From Streptomyces sp. V2I9 (GTDB lineage: Bacteria > Actinomycetota > Actinomycetes > Streptomycetales > Streptomycetaceae): 64,000 nucleotides of DNA. Location: NCBI RefSeq assembly GCF_030817475.1, contig NZ_JAUSZJ010000002.1, forward strand, positions 766,501-830,500, read 5' to 3'. The notes under the pieces were generated by a model. It was given only the letters and a program-made list of their open reading frames with translations. It had not been told where the DNA came from and did not search any database. The position numbers were made by a program, and so were the translations under genes. How positions within the stretch are numbered: the stretch's first letter is position 1; every line of letters starts with the position of its first letter. Positions 1 to 64,000 of this stretch are shown here, in pieces.

Positions 1-304
1 AGAGGTAGACGACCGGAAGGCCGGCCACCAGCTCCCTGGTCTCCGCGTCCAGGACGGCGCCGCCGCCGAGGGAGAGGACGCCGGTGTGTTCGGCGACGGC
101 CGCGGCGACGGCCCGGCGCTCCAGGGCGCGGAAGTGCTCCTCGCCCTCGTCGTAGAAGATCTCCGCGATCGGCTTGCCCGCCTCGGTGACGACGTCCGCG
201 TCGGTGTCCCGGTAGGTGGTGCCGAGCCGGGCGGCGAGCAGTTCGCCGACGGTGGACTTGCCGACGCCCATCGGGCCGACGAGGACGACCAGGGGGCCGC
301 TCAT
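1..304 (-). CDS. aroK: Shikimate kinase (N-terminal 101 residues; cut by window edge)
   Basis: Phosphorylates the 3-OH of shikimate with ATP, the fifth step of the shikimate pathway, in the cytoplasm. The ATG at 304 opens a frame that runs off the left edge, so the C-terminal part is missing. It begins [18 protein letters not shown], with a P-loop (GPMGVGKS) at about residues 10-17. The family's D-x-D (DTDAD) and glycine-rich GGGAVLD motifs follow. The ATG overlaps the aroC TGA by 4 nt (ATGA), so translation is probably coupled. It is the last visible gene of the aroE-aroC-aroK run; aroB would be expected next, outside the window. Confidence 0.93.
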
Positions 305-1485
305 CGGATCTGGAGGTGGTCGAGGTACGACTGCACGTTGCGGTGGGTCTCGGCCACGCTGTCCCCGCCGAACTTCTCCGCGACCGCGTCGGCCAGGACC
401 AGGGCGACCATCGCCTCCGCGACGATGCCCGCGGCCGGGACGGCGCAGACGTCGGAGCGCTGGTGGTGCGCCTTGGTGGCCTCGCCGGTGGTGACGTCCA
501 CGGTGGCCAGCGCGCGCGGCACGGTGGCGATGGGCTTCATCGCGGCGCGCACGCGCAGCAGCTCACCGGTGGTCAGCCCGCCCTCGGTGCCGCCGGAACG
601 GCCCGAGGTGCGCTTGATGCCGTCCTCGGTGGCGACGATCTCGTCGTGTGCCCGGGAGCCGGGCACCCGGGCCAGGTCGAAGCCGTCGCCGACCTCGACG
701 CCCTTGATGGCCTGGATGCCCATCAGCGCGGCGGCGAGCCGGGCGTCCAGGCGCCGGTCCCAGTGCACATGCGAGCCGAGCCCCACCGGCACGCCGTACG
801 CCAGCACCTCGACGACGCCGCCGAGGGTGTCGCCGTCCTTGTGGGCCTGGTCGATCTCGGCCACCATCGCCTTCGAGGCGTCGGCGTCGAGGCAGCGCAC
901 CGGGTCGGCGTCCAGCTTCTCCACGTCGCCGGGGACCGGGACGACGCCGTACGGCGCCTTGGCCGCGGCCAGTTCGACGACGTGACTGACGATCTCGATG
1001 CCCGCGGTCTCCTTGAGGTAGGAGCGGGCGACGGCCCCGAGGGCGACGCGCGCGGCGGTCTCCCGGGCGCTGGCGCGCTCCAGGACCGGCCGGGCCTCGT
1101 CGAAGCCGTACTTCTGCATCCCCGCGAGGTCGGCGTGTCCGGGGCGGGGACGGGTCAGCGGGGCGTTGCGGGCGAGCTGGGACAGCTCCTGCGGGTCGAC
1201 CGGGTCGGCCGACATGACCTGCTCCCACTTGGGCCACTCGGTGTTGCCGACCATGACGGCGACCGGGGAGCCCATGGTGAGGCCGTGCCGTACGCCGCCG
1301 AGGAAGGTGACCTCGTCCTGCTCGAACTTCATCCGCGCACCGCGGCCGTAACCGAGCCGTCGCCGGGCCAGCGCCTCCGCGACCATCCCCGTGGTGATCG
1401 GGACACCGGCGGGAAGACCCTCCAGCGTCGCCACCAGTGCGGGGCCGTGCGACTCCCCCGCGGTCAGCCAGCGCAACCTGCTCAA
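301..1485 (-). CDS. aroC: Chorismate synthase
   Basis: Converts 5-enolpyruvylshikimate-3-phosphate to chorismate with reduced FMN, the branch point to aromatic amino acids, folate and quinones. The protein is 394 aa, normal for the family. The conserved N-terminus reads [14 protein letters not shown], and the late motif [13 protein letters not shown] is present. I chose the TTG at 1485, giving (M)SRLRWL, because AGGAG lies just upstream and homologues begin there. The open frame continues to about 1578, but that extension has no family character. It lies between aroE and aroK and overlaps aroK by 4 nt. Confidence 0.95.
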
Positions 1486-1629
1486 CGGTGCTCCTCTTGC
1501 TCGCGCCTGAAATCCGACGGCGCCACCGGGTGCGCGGCCCTGGTCCGCCGCCCTCGATCCTCCCACGACCGGGGGCACGATCCGGCCTCCGGTCCAGCAG
1601 ACGGACGGGCGGTCCGGTGGGCGGACCGG

Positions 1630-2457
1630 TCAGCGGGCCGCGAGCGCCGCTTCCCCGGCGTGCCGCATCGCGGCCAACGGCGCCGGAACGCGCCCGGTCA
1701 CCTGCTCGACCTGAAGCAGGGCCTGGTGGACGAGGAGGTCGAGGCCGCCGACGACCGCCCCGCCGTGCGCGGACCAGGCGGCGGCGAGGCCGGTGGGCCA
1801 CGGCTCGTACAGCACGTCGAAGAGGATGCCCGGAGCCTCCGGCACGGATCCGGCCAAGTCGTCGGTGGCTCCGGCGGGGGTGGTGGCGATGACCAGCGGT
1901 GCGCCGAGGGCCGCTGCCGCGTCCGACCAGTCGGCGGTCACGACGTCGACCCCCAGCCGCTCCCCCCAGCCCCGCATCTCGGCGGCGCGCTCGGGGCTGC
2001 GCACATACGCCGTGACCGGACCGGCGCAGACCACGGCGAGCGCGGCGAGGGCGGAGGAGGCGGTGGCGCCGGCCCCGAGGACGGCGGCGGACTCGACCTT
2101 GTCGACGCCGCGTTCCCGCAGGGCGGCGACCATGCCGGGGATGTCGGTGTTGTCCCCGACCCGGCGGCCGTCCTCGGTGAACACGACCGTGTTCACGGCC
2201 TCCACGGCAGCGGCCGTCGCGCTGATCTCGTCGAGGAGCGGGATGACCGCCCGCTTGAGCGGCATGGTCAGCGACAACCCCGCCCAGGAGCCGTCCAGAC
2301 CTTCGACGAAGCCGGGCAGCGCCGCCTCGTCGACCTCGAACCGGTCGTAGGACCAGTCTTCCAGGCCGAGTTCGGCGTAGGCGGCGCGGTGCAGGACCGG
2401 GGAGAGGGAGTGGGCGATGGGCGAGCCGAGGACGGCTGCCCGGCGTGGCTCGCTCAC
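1630..2457 (-). CDS. aroE: Shikimate 5-dehydrogenase
   Basis: NADP-dependent reduction of 3-dehydroshikimate to shikimate. The 275-aa protein has the shikimate-binding start LGSPIAHSLSPVLHRAAY and the LTMPLK segment carrying the expected catalytic lysine. A DNTD motif and the dinucleotide-binding loop LGAGATASSAL follow. The GTG start overlaps the mltG stop (GTGA), so it is probably translationally coupled to the gene upstream. A small hairpin (1610-1628) follows the stop codon, and 144 nt separate it from aroC. Whether aroC is read through or has its own promoter cannot be told from sequence. Confidence 0.94.
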   Translation of the reverse strand: MSEPRRAAVLGSPIAHSLSPVLHRAAYAELGLEDWSYDRFEVDEAALPGFVEGLDGSWAGLSLTMPLKRAVIPLLDEISATAAAVEAVNTVVFTEDGRRVGDNTDIPGMVAALRERGVDKVESAAVLGAGATASSALAALAVVCAGPVTAYVRSPERAAEMRGWGERLGVDVVTADWSDAAAALGAPLVIATTPAGATDDLAGSVPEAPGILFDVLYEPWPTGLAAAWSAHGGAVVGGLDLLVHQALLQVEQVTGRVPAPLAAMRHAGEAALAAR

Positions 2458-4250
2458 TGGCCGCCCTTCCCGTCCTCGTACTCCCGGCGGTTCTTCTCGT
2501 GCTCCTCGTTGGTCTCGGCGAAGACGGTCTTGTCCTCGTTGATCGAGACGAAGTAGTACCAGGGGCCCGGTGTGGGGTTCATGGCCGAGTGCAGGGCGTC
2601 CGCACCCGGGTTGCTGATCGGACCGGAAGGCAGACCGACGACCTTGTACGTGTTGTAGGGGTCGTCGATCTTCCGCAGATCGTCGACGGCACCCACGTCC
2701 AGCGTGCTCTGGCCCTTGATGTAATTGACCGTCGAGTCGAATTCCAGCCGGCCGACCGTCTCCATGTTGCCCGGCTTGAGCCGGTTGTAGACGACCCGCG
2801 CGACCTTGTCGAAGTCGTGCTTGTACTTGCCTTCGACCTGCACGAGGCTAGCGACGGTGATGAGCTCCCACGGGGTCTTCAGGCCGAGCTTCCTGGCGCC
2901 GGCCTCCAGGTCGAGCTTGCCGTACTCCTTGTTCGCGCGGGTGACCATCCGCTTCAGGGCGTCTTCGGGCTTCGATCCCTTGGAGACCGGGTAGGCCGCC
3001 GGGTAGAGGAAGCCCTCCAGCGGGTCCTTCACATCCGGGTTGTCGTCGGCCCAGTCGGGCAGGCCCAGGGACTCCGCCTTGGTCTTGGCGATCTTCGCCG
3101 TGGTGCCCTTCTCCAGCTTCAGCCGGGTGTCGATCATCTCGTAGACCTTCGCGTTACGGGTCCCCTCCGGGATCACGAAGGCGTTCTGGCTCTTCGGGTC
3201 CAGCATGAGCCTGATCGCGCTGGCCGCCGACATCTCCTTCTTCAGGAGGTAGACCCCGGCCTGGAGCGACTTGCCCTTCGGGTTGTCGTTCTGCGCCGCG
3301 ACGAACGCGTCGGAGGACTTGATGACGCCCTTCTTGCGCAGGATGTTGGCGATGTCGTACCCGAAGGCCCCTTCGGGGATCTCGACCTCGACCTGCTCGC
3401 CGGTGCCCGACCCCGCGTAGTCGGCCGGGGCGCCGAACTGTTTCTGCCAGAAGGTGTAGCCGACGTACCCGACGCCGCCGAGACCGCCCACCAGGACGAC
3501 GGAGACCACCAGGCAGGCACAGCCGCTGCGGTTCTTCTTCTTGCCCTTGCCGCCCCGCCGCTCGCTGCCCCTGCGGTCGCGGCGCGCGGAGCGCGATCCG
3601 TCGTCGTCGGGGTCATCGTCGTCGTCGCGCGGCTCACGGCCGGCCGGTTCGTCGGAGCCGGTGAAGAAGGGGTGCGTCTCCTCCTGCGGCTGGTCCGGGT
3701 CCCAGTCGGTCGGCCCCTGCTGCTGAGGCTGCTGTGCGGGCGCGGCCTCACGACGGCCGGGGGGCTGCGGCGGAGGGTATGCCTCCGGCGTGCCGTAGTA
3801 GTCCTGGCCCGTGTCGTAGCCACCGGGCTGCTGGGCGTACGGGCCCTGGGGCTCGGCCCCGTAGGCCGCCCCCGCCTGCTGTCCGGTGGCCCAGCCGCCG
3901 TCGTACTGCGGCTGGGCGCCCGGCTGCTGGGCGTACGGGTCCTGCTGGTGCGTTCCGTACTGCTGCGGCGGCTGCCCGTACTGCTGGTTCTGGTGCTGCT
4001 GGCCGTACGGGGGCTGCTGCGGGTACTGCTGGTGGTTCTGGCCCTGGTGCTGCGGGTAGGTCTGCTGCTGGGGCGCGTACTGCTGGTTCTGGTGCTGCTG
4101 CGCGTACGGGTCCTGCGGGTAGGGCTGCTGCTGGTCGCCGTACCGGCTCTGGCCGTGGGCGGCCTGGCTGCCTCCCCATCCCTGGTCCCCGTACAAGGGG
4201 TCCTCGGGATGCCACGGTTCGGAGCCGGGTCCCCGGCCATACTCGGTCAT
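2454..4250 (-). CDS. mltG: Endolytic murein transglycosylase MltG (YceG-like)
   Basis: Membrane-anchored lytic transglycosylase that cleaves nascent glycan strands. The 598-aa protein has three parts. First is a long cytoplasmic N-terminus (about 220 aa) very rich in Gln, Pro, Tyr and Asn, then a charged stretch. Next is one membrane segment (CACLVVSVVLVGGLGGVGYV), and last the extracellular YceG domain. The expected catalytic glutamate lies in LITVASLVQVEGKY; the C-terminal GLPSGPISNPG block is also conserved. The start is the ATG at 4250 (MTEYGRGPG), preceded by AGGGG. The frame extends to 4328 upstream without family support. It was once annotated as an aminodeoxychorismate-lyase-like protein; that function is not supported here. 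Confidence 0.9.
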   Translation of the reverse strand: MTEYGRGPGSEPWHPEDPLYGDQGWGGSQAAHGQSRYGDQQQPYPQDPYAQQHQNQQYAPQQQTYPQHQGQNHQQYPQQPPYGQQHQNQQYGQPPQQYGTHQQDPYAQQPGAQPQYDGGWATGQQAGAAYGAEPQGPYAQQPGGYDTGQDYYGTPEAYPPPQPPGRREAAPAQQPQQQGPTDWDPDQPQEETHPFFTGSDEPAGREPRDDDDDPDDDGSRSARRDRRGSERRGGKGKKKNRSGCACLVVSVVLVGGLGGVGYVGYTFWQKQFGAPADYAGSGTGEQVEVEIPEGAFGYDIANILRKKGVIKSSDAFVAAQNDNPKGKSLQAGVYLLKKEMSAASAIRLMLDPKSQNAFVIPEGTRNAKVYEMIDTRLKLEKGTTAKIAKTKAESLGLPDWADDNPDVKDPLEGFLYPAAYPVSKGSKPEDALKRMVTRANKEYGKLDLEAGARKLGLKTPWELITVASLVQVEGKYKHDFDKVARVVYNRLKPGNMETVGRLEFDSTVNYIKGQSTLDVGAVDDLRKIDDPYNTYKVVGLPSGPISNPGADALHSAMNPTPGPWYYFVSINEDKTVFAETNEEHEKNRREYEDGKGGQ

Positions 4251-4353
4251 CGATCCCCTAGAGCCGCGAGACGCTGTTCCGCCTCTTCGCTTCGCTGAGC
4301 GGTGATGTGTTCGAACCCACCGCCGCATCGCGCGGAACGTTACCGTATCGCGA

Positions 4354-4839
4354 TCAGACCACCACTTCGACGCCCTCTCCGGGGGGATTGCCTGACGCCC
4401 GTTCGGACTCCAGAGCGTTCTGAAGGATCACCACAGCGGCAGCCTGGTCGATGACAGAACGGCCTTTCCTGGACTTCACGCCCGAGGCGCGCATCCCCTG
4501 GGCGGCCGTCACTGTGGTCATCCTCTCGTCCACCAACCGCACCGGAACGGGTGCGATCGCACGGGCGAACTCCCGGGCGAACGCCCGGACCTTGGCGGCC
4601 GCCGGGCCCTCGCCCCCGCCGAGCGAGCGCGGCAGCCCGAGGACGACCTCGATCGGCTCGTACTCCTCCACGATGGCCGCCAGCCGCCGGTGGGCGGCCG
4701 GGACATCGCGTCCCGGCACGGTCTCCACCGGCGTGGCCAGGATCCCGTCGGGGTCGCACGAGGCGACCCCGATCCGGGCGTCCCCGACGTCGACGGCGAG
4801 CCGCCGGCCTCGGCGCATCCGCGTCATCGCGCTCGTCAC
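4354..4839 (-). CDS. ruvX: Putative Holliday junction resolvase / pre-16S rRNA nuclease YqgF (RuvX)
   Basis: A 161-aa protein of the YqgF/RuvX RNase H-fold family, linked in other bacteria to 16S rRNA 5' maturation. It shows the first acidic motif [14 protein letters not shown] and the late [10 protein letters not shown] block typical of the family. The GTG start at 4839 overlaps the alaS stop by 4 nt (GTGA), so it is coupled to alaS; that alaS-yqgF-mltG-aroE order is common in actinobacteria. About 100 nt separate it from mltG downstream. Confidence 0.88.
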
Positions 4840-7505
4840 GCCGTCTCGGTGACGAGGCGTTCGACCGCGGCGACGGCGTCTCCGATGGCGGCCGGGTTCG
4901 TGCCGCCGCCCTGGGCGACGTCCGGCTTGCCGCCGCCACCGCCGCCGAGGGTCTTGGCGGCGGTGCGCACCAGGTCACCGGCCTTGAGACCGCGCTCACG
5001 GGCGGCCTCGTTGGTGGCGATGACGGTGAGCGGGCGTCCGTTGGCCGTGGTGAACAGGGCCACGACGGCCGGGCGGCTGCCCTGGATGCGTCCGCGGACG
5101 TCCAGGACCAGCTTGCGCAGGTCGTCGGCGGAGGTGCCGTCGGGAACCTGGCCGGTGACCAGCGCGACGCCGCGGACGTCCTTGGCGGACTCGACCAGGC
5201 CGGCGGCGGCCGCGAGGACCTTCTCCGCGCGGAACTTCTCGATCTCCTTCTCGGCGTCCTTGAGCTTGCCGAGCATGCCCGCGATCTTCTCGGGAAGCTC
5301 CTCGGGACGGCCCTTGACCAGCTCCTGGAGCTGGGCGACGACCGTGTGCTCCTTGGCGAGGAAGTTGTACGCGTCCACGCCGACCAGGGCTTCGATGCGG
5401 CGCACGCCCGAGCCGATGGAGGACTCGCCGAGCAGCTTCACCAGGCCGAGCTGGGCGGTGTTGTGGACGTGCGTGCCGCCGCACAGCTCCTTGGAGAAGT
5501 CCCCGATGGTGACGACGCGGACCCGCTCGCCATACTTCTCGCCGAACTCCGCGATGGCGCCCTGCTTCTTGGCCTCGTCGATCGACATGACCTCGGCCTG
5601 GACGTCGAGCTCCCGCGAGAGGACCTCGTTGATCCGCTGCTCCACATCGGTGAGGACCGTGCCGGGGACGGCGGCGGGCGAGCCGAAGTCGAAGCGGAAG
5701 CGGCCCGGCGAGTTCTCCGATCCGGCCTGGGCGGCCGTGGGGCCGAGCGCGTCGCGCAGCGCCTGGTGCGTGAGGTGGGTGGCGCTGTGGGCGCGGGCGA
5801 TGGCGCGGCGGCGGGTGGCGTCGATCGAGGCGAGGACAGGGGCTCCGACCGTCACCTCGCCGACCTGGACGACGCCCTTGTGGACGTGGACGCCCGGCAC
5901 CGGCTTCTGGACGTCGCGGACCTCGATCACGGCGCCGGTGTCGAGCCGGATGCGGCCGGTGTCGGCCAGCTGGCCGCCGCCCTCGGCGTAGAAGGGGGTG
6001 CGGTCGAGGACGACCTCGACCTCGTCGCCCTCGGTGGCGGCGGGCGAGGGCACGCCGTCGACCAGCAGGCCGACGATGGTGGACTCACCCGCCACGCTGG
6101 TGTAGCCGGTGAACTCGGTGGCGCCGGAGGTGTCGGCGACCTCGCGGTAGGCGGAGAGGTCCGCGTGGCCGGTCTTCTTGGCGCGGGCGTCGGCCTTGGC
6201 CTTGTCGCGCTGCTCCTGCATGAGGCGGCGGAAGCCGTCCTCGTCCACGGAGAGCCCCTGTTCGGCGGCCATCTCCAGGGTCAGGTCGATCGGGAAGCCC
6301 CACGTGTCGTGGAGCAGGAACGCCTTGTCGCCGGCGAGGACCTTGCCGCCGGCGGCCTTGGTCTCGGTGACGGCGGTCTCCAGGATGTTGGTGCCACCCT
6401 TGAGGGCCTTGAGGAAGGCGGCCTCCTCGGCGAGCGCGACGGTCTCGATGCGCTTGCGGTCGGTGATCAGCTCCGGGTACTGCTGCCCCATGGTGTCGAT
6501 CACGACGTCGACCAGGTCCTTGACGACCGTGCCGGTGGCGCCCAGGAGGCGCATGTTGCGGATGGCGCGGCGCATGATGCGGCGCAGCACGTAGCCGCGG
6601 CCCTCGTTGCCGGGGGTGACGCCGTCGCCGATGAGCATCACCGACGTACGGATGTGGTCGGCGACGACGCGGAGCGAGACGTCCGTGGACTGCTCGGCCC
6701 CGTAGCGGACCCCGGTCAGCTCGGTGGCCTTGTCCATGACGACGCGCAGGGTGTCGGTCTCGTACATGTTCTGCACGCCCTGGAGGATCATCGCGAGACG
6801 TTCCAGGCCGAGACCGGTGTCGATGTTCTTCGAGGGCAGGTCCCCGAGGATCGGGAAGTCGTCCTTGCCGTCGCCGGCGCCGCGCTCGTACTGCATGAAG
6901 ACCAGGTTCCAGATCTCCACGTAGCGCTCGTCGTTGACGGCCGGGCCGCCCTCGACGCCGAACTCGGGGCCGCGGTCGTAGTTGATCTCCGAGCACGGAC
7001 CGCACGGGCCGGGCACGCCCATGGACCAGAAGTTCGGCCCCATCCCCAGGCGCTGGATGCGCTCGGCGGGGACGCCGATCTTGTCGCGCCAGATGGCCTC
7101 GGCCTCGTCGTCGTCGAGGTAGACCGTGATCCAGAGCTTCTCCGGGTCGAGGCCGTAACCGCCGTCCTCGACGGACTTCGTCAGGATCTCCCAGGCGAAG
7201 GTGATGGCCCCCTCCTTGAAGTAGTCCCCGAAGGAGAAGTTGCCGCACATCTGGAAGAAGGTGCCGTGCCGGGTGGTCTTGCCGACCTCTTCGATGTCCG
7301 GCGTGCGGACGCACTTCTGCACGCTGGTGACGCGCGGGGCGGGCGGCTTGGCCTCGCCGAGGAAGTACGGCTTGAAGGGAACCATGCCCGCGGGGACCAG
7401 CAGCAGAGTCGGGTCGTCCGCGATGAGCGACGCCGAAGGCACGGCGGTGTGACCGCGCTCCTCGAAGAAGCTCAGCCAGCGGCGGCGAATTTCAGCCGAC
7501 TCCAT
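4836..7505 (-). CDS. alaS: Alanyl-tRNA synthetase
   Basis: Charges tRNA-Ala, with an editing domain that removes Ser and Gly. The 889-aa length is full for the family. The N-terminal class II catalytic core begins [19 protein letters not shown]. The editing-domain zinc motif is complete, [11 protein letters not shown] (HxxxH) and later CGGTHVHNT (CxxxH). A Gly-rich C-terminal domain ([15 protein letters not shown]) ends the protein. It is the third gene of the DUF948-DUF6167-alaS-ruvX set, and its start lies directly at the end of the DUF6167 frame. Confidence 0.97.
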
Positions 7506-7852
7506 CAGTGGTCCTCATTCCGGTTGTTCGTGTTGTAGGGGAGCGTGCGGTGCGCGGCGGTGTTCGCGGGCGGCTCGGCCGCCTCGACGGCCCAGTGCCG
7601 CTGTACGGGAAGGTCCTGGTCGACCGGGGCCTGGAGGCCCAGTGCGCCGCCCAGTTCGGCTTCGCGCCTGACCATGCCCTCGCGTACGTCGAGGGCGAAG
7701 TCCTTGAGCTTGTGCCCGGTCTCGATCGCCTTGTCCGCGGCCTGCGCCGCGAGGCTTTCGGGGGTCAGTTGCTTCAGCTTGCGGTTGACCTTGGTGGTGG
7801 CCCACACGCCGGCGGCTGCGCCGGCGGTGAACCAGAACGTGCGGCGGAACAT
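7505..7852 (-). CDS. DUF6167 family protein
   Basis: A 115-aa protein of unknown function. The N-terminus [21 protein letters not shown] is weakly hydrophobic and could be a membrane anchor. It is followed by a charged helix-rich segment ([20 protein letters not shown]) and a disordered tail. It matches what I recall as DUF6167, almost always found just upstream of alaS in streptomycetes. It touches alaS and sits 7 nt after the DUF948 gene, so one transcript is likely. Its conservation with alaS suggests a housekeeping role, but none is known to me. Confidence 0.8.
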
Positions 7853-7859
7853 CGCTCGA

Positions 7860-8330
7860 TCAGTCCTTCTGTCCGCGGGCGTTTCGGCGTTCGCGCCTGC
7901 GTTCGCGCGCCGAGGGTACGGTCCGGCCGACGATCACCGTACGGCGGGCGGAGCCGCGGCCCCGCGCCGGTTCCGGTTCGGGGGCGGCGCGGCGGCCGAG
8001 CGCCTGCCGTACGCCGTAGCCGAAGGCGGCGACCTTGACGAGGGGGCCGCCGAAGGTGGAGGCGACGGTGGTGGAGAGCGCGGAGGCGTTGGAGGTGACC
8101 TCCTGGACGTCGCTCGCGATGGCGTCGACCTTGTCCAGCTGGGTCTGGGCGGAGCGCACTGTCGCCGAGGCGTCCGCGAGCAGCGGAACGGCCTGATCGG
8201 TCACGTCCGCCACGAGTTTGGTGGTCGCCCTGAGCGTCTGGGCGAGCCTCACCAGCACCACGGCGAGGAACGAGACCAGGATTGCCCAGAAGACGGCCAC
8301 GATGATCCCGGCCACCTCTCCACCGGACAC
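7860..8330 (-). CDS. DUF948 domain membrane protein
   Basis: A 156-aa protein with an N-terminal membrane segment (GIIVAVFWAILVSFLAVVLV, about residues 6-25), then a heptad-like region (LADASATVRSAQTQLDKVD) typical of DUF948. An Arg-rich basic tail ends it. The GTG at 8330 is used because it gives MSGGEVAGIIVA and leaves the membrane segment at the N-terminus; the frame runs on to 8411 without similarity. It is the first gene of the alaS operon. Function is unknown; membrane-attached scaffold is only a guess from its shape. Confidence 0.78.
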   Translation of the reverse strand: MSGGEVAGIIVAVFWAILVSFLAVVLVRLAQTLRATTKLVADVTDQAVPLLADASATVRSAQTQLDKVDAIASDVQEVTSNASALSTTVASTFGGPLVKVAAFGYGVRQALGRRAAPEPEPARGRGSARRTVIVGRTVPSARERRRERRNARGQKD

Positions 8331-8367
8331 AGTGCACCGCTCTCTGCTCGTCGATCGGCCCCCTCGG

Positions 8368-8409
8368 GGGCTTGCCTCCGTCGGTGCGGCCGGCTGCTGC
8401 CGGCCGCAC
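8368..8409 (-). promoter_or_regulatory. Leader hairpins upstream of the DUF948-alaS operon
   Basis: Two inverted repeats lie 38-79 nt before the DUF948 start. One is short (GGCCCC/GGGGGC, around 8368-8383). The other is a perfect 10-bp stem, GTGCGGCCGG with CCGGCCGCAC (8384-8409) around a 6-nt loop. Position suggests the 5' leader of the alaS operon or the divergent promoter zone. No poly-U follows on the minus strand, so it is not a clear terminator. Confidence 0.35.
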
Positions 8410-8535
8410 ACGATCGTCGTTCTTCGAGCCTATCGCGCCGTGCGTCCCCTCCCCTACCGCATTCTCCGCGGGGCGGCCGGCAGTCGTCCGACGAGATTGT
8501 ACGGAGAGCTTTCAAGCCAGTACGCTCCGTGTCTC

Positions 8536-10752
8536 ATGCGACGCCTGCAGGACCCCTTCCCGCGTCCCGGTGATCCGGACGCCCGCCCCGCGCCGCCGCC
8601 CGGCGGCCTTCCGGCCGAGCTCAACCCCTTCGTGGGGCGCGCCGGCGAACTGGCCGAGCTGGGAGGGTTGCTGGCGGAGGAGGCGCGGCTCGTCACCGTC
8701 GTCGGGGTGGCGGGCGTGGGCAAGACGCGGTGCGTCGTCCGGGTCGCGGCGCTCCGGGAGAAACGGTACTGCGACGGGGTCCTGCTGGCCGAGCTGTCCG
8801 CCGTGCGCGATCCCGATCTGCTGGAGCACGCCCTGATCGACGCTCTGGGGCTGACCGATCACACCGGCCGGCCGCCGCGCACCGTCCTCGTGGAGCATCT
8901 CCGCGAGCGCCGGACGCTGCTGGTCCTCGACGGTTTCGAACACCTCGTGGACGTCTGCGCCGATCTCGTCACCGAGCTGCTGCGCCGGGCTCCGGGGCTC
9001 CAGGTGCTCGCGGCCGGGCGCTGCCCGCTGCGGGTGGACGGGGAGCGGACGTTCCCGCTCGCCCCCATGTCCGACGGGGACGCGGTGGAGCTGTTCACCG
9101 AACGGGCGCGCGGCGTCCGGCCCGGCTGGGAGCCGACGGAGGGCGAGCGGGGAACGGTGCTGGAGCTCTGCCGCCGTCTCGACGGGATTCCGCTGGCGCT
9201 GGAGCTGGCGGCCGGGCGGCTGCGCGTCCTGTCGGTGGAGCAGGTGCTGCTGCGACTGGACGACCGGTTCCGGCTGCTGACCGGCGGCCGCCGGGGCGCG
9301 CCGCCCCGCCACCAGACGCTGCGTACGGCGATCGGCTGGAGCCATGAGCTGTGCACGCCCGAGCAGCGGTTGCTGTGGGCTCGGCTCTCGGTCTTCGCCG
9401 GGCAGTTCGACCTGGAGGCCGCGGAGTACATCTGCGGTGGGCCGGACCTGCCGGCCGAGTCGGTGCTCGACGTGCTGGACGAGCTGCTGGCCCAGTCGGT
9501 GGTGGAGCGCGAGGAATGCCCTGCCGGGGCGCGCTACCGGTTGCTGGACACGGTGAGCGAGTACGGGGCGCAGTGGCTGGCGGCCACCGGGGACACCCGG
9601 CGACTGCGGCGGCGGCACCGGGACTGGTTCCTGGGGCTCGCGACCTGGTGCGAGCTGGACTGGTTCAGTCCGCGGCAGGCGGAGGTGGCGGCGCGGATCG
9701 ACGGTGAACTGCCCAACCTCCGCCGGGCGATGGAGTGTTCGATGGAGGACCCCGACGAGGTGCATCTGGCGCAGTACCTGGCCGGCACCCTGTGGTTCTA
9801 CTGGGTCGGCTGCGGGCGGTTGTCCGAGGGGCGGCACTGGCTGGAGCACGTGCTGGAGGAGCCGGCCCCGTGCGACGCGGCACGGCTGAAGGTGCTGTGG
9901 GTGCTGGGCTACGTGGCGGTCCTCCAGGGAGATGCGGTCGCGGCGGTCTCGGCCCTCCAGGAGTGCCGGGAGGAGGCCGAGCGTTCCGGGAACGCTGCGG
10001 CGCTGGCGTACGCGGTGCACCGCATGGGATGCCTGGCGATCGTGACGGACGACATGCCGCGCGCCGAGGAGCTGCTGCGCGAGGCCCTGGGCCGCTACCG
10101 CGAGGCCGGCGAGCTGAACAGCAATGTGCTGATGGCGCAGGTCGAGCTGGCCATGGCGGTGGCGTTCCTCGGGGACCTGGACGCGGCGGCGGCGATCTGC
10201 GACGAGGTGCGGGAGGTCTGCGAGGACCACGGGGAGCGCTGGGCGCTGGCGTACGCGCTGTACGTCCTGGCGTACGCGGCGCTGCGCCGGGGGCGGACGG
10301 CGCGGGCGCGGCAGATGCTCGGGGAGTGCCTGGCGATCGGCCGGACGTTCAACGATCTGCTGGGAACGGTGCTGTCGCTGGAGCTGCTGGCCCTGGTGAC
10401 GGCGGTCGAGGGGGACGCCGGGGAGGCCGCCGTCCTCCAGGGCGCGGCGGAGGGCATCTGGCCGTCGGTGGGCCTGCCGCTGTTCGGCTCGGTGTACTAC
10501 GGGCGGCCTCGGGCGGAGTGCGAGGAGCAGGCGCGCCGGGAGCTGGGGAACGCGGCGTACGAGGAGGGGCTGCGGGCGGGCCGGCGGCTTGATCCGGCCA
10601 CCGCGGTGGACCGGGCCCTGACCGGCAGCGGTCCGGCCCCGGCGGGGGACGGGCCGGGCACGGGCGGGGCGCCGCCGGCGGGGGAATCCGGGGGAACGCG
10701 AAGGCCCGCCGCCTCCCGGATGACAGGGAGGGGCGGGCCGGAGCGCTGGTGA
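8536..10752 (+). CDS. STAND/NB-ARC ATPase with TPR-like C-terminus (AfsR/LuxR-type without a DNA-binding domain)
   Basis: A 738-aa protein. A Pro-rich N-terminus of about 28 aa leads to LNPFVGRAGELAEL and a P-loop (GVAGVGKT, residues 57-64). A Walker B (TLLVLDGFEHL) and a GIPLALELAAGRL block typical of AfsR-type regulators follow. The C-terminal half is helical and repetitive, consistent with TPR sensing repeats. Neither an SARP nor a LuxR helix-turn-helix domain is visible, so the output is unclear. The ATG at 8536 keeps the N-terminus short; RBS support is weak. The last codons overlap a terminator-like hairpin. A signalling ATPase is likely; the ligand and target are unknown. Confidence 0.8.
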   Translation: MRRLQDPFPRPGDPDARPAPPPGGLPAELNPFVGRAGELAELGGLLAEEARLVTVVGVAGVGKTRCVVRVAALREKRYCDGVLLAELSAVRDPDLLEHALIDALGLTDHTGRPPRTVLVEHLRERRTLLVLDGFEHLVDVCADLVTELLRRAPGLQVLAAGRCPLRVDGERTFPLAPMSDGDAVELFTERARGVRPGWEPTEGERGTVLELCRRLDGIPLALELAAGRLRVLSVEQVLLRLDDRFRLLTGGRRGAPPRHQTLRTAIGWSHELCTPEQRLLWARLSVFAGQFDLEAAEYICGGPDLPAESVLDVLDELLAQSVVEREECPAGARYRLLDTVSEYGAQWLAATGDTRRLRRRHRDWFLGLATWCELDWFSPRQAEVAARIDGELPNLRRAMECSMEDPDEVHLAQYLAGTLWFYWVGCGRLSEGRHWLEHVLEEPAPCDAARLKVLWVLGYVAVLQGDAVAAVSALQECREEAERSGNAAALAYAVHRMGCLAIVTDDMPRAEELLREALGRYREAGELNSNVLMAQVELAMAVAFLGDLDAAAAICDEVREVCEDHGERWALAYALYVLAYAALRRGRTARARQMLGECLAIGRTFNDLLGTVLSLELLALVTAVEGDAGEAAVLQGAAEGIWPSVGLPLFGSVYYGRPRAECEEQARRELGNAAYEEGLRAGRRLDPATAVDRALTGSGPAPAGDGPGTGGAPPAGESGGTRRPAASRMTGRGGPERW
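10703..10739. terminator. Bidirectional terminator hairpin between the STAND ATPase gene and rpsD
   Basis: GGCCCGCC (10703-10710) pairs with GGCGGGCC (10732-10739), extended by an inner CCTCCC/GGGAGG. It lies inside the last codons of the plus-strand ATPase gene, which stops at 10752. On the minus strand it lies just past the rpsD stop. It probably serves rpsD and perhaps both genes. Confidence 0.6.
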
Positions 10753-10769
10753 GAGCGACTACGCCTGGA

Positions 10770-11384
10770 TCAGCGGGCGTAGTACTCGACGACGAGCTGC
10801 TCGTCGCAGATCACCGGGATCTCCTTGCGGTTCGGGTCCCGGTCCAGGCGGAAGGCCAGGGCCTTCAGGTTCACCTGGAGGTAGCGCGGGGTCTCACCGT
10901 CGGTGTCGTAACCACCCTCGCGGGCCACCTGGAAGGGGACCTTGGAGCGGCTGCGCTCGCGGACCTGGACGATGTCGTCCGGGCGCACGCGGAAGGACGG
11001 CTTGTCGACCTTGCCGCCGTTGACCTCGATGTGGCCGTGGACGACCATCTGACGGGCCTGGTAGATGGTGCGGGCGATGCCCGAACGCAGGACCAGGGCG
11101 TCGAGGCGGCGCTCGAGCTCGACGACCAGCGCCTCGCCCGTCTTGCCCTCGGCCTTCTTGGCACGGTCGTAGGCGCGCGCCATCTGGCGCTCGCTGATGT
11201 CGTACTGCGCGCGCAGGCGCTGCTTCTCCAGCAGACGGACCTTGTAGTCCGAGTTCTGCTTGCGGCCACGGCCGTGCTCGCCCGGCGGGTACGGACGCGC
11301 TTCGAAGTACTTGACAGCCTTGGGCGTCAGAGCGATGCCGAGGGCACGCGACTTCTTGACCTTGGGACGCGACTGGTTAGGCAC
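10770..11384 (-). CDS. rpsD: 30S ribosomal protein S4
   Basis: Primary 16S rRNA-binding protein of the small subunit, 204 aa. The start is a GTG ([16 protein letters not shown]) with GGAG close upstream. The S4 RNA-binding domain is seen as [20 protein letters not shown] followed by the [10 protein letters not shown] segment. The N-terminal zinc-ribbon cysteines of C+ type S4 proteins are absent, so this is a zinc-independent (C-) form. The gene stands alone rather than in the alpha operon, as in other streptomycetes. Its promoter region is shared with the divergent DUF2470 gene and contains an iron box. Confidence 0.97.
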
Positions 11385-11407
11385 GTTCTCCAGACCTCCG
11401 TTGTAGG

Positions 11408-11426
11408 TTAGGTTAGGCTTACCTTA
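11408..11426. promoter_or_regulatory. Iron box (DmdR/DtxR-type operator) between rpsD and the DUF2470 gene
   Basis: The 19-mer TTAGGTTAGGCTTACCTTA matches the Streptomyces DmdR1 iron-box consensus as I recall it (TTAGGTTAGGCTCACCTAA) at 17 of 19 positions. It lies 24 nt before the rpsD start and 15 nt before the ATG at 11441 on the other strand. An iron-loaded repressor bound here would be expected to block at least the DUF2470 gene. The match is seen directly; binding is inferred. Confidence 0.75.
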
Positions 11427-11440
11427 CTCAAGGAGATCGC

Positions 11441-12277
11441 ATGTCTTGCCCTGGGAACACCACTCACGTCACGGACAGCACAGGAAGCGGCAGCACCTCG
11501 AAGGAGGATGCTGCTACGACGGAAGGCCGATCAGATCGTGGTCAGCCGCGTCCCAGCGGGCCAGAAAACACTCGGATGCCGTCAGCAGCCGAACGCACAC
11601 GAACTCTCGTACAGAGTACCTGCTCCGCGCTGCTCGTCGTACCGGGGCTGGATGCGGCCCGCGCGGAGCCGCTGATCCCGGACAGCAGGCGCGTGGGGCC
11701 CGACGGCGACGTGTTCCTCGAATTCCCCGCGCATTCCCCGGCAGTTCGGGCCGCGACGCACGCGCAGGGCGACGATCTGACGGCCGTGCTGGAGATCACG
11801 GACGTCGCCCCGGTCTCCGTACCGCACCGCATCCGGGGACGCGCGTGGATCTCCGGCTGGCTCACCTCCGTCCCCGGCCTCGCGGAGCCCGGCCGGATGA
11901 TGCTGCGCCTGGAGTTCGGCGAGGCGTACGTGGACGACCTCTGGGGCGCCGACGACATCGACGCGGAGGACTTCCGGGACGCGGCCCCCGATCCGCTGGC
12001 CGCCCACGAGGCGGAGCTGCTCCAGCACCTGGCCGCCTCCCACGACGAGCAGGTGCGGGCCCTGTGCGGGCTGCTGGGCGAGCGCACCGCCCGCGCCCGC
12101 CCGCAGGACCGGCCGAGCGCCGTGCCCGTGGCACTGGACCGCTTCGGACTGCGGGTCCGCTTCATCGAGGGCCGGAGCTCCTGCTTCGACGCCCGCTTCG
12201 ATTTCCCCGAGCCGGTACGGGACGTCACCGGGCTGCGCCGCGCCATGCACACCCTCTTCGAGGCGGCCTCACACTGA
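11441..12277 (+). CDS. DUF2470 domain protein, probable haem/iron-related
   Basis: A 278-aa protein if the ATG at 11441 is used; AGGAG at 11431 supports it. A second in-frame ATG at 11576 (MPSAAERTRTLVQ) would give a 233-aa protein with the better-conserved core, so the start is uncertain. The first 45 residues look unstructured. The core resembles a split-barrel flavin/haem-binding fold followed by a C-terminal DUF2470 segment (HDEQVRALCGLLGE through VPVALDRFGLRVRFIEG). DUF2470 proteins include haem-utilisation (HugZ-like) enzymes. An iron box directly upstream supports a role under iron limitation. The enzymatic activity is inference. Confidence 0.8.
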   Translation: MSCPGNTTHVTDSTGSGSTSKEDAATTEGRSDRGQPRPSGPENTRMPSAAERTRTLVQSTCSALLVVPGLDAARAEPLIPDSRRVGPDGDVFLEFPAHSPAVRAATHAQGDDLTAVLEITDVAPVSVPHRIRGRAWISGWLTSVPGLAEPGRMMLRLEFGEAYVDDLWGADDIDAEDFRDAAPDPLAAHEAELLQHLAASHDEQVRALCGLLGERTARARPQDRPSAVPVALDRFGLRVRFIEGRSSCFDARFDFPEPVRDVTGLRRAMHTLFEAASH

Positions 12278-12284
12278 GCCGCCC

Positions 12285-12320
12285 CTCCCGTGTCACGCCG
12301 CGCGACCGGCGGCACGGGAG
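12285..12320 (+). terminator. Terminator hairpin after the DUF2470 gene
   Basis: CTCCCGTG (12285-12292) pairs with CACGGGAG (12313-12320), with an inner CGCCG/CGGCG pairing. It starts 8 nt after the stop codon and also faces the end of rarA coming from the other side. Confidence 0.6.
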
Positions 12321-12350
12321 CGCAAGCCCACGACGGGCTCCGGAGCCGCC

Positions 12351-13721
12351 CTACGCCGGGTCCGCGCCCTCGCCCGCGCGGCCGAGGCGCTCGCGGACCC
12401 GCTCGACGACGTCCGCGTACCGCGCCTCCGCGCCGTACCGCGTAGGGGTGTAGTACTGCCGGTCGCGCACCGCGTCCGGGGCGTACTGCTGGGCGGCGAT
12501 GCCCCCCTGCACGTCGTGCGGGTAGACGTACCCCCGGGCGTGGCCGAGCTTGGCCGCGCCCTTGTAGTGGCCGTCGCGCAGGTGGGCCGGGACGGGTCCC
12601 GCTAGCCCCCTGCGCACGTCGTCCTGCGCGGCGGAGATCGCCAGCGTCGCCGCGTTCGACTTGGGGGCGAGCGCCAGTGCGATGGTGGCGTGGCTGAGGG
12701 TGAGCGCCGCTTCCGGGAAGCCGATCATGGCCACCGCCTGGGCGGCGGCCACGGCGGTCGGCAGCGCGGTGGGGTCGGCAAGGCCGATGTCCTCGCTGGC
12801 CGAGATCATCAGCCGCCGGGCGATGAACCGGGGGTCCTCCCCCGCCTCGATCATCCGGGCCAGATAGTGCAGGGCGGCGTCCACGTCGGAGCCGCGGATC
12901 GACTTGATGAGCGCGCTGGCCACGTCGTAGTGCTGGTCGCCGTCACGGTCGTACTTCACGGCGGCGCGGTCGACGGTCGCCTCGACCGTCTCCAGGGTGA
13001 TCTCCGCCTCCCCCGTGGCGATGGCCGCGCCCGCCGCGGCCTCCAGCGCCGTCAGGGCCCGGCGGGCGTCGCCGCCGGCGATGCGCAGCAGATGCGCCTC
13101 GGCGTCCTCGGGCAGCGTGACCGCCCCGCCGAGGCCCCGCTCCTCCGTGAGCGCGCGGCGCAGCAGCGAGCGCAGGTCGTCGTCGGTCAGCGGCTCCAGG
13201 GTGAGCAGCAGGGAGCGCGAGAGCAGCGGCGAGATGATCGAGAAGTACGGATTCTCCGTGGTGGCGGCGATGAGGGTCACCCAGCGGTTCTCCACGGCGG
13301 GGAGCAGGGAGTCCTGCTGGGCCTTGGAGAAGCGGTGGATCTCGTCCAGGAAGAGGACGGTCTCCTTGCCGAAGCCGCCGGTGGCGCGGCGCGCGCCCTC
13401 GATGACGGCCCGGACCTCCTTGACGCCCGCGGTGATCGCGGAGAGCTCGACGAACCGCTTGTTGGTGGCCTTGCTGACCACGTACGCCAGGGTCGTCTTG
13501 CCGGTGCCGGGCGGGCCCCAGAGGATGACGGAGGACGCCCCGGCCGGGCCGCCGCCGCCCTCGCCGACGAGACGGCGCAGGGGCGAACCCGGCTTCAGCA
13601 GATGCTGCTGGCCGACCACCTCGTCGAGGACGCGCGGACGCATCCGGACGGCGAGAGGACTGCTGCTCGGGTCCTTCTCCTGGCGGTCTTCGGCTGCTGC
13701 GGTAAAGAGGTCGGGCTCCAC
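12351..13721 (-). CDS. rarA: Replication-associated recombination protein A (RarA/MgsA AAA+ ATPase)
   Basis: AAA+ ATPase related to clamp loaders, acting at stalled forks. The 456-aa protein has the family entry [20 protein letters not shown] and Walker A GPPGTGKT. Walker B is [15 protein letters not shown], followed by the TTENPYFSI sensor block. The MgsA C-terminal part includes [21 protein letters not shown]. The GTG at 13721 gives [14 protein letters not shown], the usual start in streptomycetes; its RBS is weak. It is a separate unit between the DUF2470 gene and the VKOR gene. Confidence 0.92.
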
Positions 13722-13796
13722 GTCATGAAGCGTAAGCGACCCCGCTGACACCACCACCTACGGATGTTCGGAGGTGGCCGGCCCCACAGGCCGTCC

Positions 13797-14435
13797 TCAG
13801 CTGGTCCAGAAGTCCCACCAGCGGGTCAGGATCAGCATGCCGATGATCCCGATCCACAGCACCGGAAGCACCCAGGGGAACTCGGCGAGCCCGTTCCGCA
13901 GCCAGGCCGGTGCCGGCAGGACGCGGTTCCTGACGTTGTGCGTGGTCACGTAGCAGAACATGACGATCGTGGCGACCCAGGCCAGGCAGCACCACAGGCA
14001 GAGCGAGTTGATGTTGTACAGCGACTGGTACTGGAGCCAGGTGCAGAAGCCGACGCCGAACAGGGTCCCGGCGTTCAGGCCGAGCCAGAACCAGCCGCGG
14101 TAGCGCGCGCCGGCGAGAAGCCCCATCCCGATCGCGATGACCATGCCGTACGTGACCAGCCCCAGCATCGGGTTGGGGAACCCGAACACCGACGCCTGCT
14201 CGCTCTTCATGATGTTGCCGCAGGCGACGACGGGGTTGAGGCTGCACCCCGGCGTGAAGGAGGGGTCCTCCAGCAGCTTGAACTTGTCGATCGTGATGAC
14301 CCAGGCGGCCAGCAGCCCGGCCGCGCCGGTGATCACCAGGAGCAGGGCGAGACCGCGGCCGGCCCCGAAGGACCGCTTGCCGCCGCCCTCGTCCCGGTCG
14401 GATGAGAGTTCGTGGTCCACCGCTGCAGTCGTCAT
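13797..14435 (-). CDS. Vitamin K epoxide reductase (VKOR) family membrane protein
   Basis: Bacterial VKOR homologues reoxidise DsbA-type thiol oxidases using quinones. The 212-aa protein has about five membrane segments. A periplasmic loop carries two cysteines (PGCSLNPVVACGNIM) and the active-site pair is CLWC in LYNINSLCLWCCLAW. No thioredoxin domain is fused, so it would need a separate partner; a DsbA-like protein is encoded at 49180 in this window. The ATG at 14435 starts MTTAAVDHELSS, a cytoplasmic tail before the first segment. Confidence 0.88.
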   Translation of the reverse strand: MTTAAVDHELSSDRDEGGGKRSFGAGRGLALLLVITGAAGLLAAWVITIDKFKLLEDPSFTPGCSLNPVVACGNIMKSEQASVFGFPNPMLGLVTYGMVIAIGMGLLAGARYRGWFWLGLNAGTLFGVGFCTWLQYQSLYNINSLCLWCCLAWVATIVMFCYVTTHNVRNRVLPAPAWLRNGLAEFPWVLPVLWIGIIGMLILTRWWDFWTS

Positions 14436-14694
14436 ATCGCCGTTCCATCACCGAGTGGTCAGCCGGGCAAGGTCATTGTGCCGCACCCTCGCCCAGCACA
14501 ACCGTTCGATGAACATAAGGATGTACGTCAATGAGCGCCCCCGGCGTACGGGCTCCGGGGGCGCGAGGCCACGACGACGGGCGATGCACGGCCCATCCTC
14601 ACCGGACGGGCGGCACCGAGCGCGCGTACGACCCCCGCGGAGTGCACCGCCAAGGATGAACGCACGCTCACCGTGTTGACGCCGGACGGTAAAA
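14436..14694. other. Intergenic stretch between the VKOR gene and the hisS terminator
   Basis: No convincing gene on either strand. It holds one perfect 10-bp inverted repeat, GCGCCCCCGG (14535-14544) with CCGGGGGCGC (14555-14564), loop 10 nt. The minus-strand part next to 14435 should hold the VKOR promoter. Confidence 0.5.
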
Positions 14695-14733
14695 GGCGCT
14701 GCCGTCGGGACGTCACGTCCCGACGGCAGCGCC
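14695..14733 (-). terminator. Rho-independent terminator of hisS
   Basis: A perfect 18-bp inverted repeat, GGCGCTGCCGTCGGGACG with its complement, around a 3-nt loop (14713-14715). On the minus strand it is followed by TTTTACC, a short T tract. It lies 70 nt past the hisS stop. Confidence 0.85.
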
Positions 14734-14802
14734 CCGTTCACGGAGCGGCGGGCCGACCGGACCGCCGGAACCGGACGGTCCCGGCGGTCGCACGGCCGCT
14801 CC

Positions 14803-16065
14803 TCAGCCGAGCCGCTTCGTCAGCTCGGCCACGGCTTCGGCCGTCGGCACCGCGCTCTGCTCGCCGGACTCCATGTCCTTGAGCTGGACGACGCCCTCGG
14901 CGAGGTCGCGCTCGCCCGCCACCAGGGTGTACCGCGCGCCCGAGCGGTTGGCGCTCTTCATCGCGCCCTTCAGCCCCCGGCCGCCGAACGCGAAGTCCGC
15001 GGCGATCCCCGCCCGGCGCAGTTCGGTGACCACACCGAACAGCACCCGGCGGGCCTCCTCGCCGAGCGGGACCGCGTACACGCTGGTGGTGGCGGGCAGG
15101 TCGAGCTCGACGCCCTCGGCCTCCAGCGCGAGGACCGTGCGGTCCACGCCGAGCGCCCAGCCGACGGACGGCAGCGCGGGACCGCCGATCATCTCGGACA
15201 GACCGTCGTAACGGCCGCCGCCGCCGACCGCCGACTGCGAGCCGAGACCGTCGTGGACGAACTCGAAGGTGGTGCGGGTGTAGTAGTCGAGTCCGCGCAC
15301 CAGCTTCTCGTCGTCCTCGAACGCGACTCCGGCCGTCGTGAGCAGGGCGCGGACCTCCTCGTGGTACGCCGTGCACGCGTCGCAGAGGTGGTCGCGGAGC
15401 TTCGGGGCGCCGGTGAGCTGCTTCTGCACATCCGCCCGCTTGTCGTCCAGGACGCGCAGCGGGTTGATCTCGATGCGGCGGCGGGTCTCCTCGTCGAGGT
15501 CCAGGTCGCGCAGGAAGGTCTGGAGCGCCTCGCGGTAGACCGGGCGGCACTCCTTGTCGCCGAGCGAGTTCAGCAGGATGCGGAACTGACGCAGGCCCAG
15601 CGAGCGGTACGCCTGGTCGGCCAGGATGATCAGCTCGGCGTCCAGGACCGGGTCCTCGGTGCCGATGGCCTCGGCGCCGACCTGCGAGAAGTGGCGGTAG
15701 CGCCCCTTCTGCGGGCGCTCGTAGCGGTAGTACGAGCCGGAGTACCAGAGCTTGACGGGGAGGTTGCCCGCCTTGTGGAGGTTGGCCTCCAGCGCCGCGC
15801 GCAGCACGGACGCGGTGCCCTCCGGACGCAGCGCCAGCTCGGCGCCGCCCTTGGTGGTGAGGGTGTACATCTCCTTGGTGACGATGTCGGTGGACTCACC
15901 GACACCGCGCGCGAACAGCTCGACGTCCTCGAAGCCGGGCGTCTCGATGTAGCCGTAGCCGGAATCGCGCAGGGGTGCGGAGATGGCCTCGCGCACCGCC
16001 AGGAACTTCGCGGAGTCCGGCGGGATCAGGTCGTACGTGCCCTTGGGGGCCTGGAAGGTGCTCAC
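14803..16065 (-). CDS. hisS: Histidyl-tRNA synthetase
   Basis: Class II synthetase for tRNA-His, 420 aa. It begins [15 protein letters not shown]; motif 2 is seen as [12 protein letters not shown] followed by [12 protein letters not shown]. The histidine-specific [14 protein letters not shown] motif and a C-terminal anticodon domain ([18 protein letters not shown]) are present. It starts 15 nt after the upstream hydrolase stop, so the two form one operon closed by the terminator at 14695-14733. Confidence 0.96.
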
Positions 16066-16080
16066 GAATACGTCTCTCGT

Positions 16081-16770
16081 CTACATTCCTCGGCGCGGCG
16101 CCGCGTCCAGACCGTTCAGGAACGGGTTGGAGGCGCGCTCGCGGCCGATGGTCGTCTGGGGGCCGTGGCCGGACAGCACCACGGTCGAGTCGTCGAGCGG
16201 CAGGCACACGCGGGCCAGCGACTCGAGCAGCTCGGCGTGATCGCCGCCGGGCAGGTCGGTGCGTCCGACGGAGCCGGCGAAGAGCAGGTCGCCCGAGAAG
16301 AGGACCGGCGGAACATCCGCGGCCTCGGGCATCCCGAACGTCACCGACCCCTTGGTATGGCCGGGCGCGTGCGAGACGCCGAACTCCAGACCGGCCAGGC
16401 TCAGCTTCGAGCCGTCGGTCAGCTCCTTGACGTCGTCCGGCTCCCCCACGGTCAGCTCGCCCATGAGCGGCATCCCGATGGAGCGGCCCAGCGCCTTCTC
16501 CGGGTCGCTCATCATGTAGCGGTCCTCGGGGTGGATCCAGGCGGGGACGTCATGGGCGCCGCAGACGGGCACGACCGAGGCGACATGGTCGATGTGACCG
16601 TGGGTGAGAACGACGGCGACGGGCTTGAGCCGATGCTTCTTCAGCGCTTCCTCGACGCCTTGGGCGGCCTGGTGGCCCGGGTCGATGATCACGCACTCCT
16701 CACCGGCGGCGGGGGCGACCAGGTAGCAATTGGTCCCCCAGGCCCCGGCGGGGAACCCGGCAATGAGCAC
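16081..16770 (-). CDS. MBL-fold metallohydrolase (glyoxalase II-like)
   Basis: A 229-aa metallo-beta-lactamase-fold hydrolase. The metal motif is LTHGHIDHV (HxHxDH). Later metal ligands are in SHAPGHTKGSV and LFSGDLLFAGSVGRTDLP. The size and the GRTDLPGG block fit the glyoxalase II-like group, so hydroxyacylglutathione- or mycothiol-thioester hydrolysis is possible, but substrate cannot be read from sequence. It is the first gene of a two-gene unit with hisS and diverges from the cyclophilin gene. Confidence 0.85.
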   Translation of the reverse strand: MLIAGFPAGAWGTNCYLVAPAAGEECVIIDPGHQAAQGVEEALKKHRLKPVAVVLTHGHIDHVASVVPVCGAHDVPAWIHPEDRYMMSDPEKALGRSIGMPLMGELTVGEPDDVKELTDGSKLSLAGLEFGVSHAPGHTKGSVTFGMPEAADVPPVLFSGDLLFAGSVGRTDLPGGDHAELLESLARVCLPLDDSTVVLSGHGPQTTIGRERASNPFLNGLDAAPRRGM

Positions 16771-16920
16771 GATCGTCCTTAATGTTCGGCGGAGGATGCG
16801 GCCGCGACGGAGGATGCGGCGGATCAGAGCCTACCGGCGCTCCTCATCCCACAGGTAACCCATATACGGTACGGGGCAGCTCAGGCCCACATCCTCACGA
16901 CGTAACAAGGAGCCCAACCG

Positions 16921-17712
16921 GTGTCCAGCAGCGAACAGCGGCGGCGGCAGCTCGCCCGGGAGAAGTTCGAGCGCCAGCAGAAGCGGCGGGAGGAGGCCCG
17001 CCGCCGGACGAAGCGCATCACCGCGATCGTCGCCGCCTCGGTGGCCGTGATCGCCGTCGTGGGGGTGAGCGCGTTCGTCGTGGCGGGCAAGGACGACGAC
17101 AAGGACAAGAAGAGCGACACCGCGTCGAGCCGGAGCCCCTCCCCGGAGCCCTCCGAGAGCGAGAGCAAGGCTCCGCTGCCGCCGATGAAGATCGACAAGA
17201 AGGCTTCGTACACGATGTCGCTCAAGACGAGCCAGGGCGACATCGGGTTCTCGATGGACGCGGCGAAGACCCCGCAGACGGTGAACTCCTTCAAGGCGCT
17301 CGCCGACAAGGGCTACTTCGACGGCACCAAGTGCCACCGCCTGACCACCCAGGGCATCTTCGTGCTCCAGTGCGGCGACCCGAAGGGCGACGGCACGGGC
17401 GGTCCGGGCTACACCATCCCGGACGAGAACCTGGACGGGCTCGGCAAGGCGGGCGGCGACGGCACCGTCGTCTACCCGCCGGGCACGGTGGCGATGGCCA
17501 ACACCGGTCAGCCGAACTCCGGCGGCAGCCAGTACTTCCTGGTCTACAAGGAGACGAAGCTCCCGCCTACCTACACCCCCTTCGGCACGATGGACGCCGC
17601 CTCGCTCAAGACCGTCCAGAAGGTCGGCGAGGCCGGCGTCGAGGGCGGGGCCGGCGACGGCGCCCCGAAGAAGGCCGTGACGGTGGAGAAGGCGTCCGTC
17701 GAGAAGAGCTGA
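16921..17712 (+). CDS. Membrane-anchored cyclophilin-type peptidyl-prolyl isomerase
   Basis: A 263-aa protein. The N-terminal basic segment (REKFERQQKRREEARRRTKR) is followed by one membrane helix (ITAIVAASVAVIAVVGVSAFVVA). A Ser/Glu/Pro-rich linker leads to a cyclophilin domain from about residue 95. Family blocks seen are TPQTVNSFKALADKGYFDGT, then VLQCGDPKGDGTGGPGY, and NSGGSQYFLVY. Part of the substrate pocket deviates from human CypA, so activity is likely but not certain. The GTG at 16921 has AAGGAG upstream. It would assist folding outside the membrane. Confidence 0.9.
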   Translation: MSSSEQRRRQLAREKFERQQKRREEARRRTKRITAIVAASVAVIAVVGVSAFVVAGKDDDKDKKSDTASSRSPSPEPSESESKAPLPPMKIDKKASYTMSLKTSQGDIGFSMDAAKTPQTVNSFKALADKGYFDGTKCHRLTTQGIFVLQCGDPKGDGTGGPGYTIPDENLDGLGKAGGDGTVVYPPGTVAMANTGQPNSGGSQYFLVYKETKLPPTYTPFGTMDAASLKTVQKVGEAGVEGGAGDGAPKKAVTVEKASVEKS

Positions 17713-17823
17713 AGCGGCGGGACGGCGACCGGCCGGAGGGTCACCGGGGCGGCGGGGACCCCCACGGGCCGAGGCGGATAATTTGAGCCTCGCCGAGTGC
17801 GGACAGCCGGGCGGCCGGTCGCC

Positions 17824-17918
17824 TAGATTGACGTTGTGCAGGGCGGGCGGTGCCCGCCCCAGGAAACTGTGGACGATGCCCGGGGGGCGAACCCCCTCGC
17901 AGGCATCAGGTGGAGGAG
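17824..17918 (+). promoter_or_regulatory. Putative promoter and structured leader of the DUF349 gene
   Basis: TAGATT at 17824-17829 resembles a Streptomyces -10 element. Downstream are two hairpins: GGGCGGGC/GCCCGCCC (17841-17848 and 17852-17859), and GATGCC/GGCATC (17875-17880 and 17902-17907) with an inner GGGGG/CCCCC. The ribosome site GGAGG (17912) follows 4 nt after the second hairpin. Confidence 0.4.
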
Positions 17919-17923
17919 GCGCT

Positions 17924-19153
17924 GTGAGCAGCGACCCGTGGGGCCGCGTCGACGAGACGGGCACCGTGTACGTGCGTACAGCCGAGGGCGAGCAGGTCGT
18001 CGGATCGTGGCAGGCCGGTTCCCCCGAGGAGGCTCTGGCCTATTTCGAGCGCAAGTACGACGGCATGGTGGTCGAGATCGGCCTCCTCGAACGGCGGGTG
18101 AAGACCACCGACCTGTCGGCGAAGGACGCGACGGCGGCGATCGACCATCTGCGGCAGCAGGTCGACGAGCACCATGCGGTGGGCGACCTGGAGGCGCTCC
18201 GCAAGCGGCTGGACGCGCTCGTGGCGACGGTCGAGGCGCGGCGCGAGGAGCGCAAGGCGCTCAAGGCCAAGCAGACCGACGAGGCCAAGCAGGCCAAGGA
18301 GGCGCTGGTCGCCGAGGCCGAGGAGCTGGCGAAGAGCGAGCAGTGGCGGTCGGCCGGTGAGCGGCTGCGGGCGCTGGTGGACACCTGGAAGGGCCTCCCC
18401 CGCCTCGACCGCAAGTCGGACGACGAGCTGTGGCACCGCTTCTCGCACGCGCGCTCGGCGTTCTCCAAGCGGCGCAAGGCCCACTTCGCCGCGCTGGACG
18501 CCCAGCGGGAGGACGCCCGCAAGGCCAAGGAGAAGCTGGTCGCCGAGGCCGAGGCGCTGTCCGGTTCGCGGGACTGGGCGGCCACGGCCGCGCGCTACCG
18601 CGACCTGATGACCGAGTGGAAGGCGGCGGGCCGCGCCCAGCGCGAGGCCGAGGACGATCTGTGGAACCGTTTCCGCGGTGCCCAGGACGTCTTCTTCGCC
18701 GCCCGAGGCGAGGTCTTCGCGGAGCGGGACGCCGAGCAGGGCGAGAACCTCAAGCTCAAGGAGGAGCTCGCCGACGAGGCCGAGAAGCTGGTGCCGGTGA
18801 AGGACCTGAAGGCGGCCCGCGCCGCGTTCCGGTCGATCAACGAGCGCTGGGAGGCCATCGGCCACGTACCGCGTGACGCCCGCCCGAAGGTCGAGGGCCG
18901 GATGCAGGCGGTGGAGCGGGTGCTCCTGGAGTCCGAGGAGGCCGAGTGGCGCCGGACGAACCCGGAGGCGCGGGCCCGCGCCGAGGGCCTGACCGGACAG
19001 CTGCAGGCCGCCGTGGACAAGCTGCGCGGCCAGATCGACACCGCGCGCGCCCAGGGCAACAACGCCCGCGCGGACAAGCTGGCCAAGGAGCTGGAGGGCC
19101 GGCAGGCGCTGCTGGACCAGGCGCTGAAGGGTCTGGAGGAGTTCGGCGGCTGA
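17924..19153 (+). CDS. DUF349 domain protein
   Basis: A 409-aa, highly charged, helical protein with several DUF349 repeats, visible as recurring blocks such as SEQWRSAGERLRALVDTWKG and SRDWAATAARYRDLMTEWKA. Long stretches are predicted coiled coil. The GTG at 17924 follows GGAGGAGGC. Function is unknown; it is conserved in streptomycetes opposite relA, with which it converges. A structured leader precedes it. Confidence 0.88.
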   Translation: MSSDPWGRVDETGTVYVRTAEGEQVVGSWQAGSPEEALAYFERKYDGMVVEIGLLERRVKTTDLSAKDATAAIDHLRQQVDEHHAVGDLEALRKRLDALVATVEARREERKALKAKQTDEAKQAKEALVAEAEELAKSEQWRSAGERLRALVDTWKGLPRLDRKSDDELWHRFSHARSAFSKRRKAHFAALDAQREDARKAKEKLVAEAEALSGSRDWAATAARYRDLMTEWKAAGRAQREAEDDLWNRFRGAQDVFFAARGEVFAERDAEQGENLKLKEELADEAEKLVPVKDLKAARAAFRSINERWEAIGHVPRDARPKVEGRMQAVERVLLESEEAEWRRTNPEARARAEGLTGQLQAAVDKLRGQIDTARAQGNNARADKLAKELEGRQALLDQALKGLEEFGG

Positions 19154-19165
19154 GAAGGCCGGCTC

Positions 19166-19210
19166 ACGCAGGGGCCCCCGGTACGCGGTGCGTACCGGGG
19201 GCCCCTGCGT
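19166..19210. terminator. Bidirectional terminator between the DUF349 gene and relA
   Basis: A perfect 20-bp inverted repeat (19166-19185 with 19191-19210) around the 5-nt loop CGGTG. It lies 12 nt after the DUF349 stop and 6 nt before the relA stop on the other strand, so it serves both converging genes. Confidence 0.85.
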
Positions 19211-19216
19211 CGTCCG

Positions 19217-21817
19217 CTACGGCCTGCGGGCCGAGGTGACCCGGTAGACGTCGTAGACGCCCTCCACGCCGCGTACGGCCTTCAGGACGTGGCCCAGGTG
19301 CTTGGGGTCGCCCATCTCGAACGTGAAGCGCGAGGTGGCCACCCGGTCTCGGGAGGTCTGGACGGCCGCCGACAGGATGTTGACGTGCTGGTCGGAGAGG
19401 ATCCGGGTGACGTCGGAGAGCAGCCGGGAGCGGTCCAGCGCCTCGACCTGGATGGCGACCAGGAAGACCGAGGACTGGGTGGGGGCCCATTCGACGTCGA
19501 GGATGCGCTCGGGCTGCTGCGAGAGCGACTCCACGTTGACGCAGTCGGCGCGGTGCACGGAGACGCCGCTGCCCCGCGTGACGAAGCCGATGATCGGGTC
19601 ACCGGGGACGGGCGTGCAGCAGCGGGCCAGTTTGACCCAGACGTCCTCGACGCCCTTGACGACGACGCCGGGGTCGGCGTTGGCGCGGCGCTTGCCGCGG
19701 CCGCCGTGCGAGGGCGGGGTGGACTCGGCGATGTCCTCGTTGGCCTCGTCGTGGCCGCCGAGCGCCTGGACCAGCTTCTGGACGACGCCGGCCGCCGCGA
19801 CATGGCCCTCGCCGATCGCCGCGTACAGGGAGGAGATGTCGGGGTAGCGCATCTCGTGGGCGAGGGTGACCAGGGAGTCGCCGGTCAGGATGCGCTGGAT
19901 CGGCAGGTTCTGCTTGCGCATGGCGCGCGCGATGGCGTCCTTGCCCTGCTCGATGGCCTCGTCGCGGCGCTCCTTGGAGAACCAGGCGCGGATCTTGTTG
20001 CGGGCACGCGGCGACTTGACGAAGCCGAGCCAGTCACGGGAGGGCCCGGCGCCGGTCGCCTTGGAGGTGAAGACCTCGACCAGGTCGCCGTTGTCGAGCG
20101 TCGATTCGAGCGGGACGAGCCGCCCGTTGACGCGCGCTCCTATGGTCCGGTGGCCGACCTCGGTGTGGACGGCGTACGCGAAGTCGACCGGGGTCGCACC
20201 GGCGGGCAGCGCTATCACGTCGCCCTTCGGCGTGAAGACGAAGACCTCGTTGCGCGAGAGGTCGAAGCGCAGGGACTCCAGGAACTCGCTGGGGTCCTCG
20301 GTCTCCTTCTGCCAGTCCAGGAGCTGACGCAGCCACGCCATGTCGTTGACGGTGTCCTGGCCGCGTCCGGTGTTCCTGGGGACGTCGGTGCGCACCTTGG
20401 AGGCGCCGGCGACGGCCTCCTGCTTGTACTTCCAGTGGGCCGCGATGCCGTACTCGGCCCGGCGGTGCATGTCGAAGGTGCGGATCTGCAGTTCGACGGG
20501 CTTGCCGCTGGGACCGATCACCGTGGTGTGCAGCGACTGGTACATGTTGAACTTGGGCATGGCGATGTAGTCCTTGAACCGCCCCGGCACCGGGTTCCAC
20601 CGGGCGTGGACGGTGCCGAGCGCCGCGTAGCAGTCGCGGACGGTGTCGACGAGGACCCTGATGCCCACCAGGTCGTAGATCTCCGCGAAGTCGCGGCCTC
20701 GCACGATCATCTTCTGGTAGACGCTGTAGTAGTGCTTGGGGCGGCCGGTGACGGTGGCCTTGATGCGGGCGGCGCGCAGGTCCGCCTGGACCTCGTCGGT
20801 CACTATGGCGAGGTATTCGTCGCGCTTGGGGGCCCGCTCGGCGACGAGGCGGACGATCTCGTCGTACATCTTGGGGTAGAGGATCGCGAAGGCGAGGTCC
20901 TCCAGTTCCCACTTGATGGTGTTCATGCCGAGCCGGTGTGCCAGCGGGGCGTAGATCTCCAGCGTCTCGCGGGCCTTCTTCTCCTGCTTCTCCCGCTTGA
21001 GATAGCGCATGGTGCGCATGTTGTGCAGGCGGTCGGCGAGCTTGATGACCAGGACCCGCGGGTCCTTGGCCATGGCCACGACCATCTTGCGTACGGTCTC
21101 GGCCTGGGCGGCCTCGCCGAACTTGACCTTGTCCAGCTTGGTGACGCCGTCGACGAGCAGGGCCACCTGGTCGCCGAAGTCGCGGCGCAGGGTGTCCAGG
21201 CCGTACTCGGTGTCCTCGACGGTGTCGTGCAGCAGGCCCGCCATCAGCGTCGCCGGGTCCATGCCCAGCTCGGCGAGGATCGTGGTGACGGCCAGCGGGT
21301 GCGTGATGTACGGGTCGCCGCTCTTGCGCTTCTGGCCCCGGTGCCAGCGCTCGGCGACCTGGTAGGCCTTCTCGATCTGGCGGAGCGTGGCCGTCTCGAT
21401 CTTGGGATCGTTGCCCCGGACGGTCCGCAGGAGGGGTTCCAGCACCGGGTTGTACGGGCTGGAGCGCTGTACGCCCAGTCGGGCGAGGCGGGCCCGTACG
21501 CGGTTGGAGGAACCGCCGGAGCGGGAGGAGGAGCCGCCGGTGGCTCCGGACTTCGCGGGGGGCCCGGGGGGCGGCGGTTTGGGCGCGGCGGGGGCCGGCT
21601 TCCTGGCGGGCGGCTGCGCCGGACCCGTCGTCCCGGCCGGGTTCGGCGGGACCTCGGGGGCGGCGGGCTTCGCGGGCTGCGCCGGCCCCGCGGGGCGCGT
21701 GGCATCGGCGGGCGCGGGCTCCGGCGCGTTCGAGGGCGCGGCCTTGTCCGGCGTGGCGGGGGCCGCCACGGGCTTCTCGGGCTGCGGGGCGGCGGCTGAC
21801 TGGGCCTCGTCTGGCAA
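19217..21817 (-). CDS. relA: RelA/SpoT-family (p)ppGpp synthetase/hydrolase
   Basis: The 866-aa protein has a disordered Pro/Ala-rich N-terminus (about 110 aa). An HD hydrolase domain follows with [13 protein letters not shown] and the [11 protein letters not shown] motif. The synthetase domain is marked by [13 protein letters not shown] and [16 protein letters not shown] just before fits the basic RxKD class found in bifunctional enzymes. TGS ([14 protein letters not shown]) and a C-terminal ACT domain end it. An intact HD site suggests both synthesis and hydrolysis. The TTG at 21817 is preferred because GAGGAG lies 5 nt upstream and no ATG fits. In Streptomyces, RelA links amino-acid starvation to antibiotic production. 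Confidence 0.95.
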
Positions 21818-21913
21818 GAGCGCTCCTCGTGCGGATCCGGGGTACCCGGAGAGCCCATGGTATCGATCCCCCGGCGAGTCCTCCCCCGGGGACGGTGGAA
21901 GCCCGCACGACGA

Positions 21914-21948
21914 AGGATGGGCACCCGGTGTTCCCGGATGCCCATCCT
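21914..21948 (-). terminator. Terminator hairpin after apt
   Basis: AGGATGGGCA (21914-21923) pairs with TGCCCATCCT (21939-21948), with a further CCGG/CCGG pairing inside. It lies 40 nt past the apt stop and before relA, so relA may have its own promoter in the 170-nt gap. Confidence 0.5.
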
Positions 21949-21987
21949 GGTGTGCTCGGTGTCCGTCGCCGGACCGCGGCCTGCGGA

Positions 21988-22539
21988 TCAGACCGTGATC
22001 AGGGCCTCCAGCGGTGCGCCGCCGAGACCCGGCTCCAGCCGGGCCCGGCCCGCGAGGAAGCCGAGCTCCATGAGCACCGCGACGCCCGCGACCCGGGCGC
22101 CGGCCCGCCGGATGAGCTCCAGCGACGCCTCGGCGGTGCCGCCGGTGGCCAGGACGTCGTCGATGACCAGGACCCGGTCCTCGGCGTCGAGGTCCTCGGC
22201 GTGGATCTCGATCTCGGCGCTGCCGTACTCCAGCTCGTAGGACTGGCTCAGGGTGGCTCCGGGGAGCTTCCCCGCCTTGCGGACCGGGACGAAGCCCAGG
22301 CCCGCCCGGACCGCGACGGGCGCGGCCAGGATGAAGCCGCGCGCCTCCAGGCCGACGACCTTCGTGGCGCCGTGGCGTACGCACAGCTCCGCGAGGGCGT
22401 CGGTGAGCGCCGTGAAGGCGACCGGGTCCGCGAGCAGCGGGGTGATGTCCTTGAACATCACGCCCGGCTTCGGGTAGTCCGCGACATCGCGGATCCGGCT
22501 GAGCAGCAGCTCGCGGAGGGATTCGGTGGTGCTCGTCAT
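21988..22539 (-). CDS. apt: Adenine phosphoribosyltransferase
   Basis: Salvages adenine to AMP using PRPP. The 183-aa protein has the PRPP-binding motif [15 protein letters not shown] and the family blocks [16 protein letters not shown] and [16 protein letters not shown]. It starts 3 nt after the secF stop, so it is in the secD-secF-apt unit; apt next to relA is typical of actinobacteria and joins purine salvage to ppGpp metabolism. Confidence 0.95.
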
Positions 22540-22542
22540 CGC

Positions 22543-23628
22543 TCAGCGCTTCCCGGGGGCGCGGCCGTGGGACCGGGGGTGCCCGATCGTGGAGCCCGCG
22601 GTCTCGGCGGCGTCGCGCGGGTCCTCGGTTCCGTCCTCCGGGAACTCGCCCTTGGCGGCCGCGGCGGCCCGCTTGGCCAGCACCCGCTTCTTCAGCGCCT
22701 TCATCTGCGGCTCGCGTTCCTTGAGGTCGGCGACGAGCGGCGTGGCGATGAAGATCGAGGAGTAGGCGCCGGCGGCGAGGCCGACGAACAGCGAGAGCGA
22801 GATGTCGTTCAGCATGCCGGCGCCGAAGACGCCACCGCCGATGAACAGCAGACCGGCCACCGGCAGCAGCGCCACCACGGTGGTGTTGATGGAGCGGACC
22901 AGGGTGCTGTTGATCGACCGGTTGGCGATCTCGCTGTACGTGTAGCGGGTCTGCTTGGTGATGTCCTTCTGGCCCTCCTTCAGGCTGTCGAAGACCACCA
23001 CCGTGTCGTACAGGGAGTATCCGAGGATGGTCAGCAGACCGATCACCGTGCCGGGCGTGACCTCGAAGCCGACCAGGGCGTAGACGCCGACCGTGATGGT
23101 GATGTCGTGGATCAGCGCGACCAGGGCGGCGACGGCCATCCGCCACTCGAAGGCGATCGCCAGATAGATCACCACCAGGATCATGAAGACCCCGAGGCCG
23201 GTCCAGGCCTTGTTCGCGATCTGCTCGCCCCAGCTGGGGCCGACCAGGTCCGCGTTGATGTCATTGGCCGGGATGCCGAGTTCGTCGGAGAGGGTCTCCT
23301 TGATCTCGTTGGCCTTGGCGGTGTCGACCTCGGTGATCTGGATGCGCAGACCGCCGTTGCCGAGCTCCTGGACGATCGCCATGTGACCGGACGCCTCGGT
23401 CGCCACGTCCGTGGCCCGGGCGGTCGAGATCTGGGCCTTGGTGTCGGTCGTGAAGACCGCGCCGCCCTTGAACTCGATGCCCATCCGCAGCCCGCCGACC
23501 GCCACGCCGATGATGGCCGTGATGGTGATCAGGATCGAGACGCCGTACCAGATCTTGCGGTTGCGGATGAAGTCGTAACCGACCTCGCCGCGGTAGAGCC
23601 GGGCGCCGAGATTGCCGAGTCGCGACAT
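22543..23628 (-). CDS. secF: Sec translocon accessory protein SecF
   Basis: Proton-motive-force-driven component that helps pull proteins through SecYEG with SecD. The 361-aa protein has six predicted membrane segments, an FKGG motif in [12 protein letters not shown] and the RND-type block [16 protein letters not shown]. The ATG at 23628 ([15 protein letters not shown]) has AGGAGG just upstream; the frame extends 12 codons further but without RBS. It begins 1 nt after the secD stop. Confidence 0.95.
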
Positions 23629-23629
23629 C

Positions 23630-25420
23630 TCACGCCTCCTTCGGTTCGGTGGGGGCGTTGACACGGCGCGAACGGCGCAGCGGCGGCTGGGCGCCGAGCC
23701 GCTTCGGGTCCAGTCCGGACCACGGGCCGCCGCGGGAGAAGAACTTCGTCCGTCCCATGAGCGTCATGAGGGGCTTCGTGAAGAAGAAGACCACGACGAC
23801 GTCGAGCAGGGTGGTGAGGCCGAGCGTGAAGGCGAAGCCCTGCACCTTGCCCACGGTGACGATGAAGAGCACCGCTGCGGCCAGGAACGACACGAAGTCG
23901 GAGACCAGGATGGTGCGGCGGGCGCGTGGCCAGGCGCGTTCGATCGCCGGACGGAGCGTGCGTCCCTCGCGGATCTCGTCCCTGACGCGTTCGAAGTAGA
24001 CGATGAACGAGTCGGCCGTGATACCGATGGCGACGATGGCGCCGCAGACCGCTGGGAGGTTCAGCGCGAAGCCGATGGCCGGGCCGAGCAGAGCCATGAT
24101 CGTGTACGTCAGGATGCCGGACACCAGGAGGCTCAGGAGCGCGATGAACGCGAGGCCCCGGTAGTAGACGACCAGGTAGACGACGACGAGGGCCAGGCCG
24201 ATGGCGCCGGCGATGAGGCCGCCCTTGAGCTGCTCGCTGCCGAGCGCCGCGGTCACCGTGGTGACGCTGACCTCCTTGAAGGTCAGGGGCAGGGCGCCGT
24301 ACGACAGGATGTTGCCGAGGTCCTCGGCCGACTGCTGGGTGAAGCTGCCGGAGATCTGGGCGTTCTTGCTGAGCGCGGTGCGGACCGAGGGAGCCGAGAC
24401 GACCTCGCCGTCGAGGACGATCGCGAACTGGTTCATCGGCGGCTGCTGCTGCGAGAGCCGGCCGGTGATCGTCTGGAACTTCTTGGCGCCGGCGGAGGTG
24501 AACTCCATCGACACGATCCACTCACCGGTCTGCTGATCGATGGCGCCCTTGGCGTCGTCGACGTCGCTGCCGGAGACCTCGGCGGGGCCGAGGATGTACT
24601 TCTCGTAGCTGCCCGGAACGTTGGAACCGCAGGCGACGATGGAGTCGGTGGCCTTGGCGTTCCTGCCCGCGTCGGTCCGCTGCTTGGGGTCCGTGCAGTC
24701 GAGCTTGGTGAACTCCTCCTGGAGCTTGGCCGTCGCCGGGTCCACGGAGGGCGTCGCCTCGGGGGAGCCGGACGGCTTGGGCTTGTCGGAGGCGCCGGGC
24801 GTCGGGTCGTCCTTCGTCAGGGCGCCGGTGACCGCGCGGCCCTGCGTGGTGGCGCTCGCCGAGGGGGTGGCCTCCGTGCCGGTGGCCTCCTCGCCCTCGG
24901 GCTTGTCCTTGTCCTCGCCCTTGTCCCCGCCCGCGGCGGACTCGCCGGGCTTGGGGGTGGCGCTGGCCGAGGGGGTCGCGGAGCCGGAGGGCTTGGGCGC
25001 CTCGGGGCCGCTCGCCTGCACCGTCAGCACAGGCCGGAAGTAGAGCTGGGCGGTGGTGCCGACCTGCTCCTGGGCCTGCTTGGAGTTCGTCCCCTTGGGG
25101 ATGTTGACGATGATGTTCTTCGAGCCCTGGGTCTGAACCTCGGCCTCGGAGACGCCCAGCCCGTTGACGCGCCGCTCGATGATCCCGACCGCCGTGTCCA
25201 TGTTGGTCTGGTTGATCGCGTTCGGCTTGCCGGGCTGGTTCTGCGCCTCCAGCGTGATCGACGTACCGCCGGCGAGGTCGATGCCCAGCCGGGGCGTGGT
25301 GTGCCCGGACAGGAACATCCCGCCGGCGAGCGCGACCATGGCGATGAGGATCAGAGCCAGGGCACGCCCCGGTCGGCCATGACCGCCGGACGGCCCTCGG
25401 CCCTTCTTGGGTGCTGCCAC
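23630..25420 (-). CDS. secD: Sec translocon accessory protein SecD
   Basis: Partner of SecF in protein export, 596 aa. The N-terminal membrane segment is followed by the LGIDLAGGTSITLEA block and a large extracytoplasmic P1 domain, then five C-terminal membrane segments with GITADSFIVYFERVRDE. The P1 domain carries an inserted low-complexity stretch of about 90 residues rich in Ser, Pro, Glu, Lys and Thr (from SGPEAPKPSGSATP to SGSPEATPSVDP). It is followed by secF 1 nt later. Confidence 0.95.
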   Translation of the reverse strand: MAAPKKGRGPSGGHGRPGRALALILIAMVALAGGMFLSGHTTPRLGIDLAGGTSITLEAQNQPGKPNAINQTNMDTAVGIIERRVNGLGVSEAEVQTQGSKNIIVNIPKGTNSKQAQEQVGTTAQLYFRPVLTVQASGPEAPKPSGSATPSASATPKPGESAAGGDKGEDKDKPEGEEATGTEATPSASATTQGRAVTGALTKDDPTPGASDKPKPSGSPEATPSVDPATAKLQEEFTKLDCTDPKQRTDAGRNAKATDSIVACGSNVPGSYEKYILGPAEVSGSDVDDAKGAIDQQTGEWIVSMEFTSAGAKKFQTITGRLSQQQPPMNQFAIVLDGEVVSAPSVRTALSKNAQISGSFTQQSAEDLGNILSYGALPLTFKEVSVTTVTAALGSEQLKGGLIAGAIGLALVVVYLVVYYRGLAFIALLSLLVSGILTYTIMALLGPAIGFALNLPAVCGAIVAIGITADSFIVYFERVRDEIREGRTLRPAIERAWPRARRTILVSDFVSFLAAAVLFIVTVGKVQGFAFTLGLTTLLDVVVVFFFTKPLMTLMGRTKFFSRGGPWSGLDPKRLGAQPPLRRSRRVNAPTEPKEA

Positions 25421-25518
25421 CTTCTCGTTTCTCCCTGTCCAACCGCCCCGCGCCGGGTACGCGTCGGAACGGCCACGAAATGTAGTGGGGACCCTGCCCC
25501 CGCAGACGACCGCACGGT

Positions 25519-25560
25519 CCCGGGGACGCCGCGCGCCGGTGGGCGCGCGACGTCCCCGGG
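25519..25560 (-). terminator. Terminator hairpin after yajC
   Basis: CCCGGGGACG (25519-25528) pairs with CGTCCCCGGG (25551-25560), and an inner CGCGCGCC/GGCGCGCG continues the stem to the loop GGTG. It begins 10 nt past the yajC stop and 98 nt before secD, so secD may be separately transcribed. Confidence 0.7.
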
Positions 25561-25570
25561 GTCGTGAGAA

Positions 25571-26056
25571 CTACTTGGTGTCGGCTTCGCCGTCGGTCTT
25601 CCCGCTCTTGTCCTCGGCGTCCTTCACGTCCTTGACGTCCTTGGCCGAGGCGTCCTCGGAGTCGTCGTCGGCCGCGTCGTCCTTGCCCAGGTCGATCTTG
25701 GCGACCTCCGCGTCACCGGTCAGCGAGGAGGCGTCGTCGGGAACGACGGTGCCGTCCGTGTCCAGCTCCGGGTCGTCGCCGTGCACGATGCGGTTGTACT
25801 CCGCGTCGTCCAGGACCGCGCCGATGGAGTTCTTCGCGTAGACGGCGTGCACGCCCGGGGCCACTTCGAGGAGGACGGTGTCGTCGTGGACTTCCTTCAC
25901 GGTCGCGTACATGCCCCCGATCGTCCGGACGCCGGTGCCGGGCTGCATGTCGTTGCGCATCTGCGCGGCCGCCGCCTGCTTCTTCTTGGCGGAGCGGGTC
26001 ATCAGGAACATGGCCCCGATGAGCACGATGAAGGGGAGGAAAGTCAAGATATCCAC
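25571..26056 (-). CDS. yajC: Preprotein translocase accessory subunit YajC
   Basis: Small Sec accessory membrane protein that binds SecDF. The 161-aa protein starts VDILTFLPFIVLIGAMFLMT (one membrane helix) followed by a basic KKK segment and the YajC core (MQPGTGVRTIGGMYATV). A long acidic tail ends it. The GTG at 26056 is used; AAGGAA lies a little upstream and the frame continues to 26185 without similarity. It lies between ruvB and secD in the usual actinobacterial order. Confidence 0.88.
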   Translation of the reverse strand: MDILTFLPFIVLIGAMFLMTRSAKKKQAAAAQMRNDMQPGTGVRTIGGMYATVKEVHDDTVLLEVAPGVHAVYAKNSIGAVLDDAEYNRIVHGDDPELDTDGTVVPDDASSLTGDAEVAKIDLGKDDAADDDSEDASAKDVKDVKDAEDKSGKTDGEADTK

Positions 26057-26222
26057 GGGACGGGAATTCCTTCGCACGACCGCGCTGGAATGCGGCCTGT
26101 ATATACGGGGGTGGGTACACCGACCGGTAAGGGCGGCATCGGCGGAGTCTAAGCGAGTCCGCATCGATGGAACAACGCCCAGCATGGCACCCGGGTTCCC
26201 GTGCGGGCGAACCCGTGACGCC

Positions 26223-27311
26223 TCACGCCCCGAACAAGCCCTGTTGTCCCTTTGCTCCGTGCGCCGGCGGGACCAGTCCCAGGTGCGCCCAGGCCGCGGG
26301 GGTGGCGACCCGGCCGCGCGGCGTCCTGGCCAGCAGTCCTTCCCGTACGAGGAAGGGTTCGGCGACCTCCTCGACGGTCTCCCGCTCCTCCCCCACGGCG
26401 ACCGCCAGGGTGGACAGGCCGACGGGACCGCCGCCGAACAGCTTCAGCAGGGCGCCGAGGACGGCGCGGTCCAGCCGATCCAGTCCGCGGGCGTCAACCT
26501 CGTACACCTTGAGGGCCGCCGCAGCGATCACCCGGTCGATCGTTCCCTCCGCCTTGACCTGGGCGTAGTCACGGACGCGGCGGAGCAGCCGGTTGGCGAT
26601 ACGGGGGGTGCCGCGGGAACGTCCGGCGATCTCGGCCGCGCCCTCCGCGTCGATGCCGACGTCGAGGAGCCGCGCGGAGCGGTGGATGACGCGTTCCAGC
26701 TCGGCGGGGGCGTAGAACTCCATGTGCCCGGTGAAGCCGAAGCGGTCGCGCAGCGGGGGCGGCAGCAGTCCGGCGCGGGTGGTGGCCCCGACCAGGGTGA
26801 ACGGGGGCAGCTCCAGCGGGATCGCGGTGGCGCCGGGGCCCTTGCCGACGATGACGTCGACCCGGAAGTCCTCCATCGCCATGTACAGCATCTCCTCGGC
26901 GGGCCGGGACATGCGGTGGATCTCGTCGAGGAAGAGGACCTCGCCCTCCTGGAGGGAGGAGAGGATCGCGGCGAGATCGCCGGCGTGCTGGATGGCGGGG
27001 CCCGAGGTGATCCGGATCGGAGCGTTCATCTCAGCGGCGATGATCATGGAGAGGGTGGTCTTGCCGAGGCCGGGGGCGCCGGAGAGCAGCACGTGGTCGG
27101 CGGTGGCACCGCGGGCGCGGGCGGCCTTGAGGACCAGGTCGAGCTGTTCGCGTACCTTCTCCTGGCCGACGAACTCCTCCAGGTCCTGGGGGCGCAGGGC
27201 CGCCTCGACCGCGGTGTCCTCGCCGTCGAGATGGGCGGCGTCGACCAGCCGGTCGTCGAGGACCGGGCCGGTCGGCTCGTCGGTCTCGGGTCCGGTCTCG
27301 TCCCAGTTCAT
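26223..27311 (-). CDS. ruvB: Holliday junction branch migration helicase RuvB
   Basis: Hexameric AAA+ motor that drives branch migration with RuvA. The 362-aa protein has Walker [10 protein letters not shown], Walker [13 protein letters not shown] and the sensor block [10 protein letters not shown]. The C-terminal winged helix is [20 protein letters not shown]. The ATG at 27311 (MNWDETGPE) is chosen; a short acidic N-terminus is usual here. It follows ruvA after 29 nt. Confidence 0.96.
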
Positions 27312-27340
27312 TTCGGGCCTCTTCGGTGGTTCGGTGCCGG

Positions 27341-27967
27341 TCAGCGTGCGCGGTTGAGAGTCTGCAGGGCGGCCCGCAGGAGCTGTGGCACGGGGGGTGC
27401 GGCGCCTTCGGCGACGGCGGCCTCGGCCTGCGGTGCGACGGCGTCGACGGCCTCGTCGGCCTCGCGGCTCGCGTAGCCGAGGCCGATCAGCGCGGCCTGG
27501 AGCTGGTCGCGCCAGCCGGAGGTGACGGGGGTGCCGATGCCCTGCTGCCCGATGTGCGCGCCGACCGGTTCGCCGAGGCGGTCCTTGAGCTCCAGGAGCA
27601 GTTTCTGGGCGCCCTTCTTCCCGATGCCGGACACGGCGGTCAGCGCCTTCTCGTCGCCGGTGGAGACGGCGAGGCGCAGGGCGTCGGGGCTGTGGGTGGC
27701 GAGCATCGCCTGGGCGAGGCGGGGACCGACACCGCTGGCGGTCTGGAGGAGTTCGAAGACCTGTCGCTCGTCGCCGTCGGCGAAGCCGTACAGGGTGAGC
27801 GAGTCCTCCCGGACGACCAGCGAGGTGGCGAGCCGGGCCTCCTTGCCGACCCGCAGGCCGGCGAGGGTCTGCGGGGTGCACTGGACGGCCATGCCGATGC
27901 CGCCGACCTCGATGACGGCCGTGGCCGGGGCGAGGGCGGCCACCGGGCCGGAGACGAAGGCGATCAT
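27341..27967 (-). CDS. ruvA: Holliday junction branch migration protein RuvA
   Basis: Tetramer that binds the four-way junction and loads RuvB. The 208-aa protein begins [20 protein letters not shown] (OB fold). It carries two helix-hairpin-helix motifs, [11 protein letters not shown] and [14 protein letters not shown], and a C-terminal RuvB-binding domain ([15 protein letters not shown]). The start overlaps the ruvC stop by 4 nt, so translation is coupled. Confidence 0.96.
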
Positions 27968-28641
27968 GCGGTGCGGCCTTTCAGCGTGCGGGGCGTGCTG
28001 GAGGTACCGGGCGTACCGGGGGTGCTGGAGCTGCCGGGCGTGTCGTGCGAGCCGGTCCGGCGCGGGGTGCGGGAGGCGGCCGGGGTCCTCGACACGCCGA
28101 GGGAGCCGGCGGTCCGGGACGTGCCGGGCGAGCGGTGGGCGGCGACGGCCCGCTGGAGCCGGTTCTGGGCGGGGGCCCGCCAGATGTGGCAGATCGCGAG
28201 GGCCAGGGCGTCGGCGGCGTCGGCGGGCCTGGGCGGTGCGTCCAGCCGCAGCAGCCGGGTCACCATCGCGCCGATCTGGGCCTTGTCGGCACGGCCCGAG
28301 CCGGTGACGGCGGCCTTGACCTCGCTGGGGGTGTGCAGGGCGACGGGGATGCCGCGGCGGGCGGCGCAGAGCATGGCGACCGCGCTGGCCTGGGCGGTGC
28401 CCATCACCGTACGGACGTTGTGCTGGGCGAAGACGCGCTCGACGGCGACGAAGCCGGGGGTGTGTTCGTCGAGCCACTGCTCGATGCCGCGCTCGACGGC
28501 GACGAGGCGGTCGCCCAGTTCGGCGTCGGCGGGGGTGCGCACGACGCCGACGCCGATCATGGTCAGCGGGCGTCCCGCGACCCCCTCGACCACGCCGACG
28601 CCGCACCGGGTCAGCCCCGGGTCGATGCCCAGAACCCGCAT
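27964..28641 (-). CDS. ruvC: Crossover junction endodeoxyribonuclease RuvC
   Basis: Cleaves Holliday junctions. Acidic catalytic positions are seen in [12 protein letters not shown], the ERVFAQHN segment and the late block [12 protein letters not shown]. At 225 aa it is longer than typical RuvC (about 170-190). The extra part is a C-terminal tail of short Ser/Thr/Gly/Pro repeats ([17 protein letters not shown]). The ATG at 28641 (MRVLGIDPG) is used; the longer frame to 28686 lacks similarity. First gene of ruvCAB. Confidence 0.95.
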
Positions 28642-28746
28642 GGAGCCCCCCTGTCCTCGGTCGTCACCGGCGCACGCCGCGCCCACTCGATCATCTGTTC
28701 CCGCAGGCTATCGGCTCGGACCGACAAACCGTGGCAACCACAGGAC

Positions 28747-28780
28747 GACGGGCCGACGGGGAGTGCCCCGTCGGCCCGTC
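28747..28780 (-). terminator. Terminator after yebC
   Basis: A perfect 15-bp stem, GACGGGCCGACGGGG (28747-28761) with its complement (28766-28780), loop AGTG. It lies 26 nt past the yebC stop, upstream of ruvC, so ruvCAB is transcribed separately. Confidence 0.8.
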
Positions 28781-28805
28781 GCGTGAAGACCTGGCGGCCG
28801 TGCCG

Positions 28806-29558
28806 TCAGGCGTCGACCTTCTCCATGACCTCGTCGGACACGTCGAAGTTGGCGAAGACGTTCTGCACGTCGTCGCTGTCCTCCAGCGCGTCGATGAGCT
28901 TGAAGATCTTGCGGGCGCCCTCTTCGTCCAGCTCGACCTGCATGGTGGGCAGGAAGCTGGCCTCGGCGGAGTCGTAGTCGATGCCCGCCTCCTGGAGGGC
29001 GGTGCGCACCGCGACCATGTCGGTGGCCTCGCTGACCACCTCGAAGGTCTCGCCGAGGTCGTTGACCTCCTCGGCGCCCGCGTCGAGGACGGCGCCGAGG
29101 ACGTCGTCCTCGGTCAGCTCGCCCTTGGGCACGATCACGACGCCCTTGCGGTTGAACAGGTACGAGACCGAGCCCGGATCGGCCATCGAGCCGCCGTTCC
29201 GGGTCATGGCGACACGGACGTCGGACGCGGCGCGGTTGCGGTTGTCGGTGAGGCACTCGATGAGCACCGCGACACCGTTGGGGCCGTAACCCTCGTACAT
29301 GATCGTCTCGTAATCGCTTCCGCCCGCTTCGAGACCACCGCCGCGCTTGACCGCGGAGTCGATGTTCTTGTTGGGGACGGAGCTCTTCTTCGCCTTCTGA
29401 ATGGCGTCGACGAGCGTGGGGTTGCCCTCGGGGTCGACGCCGCCGGAGCGGGCCGCGACCTCGATGTTCTTGATCAGCTTCGCGAAGAGCTTGCCGCGCT
29501 TGGCGTCAATCACGGCCTTCTTGTGCTTCGTCGTAGCCCATTTAGAGTGGCCGGACAT
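28806..29558 (-). CDS. yebC: YebC/PmpR family protein (TACO1-like)
   Basis: A 250-aa member of the YebC family, with the signature start [20 protein letters not shown] and the [20 protein letters not shown] block. Family members have been described both as transcription regulators and as factors that relieve ribosome stalling; which applies here is open. ATG at 29558 with a GGAG-like site upstream. Lies between pdxT and ruvC as in most actinobacteria, with its own terminator. Confidence 0.94.
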
Positions 29559-29619
29559 CTGCCTTCTCCTTCGCGTCACCAAAATCGAGTCGAACCCGAG
29601 AGATCCTACCGGGGTCCGT

Positions 29620-30213
29620 TCACTTCACCGCGCGCACCATGTCCACGAACAGGGCGTGCATGCGGTGGTCGCCGGTCAGTTCGGGGTGGAACGAGGTGGC
29701 GAGGGCGTTTTTCTGCCGGACGGCCACGATATGCCCGTCATGTTCGGCGATGACCTCGGCGCCGGCCCCGACGGACTCGACCCAGGGAGCACGGATGAAC
29801 ACGCCTTCCACCGGGCCGCCGTCGACGCCCGCGACCTCGACCGCGGCCTCGAACGACTCGTTCTGCCGCCCGAAGGCGTTGCGCCGCACGATCATGTCGA
29901 TGCCGCCGACGGTCTCCTGGTGCGAGCGGGGGTCGAGGATCTTCCCGGCCAGCAGGATCATGCCCGCGCAGGTGCCGTAGACCGGCATCCCGGTCCGCAC
30001 CCGCTCGCGCAGCGGCTCCAGCATGCCGAAGAGCACCGCCAGTTTGGACATGGTGGTGGACTCGCCGCCCGGTATGACCAGACCGTCCACCTCGGCCAGC
30101 TCGTCGGGGCGCCGGATCGGCCTGGCCAGGGCGTCCGCCGAGGCCAGGGCGATCAGGTGCTCCCGTACGTCGCCCTGGAGTGCGAGGACGCCGATCAGGG
30201 GGGTGTCGCTCAT
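29620..30213 (-). CDS. pdxT: Pyridoxal 5'-phosphate synthase glutaminase subunit PdxT
   Basis: Releases ammonia from glutamine for PdxS. The 197-aa class I amidotransferase has GGESTTMSK, the nucleophile cysteine in [11 protein letters not shown] and the His-Glu pair in SFHPELTGD. It starts 6 nt after pdxS, so the two subunits are made from one transcript. Confidence 0.96.
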
Positions 30214-30219
30214 CAGTGG

Positions 30220-31137
30220 TTACCAGCCGCGGTTGGCGTAGCGCTCGGACTCGGGAAGGGTGTCGCAGTTGATGCCGACCATGGCCTCGCCCAGGTTGCG
30301 GGAGGCGTCCGCGATGACCTTCGGGTCGTCGTAGAAGGTGGTGGCCTTCACGATGGCGGCGGCGCGCTTGGCCGGGTCGCCGGACTTGAAGATGCCGGAG
30401 CCGACGAAGACGCCCTCGGCGCCGAGCTGGCGCATCAGCGCGGCGTCGGCCGGGGTGGCGACCCCGCCGGCGGAGAACAGCACGACGGGCAGCTTGCCCA
30501 GCTCCGCGACCTCCTTGACCAGCTCGTAGGGGGCGCGGAGGTCCTTGGCGGCGGCGTACAGCTCGTTGTTGTCGAAGCCGCGCAGCCGCGCGATCTCGTT
30601 CTTGATCTGGCGCAGGTGGCGGACGGCCTCGACGACGTTGCCGGTGCCGGCCTCGCCCTTCGAGCGGATCATGGCCGCGCCCTCGGCGATCCGGCGCAGG
30701 GCCTCGCCCAGGTTGGTGGCGCCGCAGACGAAGGGGGTGGTGAAGGCGAACTTGTCGCTGTGGTTGACCTCGTCGGCCGGGGTGAGCACCTCGGACTCGT
30801 CGATGTAGTCGACGCCGAGGGACTGGAGGACCTGGGCCTCGACGAAGTGGCCGATGCGGGACTTGGCCATGACGGGGATGGAGACGGCCCCGATGATCTC
30901 CTCGATCATGTTGGGGTCGGACATCCGGGCCACGCCGCCGTCCTTGCGGATGTCGGCGGGGACCCGCTCCAGGGCCATGACCGCCACGGCGCCCGCGTCC
31001 TCGGCGATCTTCGCCTGCTCGGCGTCGACGACGTCCATGATCACGCCGCCCTTGAGCTGCTCGGCCATGCCGCGCTTGACGCGGGCGGTGCCGGTGACGG
31101 GTGCGGCGGACTGCGGGGTGCTGGGAAGCGTGGACAC
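30220..31137 (-). CDS. pdxS: Pyridoxal 5'-phosphate synthase lyase subunit PdxS
   Basis: Builds pyridoxal phosphate from ribose 5-phosphate, glyceraldehyde 3-phosphate and ammonia. The 305-aa protein has the family segments [28 protein letters not shown] and [20 protein letters not shown] start at 31137. Operon with pdxT. No DNA-binding PdxR-like gene is beside it. Confidence 0.96.
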
Positions 31138-31301
31138 GGGACCTCACTCGGTGAAAGACGCTGGACTCTGCACCGCCGAGCAAACGCTCCGGGACCAGGC
31201 CACAGCAAGGGCCAATGGGCACGCCGTGGATCGTTCCGTCCCGGAGGCCGTGTGCGGCGTGGCTCCCGCGCGCCGGAGGCGCCCCCGGTACGGCGGCGGT
31301 C

Positions 31302-31850
31302 TCAGGTGCCGGGCCGGTCCGCGAGGGCCACCGGAGGGGCGTCGTCCATCTCGACGGCGAGCGGGAACGGCGCGTGCCCGGCCAGCCGGAAGAGCCGGAC
31401 GGTACGGTGCCGGCGCAGCGCGCGGGCGGCGCGTACGGCATCGTTGTGGAAGCGGCGGGCCATGGGCACGCGGCGTACGGCGGCGGCCAGCTCGACGGCC
31501 GCATCCTCGCCACCGGGGACCTCCTTCACCGCCTCGACCTGGGCCGGCTCGCCGAAGACCGCGCGCAGGGCGGCGCTCAGTTCGCTCTCGGCCACCTCCC
31601 GGTGGTCCTCCTCGGCCTGCCGGGCCGCGTGCGCGGCCTCGTACAGGAGGATCGAGGCGGCCGGGTCCAGGACGCCGGAGGTGGCCAGCTCCTGGGTGAC
31701 CGAGGCGCGGCGCAGGAGTTGGGCGTCGAGGGCGGCCCGCGCGGCGTCGATCCGGGAGTGCAGGCGGTCGAGCCGCCCGGCGGTCCAGCTGAGGTACACG
31801 CCGATCGCGATGAGGGCGACGACGATCCAGACGATGAGGGTTACGGTCAC
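31302..31850 (-). CDS. LemA-like membrane protein
   Basis: A 182-aa protein with an N-terminal membrane helix (TLIVWIVVALIAIGVYLSW, about residues 3-21) and a long helical region (RLDRLHSRIDAARAALDAQL). The later block RRFHNDAVRAARALRRH then HAPFPLAVEMDDAP follows the shape of the LemA family (N-D then F-P and a final acidic block). I infer LemA similarity by eye; it could be a diverged member with no known function. It sits between the pimA and pdxS genes, 164 nt from the latter. Confidence 0.65.
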   Translation of the reverse strand: MTVTLIVWIVVALIAIGVYLSWTAGRLDRLHSRIDAARAALDAQLLRRASVTQELATSGVLDPAASILLYEAAHAARQAEEDHREVAESELSAALRAVFGEPAQVEAVKEVPGGEDAAVELAAAVRRVPMARRFHNDAVRAARALRRHRTVRLFRLAGHAPFPLAVEMDDAPPVALADRPGT

Positions 31851-31874
31851 GGGCCCCCACGCTACCGTCGCCGC

Positions 31875-31914
31875 GGCCCCGCACCCCGTCGGGACCCCGT
31901 CGGGGTGCGGGGCC
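31875..31914 (-). terminator. Terminator after the pgsA-patA-pimA operon
   Basis: A perfect 14-bp stem, GGCCCCGCACCCCG (31875-31888) with CGGGGTGCGGGGCC (31901-31914), loop 12 nt. It lies 7 nt past the pimA stop and 25 nt before the LemA-like gene. Confidence 0.75.
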
Positions 31915-31920
31915 CCGGTC

Positions 31921-33081
31921 TCAGTCCCGCGCGAGCCCGAACCGGGCGCGCAGCCCGGAGCGTTCGTCGGCCGCGACGGAGGCGGCCCCGTCGGTCACCG
32001 TCTCGTAGACCGCGAGGATGTCGGCCCCGACCGTCCCCCAGTCGAAGCGGCGTACATGGGCCTCGCCGCGTTCGCGCAGTCCGGCCCGGCGCTCCGGGTC
32101 GCCCAGCAGCCGGATGGCGGCGGCGGCCAGCGCGTCGGCGTCCTCGTTGGCGAACAGGTCGCCCGCCGCTCCCTGGTCCAGCACCTGCGCGAAGGCGTCC
32201 AGGTCGCTGGCGAGGACCGGCGCGCCGGCCGAGAGCGCCTCGACCAGGATGATGCCGAAGCTCTCGCCCCCGGTGTTGGGCGCCACGTACACGTCGACGC
32301 TGCGCAGCAGCCGGGCCTTGTCCTCGTCGCTGACCATGCCGAGGAACTCGACGCGTTCGCGCAGCTCCTTCGGCAGCGTCGCCACCGCCTCCTCCTCGTC
32401 GCCGCGCCCGGCGACCAGCAGCCGGGCCCCGGGGCGGGCGGCGAGGATGGCGGGCAGCGCCTTCATCAGGACGGGCAGGCCCTTGCGGGGTTCGTCGATA
32501 CGGCCGATGAAGCCGAGGGTCTGGCCCTGCCATTCGGCCTTCGGCTCGGCCTCGGCGAAGAAGCCGACGTCGACGCCGTTGGGGATGACGACCGCGTCCC
32601 CGCCGAGGTGTTCGACCAGGGTGCGCCGCGCGTACTCGCTCACCGCGATCCGGGCGCTGATCTTCTCCAGCGCGGGCTGGAGGATCGGATACGCGGCGAT
32701 CATCGCCCGCGAGCGCGGGTTGGAGGTGTGGAAGGTGGCCACGATCGGCCCCTGCGCCGCCCAGCAGGCCAGCAGGCCCAGCGACGGGGAGGTCGGCTCG
32801 TGGATGTGGATGACGTCGAACGTGCCGTCGTGCAGCCAGCGCCGTACCCGCGCCGCCGAGAGGAAGCCGAAGTTCAGCCGGGCGACGGAGCCGTTGTACG
32901 GGACGGGGACGGCCCGGCCCGCGGAGACGACGTAGGGCGGCAGCGGGGTCTCGTCGTCGGCGGGGGCCAGGACGGAGACCTCGTGGCCGAGCCGGATCAG
33001 GTGCTCGGCGAGGTCCCGGATGTGGAACTGCACGCCGCCCGGTACGTCCCAGGAGTACGGGCAGACGATGCCGATCTTCAC
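31921..33081 (-). CDS. pimA: Phosphatidylinositol mannosyltransferase PimA (GT4 family)
   Basis: Transfers the first mannose from GDP-mannose to phosphatidylinositol at the inner face of the membrane. The 386-aa GT-B protein has the N-terminal block CPYSWDVPGGVQFHI and the FHTSNPR segment. The C-terminal nucleotide-sugar motif is TGGESFGIILVEALSAG. The GTG at 33081 (VKIGIVCPY) has GGAAGGAA upstream. The pgsA-patA-pimA order is the one known from Mycobacterium, and the start overlaps the patA stop. Confidence 0.9.
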   Translation of the reverse strand: MKIGIVCPYSWDVPGGVQFHIRDLAEHLIRLGHEVSVLAPADDETPLPPYVVSAGRAVPVPYNGSVARLNFGFLSAARVRRWLHDGTFDVIHIHEPTSPSLGLLACWAAQGPIVATFHTSNPRSRAMIAAYPILQPALEKISARIAVSEYARRTLVEHLGGDAVVIPNGVDVGFFAEAEPKAEWQGQTLGFIGRIDEPRKGLPVLMKALPAILAARPGARLLVAGRGDEEEAVATLPKELRERVEFLGMVSDEDKARLLRSVDVYVAPNTGGESFGIILVEALSAGAPVLASDLDAFAQVLDQGAAGDLFANEDADALAAAAIRLLGDPERRAGLRERGEAHVRRFDWGTVGADILAVYETVTDGAASVAADERSGLRARFGLARD

Positions 33082-33995
33082 GTCGGTTCCTTCCGGGGGT
33101 CCAGGTCGTCCAGCCAGAGCCGCTGGAGCATGTGCCAGTCCTCCGGGTGTTCGGCGATGCCGTCGGCGAAGGCGTCGGCCAGTCCCTGCGTCATGGCGGC
33201 GGTCCGCTCGGGGCGGGTGCCTTCCTCCGGCGCCTCGACCGCCGGGTGGATACGCGCCTTCATCACCGGCGTGCCGTCGTACCAGAGGGTCACCGGCAGC
33301 AGGCGCGCGCCCGTCTGCAGGGCGAGCAGCGCCGGTCCCGCGGGCATCCGCGCGGTGGCGCCGAAGAACGACACCTCGACGCCGGAGGCGGACAGGTCCC
33401 GGTCCGCGACCAGGCAGATCAGGCCGCCCGCGCGCAGCCGCCGCGCCAGGGTCCCGAAGGCGGCTCCGCCGCTGTGCGGCAGGACCTCCATGCCCAGACT
33501 CTCGCGGTAGGCGACGAAACGGTCGTAGAGGGTGGCGGGCTCCAGCCGTTCGGCGACGGTGGTGAAAGGGACCTTCAGATCGGTGGTGACCCAGGCTCCG
33601 GCGAGGTCCCAGTTGCCCAGGTGCGGCAGGGCGACGATCACGCCCTTCCCGGCGTCCATGCCCTCGGTCAGCAGGTGGGCGTCCTGAACGTCGATGCTCG
33701 CCCTGATCCGCTCCGGGGTCCAGGTCGGCAGCCGGAACGACTCCATCCAGTACCGCATGTAGGAGCGCATCCCGGCCCGCGACAGCTCGGCCAGCCGCTC
33801 CGGGGTGGCGTCGGGGACGACCCGCGCGAGGTTCGACTCCAGCCGCAGCACGCTCTTGCCGCGCCGCTTCCACGTCCGGTCGGCGATGGTGCGGAAGAGC
33901 CGGGCGGCGGCGGGCTCGGGCAGCTTCTTGACCGCGCTCCAGCCCAGTCCGTACAACCCGTCGGTGAGTCGGCCCCTCAGGTCGGACGGGGTCAC
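33078..33995 (-). CDS. Phosphatidylinositol mannoside acyltransferase (PatA-like, LpxL/HtrB family)
   Basis: A 305-aa LpxL/HtrB-type acyltransferase. The active-site HX4D is in LPHLGNWDLAG, and the RLFEP-type region and GPALLALQTGA block follow. By its place between pgsA and pimA it is expected to acylate the mannose of PIM, as PatA does in mycobacteria; this is inferred from context. GTG start at 33995 overlaps the pgsA stop by 4 nt. Confidence 0.88.
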   Translation of the reverse strand: MTPSDLRGRLTDGLYGLGWSAVKKLPEPAAARLFRTIADRTWKRRGKSVLRLESNLARVVPDATPERLAELSRAGMRSYMRYWMESFRLPTWTPERIRASIDVQDAHLLTEGMDAGKGVIVALPHLGNWDLAGAWVTTDLKVPFTTVAERLEPATLYDRFVAYRESLGMEVLPHSGGAAFGTLARRLRAGGLICLVADRDLSASGVEVSFFGATARMPAGPALLALQTGARLLPVTLWYDGTPVMKARIHPAVEAPEEGTRPERTAAMTQGLADAFADGIAEHPEDWHMLQRLWLDDLDPRKEPT

Positions 33996-34690
33996 CGGTC
34001 GGCCTCGCTCCCGTGGCCGGCGGCGTCCGGTTCCGCCGGACCCGCGGCGGCGGCCTCGGCCGCGTCCGCCTCGGCCGACTCGCGGCGTACGGTCACCACG
34101 CGCTGGATCAGCGTGACGAGGCTGCCGACGGCGACGATCCACAGCGCGATCGGGAGCAGCACCTCGACGCCGGGGACGCCGAACGTGTGCAGTCCGGCGA
34201 GACCTGCGGCGACCAGCGAGATGACCAGGCGCTCGGCGCGCTCCACGAGGCCGTTGACCGCGACCGGCAGACCGATCGACTCGCCGCGCGCCTTGGTGTA
34301 CGAGACCACCTGGCCACTGGCGAGGCAGAAGATCGCGACGGCGCAGAGGATGTTGTCGTCCCCGCGGCCCGCGTACCAGAGGGCGAAGCCGGCGAAGATC
34401 GCCCCGTCGGCGACCCGGTCGAGCGTCGAGTCGAGGAACGCGCCCCACCGGCTGGAGATCCCGGCCTGCCGCGCCATGTTGCCGTCGACGAGGTCGGAGA
34501 AGACGAAGATCGTGATGACGATCGTGCCCCAGAAGAACTCCCCCATGGGGAAAAAGACCAGCGCACCTGCCATCACTCCGGCCGTACCGATGAGAGTGAC
34601 CGCGTCGGGGCTGACCCCGAGGCGGAGCAGCAGAGCGGCGAACGGTGTGAGGACACGCGTGAAGAATGCACGCGCGTACTTGTTCAGCAT
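33992..34690 (-). CDS. pgsA: CDP-alcohol phosphatidyltransferase (phosphatidylinositol phosphate synthase)
   Basis: Integral membrane enzyme joining CDP-diacylglycerol with inositol phosphate, the first step to phosphatidylinositol and PIMs. The 232-aa protein has the full motif D-x2-D-G-x2-A-R-x8-G-x3-D-x3-D (DLVDGNMARQAG then FLDSTLDR) and about six membrane helices. A charged Ala/Glu tail ends it. The ATG at 34690 (MLNKYARAFF) has GGGAAGG upstream; the frame stays open another 100 codons but with shadow-like composition. First gene of the PIM operon. Confidence 0.9.
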   Translation of the reverse strand: MLNKYARAFFTRVLTPFAALLLRLGVSPDAVTLIGTAGVMAGALVFFPMGEFFWGTIVITIFVFSDLVDGNMARQAGISSRWGAFLDSTLDRVADGAIFAGFALWYAGRGDDNILCAVAIFCLASGQVVSYTKARGESIGLPVAVNGLVERAERLVISLVAAGLAGLHTFGVPGVEVLLPIALWIVAVGSLVTLIQRVVTVRRESAEADAAEAAAAGPAEPDAAGHGSEADR

Positions 34691-35138
34691 GGCCTTCCCG
34701 AGGGTTCGGTTCGCCGAGCGGCCCCTTCGGCCACCGGCTGGCCCATCGTAGTCACCGCAGGTGCCTTCCACCGGACGGGCACCCGCGGCGGGTGTCACCG
34801 GGCCGCGGGTGCGGCGTGCGCGACGCGGCACGGTCCGCTCCCCGGTCCGGCGGACGGCCCGCCCACCCGCCGCGGCCCGCAGTCCGTACCCGACGCGGGA
34901 CCCGTACCCGCGCCGCCCCCGTCCGCGCCGCACGGGCGCGCCGCTCCCCCGGTGTCCGCCCGGGCGACCCGGCCCCGGCGCGTGACCGGCGCACTGACGC
35001 ACACACCACCCCTGGTCACGCCGGTGACGGGCAGTGGCGTGATCCGGACGATACGCTGTGGGCCCAGCTCAGAAGGTATGCCGCGTACGGTAGTTGGGCA
35101 CACCGCAGGAGCAGACGTGCGGCGAGTGGGGGCGACAG
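34691..35138. other. Divergent intergenic region between pgsA and the 556-aa membrane protein gene
   Basis: 448 nt with no convincing gene. Most is extremely GC-rich with repeated CCGCC/GGCGG-like tracts. It should contain both divergent promoters; GATACGCTG (around 35050) and TACGGTAGT (around 35088) are the only -10-like stretches I noticed on plus. No strong long inverted repeat was seen. Confidence 0.4.
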
Positions 35139-36809
35139 GTGGCCAACGACGGATTCGACTTCTCACCCGGGGCCCAGGTCCCGATCCAGGGCTCGGGCGG
35201 CCAGACCGTGGCGACCAACGCCCTGGCCTCGGCGGCGTACCGGGACAGTCCGGTGGAGACGATCCTCGACGCCAACAGCGAGTGGCACACCTCGCAGGTG
35301 AAGCCGGGGTCCTCCAAACTCTTCAAGTCGGACTACTTCAAGCCGAATCTCGGTGAGGCGTTCGCCCGCGCCGTCCAGGAACGGATGCTCGGCGGCGCGC
35401 GCAAGGCGCTGATCCAGTCGTTCGGCACGGACCCGCAGACCGTGGTGGAGCACTGTCTGTCGGCGAACAACCTCCGCAAGGCCCGTGACGCCCGTCTCAC
35501 CCTGGTGACCGTGGTGTTCGGCATCCTGTTCCTGCCCGGCATGCTCGCCTGGGTGATCGCCTTCCGGATCCGGGACGCGCTCAACAAGTCCAAGGACACG
35601 GCGTTCCGCGCGGTCGGCACGGCCCTCCTGGCCGCCTTCGGGATCGGCGCGCTCGTCCTGATGGTCAAGCTCCCGCTGGCCGGGCTGCTGGCGCTGTACG
35701 TGCGGGGCGCGCTCATCGCCCCGGTGATCGGCTGGCTGCTCGCCAAGCGGATCGCGGAGACCTCGGCCAGGGACCTGCGGGCCCGCTGGGAGGGCCTGCT
35801 CTCGGGCACCGGGGTGATCGCCAAGATCCCCGAGGCGGTGCCCAAGAACCCCAACGAGACCGCGCGCGAGGCGCTGCGCCAGGCGCTGGAGAAGCTGTCG
35901 GCCGAGCAGCAGTCCAACTCCGTCTTCTACGCCGGGCCCAAGGGCATCCTCGGAATGGGCACCCGCTGGGGCAGTTGGCAGCTGGCCGAGGAACTGATCC
36001 CGAAGGACCCGACGAAGGAGATCCACCAGTTCCGCAGCTGGGACCTGATCCGGATCATCCACGACCAGCTGAAGATGCTGGAGCGGGGGCCGCTGAACAC
36101 CGGCGGCTTCCCCAAGCCCTCCGTGAAGCACTGGATCGTCTCGCCCATCGGGGAGAACGCCGACTCCGTCACCCGCCCCGACGGGGAGGACGTCGCCACG
36201 TTCCAGGTGAAGCCCCACGAGATCCAGCGGATCTGCAACCACCAGCAGTTCGGCGGGGGTGACCGGCACTACCTGGGCGTCCAGTTCACCCTGTGGGACG
36301 GCCAGCTGGTGATCACCATGATGATCACCGTGACCGTGCTCCACGAGACGCTGCGCATCGAGGTCACCGGGCACGCCCTGGGGCCGGTGCACGGCCTGTT
36401 CCTCTCCAAGCCGGCGGCGAAGACGAAGACGGTCAACAAGACGGTCCGCTTCTGGGAGACGCGGGACATCCAGCTGGCGCTGGTGGACGCCAAGGAGGTC
36501 GTCCGGCTCGCCCTGCGGGCCCCCCTCACCTGGTATCCGCCGCTGCTGGACTACCTGGGCGGGAAGATCGTGCTGCCCGAGCCGTTCGGGCTGCGGCACG
36601 CGTGGGCGGCCAAGCCGTGGAACCACCGCTTCATGGCGGACGACGCGATGCGCGCCGCCACTCCGGTGCTGCGGGCCGTCCACACGGCCGCGATGCGCGT
36701 CCTCGCGGAGAACGGCGTCGACACGGAGCGCTTCGACAACCGCTCGATGGTCCTGAGCGGCCTCGTCCAGGACCCGGCCCCGCGCAAGGCCGACGTGTAC
36801 GACGCATAG
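35139..36809 (+). CDS. Uncharacterised membrane protein conserved beside the PIM operon
   Basis: A 556-aa protein I do not recognise as a named family. It has a soluble N-terminus (about 115 aa, with FSPGAQVPIQG). A first hydrophobic segment follows (LTLVTVVFGILFLPGMLAWVIAF). A second hydrophobic zone follows (AVGTALLAAFGIGALVLMVKLPLAGLLALYV). The large C-terminal soluble part contains GTRWGSWQLAEELIPKDP and a third hydrophobic patch (QLVITMMITVTVLHETLRI). GTG at 35139 with a GGGGGCG-like site. Divergent from pgsA and convergent with the HIT gene. A role in envelope lipid biology is a guess from location only. Confidence 0.8.
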   Translation: MANDGFDFSPGAQVPIQGSGGQTVATNALASAAYRDSPVETILDANSEWHTSQVKPGSSKLFKSDYFKPNLGEAFARAVQERMLGGARKALIQSFGTDPQTVVEHCLSANNLRKARDARLTLVTVVFGILFLPGMLAWVIAFRIRDALNKSKDTAFRAVGTALLAAFGIGALVLMVKLPLAGLLALYVRGALIAPVIGWLLAKRIAETSARDLRARWEGLLSGTGVIAKIPEAVPKNPNETAREALRQALEKLSAEQQSNSVFYAGPKGILGMGTRWGSWQLAEELIPKDPTKEIHQFRSWDLIRIIHDQLKMLERGPLNTGGFPKPSVKHWIVSPIGENADSVTRPDGEDVATFQVKPHEIQRICNHQQFGGGDRHYLGVQFTLWDGQLVITMMITVTVLHETLRIEVTGHALGPVHGLFLSKPAAKTKTVNKTVRFWETRDIQLALVDAKEVVRLALRAPLTWYPPLLDYLGGKIVLPEPFGLRHAWAAKPWNHRFMADDAMRAATPVLRAVHTAAMRVLAENGVDTERFDNRSMVLSGLVQDPAPRKADVYDA

Positions 36810-36859
36810 GCACGGCGTTCGCACGGAGCACGGGAGCACGGAGGGAAAAGCACGACGAA

Positions 36860-36888
36860 GGGGGAGGCCCGGTGGCCGGGCCTCCCCC
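36860..36888. terminator. Bidirectional terminator between the 556-aa membrane protein gene and the HIT gene
   Basis: A perfect 13-bp stem, GGGGGAGGCCCGG (36860-36872) with CCGGGCCTCCCCC (36876-36888), loop TGG. Both flanking genes read toward it. Confidence 0.75.
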
Positions 36889-36921
36889 TCGCGTGTCCTC
36901 CACGGCGCGCCGTGGCCGGTC

Positions 36922-37485
36922 TCAGCGGACCGGCAGGTCGCCCACGGGCCAGGCGTCGGCCAGGATCGCGCGGGTCTCCCCGAGCAGTTGGGGCAGCACC
37001 TTGGTGTGACCGATCACCGGCATGAAGTTGGCGTCCCCGCCCCAGCGCGGCACCAGGTGCTGGTGCAGATGCGCGGCGATCCCGGCGCCGGCGACGGAGC
37101 CCTGGTTCATACCGATGTTGAAGCCGTGGGCGCCGGATGCCGTCCGCAGCGCGGTCATCGCCCGCTTGGTGAAGTCCGCCAGCTCGACGGTCTCCGGGCC
37201 GTTCAGCTCGGTGTAGTCGGCCACGTGCCGGTAGGGCACGACCATGAGGTGGCCGCCGTTGTACGGGTACAGGTTCAGCACCGCGTAGACGTGCTCGCCA
37301 CGGGCCACGACGAGCCCGTCCTCGTCGGACTTCGCGGGAATCGAGCAGAACGGGCAGCCGTCCTCGGCCCCCGGGCCGCTCGGCTTGTTCTCGCCCTGGA
37401 TGTACGCCATCCGGTGGGGCGTCCACAGGCGCTGGAATGCGTCGGGCATCCCCACCCCGATCTGCTGCTCCGGCTCACTCGTCAT
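36922..37485 (-). CDS. HIT-family hydrolase (Ap4A phosphorylase-like)
   Basis: A 187-aa histidine-triad protein. The active site is HLHQHLVPRWGG; a CxxC pair (CPFCSIP) lies in the N-terminal half. It is the orthologue, by position and size, of mycobacterial Rv2613c, an Ap4A phosphorylase, which sits beside thrS and pgsA in that genus too. The start is uncertain: ATG at 37485 (MTSEPEQQ) or 37497 (MLTGM), neither with a strong RBS. The catalytic assignment rests on family and context. Confidence 0.88.
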   Translation of the reverse strand: MTSEPEQQIGVGMPDAFQRLWTPHRMAYIQGENKPSGPGAEDGCPFCSIPAKSDEDGLVVARGEHVYAVLNLYPYNGGHLMVVPYRHVADYTELNGPETVELADFTKRAMTALRTASGAHGFNIGMNQGSVAGAGIAAHLHQHLVPRWGGDANFMPVIGHTKVLPQLLGETRAILADAWPVGDLPVR

Positions 37486-37563
37486 GCCGGTCAGCATATG
37501 GCGTCACCCGGAGGGGGCGTGTCGCCGGGGCCGCGCCGCCCGGCCGCCCGTGATGCTGAGGCG

Positions 37564-38241
37564 ATGAGCGACCGCGCCGCCCCCGATCCGCCCTCCCGGC
37601 TGACCCGCTGGGAGCATCGCACGGAGGTCCCCCTCTTCCTCACGGGGCTGGCCTTCCTCGCGGGATACGCGGTCCGCGTGCTGACCCCGCGCGACGCGGA
37701 GCCCTGGAACGACCTCGCGCTGGTCCTCGTCGGGTCGGCCTGGCTGATCTTCCTCCTGGACTACGTGACCCGGCTGCGCCTCAGCGGCCTGGGCGCGCGC
37801 TTCCCGCGTACGCACCGCCTGGACACCCTGGTCCTGCTGCTGCCCCTGCTGCGTCCCCTGCGGATGGTGAAGGTGTACCAGGCGGTCCAGCGCCGCCACG
37901 GCCGGCCGCGGCTGGACCTGTACACGCGGGTGATGGCGTACGCGGGGATGACCGCCGTCCTGCTGGGGTTCGCCGCCTCCCTCGCGGTCTACCACCTGGA
38001 GCACCGGGCCCCCGGCGCCTCGATCGTCACGTTCGGGGACGCGGTGTGGTGGGCGTGCGCGACGCTCACGACGGTCGGCTACGGGGACGCGGTCCCGGTC
38101 ACGTTCTGGGGGCGGACGGTCGCGGCGGGGCTGATGGCCTGCGGGCTCGCCCTGCTGGGCGCGGTGACCGGGTCGTTCTCGTCGTGGCTGATCCAGGTGT
38201 TCACGCGGGAGGACGAGAAACGGCCCCCGGAGCGCGGGTGA
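37564..38241 (+). CDS. Small potassium-channel-like protein
   Basis: A 225-aa membrane protein with two N-terminal helices (LFLTGLAFLAGYAVRV and LALVLVGSAWLIFLLDYV). A basic S4-like stretch follows (RTHRLDTLVLLLPLLRPLRMVKV). The pore module has the selectivity filter TLTTVGYGDAVP. It looks like a minimal voltage-sensor-like K+ channel. The C-terminal tail is short and charged, without an RCK domain. Gating and ion preference are predicted from the filter only. Confidence 0.88.
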   Translation: MSDRAAPDPPSRLTRWEHRTEVPLFLTGLAFLAGYAVRVLTPRDAEPWNDLALVLVGSAWLIFLLDYVTRLRLSGLGARFPRTHRLDTLVLLLPLLRPLRMVKVYQAVQRRHGRPRLDLYTRVMAYAGMTAVLLGFAASLAVYHLEHRAPGASIVTFGDAVWWACATLTTVGYGDAVPVTFWGRTVAAGLMACGLALLGAVTGSFSSWLIQVFTREDEKRPPERG

Positions 38242-38255
38242 CGCTCCGGGGGCCG
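38221..38255. terminator. Terminator between the K+ channel gene and thrS
   Basis: CGGCCCCCGGAGCG (38221-38234) pairs with CGCTCCGGGGGCCG (38242-38255), a perfect 14-bp stem; the 7-nt loop holds the channel stop codon. It is 16 nt from the thrS stop, so it may serve both directions. Confidence 0.7.
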
Positions 38256-38271
38256 TACCGCCTCGGCGGGA

Positions 38272-40248
38272 TCAGACCTGTACGCGGTCCTCGACGGCCT
38301 TCGCGATCTTGGCGATGGCCTCGTCGACCGGGATGCCGTTCTCCTGCGAACCGTCGCGGTAACGGAAGGAGACGGCACCGTTGGCCATGTCCTCGTCACC
38401 AGCGATGATCATGAAGGGCACCTTGGCCTTCTGCTGGTTGCGGATCTTCTTCTGCATCCGGTCGGAGGAGGCGTCCACGTCCACCCGCAGCCCCTGCTTG
38501 CGCGCCTTGGCGGCGAACTCCTGGAGATAGGGGATGTGGGCGTCACCGATCGGGATGCCGACCGCCTGGACCGGGGCGAGCCAGACCGGGAACGCGCCCG
38601 CGTAGTGCTCCAGGAGCACGGCGAAGAAGCGCTCGATGGAGCCGAACAGGGCGCGGTGGATCATCACCGGGCGCTGCTTGGAGCCGTCCGGGCCGGTGTA
38701 CTCCAGGTCGAAGCGCTCCGGCAGGTTGAAGTCGAGCTGCACGGTCGACATCTGCCAGGTGCGGCCGATGGCGTCCTGGCACTGCACGGAGATCTTCGGG
38801 CCGTAGAACGCGGCGCCGCCCGGGTCCGGGACGAGGGGAAGGCCCTGCTTCTCGGCGACCTGGCGGAGCGTCTCGGTGGCCTCCTCCCAGGTCTCGTCGG
38901 AGCCGACGTACTTCTCCGGGTCCTTGGTGGACAGCTCCAGGTAGAAGTCGGTGAGCCCGTAGTCGCGGAGCAGGTTCAGCACGAAGGTGAGCGTGCGGTC
39001 CAGCTCCTCCGCCATCTGCTCCTTGGTGCAGTAGATGTGCGCGTCGTCCTGGGTGAAACCGCGCGAGCGGGTCAGCCCGTGCACGACGCCCGACTTCTCG
39101 TACCGGTACACCGTGCCGAACTCGAAGAGGCGCAGCGGCAGTTCGCGGTAGGAGCGGCCGCGCGCGTCGAAGATCAGGTTGTGCATCGGGCAGTTCATCG
39201 GCTTGAGGTAGTAGTCCACCCCGTCGTCGAGCTGCATGGGCGGGTACATGCCGTCGGCGTACCAGTCCAGGTGGCCGGACTTCTCGAAGAGCTTGCCCTT
39301 GGTGGCGTGCGGGCTGTAGACGAACTCGTAGCCCTCCTCCTCGTGGCGGCGGCGCGAGTAGTCCTCCATGGCCCGGCGGATGACGCCGCCCTTGGGATGG
39401 AAGACCGCGAGGCCGGGGCCGATCTCGTCGGGGAAGGAGAAGAGGTCCAGCTCGTTGCCGAGCTTGCGGTGGTCGCGCTTGGCGGCCTCCTCCAGGAACT
39501 CCAGGTGCGCCTTCAGCTCGTCCTTGGTGGGCCAGGCGGTGCCGTAGATGCGCTGGAGCATCGGGTTCTTCTCGCTGCCGCGCCAGTACGCGGCGGCGTT
39601 GCGCATCAGCTTGAACGCGGGGATGAACCGGGTGGTGGGCAGGTGCGGACCCCGGCAGAGGTCCTTCCAGCACAGGTCGCCGGTCTTCGGGTCGAGGTTG
39701 TCGTAGATGGTCAGCTCGCCGCCGCCCACCTCGACGTCCGCGCCGTCGTCGGAGGACGCGGAACCCTTGATGCCGATGAGCTCCAGCTTGTACGGCTCGT
39801 CTTTCAGCTCTTCGCGGGCGGCCTCGTCGGAGACCACGCGGCGGGAGAACCTCTGGCCCCGCTTCTGGATCTCCTGCATCTTCTTCTCGATGGCCTTGAG
39901 GTCCTCGGGAGTGAACGGCTTCTCGACGTCGAAGTCGTAGTAGAAGCCGTCCTTGACCGGCGGGCCGATGCCGAGCTTGGCCTCCGGGAACAGCTCCTGC
40001 ACGGCCTGGGCCATGACGTGCGCGGTGGAGTGGCGCAGGATGTCGAGACCGTCCGGGGAGGAGATCTCCACGGGCTCGACGCTCTCGCCGTCCTGGAGCA
40101 CGTAGGAGAGGTCCTTCAGCTCGCCGCCGACGCGCGCGGCGACGACGGTGCGCTGACCGGGGAAGAGCTCGCCGGCGGTCGTGCCCGTCGTCACCACGTG
40201 CTCTTCCCGCTCGGAATCGCGTTGGATGATCACACGGACGTCTGACAC
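38272..40248 (-). CDS. thrS: Threonyl-tRNA synthetase
   Basis: Class II enzyme, 658 aa, with an N-terminal TGS domain and an editing domain ([11 protein letters not shown]). In the catalytic core, NCPMHNLIF and [18 protein letters not shown] are present. The C-terminal anticodon domain follows ([15 protein letters not shown]). GTG start at 40248. Monocistronic by position. No T-box-like leader is evident in the short upstream space. Confidence 0.96.
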
Positions 40249-40347
40249 CGGTCTCTCCTGACTGAGGGGATGCCTGCCTTCACATGGCCAAGCAATGCGA
40301 ATCGTACCGAGCCGTACGCCCCCGACGCGAACGCCTTCCTGGTGGGG

Positions 40348-41604
40348 CTACGGCTCCTCCTCCCCCGCGCACGCCTCCTCGAAGAAGTCCACGTTCTCCT
40401 GGAGGGCCTTCATCAGCCGGTCCCGCTCCGCCTCGTCGACCTGTACGGGCGCGACCCGGGAGGCCCCGGTGAGCCGCCGGAAGCCGCCGCGGCTCTCCAG
40501 CCGTCCCTCCACCCTCAGCGGCAGCCCCACCAGGTGGGCGTGGCCCGCGATGCGGTACGCCTCCTCGTCCAGCTCCACCCGGACGTGCCCGACCTCGGCC
40601 CCGGCCAGCACCCGCAGTCGTACGATCCCGGCGCCGCGCGGTCCCGAGCGCCGGAGCCGGACCACCGCGCCGGTCAGCCGCACGTGCACGGCGGGTTCGT
40701 CGCGGAGGTAGCGGGCTCCGGCGGCACGCAGGGCGGGCAGGTCGCCGGGGGAGAACTCGACGGGGGCGGGGCGGGCCGGACAGCCCTCCGGGGTGCCGGC
40801 GGCAGGCGCCCAGCGCAGAACGATCCGGGCCCCCTCGGAGCCGCGCACCAGGGCGATCAGCGCCTCGGTCAGCTCGCGGCCGGCGCCCGCCGCGACCGCG
40901 CTGTCGAAGGCGTCCATGCCGCCGGTCGCCCGCTGGTAGTCCACCGCCTCGCGGGTGGCGTGCAGGGCGTGGCAGAGCTGGACGGCGACGGCGCGCCCGG
41001 AGGCGACGGGAACGTACGCGGTGAGGCCGCGGCCGTCGGCGCCGGGCCCGAGCAGTGCGTCGTCCAGGGCGGCCCGCGCCTTCCTGCGGTGCCGGGCCCC
41101 GTGGTAGCCGGCCCGGCCGCACGCCGCGAGGGCTCCGGCCAGGAGGACCTGCCGGGCGGCCGACCGCAGCTCCTCCGCCTCTGTCCAGCCCGCCGCGCCG
41201 GCGGCCCCGGCCGCCGACTCGGGGACCTCGCGCCACCAGCGGATCTCGTCGCTGGGCACGGCGAGGGAGACGAGGATGTCGCGGGCTGAGGGGTGGGAGC
41301 TGTGGCCGAGCGCGACGAGGGCCTCCTCGAGCAGCTCCCCGCTGTCGGGGAAGGCCGCGCTCTCGGGCACCAGCAGTCCGGCCGCCCCGGAGGTGGCCCC
41401 CGGCGGGGTCCAGCGGCCGTACCGTCCGGGCGCTCCCCCGCGCCGCTGCCAGCCGTACCGCCGCAGGAGGGCCCCGAGGACGGCGGGGTCGGGCGGCCGC
41501 GCCCCGGACTCGGCGAGCGGTGGGGGCCAGGGGCGGGCGCCGGGATGCGAGCGGGCGGCGGGCAGCCCCGCCCCGCCCGTGGGTTCGTCCATCGACCGGT
41601 GCAT
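40348..41604 (-). CDS. Uncharacterised protein coupled to the DUF4365 gene
   Basis: A 418-aa protein I cannot assign. The N-terminal half is Ala/Gly/Pro-rich (PAVLGALLRRYGWQRRGGAPGRYGRW). The middle is helical with a GMDAFDSAVAAGAGRELTEAL segment, and the C-terminal part resembles a small beta-rich domain (VHVRLTGAVVRLRRSG through LPLRVEGRLESRGGF). The ATG at 41604 overlaps the DUF4365 stop by 1 nt (TGATG) and has GGAG upstream, so translation is coupled. That coupling suggests the two proteins work together. Function is unknown. Confidence 0.75.
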   Translation of the reverse strand: MHRSMDEPTGGAGLPAARSHPGARPWPPPLAESGARPPDPAVLGALLRRYGWQRRGGAPGRYGRWTPPGATSGAAGLLVPESAAFPDSGELLEEALVALGHSSHPSARDILVSLAVPSDEIRWWREVPESAAGAAGAAGWTEAEELRSAARQVLLAGALAACGRAGYHGARHRRKARAALDDALLGPGADGRGLTAYVPVASGRAVAVQLCHALHATREAVDYQRATGGMDAFDSAVAAGAGRELTEALIALVRGSEGARIVLRWAPAAGTPEGCPARPAPVEFSPGDLPALRAAGARYLRDEPAVHVRLTGAVVRLRRSGPRGAGIVRLRVLAGAEVGHVRVELDEEAYRIAGHAHLVGLPLRVEGRLESRGGFRRLTGASRVAPVQVDEAERDRLMKALQENVDFFEEACAGEEEP

Positions 41605-42200
41605 CAGGGTCTCCCTCCGGCCCCGACGCGGGCCATGATGTCGCAGAGTGCGCGGTCGTCGAAGATCCGCGAGGTCGGGATGCGCACAGTGGTCCGGTAC
41701 CGGCCCGTCACCGCGTGGCCGGCCAGGTTGGTCCAGTAGCAGCAGTGCCGCAGGTCGAGGCCGCCCGGCCCGGCGCGCAGCCAGTCGTCCTGGCTGCGGG
41801 GGACGATCATCACGACGAGGATCCTGTGCACCGACACGGGGCTGCGGGCGAGTTTGACGAGGTGGGCGTTGTCGAGGGTGAAGGAGAACGCCCCGCCCGC
41901 CGGGTGCGGCGGTATCTGGTAGGTGCACTTGAGCTGCACCTTGATGGTCACCTCGTCGTCGACGGTGTGGGCGGCGGCCCCGTGGGTGACGTGCCAGTCG
42001 ATGCCGTTGTCGGGGAAGGGCTGGGACAGGGAGCATCCGGCGGCCGCCGCGACGGCGTGCAGATAGCCCACCTGAAGGGTCTCCATGCAGGCGGTGGTGG
42101 CGAGGGAGCCGCGCAGCGGCGCGTCGGGCTGCTGCGGAAGCCGGGGCCCGGTGGCCTCGGCGCGGGCGGTTCCCCCGGGGTCGGGCTGCGCGAGCGCCAT
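41604..42200 (-). CDS. DUF4365 domain protein
   Basis: A 198-aa protein matching the DUF4365 pattern by eye: an N-terminal helix with VGYLHAVAAAAGCSL, then the strand with DNGIDWHVTHG and a charged strand VTIKVQLKCTYQ. This acidic-then-QLK arrangement is like that of nuclease-fold (PD-(D/E)xK-like) domains, to which DUF4365 is often related. The ATG at 42200 (MALAQPDPGG) is preferred. It heads a two-gene unit and diverges from the exonuclease gene. Nuclease function is inference. Confidence 0.75.
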   Translation of the reverse strand: MALAQPDPGGTARAEATGPRLPQQPDAPLRGSLATTACMETLQVGYLHAVAAAAGCSLSQPFPDNGIDWHVTHGAAAHTVDDEVTIKVQLKCTYQIPPHPAGGAFSFTLDNAHLVKLARSPVSVHRILVVMIVPRSQDDWLRAGPGGLDLRHCCYWTNLAGHAVTGRYRTTVRIPTSRIFDDRALCDIMARVGAGGRP

Positions 42201-42336
42201 GGCTCCGTGTGCCTTCCGGGCGTGCCGATCGACGGCAGACGGCCTGCCGGCGGAATGTCGTGGGCGGGGCGGATCGACGGACGCCGGGCACAACTCCTCG
42301 GCGTCACACCAGTGTTGTCACCGCATCGGACCGCCC

Positions 42337-42371
42337 GCAAACGGCGTATCAGGCAAACGGTCCGGGTATCA
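42337..42371. repeat. Short direct repeat in the DUF4365-exonuclease divergent region
   Basis: GCAAACGG followed by GTATCA occurs twice (42337-42351 and 42353-42371), with a 1-nt and a 5-nt spacer between the two halves. This lies in the 227-nt divergent promoter region and could be an operator. Confidence 0.35.
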
Positions 42372-42427
42372 CCGATATCGGGCAGAGGAAACATTCCATC
42401 TGCCGTGCGGGTGCGAGGAGTTCGGGG

Positions 42428-43153
42428 ATGATGCACTGGTTCGAAGGGCCGCTGGCCGCTTTTGACACGGAGACGACAGGCGTGGACGTCGAGCAGGACC
42501 GGATCGTTTCGGCCGCTCTCGTCGCGCAGGACACCGCGGGCGGTCGCGTCCGCGTCACCCGGTGGCTGGTCAATCCGGGGGTTCCGGTCCCGCCGGGGGC
42601 GACCGAGGTCCACGGTCTGACCGACGATCACCTTCAGCGCAACGGGCGGTGGCCGGCACCGGTGATGGACGAGATGGCCCGCGCGCTGGCGGAGAGCTGC
42701 GCGACGGGCCGGCCGCTCGTCGTGATGAACGCGCCCTTCGACCTGACGCTGCTGGACCGCGAGTTGAGGCGCCACCGGGCGTCGTCGCTCACCGGGTATC
42801 TGGACGGGGCGCCGATGCGGGTGGTGGACCCGCGCGTGCTGGACAAGCATCTGGACCGCTACCGCAAGGGCCGCCGCACGCTCACGGACCTGTGCGCGCG
42901 GTACGGGGTGGTGCTCGACGGGGCCCACGACGCGGCGGCCGACGCCACGGCCTCGCTGGAGCTGGTGCGGGCGGTGTGCCGGCGCTTCTCGACCCGGCTG
43001 GAACGGCTGTCACCGTCCGAGCTGCACACCCTCCAGGCGACCTGGCACGCGGCCCAGGCGCGGGGCCTGGAGGCGTGGTTCGCGAAGAGCGGGACGCCGG
43101 AGACGGTGGACCCGTCGTGGCCGCTGCGCCCCGAACTGCCCGCGGCGGCATGA
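42428..43153 (+). CDS. DEDDh 3'-5' exonuclease (DnaQ-like)
   Basis: A 241-aa exonuclease. Motif I is AAFDTETTGVDVEQD; motif III is the late HDAAADATAS (the h and the last D). The middle part has VVMNAPFDLTLLDREL (motif II). It resembles the free-standing DnaQ-type exonucleases of actinobacteria rather than a polymerase proofreading subunit. ATG at 42428 with GGAG at 42417. It is followed by the tRNA-Val terminator hairpin. The substrate (DNA or RNA) is not clear. Confidence 0.9.
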   Translation: MMHWFEGPLAAFDTETTGVDVEQDRIVSAALVAQDTAGGRVRVTRWLVNPGVPVPPGATEVHGLTDDHLQRNGRWPAPVMDEMARALAESCATGRPLVVMNAPFDLTLLDRELRRHRASSLTGYLDGAPMRVVDPRVLDKHLDRYRKGRRTLTDLCARYGVVLDGAHDAAADATASLELVRAVCRRFSTRLERLSPSELHTLQATWHAAQARGLEAWFAKSGTPETVDPSWPLRPELPAAA

Positions 43154-43177
43154 GGGGCGGGGCGGGACCGGACATGC

Positions 43178-43214
43178 GAAAGCCGGTCCGCGTGACGCGT
43201 GCGGACCGGCTTTC
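43178..43214. terminator. Terminator shared by the exonuclease gene and tRNA-Val(CAC) copy 1
   Basis: GAAAGCCGGTCCGC (43178-43191) pairs perfectly with GCGGACCGGCTTTC (43201-43214), loop 9 nt. It lies between the plus-strand stop (43153) and the minus-strand tRNA 3' end (43220). Confidence 0.75.
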
Positions 43215-43219
43215 CCCGG

Positions 43220-43291
43220 TGGGCGATACTGGGTTCGAACCAGTGACCTCTTCGGTGTGAACGAAGCGCTCTCCCACTGAGCTAATCGCCC
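43220..43291 (-). tRNA. tRNA-Val(CAC), copy 1
   Basis: A 72-nt cloverleaf: acceptor GGGCGAT/ATCGCCC, the anticodon loop TTCACAC in a CTTCG/CGAAG stem giving anticodon CAC (Val), and the T-arm GGTTCGAACCC. The mature 3' CCA is not encoded in full. It is identical to the copy at 46160. Confidence 0.95.
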
Positions 43292-43431
43292 GGGAACGGG
43301 TTGAACCATACAGGGCTCCGCGGGCTTCGTTCAAACCGCTTCCGGCCGGGCTCTACTCAGAGCCTCCGTGGCCGGGAAGTAAGTATCCGAGCGCATGTAC
43401 GAGCCGGGCGGCCGGGGTCACACTCCCCTGC

Positions 43432-46053
43432 ATGGAACCTGTGCCCCCGCCCGCCGAGGAACTGGCCCGCCTCGACCGCGAACTCGCCGAGCTGGACGCC
43501 CGCCGCGCCCAGCTGCTGACCCGGCGCGCCTGGCTGCTCGCCGCACTGCGGCCGCCCGCGACGGCCGCCGCCCCCGGCTGGAACCCCTCCGCCTGGGGCG
43601 CACCGCCCGTCGGCCGGCCGGGCGCTCCGGCGCAGCCGTGGGGCTACGTCCCCGGCAAGCAGGCGTCCGCGCCGCGCAGCGCGCAGAACGTCCTGCTGAC
43701 GCTGGGCGGGCTGCTGCTGACGGTCGCGGCCGTCGCGTTCACCCTGGTGAGCTGGGGCTCGATGGGGATCGCCGGCCGGTCGGCCGTGCTGTCCGCGGTG
43801 ACCCTGGGAGCGCTGATCACCCCGGCGGTGCTGCTGCGGCGCGGGCTGACCGCCACCGCCGAGGCGGTGACGGCTCTGGCGTTGGTGCTGACCCTGCTCG
43901 ATGTCTACGCGGTCCACGCGGTGGCCGCCCCGGAGACGGACGGGCTGGGCTTCACGGCCGTGGCCTGCGCGGTGCTGGCGGCGCTGTGGACGGCGTACGG
44001 CCTGGCGCTCGGAAAACTCCGCCTGCCGCTGCCGGCCGCCGTGGTGCTGGCGCAGTGGCCGCTGCTGTTCTGGGCGTGGGCGGCGGGCGCGCCGGCGCTG
44101 GTCGTCGGCTGGGCGCTGCTGGTGACGGCGGTGATGGACGGCGTGATCGCGCTGCGGGGCCGGGGCCTCGGGGTGCGGATCACGGCGTGCGCCGGCGGCG
44201 CGGCGCTGGGCCTCTCGGCGCTGCTGGTGGGCCTGACGCTGTCCACGACGGCCTCCGGGCCGCTCGGCGCGTCGGCGCCGGGCGCGCTGCTGCTGGCGGC
44301 AGCGGCGGCGGCCCTGGCCGGTGTGTGGCACGCCCCGAAGGGCTTCGCGCTCGTGGGCGGCGCGGTGGCGGGGCTCACGGCGGTGGCCGCGGTCGGCGGC
44401 GTACCCGCGGCGGCGATGCCGGACGGCTGGCCGGTGCTCGCGTATCTGCTGTGCGGACTCGCTCTGACCGCGGTGGTGCGGACCCGGCTCCCGAGGGACT
44501 CGGCGCGCGGGGTGCTGGCGGCGTCGGCTGCGGTGGTGGCCGGTGCGCTGGTGGGGGCGGTGCCGCTGGTCGCGGCCGTGCTGCTGGGCCCGGTGACGCT
44601 GCTGCCGGACGTCTGGGCCGGTTCGCCGGAGGGCTTCCGGTCCGCGCTGGGCTCGACGCTGCCGTGGTCGGAGTCGGCCATGGCGCCGGTGGTGCTCGCC
44701 CTGACGGCCGCGCTGCTGGGGTCGGCGTACCGGTGGTGGCCGTCGCTGGTACGGATCGCGGCACCGCTGACCGCACGGGAGCCGGGGACGGCCGGGACGC
44801 CGGGGACGACGGGAAGCGCGCCGGAGGGCTGGTCGCAGGGGACGGCGGCGTACGGGGCCGGAGCGCCCTGGTACGCCCCCGGCGGGGCCGCCGCCCGGCG
44901 GCGTCCCTCCGAGGCGGTGCTGCGCGGTGCCGCGGGCGCCGGGGCGGTGGCGCTCGGCTGGGGCGCGCTGCTGTCGGCCGGGGCCGTGCTGAACGTGCCG
45001 TACGCCCTCGCGGTGGGCGCGGAGACGCTGCTGGTGGCCGGTCTGCTCGCCCTGGCCGTACGTGGCGCGGGGCGCGGCCGGGACACCGCGGCGGTACCGG
45101 TGACCGCACTGGTGGCGGCAGTGGCCGGGGCGGTGAGCGTCGGGCTCCTGTCACTGGCCGCCGAGGGCGCCTCCTACGCGGTGTCCGGCGCGCTGGCGGC
45201 CCTCTTCGCGGGGGCGGCGGTCCGGGCGGGTGCCGGGGTGCCACGTGCGGTGTGCGCGGTCGCGGCGGTGGCCTGGGGCACCGTGCTCACGGGGTTCGCG
45301 GGCCGGTCCCTGGAGCTCGCTCCGTACGAGTCCGCGCCGCTGCTCCTCCTGGTGCCCGCGCTGACGGTGCTGCTGGGGGCGCGGCTGCGGCGGGACGCGG
45401 TGGCCTTGCCGGTGGAACTGGCGGGCGTGCCGGGGGCACTGGTCGCGGTGGGGCTCGCGGTGTCCGACGCTCCGTTCCTGGCCCTGACGCTGGCGCTGTG
45501 CGGGGTGCTGGCGGCGGGCGCCGCGGTGCGGCCGGAGCGGCGGCAGGCGGCGGGCCGGCTCGCGGCGGGACTGTTCGTGCTGGCCGCCTGGGTACGGCTG
45601 GCGGCATCGGGGGTGTCGTTCCCGGAGGCGTACACGCTGCCGGTGACGGTGCCCGCGCTGGTCGTCGGCTTCCTGCGGCGGCGCGAGGACCCGGAGGCGT
45701 CGTCCTGGACGGCGTACGGGCCGGGGCTCGCGGCGACGCTGCTGCCGAGCCTGGCGGTCGCCTGGACGGACCCGGACTGGCAGCGGCCGCTGCTGCTGGG
45801 GGTGGCAGCGCTGGTGGTCACCCTGCTGGGCGCGCGCCACCGCCTCCAGGCGCTGCTGGTCCTGGGCGGGGCGGTGCTCGCGCTGGACGCGCTGCACGAG
45901 CTGGCCCCTTACGTGGTGCAGGTGGCGGGGGCGCTCCCGCGCTGGCTGCCGCCGGCTCTGGCCGGACTGCTCCTGCTGGTGGTGGGCGCGACGTACGAGC
46001 AGCGGCTGCGCGACGCCCGCCGCCTCAAGGACGCGCTGGGCCGGATGCGGTGA
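43432..46053 (+). CDS. Large multi-pass membrane protein (SCO7613 C-terminal/DUF2157-like)
   Basis: An 873-aa protein. The first 80 residues hold a short coiled coil (ARLDRELAELDARRAQLL) and a Pro/Trp/Gly-rich linker. From about residue 85 the rest is a continuous run of 20 or more Ala/Leu/Val-rich membrane segments. I recognise the general architecture of streptomycete SCO7613-type membrane proteins; no catalytic motif is visible. The ATG at 43432 is the first reasonable start. It is flanked on both sides by minus-strand tRNA-Val genes. Function unknown. Confidence 0.82.
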   Translation: MEPVPPPAEELARLDRELAELDARRAQLLTRRAWLLAALRPPATAAAPGWNPSAWGAPPVGRPGAPAQPWGYVPGKQASAPRSAQNVLLTLGGLLLTVAAVAFTLVSWGSMGIAGRSAVLSAVTLGALITPAVLLRRGLTATAEAVTALALVLTLLDVYAVHAVAAPETDGLGFTAVACAVLAALWTAYGLALGKLRLPLPAAVVLAQWPLLFWAWAAGAPALVVGWALLVTAVMDGVIALRGRGLGVRITACAGGAALGLSALLVGLTLSTTASGPLGASAPGALLLAAAAAALAGVWHAPKGFALVGGAVAGLTAVAAVGGVPAAAMPDGWPVLAYLLCGLALTAVVRTRLPRDSARGVLAASAAVVAGALVGAVPLVAAVLLGPVTLLPDVWAGSPEGFRSALGSTLPWSESAMAPVVLALTAALLGSAYRWWPSLVRIAAPLTAREPGTAGTPGTTGSAPEGWSQGTAAYGAGAPWYAPGGAAARRRPSEAVLRGAAGAGAVALGWGALLSAGAVLNVPYALAVGAETLLVAGLLALAVRGAGRGRDTAAVPVTALVAAVAGAVSVGLLSLAAEGASYAVSGALAALFAGAAVRAGAGVPRAVCAVAAVAWGTVLTGFAGRSLELAPYESAPLLLLVPALTVLLGARLRRDAVALPVELAGVPGALVAVGLAVSDAPFLALTLALCGVLAAGAAVRPERRQAAGRLAAGLFVLAAWVRLAASGVSFPEAYTLPVTVPALVVGFLRRREDPEASSWTAYGPGLAATLLPSLAVAWTDPDWQRPLLLGVAALVVTLLGARHRLQALLVLGGAVLALDALHELAPYVVQVAGALPRWLPPALAGLLLLVVGATYEQRLRDARRLKDALGRMR

Positions 46054-46060
46054 GCCCCGC

Positions 46061-46098
46061 CCCGGTCGGGGGCGGCCGTGCGGCCGCCCCCGACCGGG
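46061..46098 (+). terminator. Terminator after the SCO7613-like membrane gene
   Basis: A perfect 18-bp stem, CCCGGTCGGGGGCGGCCG with its complement, loop TG. It begins 7 nt after the stop codon. Confidence 0.75.
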
Positions 46099-46114
46099 AA
46101 AAACGGACAACGCG

Positions 46115-46151
46115 GAGGGCCCGGAAGACGGATTCCGTCTTCCGGGCCCTC
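46115..46151 (-). terminator. Terminator after tRNA-Val(CAC) copy 2
   Basis: GAGGGCCCGGAAGACGGA pairs with its complement around a single nucleotide, so the real loop is a few bases larger. Downstream on minus, after about 10 nt, is a TTTTT run. It lies 9 nt beyond the tRNA 3' end. Confidence 0.7.
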
Positions 46152-46159
46152 TGTCCGGG

Positions 46160-46231
46160 TGGGCGATACTGGGTTCGAACCAGTGACCTCTTCGGTGTGA
46201 ACGAAGCGCTCTCCCACTGAGCTAATCGCCC
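46160..46231 (-). tRNA. tRNA-Val(CAC), copy 2
   Basis: Identical over all 72 nt to the copy at 43220-43291 (74 nt shared in total). Anticodon CAC. It has its own terminator. The two copies are direct repeats 2,940 bp apart. Confidence 0.95.
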
Positions 46232-46285
46232 CGGCGCACCGCAAACATTACCCCATGTCAGCGGTGCTTCCGGACCACGTGGGAG

Positions 46286-46741
46286 TCACTCGCTGATCTT
46301 CCACGGCATGGTGAGCCCGAACTTCCAGACGTAGACCCCCACCAGGATCGCCATGATCACGAGCCCGACGGTGGTGAGGATGATGTTGCGCCGCCGGACC
46401 TTGGGGTCGAGCGCCCGCTGCGCCGCCTCGGTGACCTTGCGCTTGGTCCAGCGCAGCACGAGCTGTGCCCAGACGAACTCGGTCGCCCAGATCGCCATGC
46501 CACCGAAGATCACCAGCCAGCCGGGGCCGGGCAGCACCAGCATGAGCACACCCGCGATCACGACGCCGAGCCCGACGACGAAGACGCCGACCTGCCAGCT
46601 CAGATGCAGCGCCTTCGACGCCTTGATGAAACCGGGGGCCCGCGAGCCCAGCTCGCGTTCCTCCCGGCCCGATTCCCCCGTGGCGGACGCCGGGTCGGCC
46701 TGCTCGGCGACCTTGGTCCGCTCGTCACTCTCCGCGTTCAT
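46286..46741 (-). CDS. PGPGW / TIGR02611 family membrane protein
   Basis: A 151-aa protein. The acidic soluble N-terminus is followed by membrane segments WQVGVFVVGLGVVIAGVLMLV and the signature LPGPGWLVIFGGMAIWATEF. The last segment is IILTTVGLVIMAILVGVYVW. This is the PGPGW (TIGR02611) family, of unknown function. ATG at 46741. It is divergent from ssgB with about 190 nt between them. Confidence 0.85.
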   Translation of the reverse strand: MNAESDERTKVAEQADPASATGESGREERELGSRAPGFIKASKALHLSWQVGVFVVGLGVVIAGVLMLVLPGPGWLVIFGGMAIWATEFVWAQLVLRWTKRKVTEAAQRALDPKVRRRNIILTTVGLVIMAILVGVYVWKFGLTMPWKISE

Positions 46742-46847
46742 GAAACTCAACTTACCCGACCCGTCGTCGTCACTGGAATGGGTGCATAACTCAAAGTTAC
46801 ACGCCGCTGAGCGGGGGACCCGAAGCATCACAAATGGGTCAGAGGGG

Positions 46848-46920
46848 TTTACAACGCCACCGTAGGTGGCATGTCGATTTCGCCGACGTGCGAATCCCCG
46901 AGCGCACACTGAGCGAAAGG
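46848..46920 (+). promoter_or_regulatory. Upstream region of ssgB with possible sigma-factor promoter and RBS
   Basis: A GTTT sequence at 46848 followed after 14-16 nt by GGTGG is faintly like the -35/-10 arrangement of SigH/SigB-type promoters, and ssgB is SigH-dependent in S. coelicolor by the literature as I recall it. GAAAGG (46914-46920) is the likely ribosome site. The promoter call is weak. Confidence 0.3.
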
Positions 46921-46931
46921 CCCTGGCGCTT

Positions 46932-47345
46932 ATGAACACCACGGTCAGCTGCGAGCTGCACCTGCGCCTCGTTGTGTCGAGCGAGTCCTCACTGCCTGTA
47001 CCTGCGGGCCTGCGGTATGACACGGCCGATCCCTATGCCGTGCACGCCACCTTCCACACCGGAGCGGAAGAGACGGTCGAGTGGGTATTCGCCCGCGACC
47101 TCCTCGCCGAGGGGCTGCACAGGCCCACCGGCACCGGTGACGTCCGCGTCTGGCCATCTCGTAGTCACGGTCAAGGCGTCGTCTGCATCGCCCTGAGTTC
47201 CCCGGAGGGCGAAGCCCTGCTCGAAGCTCCGGCGCGGGCCCTGGAGTCGTTCCTGAAGAGGACCGACGCCGCGGTTCCGCCCGGCACCGAACATCGTCAC
47301 TTCGATCTGGACACGGAGCTCTCCCACATCCTGGCCGAGAGCTAG
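46932..47345 (+). CDS. ssgB: Sporulation-specific cell division protein SsgB
   Basis: SsgA-like protein that, with SsgA, positions FtsZ for sporulation septation in aerial hyphae. The 137-aa protein matches the near-invariant SsgB sequence, including MNTTVSCELHLRLVVSSES, DPYAVHATFHTGAEETVEWV and TELSHILAES. The near identity across streptomycetes makes this one of the most secure calls. It stands alone, between a PGPGW gene and a CGNR gene. Two hairpins follow it. Confidence 0.97.
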   Translation: MNTTVSCELHLRLVVSSESSLPVPAGLRYDTADPYAVHATFHTGAEETVEWVFARDLLAEGLHRPTGTGDVRVWPSRSHGQGVVCIALSSPEGEALLEAPARALESFLKRTDAAVPPGTEHRHFDLDTELSHILAES

Positions 47346-47361
47346 CCGGGCAGGGAGCCGT

Positions 47362-47458
47362 ACGACGCCGTCCGACTCGGGGCGACGGCGTCGTCATCAC
47401 AACCGCATAGGGCTGACCATGACGCCGTCGTCGCGGAATCCACCGCGGCGACGGCGTC
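47362..47458 (+). terminator. Tandem hairpins downstream of ssgB with shared arms
   Basis: ACGACGCCGTC (47362-47372) pairs with GACGGCGTCGT (47384-47394). GACGCCGTCGTCGCGG (47421-47436) pairs with CCGCGGCGACGGCGTC (47443-47458) with one mismatch. The GACGCCGTC arms are common to both, so alternative pairings between the two hairpins are possible. They probably terminate ssgB. The rest of the 262-nt gap to the CGNR gene holds nothing else clear. Confidence 0.55.
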
Positions 47459-47607
47459 GGCGCGCTCACCGCCTCCGCTCCCCCGGTGCCGGACCGCCTC
47501 GTTCCGCTCTCGGCCGGGTCCCACCGGGGCCCGGCACCGGCGCGGCGAGCCAGTAGAGTCAGCCGCCATCGGCAGGCGCCCGCCCGCCGGAGGCCAGGGA
47601 GCGAAGC

Positions 47608-48192
47608 GTGCTGATCCCTCACGACACCCGGATCGCCCTCGACACGGTGGTCGATCTGGTGAACACCGCACCGGAGAGCGAGCCGCTCCGGGACGACCCC
47701 GCGGACGAGCCCGGTGACGGACTCCCCGACGTGGCGGCGCTGTACGCCTTCGCGGAGCGGCATCACATCAGCGGGGTCGGCGCCCTCGGCGAGAAGGACC
47801 TGAACGCCGTACGCGAGGTCCGGGCGCGTTTCGCCGAGGTCTTCGCGGCGCCCGACCCCCGCAGCGCGGCCGACCTGGTCAACCGGCTCGTCGCGGCCGC
47901 CGGGACCACCCCGCAGCTCACCGACCACGACGGCTACGACTGGCACGTCCACTACTTCGCGCCGGACGCCTCGATCGCCGACCACCTCGCGGCGGACTGC
48001 GGCATGGCGCTGGCGTTCATCATCGTGGCGGGCGAGCAGGAGCGGCTGCGGCGCTGCGAGGCGCCGGACTGCGGGCACGCCTTCGTCGACCTGTCGCGCA
48101 ACCGCTCCCGCCGCTACTGCTCCAGCCGTACGTGCGGGAACCGTCTCCATGTCGCGGCGTACCGGGCCCGGCGCAAGGAAGCCGCGGGCTGA
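47608..48192 (+). CDS. CGNR zinc-finger transcription regulator
   Basis: A 194-aa protein of the CGNR (ABATE-type) family. The N-terminal ABATE-like ligand domain (IALDTVVDLVNTAP through ALYAFAERHHI) is followed by the zinc finger RRCEAPDCGHAFVDLSRNRSRRYC and the CGNRLHVAAYRARRK segment. GTG at 47608 after GGGAG. Such proteins act as DNA-binding regulators; the target is unknown. Confidence 0.88.
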   Translation: MLIPHDTRIALDTVVDLVNTAPESEPLRDDPADEPGDGLPDVAALYAFAERHHISGVGALGEKDLNAVREVRARFAEVFAAPDPRSAADLVNRLVAAAGTTPQLTDHDGYDWHVHYFAPDASIADHLAADCGMALAFIIVAGEQERLRRCEAPDCGHAFVDLSRNRSRRYCSSRTCGNRLHVAAYRARRKEAAG

Positions 48193-48209
48193 GGCCCGCA
48201 CGGCGCGGC

Positions 48210-48365
48210 TCACAGCAGGAAGAGGTCATGGACGGCGGCCATCAGTAACAGCCCCCCGACCACCGCCAGAAAGATCATCAGGGGCGGCTGGGAAAGCGCG
48301 AAGAGGCAGCCGCGAGGCTCTTCGGCGGGGCGTGCGGGGGCTTCGCCCCGGGAAGTGTCCACCAT
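48210..48365 (-). CDS. 51-aa single-pass membrane protein containing a TTA codon
   Basis: I translated this by hand: MVDTSRGEAPARPAEE followed by PRGCLFALSQPP and one membrane helix (LMIFLAVVGGLLLMAAVHDLF). The soluble N-terminus is polar and the hydrophobic stretch is typical of a true gene. The codon at 48246-48248 is TTA (Leu), rare in Streptomyces and dependent on the bldA tRNA. The start (ATG 48365 or the next GTG) has only a weak GAG upstream. It is not a shadow frame of a longer gene. Function unknown; coding status is probable, not certain. Confidence 0.55.
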   Translation of the reverse strand: MVDTSRGEAPARPAEEPRGCLFALSQPPLMIFLAVVGGLLLMAAVHDLFLL

Positions 48366-48514
48366 CTCGGGGTGATCATGACGCACCGACGACCGGCTTG
48401 GCGATCAACCAGGGGTGTTCTCGCGGGAGTTCACCATCCCGTGGCCATCGGTAATCGCTCCGGCGTACGGATCGCCGCCAGGTGTTCGGGGCGGTGGGCC
48501 TGCCCGTCGGTGAC

Positions 48515-48541
48515 GGCCGGGGCGGTCGCCGCCCCGGCCGC
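48515..48541 (-). terminator. Terminator after the 151-aa membrane protein gene
   Basis: CGGCCGGGGCG (48515-48525) pairs perfectly with CGCCCCGGCCG (48531-48541), loop GTCGC. It starts 17 nt past the stop codon of the gene beginning at 49013. Confidence 0.7.
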
Positions 48542-48557
48542 CGTGCTCCCGAGGCCC

Positions 48558-49013
48558 TCAGATGCCGTGCTTCTTGAGGATCGCCTCGATGTCGCCGAAA
48601 TCGTCGCCGGCCGCGGCGGACTCCTGCTTCCTCTTCGGCTTCGCCGCCGTGGGGCCGGACGCGGCGCCCGCACCGAGGGAGGGGGCGGACACGGCGGGGG
48701 CGACCGCCCCGTTCCGGCCGGCGGCCCGCACGGCCTTGCGTTCCGCGCGGGTGGTGCCGCCACGGCGCTCGACGGCGCGGGTGGTCATGAACAACAGCCA
48801 GGAGAGGCCGAGCACCCCGACACCGATCCAGACACTCGGCTTGAAGGCGATACCGGCGGCCCATTCGACGACCCCGGTCAGCACGAGCCCGACCGGGACC
48901 AGGGAATAGGCGGCGAGGCGCGTCGCCGTGAGGAACCGCTTGCGGTACGCGGTCACCGCGGCGATCCCCAGGCCCGCCGCCGACACCGCGGAACAGATCG
49001 TTTCGGCAAGCAT
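48558..49013 (-). CDS. Small membrane protein, unknown function
   Basis: A 151-aa protein with three membrane segments (TICSAVSAAGLGIAAVTAY, AYSLVPVGLVLTGVVEWAAG, SVWIGVGVLGLSWLLFM). A basic linker and a C-terminal acidic/basic tail follow, ending DFGDIEAILKKHGI. ATG at 49013 with GGAGG upstream; an in-frame ATG further upstream (49050 region) is less likely. Divergent from the DsbA-like gene. The C-terminal helix hints at a binding partner, but none is known. Confidence 0.75.
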   Translation of the reverse strand: MLAETICSAVSAAGLGIAAVTAYRKRFLTATRLAAYSLVPVGLVLTGVVEWAAGIAFKPSVWIGVGVLGLSWLLFMTTRAVERRGGTTRAERKAVRAAGRNGAVAPAVSAPSLGAGAASGPTAAKPKRKQESAAAGDDFGDIEAILKKHGI

Positions 49014-49179
49014 CACGGCCTCCAGGCGCAGGGGGTACGTCCCCTCCATCCTGCACCGGCGGCCGCCGGTGGGGCCACGGCGGCGGTCCACCTCAGGGAC
49101 ATTTCAGGGCCGGGCTCCTCCCCAAGGGGTGGCCCGGTCCGGATTGGGCCGCCCCCGCCCGGCCTGGGAGACTGAGCAC

Positions 49180-49698
49180 ATGAGCGATTCCACCCCTGCG
49201 GCACCGGTCGTCCTCGACGTCTGGTGCGACCTCCAGTGCCCCGACTGCCACCGAGCCCTCGACGATGTGCGCGCCCTGCGCGAGCGGTACGGGGACCGCC
49301 TCGAGATCCGGCTGCGGCACTTCCCGCTGGAGAAGAACAAGCACGCCTACGCCGCGGCCCAGGCCGCCGAGGAGGCGATCGAACAGGGGCAGGGCCGGCC
49401 GTACGTCGAGGCCCTGCTGGCCCGGACCGCCGAGCTCGGGCGCAGGGGCGAGCCGTTGCTCCTCGACGTGGCGCGCGAACTGGGGCTGGACGCCGAGGAG
49501 TTGGACACGGCGCTGATCGACGGCCGCCATCTGCTGATCGTGGACGCCGACCAGGCGGAGGGCAAGGCGATCGGCGTCACCGGCACCCCGACCTATGTGA
49601 TCGGCGATGAGCGGCTGGACGGCGGCAAGAGCCAGGACGGGCTGCGCGAGCGGATCGAGAAGATCATCGACGACATGCCGGCCGCCCTCGACCGGTAG
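49180..49698 (+). CDS. DsbA/FrnE-like thioredoxin-fold oxidoreductase
   Basis: A 172-aa thioredoxin-fold protein with the dithiol motif CPDC in VWCDLQCPDCHRALDDV. The cis-proline region is GVTGTPTYVIG, which fits the DsbA/FrnE group. No signal peptide is visible, so it is probably cytoplasmic, unlike a secreted DsbA. ATG at 49180 after a GGGAG. Convergent with the GNAT gene. The VKOR protein at 13797 is a possible but unproven partner. Confidence 0.88.
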   Translation: MSDSTPAAPVVLDVWCDLQCPDCHRALDDVRALRERYGDRLEIRLRHFPLEKNKHAYAAAQAAEEAIEQGQGRPYVEALLARTAELGRRGEPLLLDVARELGLDAEELDTALIDGRHLLIVDADQAEGKAIGVTGTPTYVIGDERLDGGKSQDGLRERIEKIIDDMPAALDR

Positions 49699-49793
49699 CC
49701 GGGGGCCACGGCGCGACGGCCGGGCGGCCCGACCGGTGGCCGGGCGGCGCCGCGCTCCGGGTGGCCGCCGGGCGCCTCCGGCTCCGGGGTCCG

Positions 49794-50633
49794 CTACAGC
49801 ACCTTGGCCAGGTTGTACCGCGTCGTCGTGTAGCCGAGGGACTCGTACAGCTTCAGGGCCGGGGTGTTGGACGCGAAGACGTGCAGGCCGAGCCGGTCCG
49901 CGCCCCAGTCGCGCGTGATGTCCTCGGCGAGCAGCATCAACACGCGCCCGTGGCCCCGGCCCCGATGCTCCTCGCGCACCTCGACGTCGAAGACGAATCC
50001 GGCCTCCGGGCCGCCCGGCTCCAGCTCCCGCAGCGCCACCCACACATGGCCGACGACCTCGCCGGCCCGCACCAGCACCCGGAAGCGGACGCCCTCGGTC
50101 GCCAGTCCGTCCGGCAGGTGGGCGGCGTGGTCGGCCTCGGACTTGAGCCGGGCCTGCTCGGGCTCCACCCCTCGCTCCACCCAGCTCCGCGCGTACGACC
50201 GGACCGCGTCCTGCCGCCAGGCGGCGAACTCCTCCTCGCCCATGGCACGTGCGGTGAGCCCGGCGGGCAGCGGGGCGGTGTCCGGGCCGAGTTCCTTGAC
50301 CATGTTGCGGCTGCGCTCCGTGTAGCCGAGGGCGGTCGCCAGACGCCGGGCGGGCTCGTTGCCGGCGGGCACCTCGACGCCTACGCGGGTGCAGCCCCAC
50401 CCGCGCAGCACCTCCTCGGCGGCGAGCGCGGCGATGGTGCCCCGGCCGCGCCTGCGCCGCGCCTCGTCGACGGCGAGGGAGGTCAGCACACCGGCGGTGG
50501 GGCCGAAGGCCCCGTCGGTGCTGATCGCCACGGCGCCGACCGGCCGCCCGTTGTCGCACACGTCGTAGTGGCGCGACCGCGCGCCGCCGTCACTCTGCTG
50601 AAGCGGCCCGGACGGCCGGAGGGTCGTGGTCAT
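49794..50633 (-). CDS. Double-domain GNAT acetyltransferase
   Basis: A 279-aa protein with two GNAT folds. The N-terminal one has VDEARRRRGRGTIAALAAEE, and the C-terminal one has the acetyl-CoA block EEHRGRGHGRVLMLLAEDI followed by ASNTPALKLYESLGY. ATG at 50633. The leader carries a small hairpin that contains the AAGGGG ribosome site. Two-domain GNATs include MshD-type mycothiol enzymes, but I see no specific match; substrate unknown. Confidence 0.85.
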   Translation of the reverse strand: MTTTLRPSGPLQQSDGGARSRHYDVCDNGRPVGAVAISTDGAFGPTAGVLTSLAVDEARRRRGRGTIAALAAEEVLRGWGCTRVGVEVPAGNEPARRLATALGYTERSRNMVKELGPDTAPLPAGLTARAMGEEEFAAWRQDAVRSYARSWVERGVEPEQARLKSEADHAAHLPDGLATEGVRFRVLVRAGEVVGHVWVALRELEPGGPEAGFVFDVEVREEHRGRGHGRVLMLLAEDITRDWGADRLGLHVFASNTPALKLYESLGYTTTRYNLAKVL

Positions 50634-50634
50634 C

Positions 50635-50652
50635 AAGGGGTTGTATCCCCTT
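50635..50652 (-). promoter_or_regulatory. Hairpin in the leader of the GNAT gene
   Basis: AAGGGG (50647-50652 on minus) pairs with CCCCTT (50635-50640), loop 6 nt, directly before the start codon. It would sequester the apparent Shine-Dalgarno. Confidence 0.3.
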
Positions 50653-50728
50653 CGCGCCCTCCCGTCACGCGCATTTCCCGGCCGCCGGGCTCACCCCGGT
50701 CCGGGGGCGAGGGACCTCGGCGGCCGGT

Positions 50729-51553
50729 TCACGGGTCGAGGTCGTCGCCCGCTCGCTCGGCGAAGATCCGCATCGCCTTCGCCGTCACCGGTCCGACCTC
50801 CGGCGTCAGCGTGCGGTCGTCGATCCGGTGCGCCGCCTGGACGTCGCGGAGCGTCGAGGTCAGGAACACTTCGTCGGCCTCGGCCAGCACGTCCATCGGC
50901 AGATCGGTCTCCTCCGCCCCGGTCCACTCCACGGTCAGCGCGCGGGTGATCCCGGCGAGGCAGCCGGACGCGACCGGCGGCGTGTGGATGCGGCCGTCCA
51001 GGACGACGAAGACGTTGGAGCCGGTGCCTTCGCAGAGGCGGTCGGCGGTGTTGGGGAACAGCGCTTCGGACGCACCCCGCTCCCGTGCCCGGGCCAGGGC
51101 GACGACGTTCTCGGCGTACGAGGTGGTCTTCAGCCCCGCGAGCGCACCGCGTTCGTTGCGGGTCCAGGGGACGGTGATCACCGCCGTGCTGTCCGGGCGG
51201 CGGCGCACCCCGTCGAGGGCGACCACCAGGCTCGGCCCGTCGTCGCCCCGGTCCGAGCCGAGCGGGGAGAGCCCGCCGGTGTAAGTGATCCGCAGCCGCC
51301 CCAGGGCGACGGGGTTGGCGTCGATGACCGCCGCGGCGGCGCGACGGACCTCGTCGTGGTCCGGGTCGGGCAGGCCCAGCCCGCGGGCGGACCGGGTGAG
51401 GCGGTCGAGGTGCCGGGTCAGCGCGAAGGGGCGCCCCTCGCTCGTACGTACCGTCTCGAAGATGCCGTCGCCCACGGTCAGTCCGTGGTCGAGCACCGAC
51501 AGCCGGGCGTCGTCGGCGTTCCGCAGCCCGCCGTTGACCCAGATCCTCATCAT
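50729..51553 (-). CDS. pabC: Aminodeoxychorismate lyase (PabC)
   Basis: PLP-dependent class IV enzyme that makes p-aminobenzoate from 4-amino-4-deoxychorismate, for folate. The 274-aa protein has MRIWVNGGLRNADD and the fold-type IV core LKTTSYAENVVALARARERGASEALFPN, with the expected lysine. The ATG at 51553 overlaps the pabB stop (ATGA) and has AGGAAGG upstream. It is coupled to pabB. A second ATG at 51550 could also serve. Confidence 0.9.
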   Translation of the reverse strand: MMRIWVNGGLRNADDARLSVLDHGLTVGDGIFETVRTSEGRPFALTRHLDRLTRSARGLGLPDPDHDEVRRAAAAVIDANPVALGRLRITYTGGLSPLGSDRGDDGPSLVVALDGVRRRPDSTAVITVPWTRNERGALAGLKTTSYAENVVALARARERGASEALFPNTADRLCEGTGSNVFVVLDGRIHTPPVASGCLAGITRALTVEWTGAEETDLPMDVLAEADEVFLTSTLRDVQAAHRIDDRTLTPEVGPVTAKAMRIFAERAGDDLDP

Positions 51554-52605
51554 GCGGCCCTTCCTGTCTCCGGATACGTGCCCGACGCCACAGCGAGCAG
51601 CCGGGATGCCTTGAGCTCGGTCTCGTCCCACTCGCGCTCGGGGTCGGAGCCCCAGGTGATCCCGGCGCCCGTCCCGAACCGCAGCAGCGGCGCGGGCCCG
51701 GTCCGGTCGATCCAGAACGTCCGTATGCCCACCGCGAGCGAGGCGGCGCCCCGGTCGGCGTCGACCCACCCGATCGCCCCGCAGTAGGGCCCGCGCGGGG
51801 CCCGCTCCAGCTCGGCGATGATCCGCAGCGCGCTGGACTTCGGCGCGCCGGTGACCGAACCGGGCGGGAAAGCGGCCGCGAACAGTTCGGGCCAGCCCGC
51901 CCCGTCGGCCAGCCGGCCCCGGACGCTGGAGACGAGGTGGACGAGGCCCGGATGCTTCTCCACCACGCACAGATCGGGCACGCTCACGCTCCCGGTGGCG
52001 CAGACCCGGCCCAGGTCGTTGCGGACCAGGTCCACGATCATCACGTTCTCCGCGTGGTCCTTCTCCAGCAGATCCGCCTCGGTCCGGCCGGTCCCCTTGA
52101 TCGGCCCGGACTCCACGGTCCGTCCGTCGCGCTTCAGGAAGAGCTCCGGGGAGGCGGTGGCGATCTCCACGCCGTGGCCGGGCAGCCGGATCGTGCCCGC
52201 GTAAGGGGCGGGGTTGCCGCGGGCGAGCAGGGAGGTCAGGGCGTCCACGTCGGCTCCGGTCCCGCCGTCGGGGAGCGGCGCGGACAGCACCCGGCAGAGG
52301 TTGGCCTGGTAGACGTCTCCGGCCGCGATGTGTTCACGGATCCGCCGTACGCCCGCCGTGTAGGCGTCACGGTCCAGTGAGGAGGTCCAGTCCCCGGCGA
52401 CGGGCCCGCGCCAGGCTCCGGGGACGGGAGGGGGCACCTCTTCCCTGCGTACGTCGGAGAAGCGGGCGCAGACGACACGGCCCTCGAAGTCCGCGGAGAC
52501 CGCCCAGAAACCGGACGAGTCGAGAGCCGCGGGGTCATGGGTCACATCCTGCAGACCGGTGGCTATGAGGCCGTCGAAACGGGCCAAGGGGACGAGGTCG
52601 GACAC
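51550..52605 (-). CDS. pabB: Aminodeoxychorismate synthase component I (PabB)
   Basis: Chorismate-utilising enzyme, 351 aa. The N-terminal part is shortened relative to E. coli PabB. The C-terminal core has ASPELFLKRDG, SGPIKGTGRTEADLLEKD, MIVDLVRNDLGRVC and PPGSVTGAPKSSALRII. Amination needs a PabA glutaminase, which is not in this window. GTG start at 52605. Operon with pabC. Confidence 0.9.
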   Translation of the reverse strand: MSDLVPLARFDGLIATGLQDVTHDPAALDSSGFWAVSADFEGRVVCARFSDVRREEVPPPVPGAWRGPVAGDWTSSLDRDAYTAGVRRIREHIAAGDVYQANLCRVLSAPLPDGGTGADVDALTSLLARGNPAPYAGTIRLPGHGVEIATASPELFLKRDGRTVESGPIKGTGRTEADLLEKDHAENVMIVDLVRNDLGRVCATGSVSVPDLCVVEKHPGLVHLVSSVRGRLADGAGWPELFAAAFPPGSVTGAPKSSALRIIAELERAPRGPYCGAIGWVDADRGAASLAVGIRTFWIDRTGPAPLLRFGTGAGITWGSDPEREWDETELKASRLLAVASGTYPETGRAA

Positions 52606-52680
52606 ACCAAGGAGTCTAGGACGGTGCGCGGTGACCTGCGTCGGGGCGAGGCCACCGCAGCACGCTGCGCAAACGCGTTT

Positions 52681-52708
52681 TTGTGCTGGCCCAGGAATCC
52701 GCTAGAGT
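52681..52708 (+). promoter_or_regulatory. Promoter of the tRNA cluster
   Basis: TTGTGC (52681-52686) and TAGAGT (52703-52708) are 16 bp apart and fit the Streptomyces housekeeping consensus (TTGAC-like, TAGRRT). A transcript start about 7 nt further on lies about 35 nt before the first tRNA. Confidence 0.65.
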
Positions 52709-52750
52709 TCAACACGTCGCCGGGACGCGCAAGCGGACCGGGAAAGACAA

Positions 52751-52823
52751 GCGGACGTAGCTCAGTTGGTAGAGCGCAACCTTGCCAAGGTTGAGGTCGC
52801 CAGTTCGAACCTGGTCGTCCGCT
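52751..52823 (+). tRNA. tRNA-Gly(GCC)
   Basis: A 73-nt cloverleaf: acceptor GCGGACG/CGTCCGC, anticodon loop TTGCCAA in a CAACC/GGTTG stem giving GCC, T-arm CCAGTTCGAACCTGG. Discriminator T. CCA is not encoded. Confidence 0.96.
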
Positions 52824-52861
52824 CGTACAAGGTGGGGGATTCTTCCCGAGCCCCCATCCCT

Positions 52862-52932
52862 GGTGGAGTGGCCGAGAGGCGAGGCAACGGCCTGCAAAGC
52901 CGTCTACACGGGTTCAAATCCCGTCTCCACCT
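52862..52932 (+). tRNA. tRNA-Cys(GCA)
   Basis: A 71-nt cloverleaf with the short variable arm typical of tRNA-Cys: acceptor GGTGGAG/CTCCACC, anticodon GCA in the loop CTGCAAA, T-arm GGGTTCAAATCCC. Unlike its neighbours it is followed by an encoded CCA (52933-52935). Confidence 0.96.
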
Positions 52933-52936
52933 CCAA

Positions 52937-53008
52937 GGACGATTAGCTCAGCGGGAGAGCGCTTCCCTGACACGGAAGAGGTCACTGGTTCAATCCCAGT
53001 ATCGTCCA
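52937..53008 (+). tRNA. tRNA-Val(GAC), copy 1
   Basis: A 72-nt cloverleaf with acceptor GGACGAT/ATCGTCC. Anticodon loop CTGACAC in a CTTCC/GGAAG stem gives GAC. Starts 1 nt after the encoded CCA of tRNA-Cys. Confidence 0.96.
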
Positions 53009-53044
53009 CTGATCCGTAAGGATCACCGGTCCGCAAGGATCCCC

Positions 53045-53116
53045 GCGCGATTAGCTCAGCGGGAGAGCGCTTCCCTGACACGGAAGAGGTCACTGGTTCA
53101 ATCCCAGTATCGCGCA
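53045..53116 (+). tRNA. tRNA-Val(GAC), copy 2
   Basis: Same body as copy 1, but with the acceptor stem GCGCGAT/ATCGCGC. The change is paired on both arms, so the stem stays intact. Anticodon GAC. Confidence 0.96.
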
Positions 53117-53144
53117 CGCACGCGCAGTACACGCAGGGCAACCT

Positions 53145-53216
53145 GCGCGATTAGCTCAGCGGGAGAGCGCTTCCCTGACACGGAAGAGGTCACTGGTTCA
53201 ATCCCAGTATCGCGCA
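53145..53216 (+). tRNA. tRNA-Val(GAC), copy 3
   Basis: Identical to copy 2, including the acceptor stem GCGCGAT/ATCGCGC. The last tRNA before the terminator at 53222. Confidence 0.96.
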
Positions 53217-53221
53217 CCAGC

Positions 53222-53257
53222 AAGAACCCCCGGCCGTCTCCACGGCCGGGGGTTCTT
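53222..53257 (+). terminator. Terminator of the tRNA cluster
   Basis: AAGAACCCCCGGCCGT (53222-53237) pairs with ACGGCCGGGGGTTCTT (53242-53257), a perfect 16-bp stem with loop CTCC. TTCTTTC on the plus strand gives a short T-rich end. Confidence 0.85.
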
Positions 53258-53321
53258 TCGTCGTACGGTCCACCCCGTACGGCCCGGATGACCTGGAGGG
53301 TCCGAGCCGCACGGGGACCGC

Positions 53322-53609
53322 TCAGGACGAGAACAGCATGCGGCCGAAGCCCTTCTGGCGGTGGTGGCCGTAGTGTCCGCCGTGCTGCGGCGCTCCCCAG
53401 GCAGGAGCGTGGGCGGCGGGCGGGGCGGCCGGGTACGCCTGCGGCGGGGCGGGGGGAGCCTGCTGGGCCCACTGGGACTCCAGACGGGTCAGCGACTCCA
53501 GCTCGCCGTAGTCGAGGAATATCCCCCGGCACCCGCTGCACTGCTCGATCTGAACGCCGTTGCGGTTGTACGTGTTCATCTGCGCGTGACACTTCGGACA
53601 CTGCATCAT
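53322..53609 (-). CDS. zf-TFIIB domain protein
   Basis: A 95-aa protein (94 from the second ATG). The N-terminal zinc ribbon has CPKCHAQM and CSGCRGIFLDYGELESL, two CxxC pairs typical of the zf-TFIIB family. The C-terminal part is rich in Pro, Ala, Gly and His (HYGHHRQKGFGRMLF). Small members of this family are widespread in streptomycetes; the function is unknown. Confidence 0.85.
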   Translation of the reverse strand: MMQCPKCHAQMNTYNRNGVQIEQCSGCRGIFLDYGELESLTRLESQWAQQAPPAPPQAYPAAPPAAHAPAWGAPQHGGHYGHHRQKGFGRMLFSS

Positions 53610-53674
53610 CGGCTCGGCTCCTCGCCCTCGTTGTGCCGTCGCCGGAATGTCTGCCCGGCGGCGGTCCGTTCACC

Positions 53675-54712
53675 CTACGACGCGGGACCGCTGGCCAACT
53701 CGGGCGGCAGCGTAGCGATTCGGGCACAGGATTCGATCATCAGCTGTTCGTGCGCGTCCGGGTCCCGTCGCTCCGCGGCGCACTTGGCGAGGGCGACGGC
53801 CGCCGTCTGCACCGTCAGCGCGCGGGCCGGGACGTCCAGCACGGGCCAGGGGTCGCCGGCGGCGGGTACGGCCGGTCCCCCGGCGGACCGGTAGGCGCGC
53901 AGGAAGACGGACCAGTCCTCGGGGGCCAGGAGCCCGGCCGCGTACCAGGCGGCGGGCCGGGCGAGGTCCCAGGCCGGATCGCCCGTTCCCGCGTCGTCCA
54001 CGTCGATGAGCAGCCAGGGTCCGTCCGGCGCGGGATGGCGTACGAGCTGCCCGAGGTGGAGGTCACCGTGGCACAGGAAGCGGTCGCGCCGCATGGACGG
54101 CGGGGACTCCCCCCGTGCCCAGGCGGGCAGGGCGTGCCAGCCCGCCAGGACGGGCAGGGCGGCCGGGGCACCGGGGAGTGCGGCGCACATCCGGGCGACG
54201 GCACGCGCCGCCTTGGCCGGACCGCGCATCGGCGGCAGGGGGAACGGGGGCTCCGTCCGGTGCAGACGGGCGAGCAGCCCGGCGGCCTCGGCCCAGGGGG
54301 CGGCTCCGGGATCGGCGGGGTCCACGGGTGTGCCGAGCGGCCAGAGCGTGACGGGGCGGGCGCCGGGTACGGCGGCGTGCCCGGCCGGCACCGGGTCCCG
54401 CGGATCACCGGAGAGTTCCGGGTGCCGGATCTCTCCGGCGGTCCCCGGAACTTCCGGGGCGGTGAGGGGCGGGAGCAGGATGCCGGTGAGTCCGGGGGCG
54501 GCGGCCAGGGCGATCCGGGCCGCCAGCGCTTCGCGGTCGGCGTCGGCGGCGTGGGCCTTGGCGACGATCGCACCGCTGCGGACGACGGTGCCGTCGGGCC
54601 GGTCCGCGAGCACCTGCGGCGGCTCGCACACGCACGGTGTCCCGGCGGGATGGGCGAGGCGGTGCGCGAGGGCGCCCAGGTCGTGGACGACTGAGGTCTG
54701 GGTGGTGGTCAA
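53675..54712 (-). CDS. Aminoglycoside phosphotransferase-fold kinase
   Basis: A 345-aa APH/choline-kinase-fold protein. The catalytic block is FLCHGDLHLGQLV and the metal block WLLIDVDDAGTGDPAWDLARPA. The N-terminal lobe (TVVRSGAIVAKAHAADADR) is consistent. The TTG at 54712 is chosen with a GGGAG upstream at short spacing; a start further upstream is possible, so the N-terminus is uncertain. It is a small-molecule kinase; the substrate cannot be read. Antibiotic resistance is not implied. Confidence 0.82.
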   Translation of the reverse strand: MTTTQTSVVHDLGALAHRLAHPAGTPCVCEPPQVLADRPDGTVVRSGAIVAKAHAADADREALAARIALAAAPGLTGILLPPLTAPEVPGTAGEIRHPELSGDPRDPVPAGHAAVPGARPVTLWPLGTPVDPADPGAAPWAEAAGLLARLHRTEPPFPLPPMRGPAKAARAVARMCAALPGAPAALPVLAGWHALPAWARGESPPSMRRDRFLCHGDLHLGQLVRHPAPDGPWLLIDVDDAGTGDPAWDLARPAAWYAAGLLAPEDWSVFLRAYRSAGGPAVPAAGDPWPVLDVPARALTVQTAAVALAKCAAERRDPDAHEQLMIESCARIATLPPELASGPAS

Positions 54713-54832
54713 CGGCTCCCCCGCGGTCGGCCCGGCCGTGGCACCGGTCCAGCCGTGAGCGTAACGCGGGGCGGGCCGAGGAGTCGGCACCGTACTCCGG
54801 CCGGGCGAGAGTCCTCACCCCGGACAGCGCGA

Positions 54833-54862
54833 TGTCCGGTCAGCTCCCCAGCTGACCGGACA
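54833..54862 (-). terminator. Terminator after the 68-aa membrane protein gene
   Basis: TGTCCGGTCAGCT (54833-54845) pairs perfectly with AGCTGACCGGACA (54850-54862), loop CCCC. It lies 89 nt past the stop of the gene at 54951. No T tract follows, so efficiency is unclear. Confidence 0.6.
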
Positions 54863-54950
54863 AACGCTGCCGTCCGCCGCACCCCCGTCCCCACGGGGCT
54901 GTTGGCCGGATGTGTGGGCCCGGACCGCTCTTCCGGACCCCGGGCGCCGC

Positions 54951-55157
54951 TCAGCGCCCCAGCATCACCGCCACGGACGACGCCTGTGTGACCACCGCTT
55001 CCCAGCCGCCGAAGACGACCACGAGCAGGGCCGCCAGGGGAAGGACCATCGCCGTCGCCACCAAGGGGTGACGGGTGCCGGACGGGCGGGCGCCGAACGC
55101 GGCGTACGCCTTGCGTCCGCCCATACGGACCATCGTCCGCGTTGCCGTGTCCGCCAT
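54951..55157 (-). CDS. Small membrane protein, 68 aa
   Basis: The frame starts at ATG 55157 (MADTATRTMVRMGGRK) after a clear AGGAGAGGAACC. It has one hydrophobic segment (HPLVATAMVLPLAALLVVVFGGWEAVV). The strong ribosome site and terminator support a real small gene. No family is recognised. An in-frame ATG nine codons in could be the start, but has no such RBS. Confidence 0.75.
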   Translation of the reverse strand: MADTATRTMVRMGGRKAYAAFGARPSGTRHPLVATAMVLPLAALLVVVFGGWEAVVTQASSVAVMLGR

Positions 55158-55869
55158 GGTTCCTCTCCTGACGCGATCGGGAGCGGTGGGCGCGTGACCT
55201 CGGGGGACGAGTATCCCGCCCACCGCTTGACCTCAACACTAGGTAAGCGGCGCGCACAGGGCGTCATGCCCGCGTACCGATTGCCGGGCCTCCCGGAGGA
55301 TGAGCCGCCGCCGGCCGGTGTACTCCCCTGGGTGGAGAAGGAGCACCGGAGGTTGGGGTCATCCCGGAGGGGACGCCCTCGGGCCGCCCGACAGGTGTCC
55401 GGGTCACGTGGGGACGTACGCCGGGCGCCGGGCGGTCCGGGCGCCTTCCCCGGAGAGGGGACCCGCACGCGTCCGCCGCTCGCGCGAGGGCGCTCGCCTG
55501 TCTCGACCGCTCGCGCGCGGGCCCGCCGGGTGACTTCACTCACGTCGACCGGCCCCCGGCGGCCGGTCGCCCCCTGGTGGGGACCGGCCCGGACCCCACC
55601 GCCCCGTATGCCGGGGCGGTGGTCACGGCCAGGCCGGCCACCGGGTTCCGGCGTTCCGCCGGTCATCCAATCCCCTTTGCTCCGTGGCTTCTTGAGCGGT
55701 CCGTCCGGTCGAGGGCCGCCGATCCGCCCCGCCCTGCCCCCTCTTCGCCCCTCCCGCGTGCCGTGGACAATCGAATCCCCGGTGAGGGCGCGGCCTCTGA
55801 GCGCGCCGGGCGCGGGATACGTAAGCTGTGCCTCGTCAGGCGGACCAGTGCAGCGGGGATGGGCAGACG
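55158..55869. other. Long divergent non-coding region with tandem hairpins
   Basis: 712 nt, no convincing gene. Between 55561 and 55622 are two consecutive strong hairpins. The first is GGCCGGTC/GACCGGCC (55561-55589) with an inner CCCC/GGGG. The second is CCACCGCCCCG/CGGGGCGGTGG (55596-55622), loop TATGC. They lie about 248 nt before the kinase start. Confidence 0.45.
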
Positions 55870-57318
55870 ATGGCGATGATGCGGCTCCGGCGCGAGGACC
55901 CGCGTCTCGTCGGCTCGTTCCGGCTGCACCGGCGACTCGGCGCGGGCGGCATGGGCGTCGTCTACCTGGGCTCCGACCGTCGCGGTCAGCGGGTCGCGCT
56001 CAAGGTGATCCGGCCCGACCTGGCGGAGGATCAGGAGTTCCGTTCGCGGTTCGCGCGCGAGGTGTCGGCCGCCCGGCGGATCCGCGGCGGCTGCACGGCC
56101 CGGCTGGTCGCCGCCGATCTGGAGGCGGACCGCCCGTGGTTCGCCACCCAGTACGTACCCGGCCCCTCGCTGCACGACAAGGTCGCCGAGGAAGGCCCGC
56201 TGTCCGCGGCCGAGGTCGCCTCGATCGGGGCGGCGCTCTCCGAGGGGCTGGTCGCGGTGCACGAGGCGGGTGTGGTCCACCGCGACCTGAAGCCGTCGAA
56301 CATCCTGCTCTCCCCCAAGGGCCCGCGCATCATCGACTTCGGTATCGCCTGGGCGACCGGGGCGAGCACGCTCACCCACGTCGGTACGGCGGTGGGATCG
56401 CCCGGCTTCCTCGCCCCCGAGCAGGTCCGGGGCGCGGCCGTGACGCCCGCCACGGACGTCTTCTCGCTCGGCGCGACGCTGGCGTACGCGGCGATGGCCG
56501 ACTCCCCCTTCGGGCACGGCAGTTCCGAGGTGATGCTGTACCGCGTGGTGCACGAGGAGGCGCAGCTGCGCGGGGTGCACGACGCGCTGGCCCCGCTGAT
56601 CAGCGCCTGTCTGGCGAAGGATCCGGAGGAGCGACCCAGCACGCTGCAACTGTCCATGCGGCTCAAGGAGATCGCGGCGCGGGAGGCGCAGGGGCTGCAC
56701 GAGAGCCGGCCGCCCGTCCAGCGTTCCGCGCAGGAGGCCGAGCGGCCGACCGGGCGCATGGCCGATCCGTACGCCGAGCAGCACACCCGCCGTTCCGAGG
56801 GCCCGTCCGGCTCCCGTCCCCAGCCGGGCCGGCGGGGGGCGCCCGTGCGTTCGGGTCCGCCGCGTACCGGTGGCTCCCGCCCGCAGCAGGCGTCGCGTGA
56901 CACGACGCGTTCGGGCGGGAGGACCGGGAAGCGGCCGGGTGCCCCGGCCGGGACGAACGGCCGCCCGAACACCCGCTCCGGGAGCCGGACGACCTCGGCG
57001 GGACGGCGTCCGGCCAACCCGCGGCTGCTGCGTCAGCGGCTGGTGGTGTTCGTCGTGGTGACGCTGCTGGTGGCGCTGGGCATCGCGGCGGCCCAGGGCT
57101 GCCAGGGTCCGGCCCAGGGGCTCGGCGGGAACGAGCGGCCGGGCGGCGGGGTCGGTCAGGCGCGGGCCGATTCCGTACGGGACGGGGTGGCGCGGACGGG
57201 CGTTTCCGTGCGGCACGGGATGTCTCAGGTGCGGGGCGGTTCCGCGCCGGTTTCCGGGTCCTGGGTCGCTTCCCGTTCCGGCGGGGGGCCTGTGGGGGCG
57301 ACGGCTCCCCGGTCCTGA
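55870..57318 (+). CDS. Membrane-anchored Ser/Thr protein kinase (PknB-type)
   Basis: A 482-aa protein. The kinase domain has the glycine loop LGAGGMGVVYLG, Lys45 (VALKVI), His137-Arg-Asp (HRDLKPSN), DFG (Asp156) and SPGFLAPEQ. From about residue 280 a Ser/Arg/Pro/Gly-rich linker precedes one membrane helix (RLVVFVVVTLLVALGIAAAQG) near residue 390. The extracellular tail of about 75 aa is Gly/Ser-rich, without PASTA repeats. ATG at 55870 (MAMMRLRRED). Signalling kinase with unknown substrates. It converges with the TrmH gene. Confidence 0.9.
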   Translation: MAMMRLRREDPRLVGSFRLHRRLGAGGMGVVYLGSDRRGQRVALKVIRPDLAEDQEFRSRFAREVSAARRIRGGCTARLVAADLEADRPWFATQYVPGPSLHDKVAEEGPLSAAEVASIGAALSEGLVAVHEAGVVHRDLKPSNILLSPKGPRIIDFGIAWATGASTLTHVGTAVGSPGFLAPEQVRGAAVTPATDVFSLGATLAYAAMADSPFGHGSSEVMLYRVVHEEAQLRGVHDALAPLISACLAKDPEERPSTLQLSMRLKEIAAREAQGLHESRPPVQRSAQEAERPTGRMADPYAEQHTRRSEGPSGSRPQPGRRGAPVRSGPPRTGGSRPQQASRDTTRSGGRTGKRPGAPAGTNGRPNTRSGSRTTSAGRRPANPRLLRQRLVVFVVVTLLVALGIAAAQGCQGPAQGLGGNERPGGGVGQARADSVRDGVARTGVSVRHGMSQVRGGSAPVSGSWVASRSGGGPVGATAPRS

Positions 57319-57362
57319 CGCCGGTGCCCTGACCGGGCCGGTGCCGGTGCCGGTGTCGGCGC

Positions 57363-58181
57363 TCAGCTCTCCGGGCGGCCCGTGGCCACCGCGTAGAAGG
57401 CGACGGCGGCGGCCGCGCCCACGTTCAGCGAGTCGACGCCGTGCGCCATCGGGATGCGGACCCGGGCGTCGGCGGCCGTCAGCGCCCGCGTGGACAGCCC
57501 GTCGCCCTCCGCGCCGAGCATCAGCGCCACCCGCTCCAGCCGGTGCGGCGCCGCATCGTCGATGCTGGTCGCCCCGGCGTCCGGGGTGAGGGCGAGCAGC
57601 CGGAAGCCGGCCTCCCGCACCGTCTCCAGCGACGTGGGCCAGGCTTCGAGCCGGGCGTACGGGACGGAGAAGACCGCGCCCATCGAGACCTTGACGGAGC
57701 GCCGGTAGAGCGGATCCGCGCAGTCCGGGGAGAGCAGGACCGCGTCCATGCCGAGGGCGGCGGCGCTGCGGAAGATGGCCCCGATGTTGGTGTGGTCGTT
57801 CACCGATTCCATGACCGCCACCCGGCGCGCGGTGGTGAGCAGCTCGTCGGCGGCGGGCAGCGGCTTGCGCTGCATGGAGGCGAGCGCCCCACGGTGGACG
57901 TGGTAGCCGGTGACGCGTTCGGCCAGGTCGGGGGCGACGGCGTACACCGGGGCCGGGACCTCTTCGATGACGTCGCGCATGGCGTCGACCCACTTGGCGG
58001 AGAGCAGCATGGACCGCATCGCGTACCCGGACTGCCGGGCTCGGCGGATCACCTTCTCGCCCTCGGCGATGAACAGGCCCTCGGCGGGTTCGCGCCGCCG
58101 CCGCAGCTCGACGTCGGTCAGGCCGATGTAGTCGCTGAGCCGGGGGTCGTCGGGGTCGTCGATGGTGATGAGGTCTGCCAC
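57363..58181 (-). CDS. TrmH-family (SPOUT) RNA 2'-O-methyltransferase
   Basis: A 272-aa SPOUT methyltransferase. A substrate-binding N-terminal domain (GLFIAEGEKVIRRARQSGY) is followed by the knotted catalytic domain with VNDHTNIGAIFRSAAALG, ALMLGAEGDGLS and IPMAHGVDSLNVGAAAA. The GTG at 58181 gives MADLITIDDPDDPRL; ribosome site AAGGCAG is weak. Whether it acts on rRNA or tRNA is not clear. Confidence 0.9.
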   Translation of the reverse strand: MADLITIDDPDDPRLSDYIGLTDVELRRRREPAEGLFIAEGEKVIRRARQSGYAMRSMLLSAKWVDAMRDVIEEVPAPVYAVAPDLAERVTGYHVHRGALASMQRKPLPAADELLTTARRVAVMESVNDHTNIGAIFRSAAALGMDAVLLSPDCADPLYRRSVKVSMGAVFSVPYARLEAWPTSLETVREAGFRLLALTPDAGATSIDDAAPHRLERVALMLGAEGDGLSTRALTAADARVRIPMAHGVDSLNVGAAAAVAFYAVATGRPES

Positions 58182-58245
58182 AGGTGATACTGCCTTGTCC
58201 GGTGTGTGGGGTGCCAACGCCTGGCGGGAGATACGCGACCGCTGG

Positions 58246-59601
58246 TCACGGGGCCGGGGCAGGCCCCGTGACGGGACCGGGCTGTTCGGCCGGCTCCCGC
58301 ACGGTCCGCAGGACGGAGTCCGGGCCGACCGCCACGACCTCGCCGATCACGATCACGGCGGGCGGGCGCACGTCCTCGGCGGCCGCGCGCTCGCCGACGT
58401 CCGCGAGCGTCGCGTCGACCCGGCGCTGGGCGGCCGTGGTGCCCTCCTGGACGAGGGCGACCGGGGTGGCCGGGTCCTTGCCGTGGGTGATCAGGGCGGC
58501 GGCGATGGCGCCGATCTTGTCCACGGCCATCAGCAGGACGAGCGTGCCGCGCAGCCGGGCGATGGCCGCCCAGTCGACCAGCGAGCGGGGGTCCTCGGGG
58601 GCCACATGACCGCTGACCACCGTGAACTCGTGGGCCACGCCCCGGTGGGTGACGGGGATGCCCGCGGCGCCGGGGACGGAGATGGTGCTGGAGATGCCGG
58701 GGACGACCGTGCAGGGGATGCCCTCGGCGGCCAGCGCCTGGGCCTCCTCCATGCCCCGGCCGAAGACGAACGGGTCGCCCCCCTTGAGCCGGACCACGGA
58801 CTTGCCCGCCTTGGCGTGCTCGATCAGCGCCTGGTTGATCGCCTCCTGGGCCATGAACCGGCCGTACGGGATCTTCGCGGCGTCGATCACCTCGACGTGC
58901 GGCGGGAGTTCGTCCAGCAGGTCGCGGGGGCCGAGGCGGTCGGCGATGACGACGTCGGCCTCGGCGAGGAGGCGGCGGCCGCGCACGGTGATCAGGTCCG
59001 GGTCGCCGGGGCCGCCGCCGACCAGGGCCACGCCGGGGGCGCGGGTGCGATGGTGCGGGGCGGCGAGGGTGCCGTCGCGCAGGCCCTCGACGATGGCGTC
59101 GCGGATGGCGGCGGAGTGCCGGGGATCGCGGCCGCGGGGGGTGGTGTTGAGGACGGCCACGGTGATGTTCTCGCTCCGGCCGGTCGCGGGCGTCCAGGCG
59201 GTGGCGGCCTCGGCGTCGTCGGCCCGGACGCACCAGGTGCGGGTCCGCTCGGCCTCGGCGGACGCGGCGTCGTTGGCGGCGGTGTCGGAGGATGCGACCA
59301 GGGCGTACCAGGTGTCGGCGAGGTCGCCGTCCCGGTAGCGGCGGCGCTCCCAGCGGATCTCCCCGGCGTCCGCCATGGCCTCGACGGAGGGCGTCGCGGA
59401 CGGGGAGACGAGCGTGATGACGGCACCGGTGGCGATGAGCTGCGGCAGCCTGCGCTGGGCGACCTGGCCGCCGCCGACGACGACCACGCGGCGGCCGTGC
59501 AGGCGCAGTCCTACGGGGTACGCGGGGTGATCGGCCTGGTCGGTGCGGTCGGCTCGACCTGCGCTCTCGGCGTGACCTGCGTGGTCTGCGTGCTCGGCCA
59601 T
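58246..59601 (-). CDS. Uroporphyrinogen-III C-methyltransferase fused to an N-terminal CysG-type dehydrogenase domain
   Basis: A 451-aa two-part protein. The N-terminal about 165 residues have a dinucleotide loop (VVVVGGGQVAQRRLPQL) like the precorrin-2 dehydrogenase/ferrochelatase half of CysG. The C-terminal SUMT has VALVGGGPGDPDLITVRG, the KGGDPFVFGRG segment and VPGISS. It makes precorrin-2 and possibly sirohydrochlorin, for B12 and sirohaem. The His/Asp-rich leader MAEHADHAGH is unusual. ATG 59601. It lies just downstream of the BluB-CobT gene. Confidence 0.9.
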   Translation of the reverse strand: MAEHADHAGHAESAGRADRTDQADHPAYPVGLRLHGRRVVVVGGGQVAQRRLPQLIATGAVITLVSPSATPSVEAMADAGEIRWERRRYRDGDLADTWYALVASSDTAANDAASAEAERTRTWCVRADDAEAATAWTPATGRSENITVAVLNTTPRGRDPRHSAAIRDAIVEGLRDGTLAAPHHRTRAPGVALVGGGPGDPDLITVRGRRLLAEADVVIADRLGPRDLLDELPPHVEVIDAAKIPYGRFMAQEAINQALIEHAKAGKSVVRLKGGDPFVFGRGMEEAQALAAEGIPCTVVPGISSTISVPGAAGIPVTHRGVAHEFTVVSGHVAPEDPRSLVDWAAIARLRGTLVLLMAVDKIGAIAAALITHGKDPATPVALVQEGTTAAQRRVDATLADVGERAAAEDVRPPAVIVIGEVVAVGPDSVLRTVREPAEQPGPVTGPAPAP

Positions 59602-59943
59602 GGCGGTACGGGCTCCTCGTGCGGGTGCTGCGTAGGCCGCTGCGGCGGTGGAGCGGCTGTGACGTGCGGAAAGCGGGGGTTCCGGGTGGGGAACACGATA
59701 CGGGGTGGGGATGGGCGGGGATCGGGCGCGGGCCCGGTCGAGTTGCGTGGGCCCGGCGACGGGAGGGCAGCGTGCGTCCCGGCGCGGGGCGGGCGGTCCG
59801 GCGGCGTCTGCGGTGGACCCGTCCCCTGGCGACGCCCTTCTCGCCCTCCCCGTCCGTCCGAGCGGGGAGGGCTCCGCCCCGGGCCCCGCACCTCCGGCAC
59901 CGGAGTGGCCGGTCGGGGCGGGGCCGCGGGGCGGCGGACGGTG
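59602..59943. other. Intergenic region between BluB-CobT and the CysG-like gene
   Basis: 342 nt with no supported gene. A 10-bp inverted repeat GCCCTCCCCG/CGGGGAGGGC (59843-59852 and 59863-59872) could terminate the gene upstream. I looked for a cobalamin riboswitch (B12 box and neighbouring conserved blocks) and did not find one. Confidence 0.45.
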
Positions 59944-62900
59944 CTACTTCTCCGTCACGCCCGCGGAGTCGAACGTCGCCACCTCGTGCATCGCGCGGGC
60001 CGCGCTCTGCACGATCGGAAGCGCCAGCAGCGCCCCGGTGCCCTCGCCCAGGCGCAGGTCGAGGTCGACCAGCGGGCGCAGACCCAGCTTGTTGAGCGCG
60101 GCGACATGGCCGGGCTCGGCGCTGCGGTGCCCGGCGATGCAGGCGGCCAGCGCCTCGGGGGCGATGGCGCGGGCGACCAGGGCCGCCGCACCCGCGCTCA
60201 CTCCGTCCAGGATCACCGGCGTACGCAGGGAGGCCCCGCCGAGGAGGAAGCCGGCCATCGCCGCGTGCTCCAGGCCGCCGACCGCGGCGAGCACGCCGAT
60301 CGGGTCGGCCGGGTCCGGCTGGTGCAGGTCGAGGGCGCGGCGGACGACATCGACCTTGCGGGCGTGCATCTCGTCGTTGATGCCGGTCCCCCGGCCGGTC
60401 ACCTCGGAGGCGTCGGCCCCGGTGTACACGCAGATCAGCGCGGCCGACGCGGTGGTGTTGGCGATGCCCATCTCACCGGTCAGCAGGGCCTTGTTGCCCG
60501 CGGCCACGAGGTCGCGGGCGGTCTCGATGCCGACCTCGATCGCGGCGAGCACGTCTTCCCGGCTGAGCGCGGGGCCCGTCGTGAAGTCCGCCGTGCCGGG
60601 CCGCACCTTGCGGGGCAGCAGACCGGCGGTCGCGGGCAGCTCCGCCGCCACGCCGACGTCCACGACGCAGACCTCCGCGCCGACCTGGGCCGCGAAGGCG
60701 TTGCAGACGGCTCCGCCGCCGAGGAAGTTCGCCACCATCTGCGCGGTGACCTCCTGCGGCCACGCGGTGACCCCCTGGGCGTGCACCCCGTGGTCCCCGG
60801 CGAAGATCGCCACGGCCGCGGGCTCCGGGATCGGCGGCGGGCATGCCCGCGAGAGCCCGGAGAGCTGCGCGGAGATGATCTCCAGCATGCCGAGTGCCCC
60901 GGCGGGCTTCGTCATCCGTTTCTGGCGCTCCCACGCCTCCCCGAGCGCCTTGGCGTCCAGCGGCCGGATCGCGGCGATCGTCTCCTGGAGCAGGTCGTGC
61001 GGCTCGGCGCCGGGCAGCGCGCGACGGCCGTACGTCTCCTCGTGGACGACCCAGGACAGCGGACGGCGCTTGGACCAGCCCGCCTGCATCAGCTCGGGCT
61101 CCTCGGGGAACTCGTCGACGTACCCCACGCAGAGGTAGGCCACCACTTCGAGGTGCTCGGGCAGGCCCAGCGCGCGGACCATCTCCCGCTCGTCGAAGAA
61201 GCTGACCCAGCCGACGCCGAGGCCCTCGGCGCGGGCGGCGAGCCACAGGTTCTCGACGGCGAGGGCCGAGGAGTAGGGCGCCATCTGCGGTTGGGTGTGC
61301 CGGCCGAGGGTGTGGCGGCCGCCGCGGGTCGGGTCGGCGGTCACGACGATGTTGACCGGGGTGTCGAGGATCGCCTCGATCTTCAGTTCCTTGAACTGCT
61401 TCGCCCGGCCCTTGGGCAGCGACTTGGCATAGGCGTCGCGCTGCCTCTGGGCCAGTTCGTGCATGGAGCGACGGGTCTCCGCCGAGCGGATGACCACGAA
61501 GTCCCACGGCTGCGAGTGGCCGACGCTCGGCGCGGTGTGGGCCGCCTCCAGCACCCGCAGCAGCACCTCGTGCGGAATGGGGTCGCTGCGGAAGCCGTTG
61601 CGGATGTCCCGGCGCTCGCGCATGACCCGCAGCACGGCTTCGCGTTCGGCGTCGTCGTAGCCGGGGGCGGGCGGGGTGGCCGGTTCGGCGGACTCCTCGG
61701 GCGCCGGGGCGGCCTCGGGCTCGGGCTCGGCCGCCGGGTGCTCCGCCGCCTCGGGCCGCTGCGGGACCTCGACCGTCTGCGGGGCCTCGGCCCCGGCCTG
61801 CTGGTCGGCGGCCGGCGCCGACGGGTCGGCGGCCTGCGTCTGCCGGGTGGTCCCCAGCGGTTCCGGAAGCTCCGGCGTCTCGATGATCTCGGGGCCGGTG
61901 GCGTCCTCGTCGTCGGGCACGGCCGCCCGCACCGCCTCCACGGACTCGGAGGCAGGGGCCGGTGCGGCCTCCCGCTCCGGCACGGGGAGTTGCTGAGCCG
62001 CTGGGCTCCGGCGCGTCCCCTCCCGGCGCACCGTCCGCCACAGGCTCGGCGGCGGGCTCGGGCTGCGCGGTCCCGGTCCCGGCGGCGGGCTCGGGCTGCG
62101 CGGTCTCAGGGGCGGGCTGCGCTGCCAACGGCTCCGCCACAGCGGTCTCCGGAGCCACGACGGCCTCCGGGCTCTCGGCCGCCACCGTGTCCGGGGCCGG
62201 CTCGGCGGCCGGCTCCACGATCTCCGCCGTCGGCTCGGGGGCCACACCGGCGACCGTATCCGCGGGCTGCTCCTGGTCGGGCCGCACCAGAACCTCGGGC
62301 TCGGCCGGTACGGGCTCCGCCGCTGCCGGCGGCACCCGTACGGGCTCCACCGCTGCCGGTTCGCCGGCCACCGGGACCTGCGCCTCGGGCTGTGCGGCAG
62401 CCGCGTCCACCGGAACGGCCTCGGGTGCGGGCTGCGGGGGCGCGACGGCGTGCTCCGCCTGCAGCGGCTCCGGGGCGGCGGGCGTCTCGTCGGCCGGAGT
62501 CGGAACAGGCGCTTCCGCCGGGGTCTCCGGCTGAGCCGCCACGGCTTCCGGCAGGAGGACCGGCCCGGCGGGAGGCATCTGCGCGGCGGCCGGGTCCGGG
62601 ACGACCGTTTCTGCCGGAACGGCCTGCGGCGCGGGCTCGGGGTCCGCAGGAACGGCCTGCGGGGCGGGCTCGGGGTCCGCCGGAGCGGTCTGCGGGGCAG
62701 GCTCGGGCGAGCCCTCGCCGACGGGGTCCGGGGAGTGCGGCTGCGGCTCGTCCGCGACCGCCGGTTCCGGCTGTTCGGCCGGAGCCACCGCAGCCGCCGC
62801 GACGTGCCCGGCCACCGGCTCCGCCGGACGAGCCGGTGAAGCCTCCTGCGCCTCCGGTACGGCCTGTGCCTCCGGTACCTCGGGTACCTCGCGTGCGGCC

Positions 62901-63796
62901 TGAACCTCCGGTGCGGCCGGTGCTTCCTCGGCCGCCTGGACCGGCTGCTCGGCCTCGGCGGCCACCGGGGCCGCCGCCGCGGGCTCGGCCACGGGCTGCT
63001 CGGCCTCGACGCCCTGCTCCGGCTGCGGCGCCTCTTCGGCGGCGGGCTCGGCCACGGTCTGCACGGCGGCCACCGGCTCGGCGGCGGGCTGCTCCGGCTC
63101 CGCGACCGGCTGCGGGGACGCGGGCACCGCTTCCGGCTGCGGCGCCCCCCACGGGGCGCCGGCCTGCGGCGGGATCTCGCCCAGCTGCGGGCCGGGCAGG
63201 GTCGAGGGGTCCTCGGTCAGGGCGGCGGGGTGCTCCGGACCGCCGCTCGTCGGCGCGCCCGCGTGACGGGCCGGGGCGGCGGTGCGGGTCGCTCCGGCCG
63301 GGCCACGGTCGGCCAGCGAGCGGACGACACCGCCCTGCGTACCGCCTCCGTACGTCGGAGCCTCGGTGGCGGCCGGACCCCGGTGCAGGGGCCGGCGGGC
63401 GGGAGCGGCGGCGACATGGGTGCCGACCGGTGCGGGCGCGGGCGCCGGGATGCGTACGCCGTTGAGGTCCACGTGGCCGGAGTCGCGGCCGCCGGACTCG
63501 TGGGTGCCGTGCGGCTCGACGGGGGGCGGGGGCGCCTGGCCCTGCTGCGCGGGCGTCCGCTGCCGGCCGTGCTCGGGGGTGGGCTGCGCGGGCTGCGTCT
63601 GCGCGGGGGCCGGGGCGGCCTGCGGGTCGCTCCAGGCACCCTGGGAAGTGGGCATCAGCAGAAGGTCGTCGTCCTCGGGGGTGTGCTCGGAGGGGTCGAG
63701 GAAGGTGTACGCGTCCGGGGCGGGGACGCCCGGCTGCTCCACCATGCCTGCGTTCTCCGGCAGTCCCTCGGCCGGGACCTGGCCGGTGTCGGTCAT
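59944..63796 (-). CDS. cobT: BluB-CobT fusion with long Pro/Ala/Glu-rich N-terminus; interrupted by an apparent 1-nt frameshift
   Basis: Two overlapping frames form one gene. From ATG 63796 (MTDTGQVPAEGLPENAG) comes a roughly 700-residue disordered Pro/Ala/Glu/Val-rich region. At 61984-61987 the coding character passes to another frame. That frame encodes a BluB-type flavin-destructase nitroreductase domain (RRDIRNGFRSDPIPHEV, APSVGHSQPWDFVVI, NLWLAARAEGLGVGWVSFF). CobT follows (FAGDHGVHAQGVT, LTGEMGIANTTASAA), with the catalytic glutamate in RLGEGTGALLALP. BluB makes dimethylbenzimidazole and CobT activates it, so the fusion would channel the B12 lower ligand. Removing one G would restore a 1,283-aa frame. 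Read as written, the gene is broken or depends on +1 frameshifting. Confidence 0.85.
61984..61987 (-). other. Apparent frameshift site in the BluB-CobT gene (GGGG; CCCC on the coding strand)
   Basis: The upstream frame ends its native composition in Ser-Ala-Thr-Pro (codons TCA GCA ACT CCC). The downstream frame continues Val-Pro-Glu-Arg if one C of the CCCC run is skipped. Low-complexity residues lie on the native side of both frames, and Arg/Ser-rich shadow sequence on the other, so the change is localised to about this run. Confidence 0.75.
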
Positions 63797-63815
63797 GCGT
63801 ACCCCTCGCCCATCG

Positions 63816-63875
63816 TCAGTGCTCCTTCGGCCCTTCGTCCGGGACGCCGAACCACGGCATGCCGGTGCTCGTCAT
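63816..63875 (-). CDS. Possible 19-aa micro-ORF upstream of BluB-CobT
   Basis: ATG at 63875 opens MTSTGMPWFGVPDEGPKEH then TGA, ending 19 nt before the cobT ATG. The codon use is ordinary for this genome and the sequence is not low-complexity. No good ribosome site is seen. It could be a leader peptide or chance. Confidence 0.3.
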   Translation of the reverse strand: MTSTGMPWFGVPDEGPKEH

Positions 63876-64000
63876 CAAGAACGAGCGGGCTCGCCGCGCG
63901 GCACGAAACGCCCGCGCGGCTTCCTATTCTCGCGGCCGTTCGCCGCCGCGACAGGCAGTTCTGCCACGGCTCACTGTGGACTGCGCCACGTTGCGCGTCC

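Follow-up and report, generated by a model that had tools for sequence, protein, structure and literature searches.

A BluB-CobT fusion of Streptomyces with a long N-terminal tail, predicted to be disordered, that carries conserved motifs

Does this stretch of Streptomyces DNA encode the synthesis and the activation of the vitamin B12 lower ligand in one polypeptide, and what might be the role of the several hundred Pro/Ala/Glu-rich residues in front of the enzyme? The question is raised by positions 59944-63796 of the 64,000-nucleotide stretch analysed here (the window), in which every feature described below lies on the minus strand. In our reading, the locus is the Streptomyces form of a known BluB-CobT fusion, and we give this reading as a whole, with the mechanism, the docking role of the tail and the cause of the frame break proposed below, a probability of roughly 0.7.

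The fusion enzyme and its relatives

According to the list of open reading frames and the profile searches, the frame at 59944..62247 (767 aa) encodes BluB and then CobT, adjacent to each other and in a single frame. The BluB domain (5,6-dimethylbenzimidazole synthase; 61042..61659), which also matches PF00881 and aligns with the structure 2isj, scores 308.8 bits against TIGR02476 (cut-off 150) over residues 197-402, and the CobT domain (NaMN:DMB phosphoribosyltransferase; 59956..60957), which also matches PF02277, scores 413.6 bits against TIGR03160 (cut-off 319.3) over residues 431-764, with a short linker (60958..61041) between the two profile matches. Both domain matches are far above chance expectation. 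In the alignment with the BluB structure 2isj, residues D214 and S349 of this frame fall on D35 and S170 of the chain, positions that we take to be Asp32 and Ser167 of S. meliloti BluB. The Asp is kept in every one of 15 diverse fusions, as is the Glu of the CobT motif RLGEGTGA (15/15), which we presume to be the catalytic Glu, with the role of E317 of the Salmonella enzyme; this correspondence comes from counting along the aligned ranges, and E317A variants occur among the PDB titles. The Ser position holds S in only 8 of the 15, with T in 5, G in 1 and P in 1, which counts against our reading. The Gly is that of L053, a Streptomyces, and the Pro that of L094, and to judge from these substitutions the BluB activity of the two may differ from that of the others.

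When a structural model of a relative, L202, was compared with known structures by Foldseek, CobT and ArsAB structures ranked first and 2isj next, above all other listed nitroreductase-fold entries. An ordinary nitroreductase is thus ruled out by the TIGR02476 score, which is twice the cut-off, by the residue alignment with 2isj and by the Foldseek ranking. The fusion proposed by the first-pass annotation is likewise borne out, since both profiles exceed their curated cut-offs in one frame and the key residues are in place.

In the mechanism that we propose, the BluB domain would break reduced FMN down with O2 to give 5,6-dimethylbenzimidazole (DMB), and the CobT domain attached to it would use DMB and nicotinate mononucleotide to form alpha-ribazole phosphate, which is the lower ligand of vitamin B12 in its activated form. 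A fusion of the two domains would hold free DMB low, which would be useful because DMB, to our knowledge, serves this pathway alone and because it antagonises flavins. The antagonism is described for Salmonella in the part of the source available to us (PMC10468695). We infer both catalysis in the host organism and the direct hand-over of DMB envisaged by the first-pass annotation; by analogy, such hand-over would be in line with what the available part of a 2015 characterisation says of P. freudenreichii BluB/CobT2, which makes and activates DMB and is termed efficient in metabolite channelling (PMC4657239). The published activity of this homologue, in which BluB precedes CobT and a Pro-rich linker is present, as in the protein of the window, supports our reading, although at 626 aa it is without the long N-terminal tail (PMC4657239). 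The same source, as far as available, describes a fusion in S. griseus that is 34% identical to the P. freudenreichii protein over the shared part and has an additional N-terminal part, whose function was not known there; judged by this description rather than by its sequence, it is very likely the same protein as ours, and the available account makes no mention of tail disorder, motifs or a frame break. S. meliloti BluB (2isj), with which 216 residues could be aligned, key Asp and Ser in place, is a stand-alone enzyme, unlike the fusion of the window, and the CobT enzymes of Salmonella and Thermus (1jh8, 1wx1), which share fold and family with it, stand alone as well.

As a novelty the fusion does not hold, both because of the P. 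freudenreichii homologue (PMC4657239, available part) and because a strong match, with a best E-value of at most 5.3e-275, is present in 144 of 150 Streptomyces genomes, counting that of the window. Among these 144, the fusion of G119 is divided over different frames within CobT, and that of G027 is without its first 24 residues. The remaining genomes have weak matches only: G008, G050, G102, G135 and G139 are assemblies of at least 550 contigs, and G079 is a single contig with a completeness of 78%. Across the class, a match over both domains occurs in at least 59 of 296 genomes; among the class matches listed, 28 belong to the genus, 25 have 60-73% identity and 6 have 37-41%. The fusion gene has also been used to find B12 producers (PMC10038948, available part). 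The fusion is therefore of a known kind and ordinary for the genus, and its tail motifs and leader mini-ORF, described below, are the parts worth following.

The same genome holds a second, stand-alone CobT (L002, G000:C2:1492516-1493496; TIGR03160 336.3 bits against 319.3), and its two remaining nitroreductase-like matches are not BluB by profile. Next to the fusion lies a uroporphyrinogen-III methyltransferase, or CysG-like, gene (58246..59601; TIGR01469 276.7 bits, cut-off 185). In the available part of a study of S. coelicolor, cysG (SCO1553) and cobT (SCO1554) respond to oxidative stress with increases whose M values stay below the authors' main threshold (PMC4991794); from the matching neighbour pair, rather than from sequence, SCO1554 would be the orthologue of the fusion, while SCO1853, named in the part available of PMC6585502, is a different gene.

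The reading frame between tail and enzyme

At 3853 bases, which is no multiple of three, positions 59944-63796 must contain more than one reading frame. The frame that opens with the ATG at 63796 departs from the tail sense near 62000, crosses the enzyme out of frame and stops at 60473, and the resulting 1107-aa product matches neither Pfam nor NCBIfam at E-values up to 0.001. Alignment with three relatives (L034, L035 and L036) places about one extra base in the window at approximately 62001 (61998..62004), so that the Pro/Ala/Glu-rich tail occupies 62001..63796, its open frame formally continuing to 60473. Of the first-pass interpretation of the region, BluB and CobT stand, as does a Pro/Ala/Glu-rich stretch ahead of them, which measures some 600 codons from the ATG at 63796, but the single frame does not: as written, this assembly does not encode the tail and the enzyme as a single polypeptide.

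In counts that are not to be read as unbiased rates, because L082-L086 were chosen for their short-looking open frames and the two Streptomyces locus sets may overlap, tail and enzyme share one open frame in 75 of the 82 recognised-start loci of the first set (85 loci and the window, 86 in total; no start was recognised in L112, L134, L136 and L164) and in 24 of the 27 of the second (L171, L173 and L180 being without a recognised start). The exceptions in the first set are the window, L048, L082, L083, L084, L085 and L144, the last of which contains a run of N, and those in the second are L174, L184 and L187.

The region of the break has a GC content of about 80%, breaks recur there in several assemblies, and we moderately favour an assembly error in this stretch, which appears somewhat likelier than a true mutation. 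If the mutation were true and recent, the long frame would end at 60473, BluB would be absent or made weakly by initiation at internal GTG codons, and the strain would depend on the second CobT of its genome, a stand-alone enzyme, and on a base from outside or of another kind, an account that we regard as a real possibility at somewhat less than even odds. The presence of that second CobT in the genome speaks for it, as does the location of the break outside any long single-base run, whereas the enzyme frame remains intact past the break, with 100% to 97% identity to that of relatives, breaks are found here in L048, L082, L083, L084, L085, L174, L184 and L187 too, and L084 is broken at the enzyme start as well, as error-prone sequence would predict. 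Also in favour of a true mutation, no second convincing break was found within the 64-kb window relative to G066, in a comparison of 110 G066 frames (best match of at least 70% identity, antisense frames included) that is blind to genes without similarity, and this result weakens any account of the break as part of a general error. An error-prone assembly of the window as a whole was rejected, since the two apparent breaks relative to G066 lie behind stop codons, within intergenic DNA or next to it, and a general error rate therefore cannot be claimed. Programmed ribosomal frameshifting that would link tail to enzyme, for which the two differing frames of the window are the sole support, is almost certainly wrong and was rejected, because the relatives' tails are in frame with the enzyme in the 75/82 and 24/27 loci given above.

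The tail and its possible partners

Across the 75 intact loci of the first set the tail is 311-1023 aa long (median 699), and across the 24 of the second it is 509-1067 aa long; the conservation of tail length across streptomycetes that had been suggested as a check thus fails, lengths varying from 311 to 1067 aa. Past residue 80 the composition is dominated by A (24.6%), P (19.2%), E (11.1%) and V (9.1%). An AlphaFold model of the relative L202 (1079 aa; 35 sequences) has a mean pLDDT of 59.3, and residues 1-509 lie below 50 almost throughout, with helix and strand absent; in this monomer model the tail, with its pLDDT below 50, shows no confident structure or docking onto the enzyme, a result still compatible with docking, and it is accordingly predicted to be disordered. 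Up to an E-value of 1, the tail of the window has no Pfam domain, and its first 240 residues have no paralogue in the same genome; the tail of L034 gave one Pfam match below its cut-off, FAZ1_C (E 0.028).

Within this arm, a comparison of motifs among relatives identifies EDDDLLLMPTSQGAW (63632..63676), GTHESGGRDSGHVDLNGVRIP (63446..63508), RRPLHRGP (63374..63397) and GGVVRSLADRGPAG (63293..63334) downstream of a first motif, MTDTGQ..EGLPENAGMVEQPG (63728..63796), that is conserved at the nucleotide level too. MTDTG is present in 73 of the 75 loci, DDLLLMP in 70, GAW in 66, RRPLHxGP in 69 and VRSLADRGP in 65, with GRDxGxxDL (50), GPEYL (61) and ETVVP (43) as further motifs, and the first five recur in 24, 23, 19, 22 and 20 of the 24 second-set loci. 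Neither RRPLHxGP nor VRSLADRGP appeared in any of 15000 shuffled tails. Outside the genus, the tail of Kitasatospora L198 retains DDVLLMP, RRPLHAGPPIPD and VRSLADRGP, and that of Kitasatospora L189 has the same motif pieces spread over different frames. In 29 pairs without a common locus, not tree-corrected, dN/dS was 0.29 for codons 1-60, 0.32 for the codons that follow up to the SLADRG motif, 0.51 in the spacer and 0.044 in the enzyme.

Motifs that are kept genus-wide on an otherwise fast-changing arm, predicted to be disordered, point to a fixed binding partner. Most likely, on this pattern of conservation, they are putative docking sites that would dock the enzyme to a partner in trans, with the membrane-bound last steps of B12 assembly as a candidate, while the remainder of the tail would be a spacer of free length. 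The first-pass idea of a tether or spacer is thus retained for a part of the tail only: its length varies freely, as a spacer would allow, yet the conserved short motifs call for something more. Two observations weigh against docking. At about 0.3, dN/dS in the motif-bearing part greatly exceeds the 0.044 of the enzyme, and the fusions L092, L095, L096 and L101 begin directly at BluB, so that a tail is unnecessary for the fusion as such. These tail-less fusions, together with the composition past residue 80, the spread in length from 311 to 1067 aa and the spacer dN/dS of 0.51, would also suit a merely random, length-tolerant Pro/Ala/Glu arm without binding function; we consider this unlikely, given motifs in 65-73 of 75 loci, two of which were never reproduced by shuffling, and their presence in Kitasatospora.

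It is far less probable that the tail is a cargo-loading domain through which the enzyme would enter an encapsulin shell of Family 2. Disordered terminal regions are present in Family 2 cargo, for which the available part of one source gives a GPTGLGT-type motif in terpene cyclases and no known tag in other cargo (PMC8346489; Family 2 encapsulins are also treated in the available part of PMC12407261). An SrpI-like encapsulin (PF19307) is present in 59 of 61 Streptomyces genomes, the host's included, and in 0 of 14 controls, and the two genomes without it, G008 and G050, both fragmented assemblies, belong to the six that match the fusion only weakly. Yet GPTGLGT is absent from all 75 tails of the first set and all 24 of the second, RRPLHxGP, SLADRG and DDDLLLMP are found in no frame of five encapsulin neighbourhoods (19-20 kb, six frames), and the host's SrpI-like (Family 2) shell gene (G000:C2:4788807-4789508) does not adjoin the fusion at C2:826447 of G000.

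Other lineages have other sequence in front of BluB. Seven loci of another family (L087-L091, L093 and L094) and Nocardiopsis L194 have a different Pro-rich sequence, in which most of the Nocardiopsis and related tails show a GLLDGLPE-like motif, which resembles the EGLPENAG of Streptomyces, and several show NVIPFRG. In Kribbella (L243, just upstream of 4001) the match is confined to BluB; ahead of it, and in one open frame with it, lies extra sequence that likewise ends in a PAAPGY junction and presumably resembles a CbiG/CobE domain.

A leader mini-ORF at the start of the gene

Immediately upstream of the tail lies a six-codon mini-ORF, MGEGYA-stop (63793..63813; ATG GGC GAG GGG TAC GCA TGA), the TGA of which overlaps the main ATG as ATGA. 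It is preceded by a Shine-Dalgarno-like AAGGAG (63822..63827), and a conserved Shine-Dalgarno-like GAGGGG for the main start lies within it (63802..63807). In an alignment of 97 loci, in which identical start regions were counted once and L148 and L083 were omitted from 99 rows, the ATGA overlap is found in 86, the mini-ORF starting with ATG in 82, TTG in 2 and GTG in 2; in 8 loci the corresponding frame enters the main ORF (7 ATG, 1 ATC), and in 3 there is another stop. A Shine-Dalgarno-like 4-mer lies at most 20 bases upstream of the mini-ORF in 71 of the 97. The overlap of the mini-ORF stop with the main start suggests that the main gene may be translationally coupled to the mini-ORF.

In 78 loci, counting the window, conservation of the DNA extends from about -20 to +50 and takes in synonymous sites, and in the window this nucleotide-level conservation of the gene start across Streptomyces spans 63728-63817. 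The codon of A16 is GCA in 67 of 70 loci, that of G11 is GGA in 41, GGG in 27, GGT in 5 and GGC in none of 73, and dS is 0.17 for codons 1-60 compared to 0.29 in the enzyme. With up to 3 mismatches allowed, a 23-base block of the start region has a single occurrence in the genome. A start-region hairpin was considered and rejected: 94.3% of cells pair, a share no higher than that of shuffles, only 54 of 97 loci hold it in the minimum-energy fold of 130 bases, and the pairs found by RNAalifold differ, none of them covarying. No Rfam element, such as a cobalamin riboswitch, was matched up to an E-value of 1 in window positions 59000-64000, nor at the gathering score in 10 loci.

In a search of freely accessible literature, the tail motifs and the leader mini-ORF were apparently undescribed. 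We tentatively propose, at odds well short of even, that the tail is a conserved docking hub tying lower-ligand synthesis to a physical B12-assembly complex, with translation coupled to the six-codon leader ORF. The fixed partner, if true, would provide a handle on the organisation of the last B12 steps in Streptomyces, and the mini-ORF would offer a testable point of control in a B12 gene for which Rfam gave no riboswitch match here.
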